Below are positions 1 to 32,611 of a stretch of DNA of 32,611 nt, piece by piece (within the stretch, counting starts at the first letter, position 1; each line of letters starts with the position of its first letter). The stretch is from Bacillota bacterium (lineage in GTDB: Bacteria; Bacillota; Dethiobacteria; Dethiobacterales; Dethiobacteraceae). Where the stretch lies: positions 1 to 32,611 of the forward strand of contig JAAYLG010000063.1 of the NCBI GenBank assembly GCA_012522075.1, read 5' to 3'. A program made the translations under genes and the position numbers. Below the pieces are notes generated by a model. The model saw only the letters and a list, made by a program, of their open reading frames with translations. It was not told where the DNA came from and did no database searches.

Positions 1-20
1 AAACGCTCCTGGGAGCGTTT
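1..20 (-). terminator. Possible terminator hairpin at the end of PBP2 (tail outside window)
   Basis: The 9-base arms AAACGCTCC and GGAGCGTTT form a perfect inverted repeat (about 8 pairs with a 4-base loop), and the minus-strand right arm ends in TTT at the window edge. That is what an intrinsic terminator start would look like, but the U-run, if any, lies outside. The PBP2 frame is still open through it, so the stop codon would have to overlap the tail. Confidence 0.35.
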
Positions 21-1815
21 CGTTTTTACTCATTGTTTTCACTTGTCCTTCAGCGTAATATTCGGCAAAAATCTGCCTGGCCAGCGGCACGGCCGCCTGG
101 TAGCCCAGGCCGCCGTGCTCCACAATGACGGCAAGAGCGATTTCCGGGTCGTCCGCCGGGGCAAAACCGAGAAACAGGCTGTGAGGCAGGATACTGTCAT
201 CCTGGCTTACCTGGGCCGAACCTGTTTTGGCTGCCACTTTGACGGGCAAGGTTCGCAGGCTGCTTCCCGTTCCGCCCGGTTCGGTAACGGCCTTCATTCC
301 GTCATGGATGGTCTGCCAGGTAGTATCACTGACATCCATTTGGTTTAGCACTTCCGGCTCGGCGGAAAAAACTGTTTTGCCGTCGGGAGATGTAATTGTC
401 TGGACCAAATATGGCCGGTAGTGCGTCCCTTTATTGGCCAGTATTGCCCCGTAGTTTGCCAGTTGCAAAGGTGTGATGGCATGCCCCTGGCCGATGGCTG
501 CAGTCAGTACATTACCCGGATACCAAGGCTTGCCTTCCTCCCGGCGCAACAATGTCCCTTTAACCTCCCCGGCCACATCCGTAAGGCCGGTGGGTTTGCC
601 CAGGCCGAAACCTTCGGCATATTTCATTATAGTATCTATGCCCATTATTCTACCCAACTCAAAAAAGAAATTATTGCAGGAAACCTGCAGGGCACGCACC
701 ACATTGGAAGACCCGTGCACGGCACCTCCATGGCAGCCCCTGGGCGGCTCTCCGCGAAAATAAACTTTACGGCCGACACAGACAAAACGGGTCGTAGGGC
801 TGATGAAGCCTTCCTCCAGGCCTGCCGTACCGACAATCATTTTAAAGGTGGAACCGACAGGGTAAGCGCCGGCAATAGCTTTATTGATAAGCGGCAAACC
901 CGGATCGCTCATTAATTGCAAATAATCTTTATTAAAAGTATTGGGGTTGTAAGCCGGGTAACTGGCCATAGCCCGGATTGCACCCGATTTGGGGTCTAAG
1001 GCGACAACAGCCCCTTTGCCGGCCTGGCTGTTGCCTCCTTCCTGCAGACCGGCAATGACATCTGCCAGGGCTTTTTCTACAATACGCTGCAGGCGTGCGT
1101 CCAGGGTCAAGGTCAGATTATGCCCGGAGACGGGAGGAACTGTGCCAAGCTCCCTGACCCGCTGCCCGTAATGGTTTGTCTCCACCACTTCGGCACCGTC
1201 TTTGCCCCGCAGGTATTCCTCAAACGCCGACTCAATCCCTGTCTGCCCTACAATATCGGAGATGCGGTATCCCTTTTCTTTCCCCCAATTCTGATACTGG
1301 TCGACCTGGATGGTACCGACATAACCAAGAACATGGGCCGCCAGTGTTTGCTCCGGATAAACACGGACAGGTGTGGTTTCAATAATCACCCCCGGCAGTT
1401 CTATCTGGTGCTCCGCCACCCTGGCCACAATCTCCGTCGAAACGTCGTCTGCAATGCGGATGGGAGCAAAACTTTTATACTGCTGCATGGCAATTTTACT
1501 TCTGATTTCCTCCGGGCTGACAGCCAAAATCTCGCCGAGCAGCATAATCACTTCATCTTTATAGGCCTTTTCCAGGTCAAGCAAGGATACGGCAAAACCG
1601 GGCCTGTTTTTGGCCAAAACTACTCCGTTGCAGTCCCTGATTTCACCCCGTGCCGCTGTGATGGGCAGCTCACGCAGGCGGTTGTTTTCCGCCTTGGCAA
1701 CATAATACTCATACTGATGAATCTGCAGCCAGGCCAGCCTGGCAGTCAGCAGCATGGTTACAACCACCACTGCCAGGACAAAAAAACGCAGTCTTCTCTG
1801 CAGTGATTTGGTCAT
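1..1815 (-). CDS. mrdA: Penicillin-binding protein 2 (elongasome transpeptidase), C-terminus cut by window edge
   Basis: A class B penicillin-binding protein that cross-links peptidoglycan during lateral wall growth, working with MreBCD and RodA. I translated about 605 residues with no stop before the window edge, close to the usual family length, so only a few residues are missing. Visible parts are a short basic N-terminus, one membrane anchor (about residues 9-27), the pedestal signature AARGEIRDCNG near residue 56, and the transpeptidase motifs: S322-T-F-K325 (nucleophilic Ser), S379-C-N381 and K530-T-G532. All three catalytic motifs are intact. The ATG at 1815 follows GAGGAGTAGGG and lies 8 bases after the mreD stop, so it is the last visible gene of the mreBCD operon. 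An inverted repeat overlaps the last visible codons. Identification is secure; mrdA versus pbpA/pbp2 naming is convention. Confidence 0.95.
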   Translation of the reverse strand, partial: MTKSLQRRLRFFVLAVVVVTMLLTARLAWLQIHQYEYYVAKAENNRLRELPITAARGEIRDCNGVVLAKNRPGFAVSLLDLEKAYKDEVIMLLGEILAVSPEEIRSKIAMQQYKSFAPIRIADDVSTEIVARVAEHQIELPGVIIETTPVRVYPEQTLAAHVLGYVGTIQVDQYQNWGKEKGYRISDIVGQTGIESAFEEYLRGKDGAEVVETNHYGQRVRELGTVPPVSGHNLTLTLDARLQRIVEKALADVIAGLQEGGNSQAGKGAVVALDPKSGAIRAMASYPAYNPNTFNKDYLQLMSDPGLPLINKAIAGAYPVGSTFKMIVGTAGLEEGFISPTTRFVCVGRKVYFRGEPPRGCHGGAVHGSSNVVRALQVSCNNFFFELGRIMGIDTIMKYAEGFGLGKPTGLTDVAGEVKGTLLRREEGKPWYPGNVLTAAIGQGHAITPLQLANYGAILANKGTHYRPYLVQTITSPDGKTVFSAEPEVLNQMDVSDTTWQTIHDGMKAVTEPGGTGSSLRTLPVKVAAKTGSAQVSQDDSILPHSLFLGFAPADDPEIALAVIVEHGGLGYQAAVPLARQIFAEYYAEGQVKTMSKNETLPGAF

Positions 1816-1823
1816 GGCGTTCC

Positions 1824-2339
1824 CTACTCCTCGAAAGATTTTTCAGGAAACAAAACCTGCCGCCGCTGGGCTCGGTACAGTGGCGGGTAGACAATGCCCG
1901 TCAAGAGAAAATGGTAAGCTATCCTCACCGGAACATACTGCTGCAAATAAGCTGAAAATGTATACGATATGGGCAGCGCAAAAAGTTTCATCAACAGGTA
2001 GGTGAGCAGGTCGGCAAAAAAGCTAAAGAAAACAATGAGCGTCATCGGTGCCGCAGTCATATCTTTATAGATATCATCGGCAACCATCCCGGCCAGCGCT
2101 CCGATAAGCATTTTAACGGCGGCAAAAAAACCAAGCGGAGAACCAAAAAGGATATCCTGCAACAGCCCGGCAGAGGCACCGATGACAGCACCGTTTCGCG
2201 TACCGCCCAGGATGCCAAGAGACACGGTCACAACCAGTAAAAAATCAGGATGTACCCCGGCAGTGCCGACCAGTGCCAGGACAGAACCCTGCAGGGCAAC
2301 ACTGAGAACAAATAGCAAAGCTGTAATTAAAACCACCAT
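1824..2339 (-). CDS. mreD: Rod shape-determining membrane protein MreD
   Basis: A small integral membrane protein (171 residues, usual size) of the elongasome, which links cytoplasmic MreB with MreC and the PBP2/RodA synthase. The sequence is almost entirely hydrophobic, with about five membrane segments. It has the family's early polar interruption (GVHPDFLLVVTVSLGILGG) and a G-rich stretch around GLLQDILFGSPLGFFA, both typical of MreD. The ATG at 2339 directly abuts the mreC stop (TAGATG) and the stop is 8 bases before PBP2, so translation is probably coupled. Function follows from family and operon position. Confidence 0.93.
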   Translation of the reverse strand: MVVLITALLFVLSVALQGSVLALVGTAGVHPDFLLVVTVSLGILGGTRNGAVIGASAGLLQDILFGSPLGFFAAVKMLIGALAGMVADDIYKDMTAAPMTLIVFFSFFADLLTYLLMKLFALPISYTFSAYLQQYVPVRIAYHFLLTGIVYPPLYRAQRRQVLFPEKSFEE

Positions 2340-3257
2340 CTAGGAAACATCCCCTTCCTGCGGTGGTTCTGCTTGTTCTTCCACTCTTTCCGGTTCTGTT
2401 ATTGCTCCTGGAATTACAACAAAAACTTCTTCCAACCGGTTGAAATTAGCCGCGGGCTGCAAAGTGGCATAACTCGTCAGCCCCTGTTCGTCTTCACCCA
2501 CTGCCAGCACAAAGCCGATCAAGAGCCCTTTGGGGAAAACTCCTCCTAAACCGGAAGAAACCACTGTATCCCCGGGCAGGACATTGGCATCCCGCGGCAA
2601 CTTCATCATCCGCAGGTAGCCGGGACTCTGCGGATCACTCTCCACTGTACCTACCGCTCCCGTCTCCCGGGAACGCTGAATAATGGCACTCACACTGCGC
2701 CGCGGGTCGGTTAATAGTTGCACCTGGGCTGCAGTCGGTGAAACGGAAAGAACACTGCCGATAAGGCCGTCTGTGGTAATAACGGCCATCCGTTGCTTGA
2801 CGCCATGCCTTGAACCCTTGTTAATGGTGACAGTGGAAAACCAGTTGTTCGGATCCCGGGCAATCACTTCCGCCGCAATAAGTTCATATTCCGAAGTTTC
2901 ACGCAGGCTAAGCATGCGGCGCAATCTTTCATTTTCCTTGCGCAGTTCCGCCAGGCGTGCCTCCAGAGTAACGGCTTGGCTTAGCCGGGAGCGGAGCTCC
3001 GCATTTTCCGCCAGCAACTCCTGGTAGTTTTTTATTGTAAGCAGTATCTCCTCCACCGCATAGGTCAGACGCTGAAAAGCCCCCTGGACAGGGGCTATTA
3101 CTTTCTGCAAAACTATTTCCGGCCACGTCGCACCCTGCCGGTTGACCGTATAAGCGGCAAGCAAAAGCAGAAGAGCCGTCGCGGATAAAATGGCCAGCGT
3201 TTTCCTTAAGATTTTTTTCCGCTGATTTTTGTTTTTGGGAATAAGCACCGGTTTCAT
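2340..3257 (-). CDS. mreC: Rod shape-determining protein MreC
   Basis: A bitopic protein (305 residues) that forms filaments outside the membrane and activates the elongation PBP2. A basic N-terminus (about residues 8-16) precedes one membrane helix (about 17-37). A heptad-like coiled coil rich in E, L and R follows (about 75-115), then the two-barrel core with family motifs such as DPNNWFSTVTINKGSRHGV and GLIGSVLSV. A Pro/Glu-rich tail of about 25 residues follows the core and is probably disordered. The gene sits between mreB (22-base gap) and mreD (adjacent). The ribosome site is weak (GGGGACGGG), consistent with translation being coupled to mreB. Confidence 0.95.
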   Translation of the reverse strand: MKPVLIPKNKNQRKKILRKTLAILSATALLLLLAAYTVNRQGATWPEIVLQKVIAPVQGAFQRLTYAVEEILLTIKNYQELLAENAELRSRLSQAVTLEARLAELRKENERLRRMLSLRETSEYELIAAEVIARDPNNWFSTVTINKGSRHGVKQRMAVITTDGLIGSVLSVSPTAAQVQLLTDPRRSVSAIIQRSRETGAVGTVESDPQSPGYLRMMKLPRDANVLPGDTVVSSGLGGVFPKGLLIGFVLAVGEDEQGLTSYATLQPAANFNRLEEVFVVIPGAITEPERVEEQAEPPQEGDVS

Positions 3258-3279
3258 CTTTATATCCCGTCCCCGGTTG

Positions 3280-4317
3280 CTAGCCTACCCGGCGAGGGCT
3301 AAAAGCAATCTTGCGCAACAATTCGATTTCTCCCAAGGCTTTCCCCGCCCCCGTAGCCACGCAGTCAAGCGGGTCCTCCGCAATATAGACAGGCATGCCT
3401 GTTTCCATGGCCACAAGTTGATCCAGACCGTGCAAAAGAGCGCCGCCGCCTGTCATCACAATTCCCTTGTCCATAATATCGGCAGCCAGTTCAGGCGGTG
3501 ATTTTTCCAGGGTAATTTTGATGGCTTCCAAAATACTTGCCACCGGGTCGGCTAAAGCCTGTTCAATTTCCTCATCACTGATTTGCTGTGTTTTGGGCAG
3601 GCCGCTCACCAGGTCGCGTCCGCGGATTTCCATTGTTTTGGGATTGTTTTTGTCACGTTTTGCGGTACCGATGGTAATTTTAATTTCTTCAGCTGTACGC
3701 TCGCCGATCATCAGATTGTAATTCTTTTTGATATAGTGGGCAATGGCTTCATCCATTTCGTCGCCGCCTACTCTGATGGAGCGGCTGACAACAATGCCGC
3801 CAAGGGAAATAATGGCGACTTCCGTGGTACCGCCGCCGATATCCACAATCATGCTTCCCGTCGGTTCTTCCACCGGCAAGCCGGCACCTATGGCTGCTGC
3901 CATGGGTTCTTCAATTAAAAAGGCTTCTTTTGCCCCCGCCTGTTTGGTGGCATCAATTACCGCCCGTTTTTCCACTTCAGTGACGCCGGAAGGCACACAT
4001 ATAACGACCTGTGCTTTGAACATGCTTTTCCGCTTGTATGCTTTGGCAATAAAATGGCGCAACATGGTCTGCGTCACGTCAAAGTCGGCAATGACCCCGT
4101 CTTTCATCGGCCTGATGGCTACAATATTTCCCGGGGTCCTGCCAATCATTCTTTTGGCTTCCTTGCCAACTTCGAGAATGGCGCCTGTATCACGGCGAAT
4201 CGCAACAACAGAAGGCTCCCGGAGGACAATACCCCTGCCTTTGACAAAAACCAGCGTATTTGCCGTTCCCAGGTCAATACCAATGCTGCGCGAAAAATAT
4301 TTCGTTAAAAAACGCAT
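3280..4317 (-). CDS. mreB: Actin-like rod shape protein MreB
   Basis: A bacterial actin homologue whose membrane-bound ATP-dependent filaments steer cell-wall synthesis. Recognised by phosphate-1 [10 protein letters not shown] (residues 12-21), phosphate-2 [11 protein letters not shown], the adenosine motif [11 protein letters not shown] and the segment [15 protein letters not shown]. The N-terminal residues [10 protein letters not shown] form a short amphipathic membrane-binding stretch. I start at the ATG at 4317 (345 residues) because AAGGGAG lies 8 bases upstream; the in-frame ATG at 4335 would overlap that site and has none of its own. It is the first gene of mreBCD-PBP2, preceded by a plausible promoter after radC. 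Confidence 0.97.
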
Positions 4318-4355
4318 GCGTGCGGCTCCCTTCATTGTTGAATCAACTACTTGTT

Positions 4356-4383
4356 ATTATATCAGTTTTAAACATAGACACAA
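4356..4383 (-). promoter_or_regulatory. Candidate sigma-A promoter of mreBCD
   Basis: A perfect -10 TATAAT (4356-4361) lies 16 bases from a partial -35 TTGTGT (4378-4383, three of six matches). A full TTGACA occurs at 4396-4401 but has no usable -10 at the right distance. The site falls in the 94-base gap between radC and the mreB start. Confidence 0.5.
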
Positions 4384-4411
4384 TAGAGAAGATATTGTCA
4401 ACCGGTAGCAA

Positions 4412-5113
4412 TTAACGCAGTATAGGCAGCAGGCCGCGTTCCCGGAAACTGACAAACTTCCCGTCGCCGATCACCAGGTGGTCAAGGACTTCAATACCCA
4501 AAAGCCGCCCACCTTCACACAGGCGGCGCGTCACTTCCAGGTCTTCCCTGCTTGGTGTCGGGTCTCCGCTAGGATGATTATGTAACAAAATGACACTGGC
4601 ACATGCTTTACGGATTGCCGGGCGAAACACTTCCCGGGGATGAACCAGGGAAGTATTCAGGCTGCCAATTGAAATCTCTTCCAGACCTAAGACTCTGTTT
4701 TTTGTGTCCAAAAGCAGAATACGAAAATGCTCCCGCTGGTAATGGCGCATTTCCTCCATCACCAGCTCAGCAGCCTCGGCGGGAGTGGAAATAATGGCAG
4801 CCTCCTGCCGCAGGCGGCTGCTCAGACGGGCTGCCAGTTCGGTTGCCGCCAAAAGCGTAATAGCTTTGGCCGGCCCCATGCCCTTAATGGCCGTTAACTC
4901 CTCCAGACCGGCACGCGGCAGCTCACTTAGCCCGCCTATTTCCACGAGAATCCGTCCCGCCAATTCCACGGCCGTTTCTTCAGCCGTGCCTGTACGCAAC
5001 AGGATAGCCAGCAACTCGGCATCGGACAGTGCCGCAGCTCCCCGGTTCATGACACGTTCGCGCGGGCGTTCACTTGATGGAAGGTCTTTGATGGTCAGGC
5101 GCCGTGTTGACAT
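4412..5113 (-). CDS. radC: RadC family JAB-domain protein
   Basis: A 233-residue RadC-like protein of the JAMM/MPN+ metalloprotease fold. The N-terminal part holds a helix-hairpin-helix-like motif (TAIKGMGPAKAITLLAA). The C-terminal domain has the metal-binding signature HNHPSGDPTPSREDLE with both His and the distal Asp. Historically linked to DNA repair, but its biochemical role is not established in most bacteria. The ATG at 5113 has AAGGAG 9 bases upstream and lies inside the end of maf, giving a 44-base out-of-frame overlap. The neighbourhood maf-radC-mreB is a conserved clostridial and bacillar arrangement. Confidence 0.95.
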   Translation of the reverse strand: MSTRRLTIKDLPSSERPRERVMNRGAAALSDAELLAILLRTGTAEETAVELAGRILVEIGGLSELPRAGLEELTAIKGMGPAKAITLLAATELAARLSSRLRQEAAIISTPAEAAELVMEEMRHYQREHFRILLLDTKNRVLGLEEISIGSLNTSLVHPREVFRPAIRKACASVILLHNHPSGDPTPSREDLEVTRRLCEGGRLLGIEVLDHLVIGDGKFVSFRERGLLPILR

Positions 5114-5717
5114 TCAAACCAGCTCCTTCTACCATTTTTATCCCCCCCGTTTGGACAAGCATTTTCCACAGCGCGGCCAAGGGCAACCCAACCACATTAA
5201 AGTAGCAGCCGTCTATTTTTTCCACAAAAACAGCCGCCTTCCCCTGGATGCCATAGCCGCCGGCTTTATCAAAGGCTTCTCCGCTCTGCAGATACCACTC
5301 AATTTCCGCCTCCGTCAACCGGCGGAAAGTAACACGAGTAGTTTCCACATGGCCGGCCCGGTTTCCTTCCGGTCGCCTGATGACCGCCACACCGGTCAGC
5401 ACCTCATGAGTTTTGCCGGAAAGCAATGTCAGCATGGCATGTGCTTCCCTGTAATCCGCCGGTTTGCCCAGAATTTTCCCGTCCAGGTGCACAATGGTGT
5501 CGGCGGCAACAATAATGCCTTTCTCTACCTGCGCCGCCACCGCTTCCGCCTTGCGTTCCGCCAAAAACAGCGCCAGTTCCGCCGGCGTCCCGGCTGTCGC
5601 TTGCTTTTCATCCACTTTGCTTTGACAGACTGTAAACTGCAGGCCAAGCTGCCGCAACAGTTCCGCCCGTCGCGGAGAAGCCGATGCCAGGATGATTTTG
5701 TCTGTTGCCGGGTACAT
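5070..5717 (-). CDS. maf: Maf family nucleoside triphosphate pyrophosphatase
   Basis: A house-cleaning enzyme that hydrolyses non-canonical or modified nucleoside triphosphates to monophosphates; linked in Bacillus to septum formation. Diagnostic motifs are LASASPRRAELL at the N-terminus, the acidic centre VAADTIVHLDGKILGKP, and DKAGGYGIQG. Three in-frame starts exist: TTG 5732, ATG 5723 and ATG 5717. The ATG at 5717 has GATTGAGG at a good distance, giving 215 residues. The TTG would overlap the stop of the preceding gene. The C-terminus runs about 15-20 residues beyond the usual end, and this tail is the part overlapping radC. Confidence 0.93.
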   Translation of the reverse strand: MYPATDKIILASASPRRAELLRQLGLQFTVCQSKVDEKQATAGTPAELALFLAERKAEAVAAQVEKGIIVAADTIVHLDGKILGKPADYREAHAMLTLLSGKTHEVLTGVAVIRRPEGNRAGHVETTRVTFRRLTEAEIEWYLQSGEAFDKAGGYGIQGKAAVFVEKIDGCYFNVVGLPLAALWKMLVQTGGIKMVEGAGLNVNTAPDHQRPSIK

Positions 5718-5728
5718 ATGCATAAGCC

Positions 5729-6247
5729 TCAATCCCGTAGAAGATTTATCTTGCTTAACGCCTTGTTTGTATAACTGACGGCCAGGCCGGTGAAAAGCCC
5801 TGTCGGCAGGGCCAGAAGCAAAAGCAGCGGCAGGTAGACTTTAACCAGGCTGGGGCTGGCCAAAAAGAGCGCCGCCACCACAACCTGGGTGGTATTATGC
5901 GCCGCCGCGCCCATAATGCTGACCGCCACCAGTGATATTTTCTCCCTGCGCCAGAGGACCAAACCTGCCGCCATTGCCAGCGTGGAAACAATGGCACCGG
6001 AAAAACTTAAATAAAAACCGGTGGAGAGAAAGTTGCCGGCAAAAATACTGCCCAGGACGGTTCGGACAGCAGCTACGGCAAGAGCGGAGCCAAAATCGTA
6101 TAAAACAAATGTCAACAGGGTAATTACATTGGCCAGTCCCAGTTTGGCTCCGGGCACAGGGAGGGCGGGAATGGCATTTTCCACAGTGTGGATCACCAGG
6201 GCAAATGTGATTAGAATAGCCAGATGTACCGGCTTCTTTGTTTTCAT
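5729..6247 (-). CDS. Gx transporter family / heptaprenyl diphosphate synthase component I-like membrane protein
   Basis: A 172-residue membrane protein of the Hpre_diP_synt_I (Gx) family. About five hydrophobic segments are present, with the family opening ALVIHTVENAIPALPVPGAKLGLANVITL and a central AGNFLSTGFYLSFSGAI. The family name suggests a part in isoprenoid synthesis, but the membrane character looks like a small substrate-binding transporter; the true substrate is unknown to me. I start at ATG 6247 behind GGAAAGGA; the open frame continues upstream to 6370 but reads as low-complexity, Cys/Arg-rich non-conserved sequence. In many Clostridia this gene sits beside rnf; here the antiporter operon lies between them. 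Confidence 0.8.
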   Translation of the reverse strand: MKTKKPVHLAILITFALVIHTVENAIPALPVPGAKLGLANVITLLTFVLYDFGSALAVAAVRTVLGSIFAGNFLSTGFYLSFSGAIVSTLAMAAGLVLWRREKISLVAVSIMGAAAHNTTQVVVAALFLASPSLVKVYLPLLLLLALPTGLFTGLAVSYTNKALSKINLLRD

Positions 6248-6341
6248 GCTTTCGTCCTTTCCGGTACTAAAACAAGCTTTGCCAATCCCTAAGCAGTTTA
6301 TCATGTTAAGAAGGCCGCCGCAACTTGGGTGCCTGCTGCAC

Positions 6342-6367
6342 CGCCGGGCAAAGCGGCTTTCCCGGCG
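6342..6367 (-). other. Stable hairpin between the antiporter operon and Gx
   Basis: CGCCGGG-AAAG and CTTT-G-CCCGGCG pair as a 7 + 4 base-pair stem with one bulged G and a 3-base loop. There is no U-run after it, so it is not a standard intrinsic terminator. It could be a 3' stability element or processing barrier. The 132-base gap also holds a weak promoter-like pair (TTGCGG, 17 bases, TAAACT) that I do not trust. Confidence 0.4.
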
Positions 6368-6379
6368 CAAGCTCCCATC

Positions 6380-8674
6380 TTACTGCAGACGCGCATAGTA
6401 GATGATAATAAACAGGAGCAGGCCCAGCATCAGTGCCACCAGCAGAGCATCAAAATTCAGGTTTTTAATATTCCAGTCGGAAGGATGCCCGCGCAGGCGA
6501 TCCCGGAGGCGGCGGGAAGGTTCGCCTGCCTGTTCGTAAGCACTGTCCAGCGCTTCATCCAAGTCAGCCGTTTTGTGCACAAGCTCTTTGGCTGCAGCGC
6601 CTGATTTTTCATATGCCCCGTTGAGGGCACTGTCCAGCTGCTCCGTCCGGTCCGCCAAACGGCGGGCAAGACTGCCCGACCTCTCATAGGCCTGGTTGAG
6701 AGCGCCGTCAAACTGTCCTGTACGCTCCGCAACGGTCCGGACTGCTCCCCCGCCGCGCTTATACGCCTCATTAACGGAAGCGTCAAATAGAGTCACCAGC
6801 CGGCACGCCCCGCGCGCCAGCCGGCAGGACTGCAGGTAAGTGTTGTTGATAAAGCTGTCAAACCTGGCGCTTGCCGTGCACACTGTCTGCAGCAGGAAGC
6901 GTACCGCCGGCAGGTAAAAAAGATACTCCACGGAAAGCCATCTGGGCGGTTTTTCCGCGAAGAAATTAAAACGGTCCAGTGCCAGGTATAAAACTGCGGC
7001 AAGGGCGAGAACCACGAGGATGCCCTGTACATCGTGCCGGTTCCAGACATTAATTTCCTGCAAATGCTCCAGCGCGTGGTGGTTATACGCAAACCCCCGC
7101 GCGGCGGGAATAACCGCCAACTTAAGCAGGAAGTGGGGAAAGAGGCCAATGGCAAGGATCACTGCACCGAAGGCGCCAAGTACGGCATATACCGGCCACG
7201 GGTAGCGGTAGCTTTTTGCCGCAAACCTGTCGGGCACCTTCCCTAGAAAAAGACCGCGGAAAAGCTTGGTAAAATAGCATAGTGTCATGGCACTGGTGAC
7301 AGTGAAAATTTTTTCGGCAAAAAACAGCGGCATGCTGTGGCTGTGCTCCGCCGCTTCCACAATGGCATGGTGCAGCAGCGTCTTGCTGATATAGCCGTTA
7401 AAGCCGGGAATACCGCCGATGCCGGCAAAGCCGATCAGAAAAACTATTGCCACAAAAGGCACTTTTTGCAGCATGCCCCTGACCACGGTAATGTCAAGTT
7501 CATGCGTTACCATATTTATTGTGCCGACCATGAGGAAAAATCCGGCTTTGAAGAAAGCATGGTTAATGATGTGATAGAGGGCGCCGGCAAACCCCATGGC
7601 ACCCTCCGTCCCCAGGTATGCCGCCACGCCAATCCCCATCAGGATATAGCCCATCTGCGAAACAGAACTGTAGGCCAGGATTTTTTTGGCCGCCGTGGAC
7701 AGCAGCGCCATCAGGGCACCGAGAAACATGGTTATAATACCAATCCAAATAATCACATAACCGACCTGCATGGAGGGCAGCATTTCCAGGGCGGCATGCA
7801 CGGCGGACGCGTCACCGTGATCAACACCTGTCGCTTGGGGAGTAAAAATCATCCCCACGACCCGGAAAATCCCGTACGCCCCTGTGTTAATCATCAGCGC
7901 GGAAAGCAGTGCACTGGCCGGTGACGGTGCCACGGGATGGGCTTTAGGCAGCCAGATATGCAGCGGAATCATGCCGGCTTTCACGCCAAAGCCGACCATA
8001 AAAAGCAGCATGACCACGTACGGGTTGAGGGAAGATACGGCAATCAGGTCATAAAGCGGCTTGATTTCCAGTGTACCAATACTGCCGTAAAGCAGGAAAA
8101 TTCCCATGAGCAGGCACAACCCGCCTGCCACGCCCAGGTAAAGCATGACCGCCCCGGCATGCATGGCGTCCTTTGTCTCATCATGGATTACCAGTACGTA
8201 AGACAGCAGTGTCATTAATTCAAAAAAGAGAAAAAGGCTGAACAAATCACCTGCCAGTACGACGCCCAGGCAGCTGGCGAGGGTTGCCAGGAGGAAGACA
8301 AAAAAGCGGGTTTGGGCATCTTCATGGGCCATATAGGCAGTGGCATGCAGCGTGGCCAAAAACCAGATGAGAGAAATGAGGGCGGCAAAAACAAAACTGA
8401 AAAAATCTACCCGAAAAAAAATACCAAACTGCAGTACCCCGGCGATTTCCCACGTTGCCGGACCGCGTAAGACCAGAGGATACATGAATAGCACCGCAGC
8501 CAGCGTGAGCAGTGTTGTGACAACGACACAGGCATTCCGCAGCCTATCTGAGCGCAGGCCAAGAAGGAAGGCAGCCACAGAACCTGCCAGGGGTATAGCG
8601 ACTGCAGCCGCCGGCAAGATGGAGGTGATTATTTCGGCTGTGGCATTCACTTCCGGGACAGCCGCGATCATCAT
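6380..8674 (-). CDS. Antiporter-like membrane subunit (NuoL/M/MrpD family) with five 25-residue C-terminal repeats
   Basis: A 764-residue proton-conducting membrane subunit homologous to MrpA/MrpD and NuoL/M. Residues about 15-530 form the usual 14-helix core, with the helix-5 glutamate E152 (FFELMTLLSYV), the helix-7 lysine K232 (GFGVKAGMIPLHIWLPKAH) and the broken-helix lysine K431 (GFNGYISK). After one more membrane helix (about 549-566) come five contiguous 25-residue repeats (605-729; consensus FD.A-N.AYE-SG...R.-A.RT.Q) and a final membrane helix (about 743-759). The core plus helix, long amphipathic stretch and last helix recall NuoL. It is the last gene of the antiporter operon, starting 4 bases after its neighbour; AGGAGG lies 11 bases before the first ATG, and a second ATG follows immediately. 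Confidence 0.88.
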   Translation of the reverse strand: MMIAAVPEVNATAEIITSILPAAAVAIPLAGSVAAFLLGLRSDRLRNACVVVTTLLTLAAVLFMYPLVLRGPATWEIAGVLQFGIFFRVDFFSFVFAALISLIWFLATLHATAYMAHEDAQTRFFVFLLATLASCLGVVLAGDLFSLFLFFELMTLLSYVLVIHDETKDAMHAGAVMLYLGVAGGLCLLMGIFLLYGSIGTLEIKPLYDLIAVSSLNPYVVMLLFMVGFGVKAGMIPLHIWLPKAHPVAPSPASALLSALMINTGAYGIFRVVGMIFTPQATGVDHGDASAVHAALEMLPSMQVGYVIIWIGIITMFLGALMALLSTAAKKILAYSSVSQMGYILMGIGVAAYLGTEGAMGFAGALYHIINHAFFKAGFFLMVGTINMVTHELDITVVRGMLQKVPFVAIVFLIGFAGIGGIPGFNGYISKTLLHHAIVEAAEHSHSMPLFFAEKIFTVTSAMTLCYFTKLFRGLFLGKVPDRFAAKSYRYPWPVYAVLGAFGAVILAIGLFPHFLLKLAVIPAARGFAYNHHALEHLQEINVWNRHDVQGILVVLALAAVLYLALDRFNFFAEKPPRWLSVEYLFYLPAVRFLLQTVCTASARFDSFINNTYLQSCRLARGACRLVTLFDASVNEAYKRGGGAVRTVAERTGQFDGALNQAYERSGSLARRLADRTEQLDSALNGAYEKSGAAAKELVHKTADLDEALDSAYEQAGEPSRRLRDRLRGHPSDWNIKNLNFDALLVALMLGLLLFIIIYYARLQ
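6488..6862 (-). repeat. Five coding tandem repeats of 75 bases (25 residues each)
   Basis: Residues 605-729 divide exactly into five units of 25, beginning FDSFINNTY, FDASVNEAY, FDGALNQAY, LDSALNGAY and LDEALDSAY. Positions 1 (F/L), 2 (D), 5 (hydrophobic), 6 (N/D) and 9 (Y) are conserved, followed by S/G-rich and basic residues. Units 2-4 are most alike and units 1 and 5 are diverged, suggesting growth from the middle. The units are strongly helical and amphipathic by inspection. Confidence 0.92.
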
Positions 8675-8678
8675 GCCG

Positions 8679-10163
8679 TCAGAAGCCTCCTCTTATTAAA
8701 AATTTGGCGGTCATTTGCGACAGATCGAAAGGCACATTCCAGGGCAAAATGCCGAACAGGAACGTAGTCAGGGCAAGCAATGCCACAGGAACCAGCATTT
8801 TAGGCGGTGCTTCATTAATGCGAGCCGGACCGTGACCTTCTTCTTCCGCCCGGCCGAAAAAGACGCTGATAATAATGGGCAGATAATAGAGGCCGTTTAA
8901 TAGACTGGAGATAAGCAGCACCACCACGTAATAAGGCTTGCCGGCGTCAAGGGCGCCAAGGGACAGGGCCCATTTGCTCAAAAACCCGCTTAAAGGCGGA
9001 ATGCCCATCATCGAAATAGCAGCCAGGGAAAAAGCAAACAAGGTAAAGGGCATCTGCCTGCCCACACCGGAGAGAGCTTTGATTTTCCGCTTACCGGTTT
9101 TCAGGATAATGGCGCCGGCAGCAAGAAAGAGCGTACTTTTCATAAAGGCGTGACTGAAAATATGGAAAACATCCCCCAGGAGTGCCTTTTCGTTTATAAC
9201 AGTCATTCCCAGGAGAATATAGCCCATCTGACCGATACTGGAATAGGCGAGGCGCCTTTTCAGGTCTTCCTGAGTAAGAGCTACGGCCGACCCCAGCAAA
9301 ATAGTGATTATTGCCAGCGCGGCCAAAAGTGTTGTCCAGCCTGCCTCCAGGAGCATTTTGCCGCCGAAGACGTGGAAGACAACCCGCAGGAGGCCATAGG
9401 CCCCGGTTTTCAACATAACCCCGGACAGGAGGGCACTGGCCGGAGACGGTGCTACCGGATGGGCATCCGGCAGCCAGACATGCAGCGGGAACATACCCGC
9501 TTTCATGCCAAAGCCGATCAGGTAGGCAATAAAAGCAAGCAAAGCCAGCGGGGAAGGCTCCCTGATCAAAAGCGGACCATTTAAAGAGACGGAACCGCCC
9601 AGTTCAAAAGTTATAACAATACCAAAAAAGAGGGCTAGACCACCGATAATGGTCATAATCAGGTATTTATAACCTGCACGCAGTGCTTCCATTGTTTCTT
9701 CATGCACGACCAGAACATAGGAAATGAGGGACATCAGTTCAAAGAAAATAAAAAGGGTAAAGAAATCGCCGGCCAGAAAAATCCCGATACAGCCGGCCAG
9801 AGTTGCAATGAGGACGGGATAATAACGGTTGCAACCATGTTCATGCCGCATATATTCCAGGGAATAGACGGTGACAAGCAGCCAGACAAAGGAAGCCAGC
9901 AAAGCCAGGGAAAAGCTTAAAATGTCCACCCGGAAAGAGACGGACAAGTTGGGCAGCAGGGAAAAAAGCTGCAGTTGAATGATTTCTCCCCCGGCAATAA
10001 ACGGGTACAGGGCGGCAACAGAAAGGAAACTAACGGCGGCGGCCGCCACGGACAGCACATTGCGCAGCTTCTCCGAGTACTGCTGAACCGCCAGGATGAC
10101 AAAAGTCATTACCAGGGGAAAGGCCACAATCCAGACCGGCAGAAAGTCTGTTACTCTATCCAC
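8679..10163 (-). CDS. Antiporter-like membrane subunit (MrpD/NuoM family), second copy
   Basis: A 494-residue, 14-helix proton- or Na+-translocating subunit related to MrpD, NuoM and NuoN. Key charged residues are present: E142 (FFELMSLISYVLV), K221 (GFGMKAGMFPLHVWLPDAH) and the broken-helix lysine in GFLSKWALS. Motifs such as HPVAPSPASALLSGVMLKTGAYG match the following 764-residue protein more closely than the preceding MrpD, suggesting these two are a separate lineage or pair. The start is GTG at 10163, 10 bases after GAGGAG. It sits 60 bases after mrpD and 4 bases before the last antiporter gene, so is clearly operonic. Its exact subunit name within Mrp or Mbs nomenclature is uncertain. 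Confidence 0.88.
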   Translation of the reverse strand: MDRVTDFLPVWIVAFPLVMTFVILAVQQYSEKLRNVLSVAAAAVSFLSVAALYPFIAGGEIIQLQLFSLLPNLSVSFRVDILSFSLALLASFVWLLVTVYSLEYMRHEHGCNRYYPVLIATLAGCIGIFLAGDFFTLFIFFELMSLISYVLVVHEETMEALRAGYKYLIMTIIGGLALFFGIVITFELGGSVSLNGPLLIREPSPLALLAFIAYLIGFGMKAGMFPLHVWLPDAHPVAPSPASALLSGVMLKTGAYGLLRVVFHVFGGKMLLEAGWTTLLAALAIITILLGSAVALTQEDLKRRLAYSSIGQMGYILLGMTVINEKALLGDVFHIFSHAFMKSTLFLAAGAIILKTGKRKIKALSGVGRQMPFTLFAFSLAAISMMGIPPLSGFLSKWALSLGALDAGKPYYVVVLLISSLLNGLYYLPIIISVFFGRAEEEGHGPARINEAPPKMLVPVALLALTTFLFGILPWNVPFDLSQMTAKFLIRGGF

Positions 10164-10223
10164 TGTTGTTCATCTCCTCAACAATTGAATATGGTTTAGT
10201 CCGTCAGTCTGTTTTTCTTTTTG

Positions 10224-11714
10224 TTATTGCCATACGCCAAGCAAACGGTGCACGGCAAGCACCACAATACCGGCCATGCGGCCGGGGAAAAAACCAAAGA
10301 CTATCACGGCGGCAGCCAGCACCACGATGGCTGCCGTCATGGGGGTGGGCAGGGCACGCGGTGCAGCTGCATTTCCTGAAGGTTTCCGGAAAAAGGCGTT
10401 AATAAGAATAGGCAGGAAATAGATACCGTTCAGCAGGCTGCTGACAAGGACAATCGCTGTAAAAAAGGGGCGGCCTGCATCCAGTGCACCCAAGGCCAGA
10501 TACCACTTGGACACAAAACCGTTTGTCAGCGGTATGCCTACCATGGACAGGGCACCAATGGCAAAGGCAACGCCCGCTGCTGGCATAGTCTGCCCAATCC
10601 CCGAGAGATCCCTGATTTTGCGTGTCCCGGTGGCATAAATGAAAGCGCCCGCCGCCAGAAAGAGCAGGGCTTTCATGACGGCATGGTTAAAAATATGCAG
10701 GATGCCGCCTGTCAGGGCATTTTCACTCCCCAGAGCCACTCCCAGAAAAACGTAACCGATCTGGGCAACACTGGAGTAAGCCAGCATCCTTTTTAAATCT
10801 TCCTGCACCATGGCAAATATGGAGCCAAGCAAAATGGCAAGCGTGGAAAGCCACAGTATAATCTCAGCCACAGGCGTCCGGGCCAGGAAAGCGGCCGGGT
10901 AAACCTGGAAAAGGAGTCTGATCATGGCCACGGCATAGATTTTAATCACCAGGCCGGATAGGACGGCGGACGACGGTGACGGCGCCGCCGCATGGGCGTC
11001 GGGCAGCCAGACATGGAGCGGGAACAAGGCCGCCTTGATGCCAAGGCCAACCACAAGCAGCGCCAGGGATGCCAACAGGTTATACGGATACAACTCCGCA
11101 GCCTGCAACATGGCTTGTGCCAGATAAGTCATATTCAGGTGCCCGGTCACCATATAAAGCAGGGCAATGGCCAGCAGGATGCAACCCGAACCCAGGGCAG
11201 ACAGCAACAGGTATTTAAAAGCCGCCTCGATACAGGCACGGTCTTCTTTAATGGAGATAAGGCCGCAGGAAGCAATGGCCGAAATCTCAATAAAAACAAA
11301 AAGGTTAAAAATATCATTTGTCATGGCCATGCCGTACAGGGAAGCAAGCAGCGTCAGAAAAAGGGTATAATACCAGCCCCGCACATCTTCCCGCAACTCA
11401 TGCCGCAGGTCGTCTATACTGTAAACCAGTACAACAAACCCGACCAGGGAAAGCGTCAGAACGGTGAACACTGCCAGGCGGTCCACGACAAACTCGATGC
11501 CGACAGGCGGCGGCCAGTTGCCGAAATGGTAAATGATAAGGCCCGTGTGCATAACCTGAAAAAGCAGGGAGAGCGAGCCGGCACTACACAATAAAAGGGC
11601 AAAAAGGGCTGCCGGCACAACCAAGTGTTTTAACCGGCGGGCAAAAAGGGGCAAAAGGTAGGCGGCAACCAGCGGGATTGCCACCAGCAGGGCGGGAGCG
11701 TGCTTTACAATCAC
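10224..11714 (-). CDS. mrpD: Na+/H+ antiporter subunit MrpD (MbhH-like)
   Basis: A 496-residue membrane subunit of the Mrp-type antiporter, the core ion-translocating protein homologous to NuoN/NuoM. The helix-5 glutamate E143 (FVFIEISAIASCGL), helix-7 lysine K227 (GLGIKAALFPLHVWLPDAH), the AAPSPSSAVLSGLVIKIYA stretch and the GFVSKWYLALG broken helix are all present. The GTG start at 11714 overlaps the mrpC stop (GTGA), giving translational coupling. Its place straight after B and C matches MrpBCD and MbhF-G-H order, which is why I give this copy the mrpD name rather than its two downstream relatives. Confidence 0.92.
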   Translation of the reverse strand: MIVKHAPALLVAIPLVAAYLLPLFARRLKHLVVPAALFALLLCSAGSLSLLFQVMHTGLIIYHFGNWPPPVGIEFVVDRLAVFTVLTLSLVGFVVLVYSIDDLRHELREDVRGWYYTLFLTLLASLYGMAMTNDIFNLFVFIEISAIASCGLISIKEDRACIEAAFKYLLLSALGSGCILLAIALLYMVTGHLNMTYLAQAMLQAAELYPYNLLASLALLVVGLGIKAALFPLHVWLPDAHAAAPSPSSAVLSGLVIKIYAVAMIRLLFQVYPAAFLARTPVAEIILWLSTLAILLGSIFAMVQEDLKRMLAYSSVAQIGYVFLGVALGSENALTGGILHIFNHAVMKALLFLAAGAFIYATGTRKIRDLSGIGQTMPAAGVAFAIGALSMVGIPLTNGFVSKWYLALGALDAGRPFFTAIVLVSSLLNGIYFLPILINAFFRKPSGNAAAPRALPTPMTAAIVVLAAAVIVFGFFPGRMAGIVVLAVHRLLGVWQ

Positions 11715-12097
11715 TGCTCCTCACCTCTCCGGATGCGCATGATCTCTTCCGCATCAACAGTCCCGTAATGTTGATACAGTTTAATTATCAGGCTTAGAGC
11801 ATAGGCGGTGACACTGACGGCAACCACGATTCCCGTCAGAATCAGGGCGGAGGGCAGCGGGTTAATAAAGGCCCGCTCTTCCCCCGGCACAAGCACGGGC
11901 GCACGACCGCCTCGCACATACCCGGTGGCAACAAAAAAGAGAAAAACCGCCGTATCCATAATATTCATGCCGATAATTTTTTTGATGAGGTTGCTGTGCG
12001 TCAACATGGTATGAAAACCGATAATAAAAAGGATAATGGCGAAAAAATAGAAGCTGTTCTGGTGCAGGCGGTAAAGCATTTCAGTCAGCGGCACCAT
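11711..12097 (-). CDS. mrpC: Na+/H+ antiporter subunit MrpC (NuoK-like)
   Basis: A 128-residue, three-helix membrane subunit homologous to NuoK and MbhG. Family features include the helix-2 segment NLIKKIIGMNIMDTAVFLFF and the conserved helix-3 opening PLPSALILTGIVVAVSVTAYALSL. I take ATG 12097 as the start because AAGGAGG lies 5 bases upstream; the TTG at 12118 would add seven residues without a comparable site. The start lies within the last codons of mrpB (17-base overlap), and the stop overlaps the mrpD start. It forms the conserved B-C-D part of the antiporter. Confidence 0.93.
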   Translation of the reverse strand: MVPLTEMLYRLHQNSFYFFAIILFIIGFHTMLTHSNLIKKIIGMNIMDTAVFLFFVATGYVRGGRAPVLVPGEERAFINPLPSALILTGIVVAVSVTAYALSLIIKLYQHYGTVDAEEIMRIRRGEEQ

Positions 12098-12527
12098 TTT
12101 GCCCTCCTTCCCGGGCAATCAGGCGATAAAAGAACGTAATGACGGTACTTGCCACTTTCATGCCTACGCCAAGCGTTATCACCGGAATGGCACCGGAGGA
12201 AAACAAATTGCCCGGCGTGCCCAAAGGATAGCCCGCGGCCTTGTTGGCCAGAAAATTGGCTCCCAGAAGCAAAGAGAAAAGGCCAATCCCGGCATACAGG
12301 AGCGTTCCTCCGCTCTCCAGGATTGTGGAAGCATCAGGTGAAAAATTTTTTTCCCCCTCGGGCAGGTTAAAGGACAGGGCGTAGAGAACCATGCCGGCGC
12401 CAAGAATTGCCCCGCCGGAAAATCCCCCGCCCGGCGAAAGATGCCCGTGTAAAATCACATACAACCCGTAAAGCTGTACAAATGGCAAGAAAATCCGGCT
12501 GATATAACGGACGATTAAATTATCCAT
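12081..12527 (-). CDS. mrpB: Na+/H+ antiporter subunit MrpB (MbhF-like)
   Basis: A 148-residue membrane subunit with four predicted helices. The MnhB/MrpB domain is recognised from YVILHGHLSPGGGFSGGAILG, which contains the glycine-rich loop between helices 1 and 2. The C-terminal helix GAIPVITLGVGMKVASTVITFFYRLI is also characteristic. In Mbh-type complexes this subunit lies in the sodium-translocating half. The ATG at 12527 has a weak ribosome site (GGCGGGTAGGG). It follows the MbhE-like gene by 21 bases and overlaps mrpC. Confidence 0.92.
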   Translation of the reverse strand: MDNLIVRYISRIFLPFVQLYGLYVILHGHLSPGGGFSGGAILGAGMVLYALSFNLPEGEKNFSPDASTILESGGTLLYAGIGLFSLLLGANFLANKAAGYPLGTPGNLFSSGAIPVITLGVGMKVASTVITFFYRLIAREGGQNGAAD

Positions 12528-12548
12528 TTCCCTACCCGCCTCCCGCTG

Positions 12549-12818
12549 TCAGTGCGCTTTCAAGTTGGCCAGAGCCGCCGCCAGAGCAACAAATAAAACA
12601 GTAGCTTCACCCAGTGTGTCAAGGGCCCGGTAATCGGTAATAATACCCGCCACCACATTCAGCACGCCCGTCTCCCGCATGCTTGCCGCCAAATAACGTG
12701 CCGGCACTTCATTATTAGTCACATTGGCGGGATCGCCCATGGGCGGCATTTCCACAACAACCGCCGTCATGAAGGCCAGGATCACGGCCAGCAAGACTAC
12801 AGTCAACACTTTGCGCAT
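12549..12818 (-). CDS. MbhE-like small membrane subunit (MrpA C-terminal piece)
   Basis: An 89-residue protein with two membrane helices, one N-terminal and one near the C-terminus. It corresponds to the hydrogenase-Mrp subunit MbhE, which in classical Mrp antiporters is fused near the C-terminal end of MrpA. The helix-leading motif YRALDTLGEATVLFVALAA is diagnostic (family pattern RxxDTLGEaTVLF). The periplasmic-side segment between the helices is short and polar. Its ATG abuts the previous stop (TAGATG), with AAGGAGG about 10 bases upstream. Its existence as a free gene is the Mbh arrangement, not the Bacillus MrpA arrangement. Confidence 0.88.
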   Translation of the reverse strand: MRKVLTVVLLAVILAFMTAVVVEMPPMGDPANVTNNEVPARYLAASMRETGVLNVVAGIITDYRALDTLGEATVLFVALAAALANLKAH

Positions 12819-13058
12819 CTACTCCTGCCTCCTTGTCTTGGCCACGGCAGCCACCAAAAGCAGTGTGGTTACTCCCGCCCCGACGGCCGCTTCCGTAACA
12901 GCCACATCAGGCGCAGCCAAAAGCTGCCACAGGATGGCCATAATCAGGCTATAGGCGGCAAAAATAATTACTGCCGCCAGCAAATCTCTGGTGCGGGCCA
13001 CGGCAATGGCGCAGACCACCAGGAAAATAAGCAGCAAATAGGCCATGGCGCTAGTCAT
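12819..13058 (-). CDS. MbhD-like subunit (DUF4040 domain, MrpA C-terminal piece)
   Basis: A 79-residue membrane protein of three helices that is essentially the DUF4040/MbhD domain, related to NuoJ. Its signature is LLAAPDVAVTEAAVGAGVTTLLLV; the acidic residue in DVAVTEAA is conserved across MrpA C-termini. The ATG at 13058 overlaps the mrpG stop by 8 bases and is preceded by GGGGAGG. Together with the next gene it supplies what a full-length MrpA C-terminus would supply. The N-terminal, NuoL-like part of MrpA is absent here and may be provided by one of the three large antiporter-like subunits. Confidence 0.9.
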   Translation of the reverse strand: MTSAMAYLLLIFLVVCAIAVARTRDLLAAVIIFAAYSLIMAILWQLLAAPDVAVTEAAVGAGVTTLLLVAAVAKTRRQE

Positions 13059-13383
13059 GTGCCCGCACCTCCCCGCGCCTGTCTAGGACTAAAGTTCCGG
13101 GCGCTGTTTTGTCTTTTTGCAGGTAGGCGGCACGGGCAATAACATGGGCTGCCGTCGGGTTGGCAATCCAGATCAGGACAATTAAAAGCAGCAGTTTGAC
13201 GGCTGCGGAGGGAAAACCCGCATACAGAGCCAGTGCCAAAAGCAAGAGACCTGCCCCCAGGGTGTCGCATTTTGTGGTGGCATGCATCCGGCAGAAAACA
13301 TCCGGCAGGCGCAATAGTCCTGCCACGCCCACCAGGAAAAAAAATATCCCGCCGGCAAGCAAAAGAATAATCACAACAGTCAT
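13051..13383 (-). CDS. mrpG: Na+/H+ antiporter subunit MrpG (MbhC-like)
   Basis: A 110-residue membrane protein with three helices, of the PhaG/MnhG/YufB family. The loop motif LLRLPDVFCRMHATTKCDTLGAG matches the family pattern of a Pro-Asp followed by RxHAxTKxDTLG. It has a hydrophilic, charged C-terminal tail of about 25 residues. AAGGAGG lies 6 bases before the ATG at 13383. It lies 11 bases after mrpF and overlaps the MbhD-like gene. Confidence 0.92.
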   Translation of the reverse strand: MTVVIILLLAGGIFFFLVGVAGLLRLPDVFCRMHATTKCDTLGAGLLLLALALYAGFPSAAVKLLLLIVLIWIANPTAAHVIARAAYLQKDKTAPGTLVLDRRGEVRAHD

Positions 13384-13394
13384 AACCGGCCTCC

Positions 13395-13679
13395 TTAGTC
13401 CAGGGCGCCTTTTTCCAGGTATTTGGCTATGCCAACAGTGGCAATAAAACTGATCAGTGCATAAACAAGAGCCACATCAAGAAAGAACTCCTGATGGAAG
13501 ACAAGTGAAACCAGGGCAATAATCACCACAGTTTTGGTGCCGATCACATTAATGGCCACCACACGGTCTGCTTCCGAGGGACCCGCCACCGTCCGCCAGA
13601 GGCAGAAAAAAGTGGCAACAACAAGCAAAATACCGGCTCCGGTCAGCACATTTTCCAGTAGTGTCATGTCAGGAAGCAT
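13395..13679 (-). CDS. mrpF: Na+/H+ antiporter subunit MrpF (MbhB-like)
   Basis: A 94-residue, three-helix subunit of the MnhF/MrpF family. The conserved loop AGPSEADRVVAINVIGTKTVVIIAL (read as GPxxxDRVxAxxxxGTK) is present. I choose ATG 13679 because GGAGGAG lies 7 bases upstream; the upstream in-frame ATG at 13700 would overlap that site. The start lies inside the last codons of mrpE (11-base overlap). Confidence 0.92.
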   Translation of the reverse strand: MLPDMTLLENVLTGAGILLVVATFFCLWRTVAGPSEADRVVAINVIGTKTVVIIALVSLVFHQEFFLDVALVYALISFIATVGIAKYLEKGALD

Positions 13680-14178
13680 TTTCCGTCTCCTCCAGGGCAT
13701 GCAAATGTTTCGCCAGTTCCCAGGTAGCTACCTCGTCCGCCCCGGTTTGCGTCAAGGCATGAACCACATAAAGATCGTCCTTTATTTCCACTGTCAGAGT
13801 GCCGGGAGTCAGGGTAATGGAGTTCCCCAGGATCACACGGTAGAGCGGTTTACAGAGATCTGTGCGAAACTTAACAAAACAAGGGGAAATGTCCAGGCGT
13901 CGTGAGAGAACAATCTTGGCCACCTCCCAGTTTGCCTGGAAAACGGCTATGATGAGCCGTAAAAGATAGACACCGAACCCCCAGGCAGTCCGCAAGGTAA
14001 AAAGGGGCCTTTCTTTTTTACTTAAAAACAGTTCCCTGTTAAAGGCGGCCACCGCCAGGGAACAAAGGGCGCCGACCACTAGATGCTGCCAGTGCAGACG
14101 CCAGGTAAGAAGCAGCCAAAAAAGAAACAAAGCGGCCGCCGTACCCCAAAAAACTGTGCCGGAAGGTGTTCTTTTCAC
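13669..14178 (-). CDS. mrpE: Na+/H+ antiporter subunit MrpE (MbhA-like)
   Basis: First gene of the antiporter operon; a membrane subunit of about 169 residues with two or three N-terminal helices and a cytoplasmic C-terminal domain. The family signatures LTWRLHWQHLVVGAL and, in the cytoplasmic domain, GNSITLTPGTLTVEI and LYVVHAL are clear. The frame is open back to a GTG at 14229, but GGGGAGGAG lies 7 bases before the GTG at 14178 (4 before the GTG at 14181), so I start there. The upstream 199 bases to rnfB hold a promoter and a structured leader. Confidence 0.9.
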   Translation of the reverse strand: MKRTPSGTVFWGTAAALFLFWLLLTWRLHWQHLVVGALCSLAVAAFNRELFLSKKERPLFTLRTAWGFGVYLLRLIIAVFQANWEVAKIVLSRRLDISPCFVKFRTDLCKPLYRVILGNSITLTPGTLTVEIKDDLYVVHALTQTGADEVATWELAKHLHALEETENAS

Positions 14179-14224
14179 CACTTTTCTCCTCCCCGCCGGA
14201 AAAAACCTGATTTGCTCATTTTTT

Positions 14225-14273
14225 CCCACAGCACCGACTCACCGGGAAACAAGTTAAAGCACCCTCAGCGCCG
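14225..14273 (-). promoter_or_regulatory. Structured leader of the antiporter operon, possible ion-sensing riboswitch
   Basis: Between the mapped-by-eye promoter and mrpE the transcript has a compact G/C-rich core with several competing pairings. GCGC (14268-14271) can pair with GUGC (14259-14262); GGG (14262-14264) can pair with CCC (14244-14246); and that CCC can alternatively pair with GGG (14225-14227). The intervening text GGUGAGUCGGUGCUGU looks like conserved RNA rather than spacer. Position before a Na+/H+ antiporter operon makes a Na+- or Li+-type riboswitch a reasonable guess, but I cannot confirm a consensus from memory. Confidence 0.4.
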
Positions 14274-14275
14274 TC

Positions 14276-14288
14276 AATTGTGACAATT
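14276..14288. promoter_or_regulatory. Operator-like palindrome downstream of the antiporter promoter
   Basis: A perfect 13-base palindrome, AATTGT-C-ACAATT on the minus strand, begins about 40 bases downstream of the -10 element. A one-base centre is too tight for an RNA hairpin, so a dimeric repressor site is more likely. No regulator gene lies nearby, and I do not recognise the regulator family. Confidence 0.4.
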
Positions 14289-14326
14289 TTCTCAATAATT
14301 GCAGCCTGCCGGGAGGCAGTAACATT

Positions 14327-14355
14327 AGTCTACAACGCCCCGTCTTTCTTGTCAA
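14327..14355 (-). promoter_or_regulatory. Sigma-A promoter of the antiporter operon
   Basis: A perfect -35 TTGACA (14350-14355) and a -10 TAGACT (14327-14332, four of six) are separated by exactly 17 bases. It lies after the rnfB hairpin and would give a leader of about 140 bases before mrpE. A small hairpin CTGCC-TCCC-GGCAG (14306-14319) follows at once. Confidence 0.65.
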
Positions 14356-14393
14356 TGGGCGGCTCCCAGGCGCGGCCGCAGCCGAAAGAGGCA

Positions 14394-14423
14394 GGCGGTG
14401 CGGAAGCCCGCCTCCGCACCGCC
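14394..14423 (-). terminator. Strong hairpin after rnfB, probable partial terminator
   Basis: An 11-base-pair perfect stem, GGCGGTGCGGA with TCCGCACCGCC, and an 8-base loop, beginning 5 bases after the rnfB stop. The following bases are TGCCTCTTTC, a poor U-run. It may terminate inefficiently, protect the rnf mRNA 3' end, or both, separating rnf from the antiporter operon. Confidence 0.5.
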
Positions 14424-14428
14424 CACAC

Positions 14429-15211
14429 CTAAACAATAGTTTTCTGCGGGCAAACTTCCACGCAAGTTCCGCAATTTGTGCAAATATTGCTGTCGATAAC
14501 AGCCACATTGTTTTCCATGTGGATGGCATTGACGGGACAGTTTTTCACGCATAATGTGCAGGCAATACAGCCGCGGCTGCAGACCGCCCGTACCTGTTTG
14601 CCTCTTTCCTGTGATTTGCAGCGGACATGGTGCACACCCCTGGCATTCACCAGGTCAATAACCTGCCTGGGGCATTCCTTTTTACAGAGACCGCAGCCGA
14701 TACAAAGATCGACGTCAATTATTGGCAGTCCGTTTTCCCCCATGACAATGGCGTCCACCGGGCAGACACGTGCACAATTGCCAAACCCGACACAGCCGTA
14801 GCTGCAGGCTGACGGGCCGCCGCCGAACATCAGGGCGGCATTGCAGTCGGGCACGCCGTCATACACGGCCTTGGCCCGGGCTGTATTGCAGTCTCCCACA
14901 CATTTTAACTGCGCCACCAGGCGGTCTCCCGCCTCCGGCGCTTCCGTTCCCAGGACTTCGGCAATCTTGGCCACTGCTTGCGCGCCGGCGGGAGTACAAC
15001 CGTTAACGGGAGCACGTCCGTCCACCACTGCTTCTGCAAACTGGGCACAACCGGCGTAGCCGCAGGCGCCGCAGTTCGCCCCTGCCAACAATTCCTGAAC
15101 CGCCTCTATTCTTGGATCAACCTCAACGGCAAACTTCTGGGAAGCAAAGGCCAACAGGCCGCCGAATACCAATCCCAAGGCCGCCAGGCTTACAACTGCC
15201 GGAAAAATCAT
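14429..15211 (-). CDS. rnfB: Rnf complex subunit RnfB (polyferredoxin)
   Basis: The ferredoxin-facing electron-entry subunit of Rnf, 260 residues. An N-terminal membrane anchor (about residues 3-25) is followed by the Fe-S domain with ANCGACGYAGC plus a further Cys, then a cysteine-rich ferredoxin region with CxxCxxCxxxCP-type motifs (CIGCGLCKKECP, CIACTLCVKNCP, CTNCGTCVEVCP and CSYGCVGFGNCARVCP). These suggest several [4Fe-4S] clusters. Two start codons lie close together; ATG 15211 is 9 bases after AGGAGG, while ATG 15217 is only 3 bases from it, so I prefer 15211. It is the last gene of the rnfCDGEAB order seen in acetogenic Clostridia. Confidence 0.96.
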   Translation of the reverse strand: MIFPAVVSLAALGLVFGGLLAFASQKFAVEVDPRIEAVQELLAGANCGACGYAGCAQFAEAVVDGRAPVNGCTPAGAQAVAKIAEVLGTEAPEAGDRLVAQLKCVGDCNTARAKAVYDGVPDCNAALMFGGGPSACSYGCVGFGNCARVCPVDAIVMGENGLPIIDVDLCIGCGLCKKECPRQVIDLVNARGVHHVRCKSQERGKQVRAVCSRGCIACTLCVKNCPVNAIHMENNVAVIDSNICTNCGTCVEVCPQKTIV

Positions 15212-15224
15212 GATCATACGCCTC

Positions 15225-15800
15225 CTACATCATACCTTGGAATCCCATAAAAGCAATGGAAAGGATTCCTGCCAAAATCAGGGCAAGGGAGACACCGCGG
15301 AAGGGTTTGGGGATATAAACCAGCTCCAGTCGTTCACGTATACCCGCCATAATTACTAGAGCCAGAGTAAAGCCAATGGCGGCGGCAACACCGAATACCA
15401 CGGCTTCCAGCAGGTTATATTCCAGCTGGATATTCAGCAGGGCCACACCAAGCACGGCGCAGTTGGTTGTAATGAGGGGCAGGAAAATACCGAGCGCCTG
15501 GTAGAGAACCGGGCTGACTTTCCGGATAACCAGTTCCACAAACTGCACCAAGGCCGCAATGACCAGGATAAAAACTATTGTCCGCAGGTATTGCAATTCA
15601 AAAGGCACCAGGAGGTAATATTCCAAAAGCCATGTGACCAGGGAAGCCAGCCCCATGACAAAAGTTACCGCCATCCCCATACCAACGGCTGTATCCACTT
15701 TTTTAGAGACACCGAGGAAGGGGCAGATGCCAAGGAAACGTGTAAGCACAAAATTGTTGATAAAAACGGCGCCAAAGAAAATTGCCACTAAATTCGCCAT
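15225..15800 (-). CDS. rnfA: Rnf complex subunit RnfA
   Basis: A six-helix membrane subunit (191 residues) homologous to NqrE and paired in inverted topology with RnfE. The opening [22 protein letters not shown] and the half-membrane segment [17 protein letters not shown] carry C26 and C114. By analogy with NqrD/NqrE, these together with two RnfE cysteines hold the intramembrane iron-sulfur centre. The ATG at 15800 follows GGGGAGGG at a good distance. It sits 13 bases after rnfE and 13 bases before the preferred rnfB start. Confidence 0.96.
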
Positions 15801-15813
15801 GATCCACCCTCCC

Positions 15814-16413
15814 CTACTCCAGTTTTAATTTTTTGAAAACATAGTTCAGCAGTGCCATCACCAAGCCGTAAGCCAGAAAACCGCCGGTTGGCATGCCGAA
15901 AACCATGAACGGTTCATAACCCGTACCCATCACGTTTTTGCCGAAAAGCGTTCCGGCCGCCACCAGCTCTCGCAGTGAACCGAGAATTGTCAGCGAGAGG
16001 GTGAAGCCGAGTCCCATGCCCAGGCCGTCCACCAGGGAAGCCGCCACATTGTTTTTATTGGCAAAAGCTTCCGCCCGCCCCAGGATAATGCAGTTCACAA
16101 CAATCAGCGGTACGAAAATGCCCAGCTGGGAGTGAAGATCCGGGGTAAAAGCATTCAACACCATATCCACAATCGTAACGAAGGTGGCAATAATAATGAT
16201 GTATGCCGGAATGCGGATTTTATCCGGTATTGCTTTGCGCAAGAGGGAAATGAACACATTGGAAGCAACCAGCACCGCCGTGGTGGACAAGCCCATCCCC
16301 AGGCCGTTGACGGCCAGTGTGGTAACCGCCAGTGTGGGGCATGTACCAAGCACGAGCCTGAAGGTTGGATTTTCTCTAACAAAACCTTTTGTAAATTCCT
16401 TCATTACACTCAT
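15814..16413 (-). CDS. rnfE: Rnf complex subunit RnfE
   Basis: A six-helix membrane subunit (199 residues) homologous to Nqr[26 protein letters not shown] and [18 protein letters not shown] contain C25 and C108, the partners of the RnfA cysteines in the intramembrane Fe-S centre. Family length is normal and no key residue is missing. The ATG at 16413 lies 11 bases after rnfG and is preceded by GGGGGTG. Confidence 0.96.
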
Positions 16414-16424
16414 TTTCGCACCCC

Positions 16425-17522
16425 CTACTGCGTCAGCGCATTGCGCACAGCCTGCATAATGCCCTGACTGCTGAAAGTGGCACCGCAGGCGGCGTCAACC
16501 TGCACTGACTGTTCTTCAATAATGCGCTTGGGGACTTCCGCTTTTGCCTTGTTAAAATATTCGGGCGTGTCGTCCCCGTTTGTCACCTCGATATCGGTAA
16601 TCCTGCCGCCGGCTACCGTGACCTTCACTTTAATGCCGGGCTTTAAGCCTTCACCTTCGCCCTCATACACGCCGTCAGGCAGGGCGGAAATATCAAGGCC
16701 GGGGCCGGCCGCGGCTTTTTGCAGCGCATCCTGTACGGCATTCATGATGCCCTGGCTGCTGAAAGTGGCGCCGCTGGCGGCGTCAACCTGTACCGATTGT
16801 TCTTCAATAATCCGCTTGGGAACTTCCGCTTTCGCCTTGTCAAAGTATTCCGGCGTGTCATCCCCGTTTGTCACCTCAATGGCGGTGATTCTACCGCCGG
16901 CTATTGTTACTTTCACTTTAATGCCGGGCTTTAAGCCTTCACCTTCGCCCTCATACACGCCGTCAGGCAGGGTAGAAATGTCAATGTCTGGGGGTACTTC
17001 CGCCAAATCGCCGCCAAAGGCGGTCAGGATGGCTTCCATTTCTTTTTTCACACCGTTTTCCATTGCCAGGCTGGTAATGGTGGCACCGGAAATATTGTCC
17101 ACATCAAAGGAATCGGAAAGTGTTTTGCCTAAGAATTGCCTGCGGTAGGATTCCTCATTAATTTTGGCACCTAAGCCTGCCGTCTCACTGTGAGAAACGA
17201 TGGTCAGACTGACCAGTTTCCCTTCGCCGTCAATTCCCAGGTTAAAACGGATGTCTCCGCCGTAACCGCTTGTTTTTCCTTCCGCCAAAATACCCACCAG
17301 GTTGCCGTCCGCATCGTAACCAATGGTGGCCGTTCTGCCGTCGGCTTCTTTGTCTTCAAAATTTTCCATCGTGGGAAAGAGCTCCTGCATGAGTGCAACC
17401 TTTTCTTCATACAGGCGCTTTTCAATAATTTTAGATGTTACCTGATTGGTATATGCCAGGGCGCCTCCCGCTACCGCACAGATAAACATCAAAATCAGAC
17501 CAACACGTATAATTTCTTTCAT
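16425..17522 (-). CDS. rnfG: Rnf complex subunit RnfG with two extra FMN-binding domains
   Basis: The membrane-anchored flavoprotein of Rnf, expected to carry covalent FMN outside the membrane and pass electrons between RnfD and the rest of the complex. Residues about 1-25 are the membrane anchor. Residues 40-170 form the usual RnfG domain with SETAGLGAK and the ApbE flavinylation motif D142-N-I-S-G-A-T148. The protein is 365 residues, far longer than the usual roughly 200, because two further FMN_bind-like units follow: 181-276 (D247-A-A-S-G-A-T253) and 277-365 (D343-A-A-C-G-A-T349). The extra units resemble the extracellular FMN domains of PplA-type proteins. ATG 17522 lies 2 bases after the rnfD stop. 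Confidence 0.95.
   Translation of the reverse strand: MKEIIRVGLILMFICAVAGGALAYTNQVTSKIIEKRLYEEKVALMQELFPTMENFEDKEADGRTATIGYDADGNLVGILAEGKTSGYGGDIRFNLGIDGEGKLVSLTIVSHSETAGLGAKINEESYRRQFLGKTLSDSFDVDNISGATITSLAMENGVKKEMEAILTAFGGDLAEVPPDIDISTLPDGVYEGEGEGLKPGIKVKVTIAGGRITAIEVTNGDDTPEYFDKAKAEVPKRIIEEQSVQVDAASGATFSSQGIMNAVQDALQKAAAGPGLDISALPDGVYEGEGEGLKPGIKVKVTVAGGRITDIEVTNGDDTPEYFNKAKAEVPKRIIEEQSVQVDAACGATFSSQGIMQAVRNALTQ
16428..16982 (-). repeat. Two near-identical 288-base coding repeats (extra FMN domains of RnfG)
   Basis: Residues 181-276 and 277-365 align with a fixed 96-residue offset and differ at only a handful of positions. At DNA level the two copies share long identical blocks, including one of more than 50 bases covering the LPDGVYEGEGEGLKPGIKVK codons (about 16629-16680 and 16917-16968). 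The copy number could change by recombination. Confidence 0.93.
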
Positions 17523-17524
17523 GG

Positions 17525-18436
17525 TTATTTTGCCACCTCCCCGTACTTTCTGGGCAGGGTCAAGTTATCAATGAGGGGTACCAGGGCATTCATCAGCAGG
17601 ATGGCAAAAGTAACGCCTTCAGGATAAGCGCCGTACAAACGGACCAGCATGGTCATTACGCCGCAACCCAGGCCAAAAATAAGCTGACCGCGGGGAGTGA
17701 CTGGCGACGTAACCATATCCGTAGCCATAAAGAATGCACCCAGCATCACACCGCCGGCCAGCAGATGGAAAAGTCCTGTGGCAAGTGAAAAACCGCCGTC
17801 CAGCAGGCTGCCCATAACAAAGACTGCAGCCAGGAAAGTGCAGGGGATGTGCCAGGAGATATGGCCTTTATAGAAAAGCCATGCAGCCCCAAGGAGCAGT
17901 GCCAGCGCGCTGGTTTCACCCAAGGAACCTGGGACGGCGCCCACAAACAGGTTGAAGAATCCGGGATGTGCAGAGCCGGCCAGGGGTGTGGCCGTTGCAG
18001 TCAGTTCCACCGGGGTTAACCAGCTTGTCATATGGCCCGCCCAGGAAATAAGTAGGATTCCCCGTCCCACCAAAGCCGGATTGAAAATATTGTTGCCGAT
18101 ACCGCCAAAGACATGTTTGCCTATGGTGATGGCAACCACACTGCCGATGACACATAGCCACCAGGGCGGACTGGGCGGCAGGGTCAGGGCCAGTATGAGA
18201 CCGGTTACGGCCGCACTGCCGTCACCGAAAATATTCTTATTACGGAGAATAATGGCTTCAGTCAGCATGGCGGACAGGGTGCAGACAAGTATGGTAATCA
18301 GTGCCGGGATGCCGAAAAAAATAACGGCGGCCAGCACAGCCGGAAACAAAGCTACCAGGACGTCGCTCATCACACTTTTGATGCTCTCGGGTGATTTTAT
18401 GTGTGGTGAGGACGAGACAATCAGTTTGTTTTCCAT
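17525..18436 (-). CDS. rnfD: Rnf complex subunit RnfD
   Basis: A 303-residue membrane subunit with about nine or ten helices, homologous to NqrB; in Rnf it carries a covalently bound FMN and is thought to take part in ion translocation. The family stretches GGIGNNIFNPALVGRGILLISW, MATDMVTSPVTPRGQ and YGAYPEGVTFAILLMNALVPLID are present. The flavin-accepting threonine is expected in the segment E144-L-T-A-T-A-T150-P-L, where the usual SGAT is replaced by ATAT; T150 is the likely acceptor. AAGGAGG lies 9 bases before ATG 18436. It stands 34 bases after rnfC and 2 bases before rnfG. Confidence 0.95.
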   Translation of the reverse strand: MENKLIVSSSPHIKSPESIKSVMSDVLVALFPAVLAAVIFFGIPALITILVCTLSAMLTEAIILRNKNIFGDGSAAVTGLILALTLPPSPPWWLCVIGSVVAITIGKHVFGGIGNNIFNPALVGRGILLISWAGHMTSWLTPVELTATATPLAGSAHPGFFNLFVGAVPGSLGETSALALLLGAAWLFYKGHISWHIPCTFLAAVFVMGSLLDGGFSLATGLFHLLAGGVMLGAFFMATDMVTSPVTPRGQLIFGLGCGVMTMLVRLYGAYPEGVTFAILLMNALVPLIDNLTLPRKYGEVAK

Positions 18437-18470
18437 CTGCCAATCCCTCCTTTACAGTTACAGTCGCTCA

Positions 18471-19796
18471 TCATTTCGCCGCCTTCTTGGCGGCAATTTC
18501 GCCCTTGGCCATGCGGATCCATTGTGTCAGCGGCCGTTTGGCCGGGCAGATGTAAGAGCAGCAGCCGCACTCAATACAGTCCATGGCGTTGTAATGTTCC
18601 GCCTTGTCATAAAGCCCCTGCTCCACGGAACTGCCAATAAAAAGGGGCATAATACTGACGGGGCAAACCTCGACACATTTGCCGCATCTGATACAGGGGC
18701 GAATTTCGTCTATTGTTACCTCTTTGTCTGTAAGGCAGAGAACGCCTGATGTCCCTTTGGTCACAGGCAGGTTGTCTACTCCGGGCTGGGCAAGGCCCAT
18801 CATGGGACCGCCGATGATCACTTTGCGCAGGTTGGCGGTAAAACCCCCGCATTGCTCCACCACTTCGGCAACGGGAGTACCTACCCGCACCAGCAAGTTC
18901 CGCGGTTCCTTAATGCCGGAACCGGTAACTGTGACAATTCGCTCGATCAGGGGCAGGCCTTTGCGCACTGCATCGGCAATGGCGATGCACGTACCCGCAT
19001 TCTGCACCAAACAGCCCACCGCTGCCGGCAGGCCGCCGGAGGGGACTTCTCTGCCAGTGAGGACTTTAATCAGTTGTTTTTCCGCACCTTGCGGGTATTT
19101 TGTGTGCAGGGCTGCAACTTCAATGTTTTCTTCTCCTGCGACCGCTTTTTTCATGGTTTCAATGGCATCGGGCTTGTTGTCTTCAATGGCAATGAAACCC
19201 CTCGGTGCGGCCACAATTTTCATTGCCAGCTTCAGACCACACACAATATCTTCCGGGCGTTCTAGCATGGCCCGGTGATCGGCAGTAAGGTACGGCTCAC
19301 ATTCCGCCCCGTTTACCAGCACATAGTCAATCTTCTGGTCTGCCGGCGGAGAAAGTTTAACGTGGGTTGGAAATGTTGCCCCGCCCATGCCGACAATTCC
19401 GGCTTCACGAATAATTTTTTTCAGTTCATCGGGAGTCATTTTCTCCCAGTCCGGGTTTGGCTGTACCGATTCATGCCAGGCATCCTGATAGTCGTTCTCA
19501 ATAAAAACCGCGTCCACAGGACGCCCCAGAGCCGAATTGCACTGTGCAATTTTCACCACTTTCCCGGAAACACTGGCGTGGACCGGTGCCGAGACAAAAC
19601 CTTTGCTGTCACCGATTTTCTGGCCCATTTTTACTTCGTCACCGACGGCTACCAGCGGTTCGCATGGTGCACCGATATGCTGTGACAGGGGAATTATTGC
19701 CACAGCCGGGGGGGTGGCGGGAGCAATAGGTTTTTGCTCTGTTGCGCCTTTATGGTACCCGGGATGGACGCCCCCCTTGAAAGTCTTTAGGCTCAT
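18471..19796 (-). CDS. rnfC: Rnf complex subunit RnfC (NADH/FMN and Fe-S subunit)
   Basis: The peripheral NAD+-reducing subunit, 441 residues. It opens with the FKGGVHPGYHK motif, has a flavin/NAD-binding fold with GIVGMGGATFPTHVKLSP (residues 133-150) and VNGAECEPYLTADHRAML (161-178). It ends in a ferredoxin domain with two cluster motifs: C368-C371-C374-C378 and C407-C410-C413-C417. I use ATG 19796, 9 bases after AAGGGGTG; the GTG at 19808 is also possible and would add four residues. It is the first gene of rnfCDGEAB, following a 234-base upstream gap that contains AT-rich promoter candidates. Confidence 0.96.
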   Translation of the reverse strand: MSLKTFKGGVHPGYHKGATEQKPIAPATPPAVAIIPLSQHIGAPCEPLVAVGDEVKMGQKIGDSKGFVSAPVHASVSGKVVKIAQCNSALGRPVDAVFIENDYQDAWHESVQPNPDWEKMTPDELKKIIREAGIVGMGGATFPTHVKLSPPADQKIDYVLVNGAECEPYLTADHRAMLERPEDIVCGLKLAMKIVAAPRGFIAIEDNKPDAIETMKKAVAGEENIEVAALHTKYPQGAEKQLIKVLTGREVPSGGLPAAVGCLVQNAGTCIAIADAVRKGLPLIERIVTVTGSGIKEPRNLLVRVGTPVAEVVEQCGGFTANLRKVIIGGPMMGLAQPGVDNLPVTKGTSGVLCLTDKEVTIDEIRPCIRCGKCVEVCPVSIMPLFIGSSVEQGLYDKAEHYNAMDCIECGCCSYICPAKRPLTQWIRMAKGEIAAKKAAK

Positions 19797-19821
19797 CGCT
19801 GGATTCACCCCTTTTAAAACA

Positions 19822-19850
19822 ATTATAAAATTTTATTATATGTTTGCCTA
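19822..19850 (-). promoter_or_regulatory. Candidate promoter of the rnf operon
   Basis: A -10 TATAAT (19822-19827) and a -35 TAGGCA (19845-19850, four of six) stand 17 bases apart. A second TATAAT at 19835-19840 has no good -35. The AT-rich gap after folC (19809-20030) holds no gene; a weak stem (AGTG/CACT) followed by TTTTCTCTT near 19979-20010 could be a poor folC terminator. Confidence 0.4.
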
Positions 19851-20030
19851 ACCTTGTTAATATTCGAGATATACATGATAAATCCTGCACTAGCCGCGGC
19901 ACTTTTTGCAGCTATTTATTAGTTTAATTTTAAGATACAGGTTTTAGACATCTACTTGCCTACCCGCCGTTCCTTTTTGAAGAGAAAAGCAGTGATTTCG
20001 CCACTTGCCTTTGAAAACTTGCTCCATTAT

Positions 20031-21362
20031 TTAGTCCGCTCTGCCGTGGCAGCCGTTATTCGCCTGCGGGAAAAGCATTTTCAGCGTTTCCCTGGCTTCG
20101 CTGACAGTATAAAGCGAACCGCAGATACAAAGTGCTTCTTCCGGCCGTGTCCGCGCCACCGCCGTTTTCACGGCCAATGCAACATCAGGAATTACATCCA
20201 CGGAAATATCCCCGGCGTAACGCCCGGCCAGTTCCGCTACCAGGTTCGGGTCGGCCGCCCTGGGATTTTGCGGTGTGCTGATAATCACACCGGCCGTTGC
20301 CAGGGGGATCAAGACACTGAGAATTTCATCCACCGCCTTGTCCGCCAGGATGCCAATGACCAAATGCAGCCTGCGCCCCGCCAGCAGCTCCTGCAGCGCC
20401 GTGCGCAGAGCCAGCACCCCGTCCGTGTTATGCGCCCCGTCAACTAAAACCAACGGCCGGCGGCTGAAAAGCTCCAGCCTGCCCGGCCAGCGAGTGCGCA
20501 AAAGCCCTTCTCTTGCCGCCTGCTCCTGGAAAGGCAGGGGCATTAACTCCCTGGCAGCCAAAGACAGTGTAGCGTTGCGTGCCTGGTGGCGCCCCAAAAG
20601 GCATACCTGCACATTGGACAGCTCTCGCCAAGGGCTTTTGTAAGAAAAAACGGTTCCCTCCAGGGAGACGGAATGCAGCCGGTAGGTGAAGTCCTTGTCC
20701 ACTTGATACAGCGGGGAACCCTTGGCGGCAGCCACCTGTCGAATAACAGCCAGGGCCTCCTCGTCTGCCGCTGCCGTTACCACGGGAATACGCGGCTTTA
20801 TAATACCTGCTTTTTCACCGGCGATGGCCGCAATGGTGTCACCCAACACCTGGGTATGTTCCAGGCCGATATTGGTAATGACAGTAACGTCGGGTGTGAT
20901 CACATTGGTGGCGTCCAGGCGGCCGCCCATACCGACCTCCACCACGACCCAGTCCGGTTTGGCCATGGCAAAATAGGTAAAGGCCAGGGCGGTCACCACT
21001 TCGAACTCCGTCGGCTGCCCCGCCTCGCTGTTTTTCATTTCTTCCACGGTAGCTTTTACTTTTTTTACAATGGCTACCAGGTGGTTCTTGTCAATGTCGA
21101 CACCGTTGATGGCCATACGGTTGGTAAAAGCCTCAATATACGGCGAGGTATAAAGGCCGACTTTATACCCTTCCGCCTGCAGCATTGCCGCCAGGAAAGC
21201 GGCTGTGGAACCTTTGCCGTTTGTCCCCGCAATATGCACACTGCGAAACTGTTGCTGCGGGTTGCCCAAAAGTTCCATCAGCCGTGTTACCCTTTCCAGG
21301 CCAAGATTGGCGCCGAAACGGTAAAGACTGTGAATCCAGTCCAGAGCTTCTTGATAATTCAT
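20031..21362 (-). CDS. folC: Folylpolyglutamate synthase / dihydrofolate synthase
   Basis: Mur-ligase-family enzyme (443 residues) that adds glutamate to dihydropteroate and/or tetrahydrofolate using ATP. The P-loop HIAGTNGKGSTAAFLAAML lies near residues 43-61. Other family motifs are YTSPYIEAFTNRMAINGVDI, PTEFEVVTALAFTYFA, NIGLEHTQVLGDT, EKAGIIK and VLVDGAHNTDGV. The start at 21362 is preceded by GGAGG and lies 15 bases after the valS stop, so it is cotranscribed. valS-folC adjacency is common in Firmicutes. Whether it has both activities cannot be read from sequence. Confidence 0.95.
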   Translation of the reverse strand: MNYQEALDWIHSLYRFGANLGLERVTRLMELLGNPQQQFRSVHIAGTNGKGSTAAFLAAMLQAEGYKVGLYTSPYIEAFTNRMAINGVDIDKNHLVAIVKKVKATVEEMKNSEAGQPTEFEVVTALAFTYFAMAKPDWVVVEVGMGGRLDATNVITPDVTVITNIGLEHTQVLGDTIAAIAGEKAGIIKPRIPVVTAAADEEALAVIRQVAAAKGSPLYQVDKDFTYRLHSVSLEGTVFSYKSPWRELSNVQVCLLGRHQARNATLSLAARELMPLPFQEQAAREGLLRTRWPGRLELFSRRPLVLVDGAHNTDGVLALRTALQELLAGRRLHLVIGILADKAVDEILSVLIPLATAGVIISTPQNPRAADPNLVAELAGRYAGDISVDVIPDVALAVKTAVARTRPEEALCICGSLYTVSEARETLKMLFPQANNGCHGRAD

Positions 21363-21377
21363 CCTTTCTTCCTCCGC

Positions 21378-24023
21378 CTAGCGCAGCCGACGCAAACGCT
21401 CCTCTACTTTATCCAAAAGTTTCCGGTATTCTTCCGCTTTCGCCCGCTCCTGTGCCACCACATCCTGCGGCGCTTTTTGCAAGAATCCCGGATTTTTCAG
21501 CTTGCCTTCCGCCCGGGCTATTTCTTTTTCCAGTTTCTCTGCTTCCTTTTCCAGGCGCCTGATTTCCTGCGCCAGATCAATCACGCCCGCCAGCGGCAGG
21601 TAAATCTCAATATCCTCCACCACGGCTGTCAGCGCCTGCCCGGGCTGCTCCGCCGGGCTGCGCGTAATCTCCGCCTCTTCCACGGCGGCCAGCTTCTGCA
21701 GCATGGCCTTGCCCTGCGACAGCGCCGCGGCAGCGGTATCACTGCCGGCAACAAGCAAAACATTTATTTTTTTGCCCGGCGGCAGGTTAACCTCACTGCG
21801 CAGGTAACGAATTGTCCTGGTCACTTCCTTGACAATTTCCATGCGCCGGGAAGCTTCCGGGAAATGCAGCGCAGGGTCATACTGCGGCCAGGCTGCCAGG
21901 GCGGCGGTGCCGCTTGCCTGCGGCAGTTTGAGCCGGATTTCCTCGGTGATAAAAGGCATGAAAGGATGCAGCAGGCAAAGCGTCCTTTCCAGCACAAAGC
22001 ATAAGACGGAGCGAACCGTCCGTTTTTTCTCCTCCGGAAGATCTGCATAAAGCGTAATTTTAGCCATCTCAATATACCAGTCGCAAAAATCGCTCCAGAG
22101 GAAATCATAAATGCAGCGGGCCGCTTCCCCCAGCTCATACGCTTCCATCAGGCGGTCGACCTCCCGCACCGTCTCGTTATAGCGGTGCAGGATCCAGCGG
22201 TCGGCATCCGTCAACTCGCCGGCAAGGGAAAAATCGGCCGCCGTAAAGCCTTGCAAGTTCATCAGGACAAAACGGGAGGCATTCCAAATTTTATTGGCAA
22301 AATTGCGGCTGTTTTCCACATTCTCATCGCGGAATTTCTGGTCGTTGCCGGGGGCCTGCCCGGTAACCAGCGTAAAACGCAGCGTATCGGCGCCAAACCG
22401 CTCTATAATCTCCAGCGGGTCCACGCCGTTGCCGAGAGACTTGCTCATTTTGCGCCCCAGGGCATCCCTGACCAGGCCGTGAATATAGACAGTATGGAAA
22501 GGAATATCATGCATAAATTCCAGTCCCATCATAATCATGCGGGCGACCCAGAAAAAAATAATGTCGTAGCCGGTCACAAGCACGTCGGTAGGGTAATAAT
22601 GTGCCAGATCTTCCGTCTGCCTGGGCCATCCCAGCGTGGAAAAGGGCCAGAGGGCGGAAGAAAACCATGTATCCAGCACATCCTCCTCCTGTGTCAGGTT
22701 GGTACTGCCACAATGCGGGCACTCATGCGGGTCTTCGCGGGCCACAATCATTTCGCCGCACCCGCAGTACCATGCCGGTATGCGGTGCCCCCACCACAGC
22801 TGCCGGGAAATACACCAGTCACGGATATTTTCCATCCAGTGCAGGTAGATTTTCGTGAAGCGTTCGGGCACAAACCGGATCTCCCCGTTCTTCACCTTTT
22901 CAATGGCCGGTGCGGCCAGCGGCTGCATTTTGACAAACCACTGCCGGGAGAGCAGCGGCTCAATGACAGTATGGCAGCGATGGCAGTGCCCCACGCTGTG
23001 GGTGTGCTCTTTAACCGATTCCACCAGGCCCAGTGACTGCAGGTCCTCCAAGACGCGCCTGCGCGCCTCGTAGCGGTCCAGCCCGGCATATTTGCCCGCT
23101 TCTTCCGTCATGGTACCGTCGGGGCCGATGACCACCACGCTGGGCAGCTGCTGCCGCACTGCCACGGCATAATCATTGGGGTCATGGGCCGGGGTAATTT
23201 TCACCGCGCCGCTGCCGAAGGCGGGATCCACATATTCGTCGGCTACAACGGGAATTTCGCGGTTCATCAGCGGCAGCAGGACTGATTTGCCGACCAGGTG
23301 TTTATAACGCGCATCATCGGGATGGACGGCCACCGCCGTATCTCCCAGGATCGTCTCCGGACGCGTTGTCGCCACCGTAATGCTGCCGGACCCGTCCAGG
23401 AACGGGTAGCGGACAAAGGTGAGCGTTCCCTCCTGCTCCTCATGCTCCACTTCAATATCGGACAAGGCCGTGCGGCAGCGCGGGCACCAGTTGATAATAT
23501 AATTCCCGCGGTAAATCAGTCCTTTTTCATACAGCGACACAAATACTTCCCGCACAGCCTCTGAACAGCCTTCATCCATGGTAAAGCGCTCCCGCGACCA
23601 GTCGCAGGAAACACCCATTTTGTAAAGCTGGCGGACAATGCGCTCATGGTATTCTTCCTTCCACTGCCACGTCCGCTCCAGGAATTTTTCCCGTCCCAGG
23701 TCATGCTTGGTCAGCCCTTCGGCCGCCAGGTGCTCCTCCACTTTAATCTGGGTGGCGATGCCGGCATGGTCCGTCCCGGGCAGCCACAGCGTGTCATATC
23801 CCTGCATTCTCCTGCGCCGGATAACTATATCCTGAATGGTTATGTCCAAAGCATGCCCCATATGCAAAGAACCGGTTACATTTGGCGGCGGGATCACAAT
23901 GCAAAACTTCTCTTTCCCCGGATCCCGCGGGGCGCGAAAATAATCATTTTTCAGCCATTCCCGGTACAACCCGTCCTCCACTTCCGCCGGGTTGTAAACC
24001 GGCGGCAACTGCTTTTCCGTCAT
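21378..24023 (-). CDS. valS: Valyl-tRNA synthetase
   Basis: A class I aminoacyl-tRNA synthetase of 881 residues, normal for bacteria. The HIGH-type signature [17 protein letters not shown] occurs near residues 47-63 and the KMSKS signature [14 protein letters not shown] is intact. An editing domain ([19 protein letters not shown]) and metal-type cysteine pairs ([16 protein letters not shown] followed by CPHCG) are visible. The C-terminal roughly 60 residues form the classic ValRS coiled coil. AAGGGAGG lies 9 bases before ATG 24023. It has a strong promoter and a leader of only about 50 bases, too short for a T-box riboswitch. Confidence 0.98.
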
Positions 24024-24077
24024 GCACGAAAGCCTCCCTTACCAAACAAAAAACGAGATTTGCGCACTCTTTTATTC

Positions 24078-24106
24078 ACTATAATTGATGCCGAAAGTGA
24101 TGTCAA
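24078..24106 (-). promoter_or_regulatory. Sigma-A promoter of valS-folC
   Basis: TTGACA (24101-24106, perfect) and TATAGT (24078-24083, five of six) are separated by 17 bases. It begins immediately after the yihA terminator; the -35 partly shares bases with the terminator's U-rich tail. Confidence 0.8.
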
Positions 24107-24138
24107 GAAAAGGGCCGGGCTGTAATTTCTAGCCCGGC
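24105..24138 (-). terminator. Intrinsic terminator of lon-yihA
   Basis: GCCGGGCT pairs with AGCCCGGC (8 base pairs, 9-base loop) and is followed on the minus strand by CCTTTTCTT. The left arm includes the last codons and first stop bases of yihA. Confidence 0.8.
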
Positions 24139-24722
24139 TCCGGGAGATATTGCTTAAGAATCTGCCAGAGCTGGTCCCTGCCTTGGCCGGTCTGGGAAGA
24201 ATAAAGAATGACAGGCCCTTCCGGCCCCAGCTTCAGCGCCCGGCGGATCTGGTCCAGGTGTTTTTGATAAGCGCCGCGGGAGATTTTGTCTGCTTTCGTA
24301 GCTACAATGACTGTAGGCAGGGAAAAATGCACCAGCCACCGGTACATCAGCAGGTCGTCGGCCGTCGGCGGGTGGCGCACATCCAAAAGCAGAACTGCCA
24401 GCCGGAGTGTTTCCCTTTCGCGCAAATATGTTTCTACCGTCTTGGCCCAGCTTTTTTTCAGCCCGTGGCTGACACGGGCAAAACCGTAGCCCGGCAGGTC
24501 CACCAGGTAAAACTTTTCGTTGATGAGAAAAAAGTTAATCAGCCTGGTTTTACCGGGTGTACCGCTGGTCAGCGCCAGCTTGCGGCGGTTTACCAGGGAA
24601 TTCAAAAGGGATGATTTCCCCACATTGGAGCGTCCCACCAGGGCAACCTCAGGCAGGCCGCCGGCAGGATATTGCTTTGGTCCGGCCGCGCTGACAACAA
24701 ATTTGGCCGAAGTAATCTTCAT
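24129..24722 (-). CDS. yihA: Ribosome-biogenesis GTPase YihA/YsxC (EngB)
   Basis: A small essential TRAFAC GTPase (197 residues) that assists 50S subunit assembly. G1 is [15 protein letters not shown]2 follows with the conserved T in [14 protein letters not shown]3 is [10 protein letters not shown]4 is TKADKIS and G5 is YSSQTGQG. The ATG at 24722 overlaps the lon stop (ATGA), giving coupling. lon-yihA adjacency is conserved in Bacillus and Clostridia. The terminator at its end closes this unit before valS. Confidence 0.96.
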
Positions 24723-27127
24723 GGCACCGTTACTTCCACCATTTCCGCAGCCGGAGCTGCCGCCTGCGCTTTTCTGTTTTCCGCAGCATGTATCTCTTTG
24801 TCTTCCGTCTTTTGTGTCGGTGCCAGGGCATGCAAAAGCACTTCGTCCATATGCTCCACCGTAACAAACTCCAGTCGTTTGCGGACATTCTGCGGAATTT
24901 CACTCAAATCCTTCTTATTGTCTGCCGGCAAAATAACTGTCTTAATGCCTGCCCGGTGAGCCGCCAGTACCTTTTCCTTCAGCCCGCCGACGGGAAGCAC
25001 CTTGCCCCGCAAAGTAATTTCTCCCGTCATGGCCACAGTGCGCTTGTAAGGACGCCCGGTCAGGGCGGAGATCAGTGCCGTAGCCATGGTGATGCCGGCG
25101 GACGGGCCGTCCTTGGGAATTGCTCCTTCCGGAATATGAATATGAATATCATATTTTTCATGGAAATCTTCCGGCAGTTGCAATTCCTTTGCCCGGGACC
25201 GAATATAAGACAGGCCTGCCTGGGCCGATTCCTGCATCACTTCTCCCAGCTTGCCGGTAAGCAGCAGCTTGCCCTTGCCTTTCATCAGGGTCACTTCAAT
25301 CTGGAGCGTATCCCCGCCCACTTCTGTCCAGGCTAAGCCGGTGGCTACGCCAATTTCATCCTCTTTTTCCGCCACACCGTAGCGGTAGCGCGGCACGCCC
25401 AGATACTTATCCACATTCTGGACGGTAATGAACGATTTTTGTTTTTTGTCCCGCACCACATCGCGGGCCACCTTCCGGCAGATGGAAGCCAGCTGGCGCT
25501 CCAGGTTGCGCACGCCCGCTTCCCGCGTATACTGGCGGATAATTTTCCGGATCGTTTTTTCCGAAATTGTCAGGTGTTCAGGCTTCAGACCGTTTTCTTT
25601 TATTTGCTTGGGCAAAAGGTGACGCTTGGCAATTTGCAGCTTTTCCTCTTCCGTATAGCCGGGGAGGTAAATTGTTTCCATCCTGTCCAAAAGAGGCTGG
25701 GGAATGTTATACATGTTGTTGGCCGTGGTAATAAACATGACATGGGAGAGATCAAAGGGGATTTCCAGGTAATGGTCGGAAAAAGCATTATTTTGCTCGG
25801 GGTCTAAAACTTCCAGCAAGGCGGCGGAGGGATCGCCGCGGAAATCGGTGGACATTTTGTCGATTTCATCCAAAAGGAAAACAGGGTTCTGCGACTTGGC
25901 CTGCCGCATGCCCTGGATAATGCGGCCGGGCAGCGCCCCCACATAAGTGCGCCTGTGCCCGCGGATTTCCGCTGCGTCTCGCACCCCGCCCAGGGAAATG
26001 CGCACAAAATTGCGTTGCAAAGCGCGTGCCACTGAACGAGCCAGGGAGGTCTTGCCCACACCGGGCGGACCAATCAGGCAAAGAATGGGGCCTTTCAATT
26101 TCTTCGCCAGTTGCCTGACGGCCAGGTATTCAATAATCCTTTCCTTAACTTTTTTCAAGCCGTAATGGTCCTCGTCCAGAATTTGCTCCGCCATGTTTAA
26201 GTCCAGGCGGTCCTCTGTCTGGTACGACCAGGGCAGCGCCAAAATCCAGTCAAGATAATTGCGGATAACCACGCCTTCCGCCGCGGCGGGCGGCATTTTT
26301 TCCAGGCGCTCCACTTCTTTAAGCGCCTTTTCCTCCACTTCCGGCGGCAGTTTGGCTTCCGCAATCTTTTCCCGGTATTCATCGGCTTCAGCCAGACGTT
26401 CATCCTTTTCTCCCAGCTCTTTCTGGATGGCTTTCATTTGTTCGCGCAGGTAATATTCTTTCTGCGTCCGTTCCATTTGTTTACGGACGCGCAAATTAAT
26501 TCTGCGCTCAATCTCCAGAATCTCCATCTCGTGGGTGAGAATTGCCGACAATTTGTCCAAGCGGTCCCGCGGGGACGTAGCCTCCAGTATTTCCTGTTTC
26601 TGTTGTATTTTTAGTGTCAGGTGGGAAGCAATCAGATCGGCCATCCGCCCCGGCTCCTCCAGTGAAGAGACGGTAACCAGCGTTTCCGGCGGAATCTTTT
26701 TGCTCAATTTAATATACTGTTCAAACTGGTAAATCACGCTGTGCATCAGCGCTTCAATTTCTACACTTTTGGCCGTCTCTTCGGGGACTTCTTCCGCTTC
26801 CACTTTAAAATAGGGATCATAGGAGAGAAATTTGCGAATCCAGGCACGTGACAGCCCCTCTACCAGGACGCGGATTGTTCCTCCGGGCAATTTCAACAGT
26901 TGTTTAATTTGGGCAATAGTACCCATGGTATAGATATCGTCAGGCGTCGGTTCATCGATCCGTGCTTCCTTCTGTGCTACCAGCAAAATCTTGTTGTCCT
27001 CAACCATTGCCTGCTCCAGTGCATTGACGGAACGCTCACGGCCCACGTCCAGATGCAGGACCACGTTGGGAAAAACAAGAATGCCACGCAGAGGCAAAAG
27101 CGGGATAATGACTTTCCTGTCTGCCAT
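24719..27127 (-). CDS. lon: ATP-dependent protease Lon (LonA)
   Basis: A cytosolic AAA+ serine protease (802 residues) that degrades misfolded and regulatory proteins. The N-terminal substrate-binding domain (about 5-205) and a long coiled coil (about 205-280) precede the AAA+ module, with Walker A G353-PPGVGK-T360 and Walker B FLLDEIDK (D420, E421). The protease domain bears the catalytic dyad S676 in DGPSAG and K719 in GGLKEKV, with the 43-residue spacing of E. coli Lon. The 135-base gap from lonB and a weak promoter-like pair (TGTACA, 17 bases, TAAAAA) suggest possible partial independence. No CtsR or CIRCE box is visible. Confidence 0.98.
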
Positions 27128-27262
27128 GGATCTCTGCCCCCCCTGTTTCTAATTTAATAATCCAAGTCTTAGGAATTTATTCGCGAAAAGCTTCTCAGAT
27201 CCTTTTTATTCGCACTCCTGCTTTCTGTACAGTTTCTTAAATTGTATTTAACGGCAGAACCG
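27128..27262 (-). other. lonB-lon intergenic region
   Basis: The 135-base gap holds a short hairpin at the lonB stop (TAACGG/CCGTTA, 27249-27265) without a U-run, a weak promoter candidate (TGTACA, 17-base spacer, TAAAAA) and an 8-base palindrome TTCGCGAA (27180-27187). No gene or recognisable regulator site is seen. Confidence 0.35.
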
Positions 27263-28945
27263 TTATGAAGAAACGGGCGAGGCAGTCAGAACGGCTGCAG
27301 GCTGCGCTACGCCTGCCGCCTGGGGACGGTACAAAGCATGATACAGGACTTCCTTGAGCGTCTCCACCGGAACCACTTCCACCCCGTGCAGCTTGGCAAA
27401 AAGCTTCTGCCAGTTCTCCCGGGGAATAATTACCTTGCGGACTCCCGCCTGCCGGGCGGCCTCTATTTTGTCCACCACGCCGCCGACGGGGCGGACATAA
27501 CCGCGGACAGACAACTCGCCGGTCATGGCTACAGTATTGTCAACAGGAATGCCTGTCAGGGAAGAATAGACGGCACAGGCTACGGAAATCCCCGCCGAGG
27601 GACCGTCAATGGGAGTGCCGCCGGGAAAATTGATATGGATATCGTAGGCGGACGGGTCAACATCCAGGAATTTTCGCAGTGCCGTCAGCACGTTTTCCAC
27701 TGATTCTTTGGCCATGCTTTTCCGGCGGATAACCCGCCGTGCGCTGCCCAGCTCCTCTTCATCCACCGCCCCGGTAATTTTAATCCGTCCCCTGCCCGGC
27801 TCTGTCCGGTGGGACGCCACTTCAATTTCCAAAAGCGTCCCCATACCGGGGCCGTAAACGGCAAGGCCGCAGACAACACCCGTCTGGGGATGCGGCGGGA
27901 TTTTCCGTTCCGGGCGGGGCGAGAACCTGCCGGCATTGATTACCCATTCCACATCTTCCACGGAAATCTCCCCGGGCTTTTTCTCGCTCATGGCGATGCC
28001 TGCCGCAAGCTGTACAATATTTACGGCTTCCCTGCCGTTTTTTGCATACCTGGTAACAAGCTGCAGTGCTGCCGGCTCCAGGAGCAAGCCGATTCTTTTA
28101 GCTGCATTGTCGGCGATGACGGCTATTTCGGAGGGGAGAAGCCCCCGAAAATAAATCTCCAGGCAGCGCGAACGAAGGGCAGGCGGGATTTCCTCCGGAT
28201 CCCGCGTTGTCGCCCCGATCAGGCGGAAATCGGCCGGTAGACCGCGCTGAAAAATTTCATGAATGTAGGCGGGAATATTTTTATCTTCCGGATTATAATA
28301 AGCGCTTTCCAAAAAAACTTTTCTGTCTTCCAGCACTTTCAGGAGTTTGTTCATCTGTGTGGGGTGCAGTTCCCCTATTTCATCAATAAAAAGAATGCCT
28401 CCGTGCGCCTTGCTCACTGCTCCAGGCTTCGGCTGCGGAATGCCGGCCATCCCGAGCGGCCCCGCTCCCTGGTAAATCGGATCGTGGACGGTACCGATCA
28501 GCGGGTCTGCTATCCCCCGTTCATCAAACCGGGCAGTGGTGGCGTCTATTTCAGTAAATTTGGCATCATGCCTGAAAGGCGAGTCCGGGTTTTTCTTTGC
28601 CTCTTCCAGGACCAGCCTGGCGGCGGCCGTTTTACCCACGCCGGGCGGGCCGTACAACAGTACATGCTGGGGATTGGACCCGCACAGGGCGGCCCGCAGC
28701 GATTTTATGCCTTCTTCCTGGCCAATAATCTCGGTAAAACTGGCAGGCCGTGTTTTTTCGGCCAACGGTTCTGTCAGGGAGATTTCCCGCATGCGCCGCA
28801 GTTGTTCCATTTCTTTACCAGAGCCTCTGTACACGGCAACTTTGTTGGTATGCTGCGATTGCAGCAGATTCCAGAAATAAAGGCCAATAATCACGGCAAT
28901 GACAATCTGCACAACACCAATCAGCGGCACCAGCTTTGCTAACAT
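27263..28945 (-). CDS. lonB: ATP-dependent protease LonB
   Basis: A Lon-like protease of the LonB type found in spore-formers, 560 residues. It lacks the LonA N-domain and instead has an N-terminal membrane helix (about residues 5-24). The AAA+ domain has Walker A G99-PPGVGK-T106 and Walker B ILFIDEIGE (D188, E189). The protease domain has S450 in DGPSAG and K493 in VVDKIEAARQAGV, again 43 apart. I start at ATG 28945 because GGGGGGAAAG lies just upstream; the frame is open to 28999 but upstream residues look non-coding. In Bacillus subtilis lonB is forespore-controlled. It is the first gene of lonB-lon-yihA. Confidence 0.95.
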   Translation of the reverse strand: MLAKLVPLIGVVQIVIAVIIGLYFWNLLQSQHTNKVAVYRGSGKEMEQLRRMREISLTEPLAEKTRPASFTEIIGQEEGIKSLRAALCGSNPQHVLLYGPPGVGKTAAARLVLEEAKKNPDSPFRHDAKFTEIDATTARFDERGIADPLIGTVHDPIYQGAGPLGMAGIPQPKPGAVSKAHGGILFIDEIGELHPTQMNKLLKVLEDRKVFLESAYYNPEDKNIPAYIHEIFQRGLPADFRLIGATTRDPEEIPPALRSRCLEIYFRGLLPSEIAVIADNAAKRIGLLLEPAALQLVTRYAKNGREAVNIVQLAAGIAMSEKKPGEISVEDVEWVINAGRFSPRPERKIPPHPQTGVVCGLAVYGPGMGTLLEIEVASHRTEPGRGRIKITGAVDEEELGSARRVIRRKSMAKESVENVLTALRKFLDVDPSAYDIHINFPGGTPIDGPSAGISVACAVYSSLTGIPVDNTVAMTGELSVRGYVRPVGGVVDKIEAARQAGVRKVIIPRENWQKLFAKLHGVEVVPVETLKEVLYHALYRPQAAGVAQPAAVLTASPVSS

Positions 28946-28981
28946 TTCTTTCCCCCCAAAGGCTGCATATTTTTGCCTTGT

Positions 28982-28991
28982 TAGTATATCC
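28982..28991 (-). promoter_or_regulatory. Candidate promoter -10 of lonB with a forespore-sigma look
   Basis: The sequence GGATATACTA fits the sigma-F/sigma-G -10 pattern GG-N2-ANANTR, and overlaps TATACT, also a fair sigma-A -10 (five of six). No convincing -35 for sigma-A lies 16-18 bases upstream, and the sigma-F -35 is poor. The region is between the clpX terminator and lonB. Confidence 0.3.
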
Positions 28992-29046
28992 CACGGCAAA
29001 GGAAAAAAACGTTCCGCCTGCCGCTTCCCGGAAACTGCCCGGGGGC

Positions 29047-29084
29047 AAAAAAATGCCGCCTGCAGGCTGGCACCTGCAGGCGGC
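29047..29084 (-). terminator. Intrinsic terminator of tig-clpP-clpX
   Basis: A perfect 12-base-pair stem (GCCGCCTGCAGG with CCTGCAGGCGGC), a 6-base loop and a tail of ATTTTTTT on the minus strand, beginning 8 bases after the clpX stop. Confidence 0.93.
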
Positions 29085-29092
29085 TGTCTTTT

Positions 29093-30355
29093 TTATGCCG
29101 TTTCTTCTTTTTTCTTTTTTCGCTTATCCGAGGTCACCAGGATCGGTTTTTCCTTATTGGCAATAACTTCCCTGGTAATGATGCATTTGCTAATTCCTTC
29201 GTAACTGGGCAGGTCATACATCACATCCAGAAGGATTGATTCCAGGATGGCACGCAGGCCCCTGGCTCCCGTATTGCGGCGGATGGCTTCCTCCGCAATC
29301 ATGCCCAGTGTGCACTCTTTAAACTCCAGCGTCACATTATCCATTTCAAACAGGCGCTGATACTGCTTGATCAGGGCATTGCGGGGCTCCGTCAGGATCC
29401 GGATCAGCGCTTCTTTGTCCAGGGCATCCAGGGTGGCCACCACGGGCACCCGCCCGACAAATTCAGGAATCAAGCCGAATTTGATCAAGTCCTGAGGCAG
29501 CACATGGCGCAGGATTTCACCGATATTTTGCTCCTGCTTGCCGACTATTTCCGCGCCAAAGCCGATACCTTTGCGGCCAATCCGGTTCTGGATGATTTTT
29601 TCCAGGCCGTCAAAGGCACCGCCGCAAATAAAAAGAATATTGGTGGTGTCAATCTGCATGAATTCCTGATGCGGATGCTTGCGTCCGCCTTGCGGCGGGA
29701 CGCTGGCAATTGTTCCTTCCAGGATTTTTAGTAATGCCTGCTGGACGCCTTCCCCGGAAACATCCCTGGTAATGGAAGGATTGTCGGTTTTGCGGGCAAT
29801 TTTGTCAATCTCGTCAATATAGACAATGCCCTTTTCCGCTTTCTCCAGGTCATAATCGGCAGCCTGGATCAGCTTCAGCAGGATATTTTCCACATCTTCT
29901 CCCACATAACCGGCTTCCGTCAGGGAAGTGGCGTCGGCGATAGCAAAGGGGACATTCAAAATACGGGCCAGTGTCTGGGCCAGCAATGTCTTGCCCACAC
30001 CGGTCGGCCCGATCAGGAGAATGTTGCTCTTCTGAATCTCCACATCATCAGGCTTTTGCTCGGCGTTGATGCGCTTATAGTGATTATAAACGGCAACGGC
30101 CAGCTTTTTCTTTGCCTCTTCCTGCCCGATAACATACTGGTCCAGGATTTCCTTGATTTCAGCGGGGCGGGGAAGCTCCACCAAATCAAGCTCCATCTCT
30201 TCGGACAGTTCTTCTTCAATAATTTCGTTGCAGAGCTCGATGCATTCATCGCAAATATAAACACCCGGCCCTGCCACAAGCTTGCGTACCTGCTCCTGGG
30301 TCTTGCCACAGAAGGAGCATTTTAACTGCCCCTTCTCGTCATTAAACTTAAACAT
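29093..30355 (-). CDS. clpX: ClpXP ATPase subunit ClpX
   Basis: A hexameric AAA+ unfoldase (420 residues) that feeds substrates to ClpP. The N-terminal zinc-binding domain has C13, C16, C35 and C38. The AAA+ core carries Walker A G116-PTGVGK-T123 and Walker [10 protein letters not shown]. The ClpP-docking loop contains the IGF tripeptide (RKGIGFGAE), and the sensor-2 arginine lies in [14 protein letters not shown] lies 7 bases before ATG 30355 and the gene is 21 bases after clpP. The tail is Lys/Glu-rich (KRKKKKEE). Confidence 0.98.
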
Positions 30356-30376
30356 TTGTGTCCCTCCCTGCGGGGT

Positions 30377-30958
30377 CTAACGTTTCTGCAGTACGCCGTC
30401 AATTAATCCATATTCTTTTGCCTGTTCAGCAGACATGAAGAAGTCCCTGTCCGTATCACGGGCAATGGTTTCCACATCCTGACCGGTATGGAAAGCAAGG
30501 ATTTGATTCAGGCGCTCCCTGATGCGGAGAATCTCGCGGGCATGGATTTCAATATCTACAGCCTGGCCCCGTGCGCCGCCCAGGGGCTGGTGGACCATGA
30601 CACGGGAGTTGGGCAGGGCAAAGCGCTTGCCCTTGGTTCCCGCCGTCAAAAGCACCGCACCCATGCTGGCTGCAAGGCCAACACAGATCGTAGAAACATC
30701 CGGCTTAATATACTGGATGGTGTCATAAATGGCAAGACCGGAATAGACGGACCCTCCGGGGGTATTGATATAAATATTGATATCCTTATCCGGGTCTTCC
30801 GATTCCAGGAAAAGCAACTGTGCAATGACCAAATTGGCAACAGTATCATCAATGGGACTGCCAATAAAGATAATACGGTCCTTCAAAAGACGGGAATAAA
30901 TATCATATGCCCGTTCACCACGGTTTGTCTGCTCCACAACCATAGGTACCAAAGCCAT
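30377..30958 (-). CDS. clpP: ATP-dependent Clp protease proteolytic subunit
   Basis: A tetradecameric serine protease (193 residues). The catalytic triad is S98 ([11 protein letters not shown]), H123 (MVHQPLGG) and D172 (DTDRDFF), all at the canonical positions. The N-terminal [20 protein letters not shown] is the conserved processing and gating region. A run of G (AGGGGG) precedes ATG 30958, 12 bases after the tig stop, so tig-clpP-clpX form an operon as in many Clostridia. Only one clpP is present in the window. Confidence 0.98.
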
Positions 30959-30970
30959 TTGGGATCCCCC

Positions 30971-32356
30971 CTAAGCTTCTTTTTCTTCACTTGCTGTTGT
31001 TTCTTCTTTTGTTGCTTCTTCAGCTTCTGCGTTTTGCGCTTCCTCGTTCTGCACGGCGGGAACGGTCTTTTCTGTGATCTTGGCTGCGTCTGTCAGAAAG
31101 TCTATGACTTTACGGTATTTGATTTCATCAGCAATTTGCGACAGCTGTCCCTCCGCTGCAAAAGCTTCCTTTACTTTTTGCAGGTCCTGTTTGTAGCTCT
31201 CTGCTATCTCCTGCAGGCGTTCATCTATTTCTGCATCGCTGGCGTCAATTCCTTCTTGTGTAATTATCGCCTCAAGGACCAGGTTTGTTTTTACCCGCCG
31301 CTCTGCCTCTTCGCGCCTGTCTGCACGCAATTCTTCCAGCGTTTTCTTGCTCATTTCCAGGTATTTTTCCAGTGTCAGACCCTGCAGCATCAGGAGCTGG
31401 TTCATTTCCGCGAGCATCCTGTCAATTTCCCGTTCAACCAGAACATTGGGAACGGCAACCTCGCTGGCAGTCACAACTTTTCCCACAATTTCATTCTGCA
31501 CTGCAAAGCGGGAACGCTCTTTTTCCTGCTCTTTCAGCTTATTCAAAATATCCGCTTTTAATTCTGCAAGCGTCTCAAATTCCGAGACTTCCTGGACAAA
31601 CTCATCTGTCAGTTCAGGTAATTCCTTGCGCTTAATTTCATTGACTTTTACCTTAAAAGTGGCAAGCTTGCCGGACAATTCCTCGCGGTGGTACTGCTCC
31701 GGGAATCTGACTTCGATTTCTTTTTCCTCACCGATCTTCATCCCGACCAGCTGGACTTCAAAGCCGGGGATAAAGGTATTGGAGCCGATTTCCAGGGAGT
31801 AGCCCTCCCCGCTTCCACCTGCAAGAGGTTCTCCGTCCACAAAGCCGGTAAAGTCAATAATAACCAGGTCGCCGAATTCAACAGGACCTTCTTCCACCAC
31901 ATGCAGCCTGACATGCTGAGTGCGCATTTGCTGCAGGCGGCTTTCCACATCCTGTTCCGTAATTTCACGGATTTCCTGCGTTGCTTCAATCCCGCGGTAT
32001 TCACCCAGCTTGACTTCCGGCAGCACTTCTACCACAGCTTTAAAAATAAACGGCTTGCCTTTCTCAAACTGCACCAGGTCAATTTCCGGCCTGTCGATTG
32101 GCTTAATCCCCGTTTCCTCGACAGCTTCACCGTAAGCCCGGGGCAGCAGAATATCAAGCGCGTCTTCATAAAGGATTTCCGGACCGAAGCGTCTTTCCAG
32201 AATGGCACGCGGTACTTTGCCTTTACGGAAGCCGGGGACGCTGACTTTCTTGACTACCTTTTTATATGCCTCGTCAAGTGCCCCGGCGACAACCTCGGCA
32301 TCTACTTCCACTTCCAAGGCAACTTTACTGTCGTCTATTTTCTCCAGTTTTACCAT
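30971..32356 (-). CDS. tig: Trigger factor (ribosome-associated chaperone and peptidyl-prolyl isomerase)
   Basis: A chaperone (461 residues) that binds near the ribosomal exit tunnel. The N-terminal ribosome-binding signature G42-FRKGKVP is present. The FKBP-type isomerase domain follows (about 150-245, with GDLVIIDFTGFVDGEPLAGG), then a long helical C-terminal substrate-binding domain. The last about 30 residues are Glu/Ala/Thr-rich and probably disordered, an extension beyond the compact fold. AAAGGAG lies 7 bases before ATG 32356. A promoter and a 5' leader of roughly 90 bases precede it. Confidence 0.98.
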   Translation of the reverse strand: MVKLEKIDDSKVALEVEVDAEVVAGALDEAYKKVVKKVSVPGFRKGKVPRAILERRFGPEILYEDALDILLPRAYGEAVEETGIKPIDRPEIDLVQFEKGKPFIFKAVVEVLPEVKLGEYRGIEATQEIREITEQDVESRLQQMRTQHVRLHVVEEGPVEFGDLVIIDFTGFVDGEPLAGGSGEGYSLEIGSNTFIPGFEVQLVGMKIGEEKEIEVRFPEQYHREELSGKLATFKVKVNEIKRKELPELTDEFVQEVSEFETLAELKADILNKLKEQEKERSRFAVQNEIVGKVVTASEVAVPNVLVEREIDRMLAEMNQLLMLQGLTLEKYLEMSKKTLEELRADRREEAERRVKTNLVLEAIITQEGIDASDAEIDERLQEIAESYKQDLQKVKEAFAAEGQLSQIADEIKYRKVIDFLTDAAKITEKTVPAVQNEEAQNAEAEEATKEETTASEEKEA

Positions 32357-32455
32357 GCCTATGCTCCTTTAAGGTATTTTATCTTATGCGACTGTCACCA
32401 TCGCAGTGAACCCAAAAAGATTGCAGAAAGTTTGCTGATAGGCTTCATGGGCTGC

Positions 32456-32485
32456 ATTATAGCACAAAAACGACAGGCCTGCCAA
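32456..32485 (-). promoter_or_regulatory. Sigma-A promoter of tig-clpP-clpX
   Basis: A -35 TTGGCA (32480-32485, five of six) and a perfect -10 TATAAT (32456-32461) are separated by 18 bases. No CtsR or CIRCE heat-shock box overlaps it. Confidence 0.75.
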
Positions 32486-32528
32486 GTATTTTACCACTAA
32501 ATAAATGAAAATGAAAGAAAATTCCCGG

Positions 32529-32571
32529 GAAAAACAAAAAATGGTGGTTAATTGCAAGTTTTATTGCCACC
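32529..32571 (-). terminator. Probable terminator of the gene upstream of tig (outside window)
   Basis: GGTGG (32567-32571) pairs with CCACC (32543-32547) around a 19-base AT-rich loop and is followed on the minus strand by ATTTTTTGTTTTT. The short stem makes this moderate. The rest of 32357-32611 holds the tig promoter and leader and no gene. Confidence 0.5.
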
Positions 32572-32611
32572 CATATTTTGGCACCTCTGATAATATTGCC
32601 ATCTCATTAGC

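Follow-up and report, generated by a model that had tools for sequence, protein, structure and literature searches.

In the Rnf and NQR complexes, the flavin of RnfG or NqrC is known to shuttle between the cluster of RnfA/E (NqrD/E) and RnfD/NqrB (PMC12174285). Beyond this core function, RNF gene clusters encoding multi-flavinylated RnfGs were described by Meheust et al. (2021), and a second pathway leading to extracytosolic acceptors was proposed for them (PMC8238504). Covalent FMN at the equivalent threonine was found by Tong et al. (2023) in the crystals of both CbFMN4 and SaFMN3, and when multi-FMN proteins of this type are produced recombinantly, each of their domains bears FMN (PMC10339131). 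Here, an rnfG gene with two additional FMN_bind units is compared with these systems. The stretch of DNA analysed, termed the window, comprises 32,611 nucleotides and corresponds to contig C148 in the draft genome G000 (2.07 Mb, 93% complete).

The rnfG gene and its three FMN_bind domains

The gene is part of a complete rnfCDGEAB operon, in which rnfC, rnfD, rnfE, rnfA and rnfB all lie in order on one strand. It is preceded by folC and followed by Mrp-type antiporter genes, an order that is largely conserved in relatives, for the Mrp part only partly; the antiporter genes constitute genomic context and lie outside the flavin arm discussed below. The features are as follows:

18471 to 19808, minus strand: rnfC (RnfC_N, Complex1_51K and SLBB domains)
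17525 to 18436, minus strand: rnfD (NQR2_RnfD_RnfE match)
16425 to 17522, minus strand: rnfG, 365 residues, RnfG domain plus two C-terminal FMN_bind units (open reading frame with Pfam and NCBIfam matches)
16983 to 17522, minus strand: membrane anchor and standard RnfG domain, residues 1 to 180, predicted FMN site T148 (TIGR01947; RnfG chains 9eri_G and 7zc6_G)
16695 to 16982, minus strand: FMN_bind unit 1, residues 181 to 276, predicted FMN site T253 (DAASGAT)
16428 to 16694, minus strand: FMN_bind unit 2, residues 277 to 365, predicted FMN site T349 (DAACGAT)
15814 to 16413, minus strand: rnfE (Rnf-Nqr match and operon order)
15225 to 15800, minus strand: rnfA (Rnf-Nqr match and operon order)
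14429 to 15217, minus strand: rnfB (FeS domain, PF04060, and 4Fe-4S domains)
6380 to 14229, minus strand: Mrp-type Na+/H+ antiporter genes after rnfB (MNHE and PhaG_MnhG matches for two genes, the others named by sequence and order)

Judged from its sequence, the product of the open reading frame at 16425 to 17522 is a genuine RnfG, as residues 8 to 163 match TIGR01947 with 114.4 bits against a cut-off of 102. Pfam assigns three FMN_bind (PF04205) stretches to the protein (E 4.2e-50 for the whole), each of which exceeds the curated cut-off of 22 bits on its own in the genome search (63.9, 60.4 and 56.7 bits). The two extra FMN-binding domains proposed in the first-pass annotation are thus recovered, and the positions given there, 16428 to 16982 on the minus strand, coincide exactly with residues 181 to 365. 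The length of 96 residues ascribed to each unit holds for unit 1, linker included, while unit 2 has 89. The proposed pattern D-x-x-[SC]-G-A-T is present in both, as DAASGAT around T253 and DAACGAT around T349, and the standard domain carries DNISGAT around T148. The motif D-x-x-[S/T]-G-A-[S/T] fits at T148 and T253, while at T349 a Cys occupies the S/T slot; among 36 aligned units, unit 2 of the window is the sole one with Cys at this place (position 64). Units 1 and 2 are identical at 79 of 89 residues and 228 of 267 nucleotides, and their codon differences are mostly synonymous (23 versus 10 non-synonymous), which argues for a tandem duplication kept under selection and against chance resemblance.

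By sequence, the first domain matches the RnfG chains of solved Rnf complexes (9eri_G, 7zc6_G), and the extra units match domain 1 of CbFMN4 (8p2b) and domain 2 of SaFMN3 (8p2a); for unit 2, the alignment to the CbFMN4 domain, which was crystallised with its covalent FMN, is free of gaps. Moreover, a profile of the units scores 64 to 87 bits on the small stand-alone FMN_bind proteins that are intact in relatives (109 to 164 residues), on which a profile of the RnfG domain reaches at most 39 bits. This supports the earlier remark that the units do not look like second RnfG domains; they resemble extracytosolic stand-alone FMN_bind proteins. A full-length AlphaFold model built from four sequences (mean pLDDT 44) was used for strand-helix order only; a single-unit model (pLDDT 59) places 8p2b and 8p2a first in a fold search, though weakly (E about 0.01), so that the sequence match to CbFMN4 and SaFMN3 carries the weight.

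Other proteins and loci were encountered in these searches. Three stand-alone proteins of another sort (L044, L094, L109) resemble the RnfG domain, and RnfG-like proteins of other Bacillota (L061, L064, L066, L068, L071) carry a second or third domain that is itself RnfG-like and not of the small FMN_bind type. A second Rnf, suspected in the same genome from an FMN_bind match on contig C156, was dismissed, since the cluster is NQR-like and carries an nqrF-type ORF pair. This short contig (L043, G000:C156, 2578 to 6629) holds RnfD/NqrB-, NqrC-, D- and E-like genes, with the nqrF halves in two overlapping ORFs, and could either encode a further ion-pumping complex or have been binned in error. 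In the relative G017, pieces matching rnfA and rnfB upstream of rnfC and rnfA downstream of rnfE (L079, G017:C163, 2 to 408) suggest that rnf has been rearranged or is present twice.

Occurrence, selection and turnover of the units

A match was obtained in 59 of the 60 relatives searched, and about 43 of the 56 genomes of the class with RnfG carry at least one C-terminal unit, as judged by coverage of the best matches. Two such units are present in seven genomes (G000, G002, G016, G017, G033, G044, G042), while some relatives, e.g. G005, G013 and G014, have no extra unit on RnfG. Across the phylum, 398 genomes were sampled and 30 long RnfG frames were fetched; because these were picked by length, they give no estimate of prevalence. 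C-terminal units were found in 21 of the 30, which brings the total per protein to between two and five FMN_bind domains; these 21 represent nine families, of which eight lie outside the class of the window. The search for multi-FMN RnfGs in relatives, advised by the first-pass annotation, hence succeeded both within the class and in no fewer than eight families beyond it, and the impression of an unusual architecture has to be given up: it is the majority form in the class, and it was published in 2021 with the same interpretation.

Relative to the congener G002, dN/dS amounts to 0.137 for the RnfG domain, 0.134 for unit 1 and 0.128 for unit 2. These nearly equal values imply that the units are as constrained as the core RnfG domain. 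The number of FMN_bind domains nevertheless varies within genera, with three in G000 and G002 and two in G001, and three in G016 and two in G010. In addition, the units cluster by genus and not by position, which points to recurrent tandem duplication, loss or gene conversion; dS between the two units of G002 is 0.20, lower than the 0.44 obtained when the first unit is compared between G000 and G002. Repeat collapse in the draft genomes is possible but unlikely as the cause of differing unit numbers, at about 85% DNA identity. That evolution uses the number of units to set the length of an outward Rnf electron branch, whose reach to partners at differing envelope depths is tuned by tandem duplication and loss, appears rather unlikely. 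Congeners one unit apart (G000 and G001; G016 and G010) offer natural material on the effect of an added flavin.

Predicted flavinylation, possible electron paths and partners

To assess pocket conservation, 36 C-terminal units from the RnfG of the window and from related RnfGs were aligned to CbFMN4-D1. The FMN-linking Thr/Ser, Asp61 and Ser/Thr69 are kept in 36/36 units each, Thr37 in 35/36, and Gly65 and Ala66 in 34/36 each. Two flavin-facing CbFMN4 residues differ in the units of the window, the stacking Tyr11 being replaced by Leu and Leu40 by Tyr, so that an aromatic residue may face the flavin from the opposite side, if the alignment is not off by one. The genome was also to be checked for ApbE, and it does encode one, a lipobox-bearing, extracytosolic lipoprotein (contig C120, 228 bits). 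Flavinylation of all three RnfG domains is likely, given the apbE gene and the conserved motif and pocket residues. According to a review of the motif D-x-x-[S/T]-G-A-[S/T], several changes reduce flavinylation without abolishing it; Cys at the fourth place is outside the variants covered (PMC12052999), and FMN occupancy at T349 is accordingly predicted to be the least certain of the three, below T148 and T253. Adjoining apbE lies a gene for a lipoprotein with two similar repeats, which has neither a flavinylation motif nor an NCBIfam match (L045, G000:C120, 6387 to 7508).

From these features, it is rather probable that the extra units form a flexible outer flavin arm, which would give Rnf a side branch to extracytosolic partners; the flow of electrons, its direction and the partner are inferred. 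ApbE would join FMN to T148, T253 and T349 outside the membrane, and the T148 domain would perform the usual work of RnfG, mediating electron transfer between the iron-sulphur cluster of RnfA/E and RnfD. The extra units, held on short linkers, would swap electrons with the T148 flavin and exchange them with extracytosolic partners such as small FMN_bind proteins, other redox proteins or soluble acceptors, thereby letting electrons leave or enter Rnf at its outer face. The proposal of the first-pass annotation, that additional flavins lead electrons away from Rnf, hence stays plausible. Since some relatives possess RnfG without units, the arm would be dispensable for Rnf itself. If it works, Rnf in many anaerobic Bacillota would, beyond coupling ferredoxin and NAD to ion pumping, also trade electrons on the far side of the membrane with no need for cytochromes.

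The occurrence of the units together with ApbE, their conserved pocket, the selection acting on them, the intact rnfCDEAB genes, the FMN_bind gene ahead of rnfC in three relatives and the likeness to CbFMN4 and SaFMN3 count for the flavin arm, while the lack of a partner in the genome, the unit-less relatives and the off-motif unit 2 count against it. An electron buffer, in which the extra flavins are filled and emptied by the T148 flavin, serve only to hold electrons in reserve or to even out the one- and two-electron steps of Rnf, and release none from the complex, would suit the failure of searches in the window genome to find an external partner, and a store would tolerate a unit number that varies freely among close relatives; yet the likeness of the units to stand-alone carrier proteins speaks against it, as does the FMN_bind protein gene next to rnfC in three relatives, and a buffer is unlikely. 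A docking or structural role, with units that steer the movement of RnfG or bind a protein or the cell wall and with a secondary flavin, could account for the replaced Tyr11 and Leu40 and for the non-standard motif of unit 2, but no aligned unit has lost the FMN-linking Thr/Ser or the Asp, a conservation above expectation for a purely structural role, and such a function seems quite improbable. Least credible, and very improbable, is a neutral, functionless repeat expansion: frequent copy-number change and the absence of units from some relatives would fit it, but purifying selection equals that on the RnfG domain, and the units are widespread within the class and beyond.

With respect to possible partners of the flavin arm, the FMN_bind protein genes mentioned above lie between folC and rnfC in G004, G025 and G022 (L104, L105, L106) and have a lipoprotein-like start, which suggests a natural next carrier, as a path out of Rnf would need. 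The operon of the window lacks such a gene ahead of rnfC. Family searches of the genome found no NapH-like Fer4_5 protein, and a pattern search confined to CXXCH pairs 20 to 50 bases apart yielded no convincing multi-haem cytochrome; two matches were dismissed, one being antisense to apbE and the other lying in the wrong frame of an ORF for a membrane protein. In these searches, the suggested check for external acceptor pathways turned up no acceptor. An Omp85 match was likewise absent from the family search, giving no sign of an outer membrane. The genome encodes two Cytochrom_C_asm proteins, in a gene set that, named from sequence only, reads like cytochrome c assembly; FAD_binding_2 matches were also returned.

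The unlinked stand-alone FMN_bind gene of the window genome is a remnant of 60 codons (L092, G000:C167, 2918 to 3097). The stand-alone membrane-anchored FMN_bind gene compared in its congeners (L090, L091) is an intact frame of 141 residues in G002 and has 89 residues in G001. That loss of this gene is offset by a gain of RnfG units is unsupported, as G001 has only one extra unit and a shortened stand-alone frame as well. In G003, of the same family, several FMN_bind matches lie in long frames of 566 to 832 residues, possibly large flavoprotein reductases (contigs C77, C125, C155, C321, C27).

Comparison with known flavoproteins

The characterised RnfGs, i.e. the Acetobacterium-type 9eri_G and 7zc6_G of Clostridium tetanomorphum, share with the RnfG of the window the N-terminal membrane helix, the FMN domain and the operon, but have one FMN domain each instead of three. 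CbFMN4 and SaFMN3 share tandem, near-identical FMN_bind units on short linkers, with 31/78 identities to CbFMN4-D1; these secreted proteins differ in lacking an attached RnfG domain and in their stacking residues (positions 11 and 40 in Cb numbering). PplA, a flavoprotein of extracellular electron transfer in Listeria-type systems, has the extracytosolic location and FMN_bind domains in common, but a classification as PplA was rejected, given a weak match of residues 239 to 318 to NF041941 (30.2 bits against a cut-off of 325). From the multi-haem subset of Meheust et al. (PMC8238504), the fetched multi-domain RnfGs differ in that CXXCH is absent. With the multi-flavinylated RnfGs of the same study, on the other hand, several FMN_bind domains within an RNF cluster and the proposed second path are shared, and no defining difference was found. 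The RnfG of the window is hence a further case of this known type, from a Bacillota draft genome, and its interpretation as an arm has already been published; what is added here is the frequency within the class, the labile number of units, purifying selection of equal strength on all three domains, the FMN_bind gene next to rnfC in three relatives and the Cys variant of the motif.
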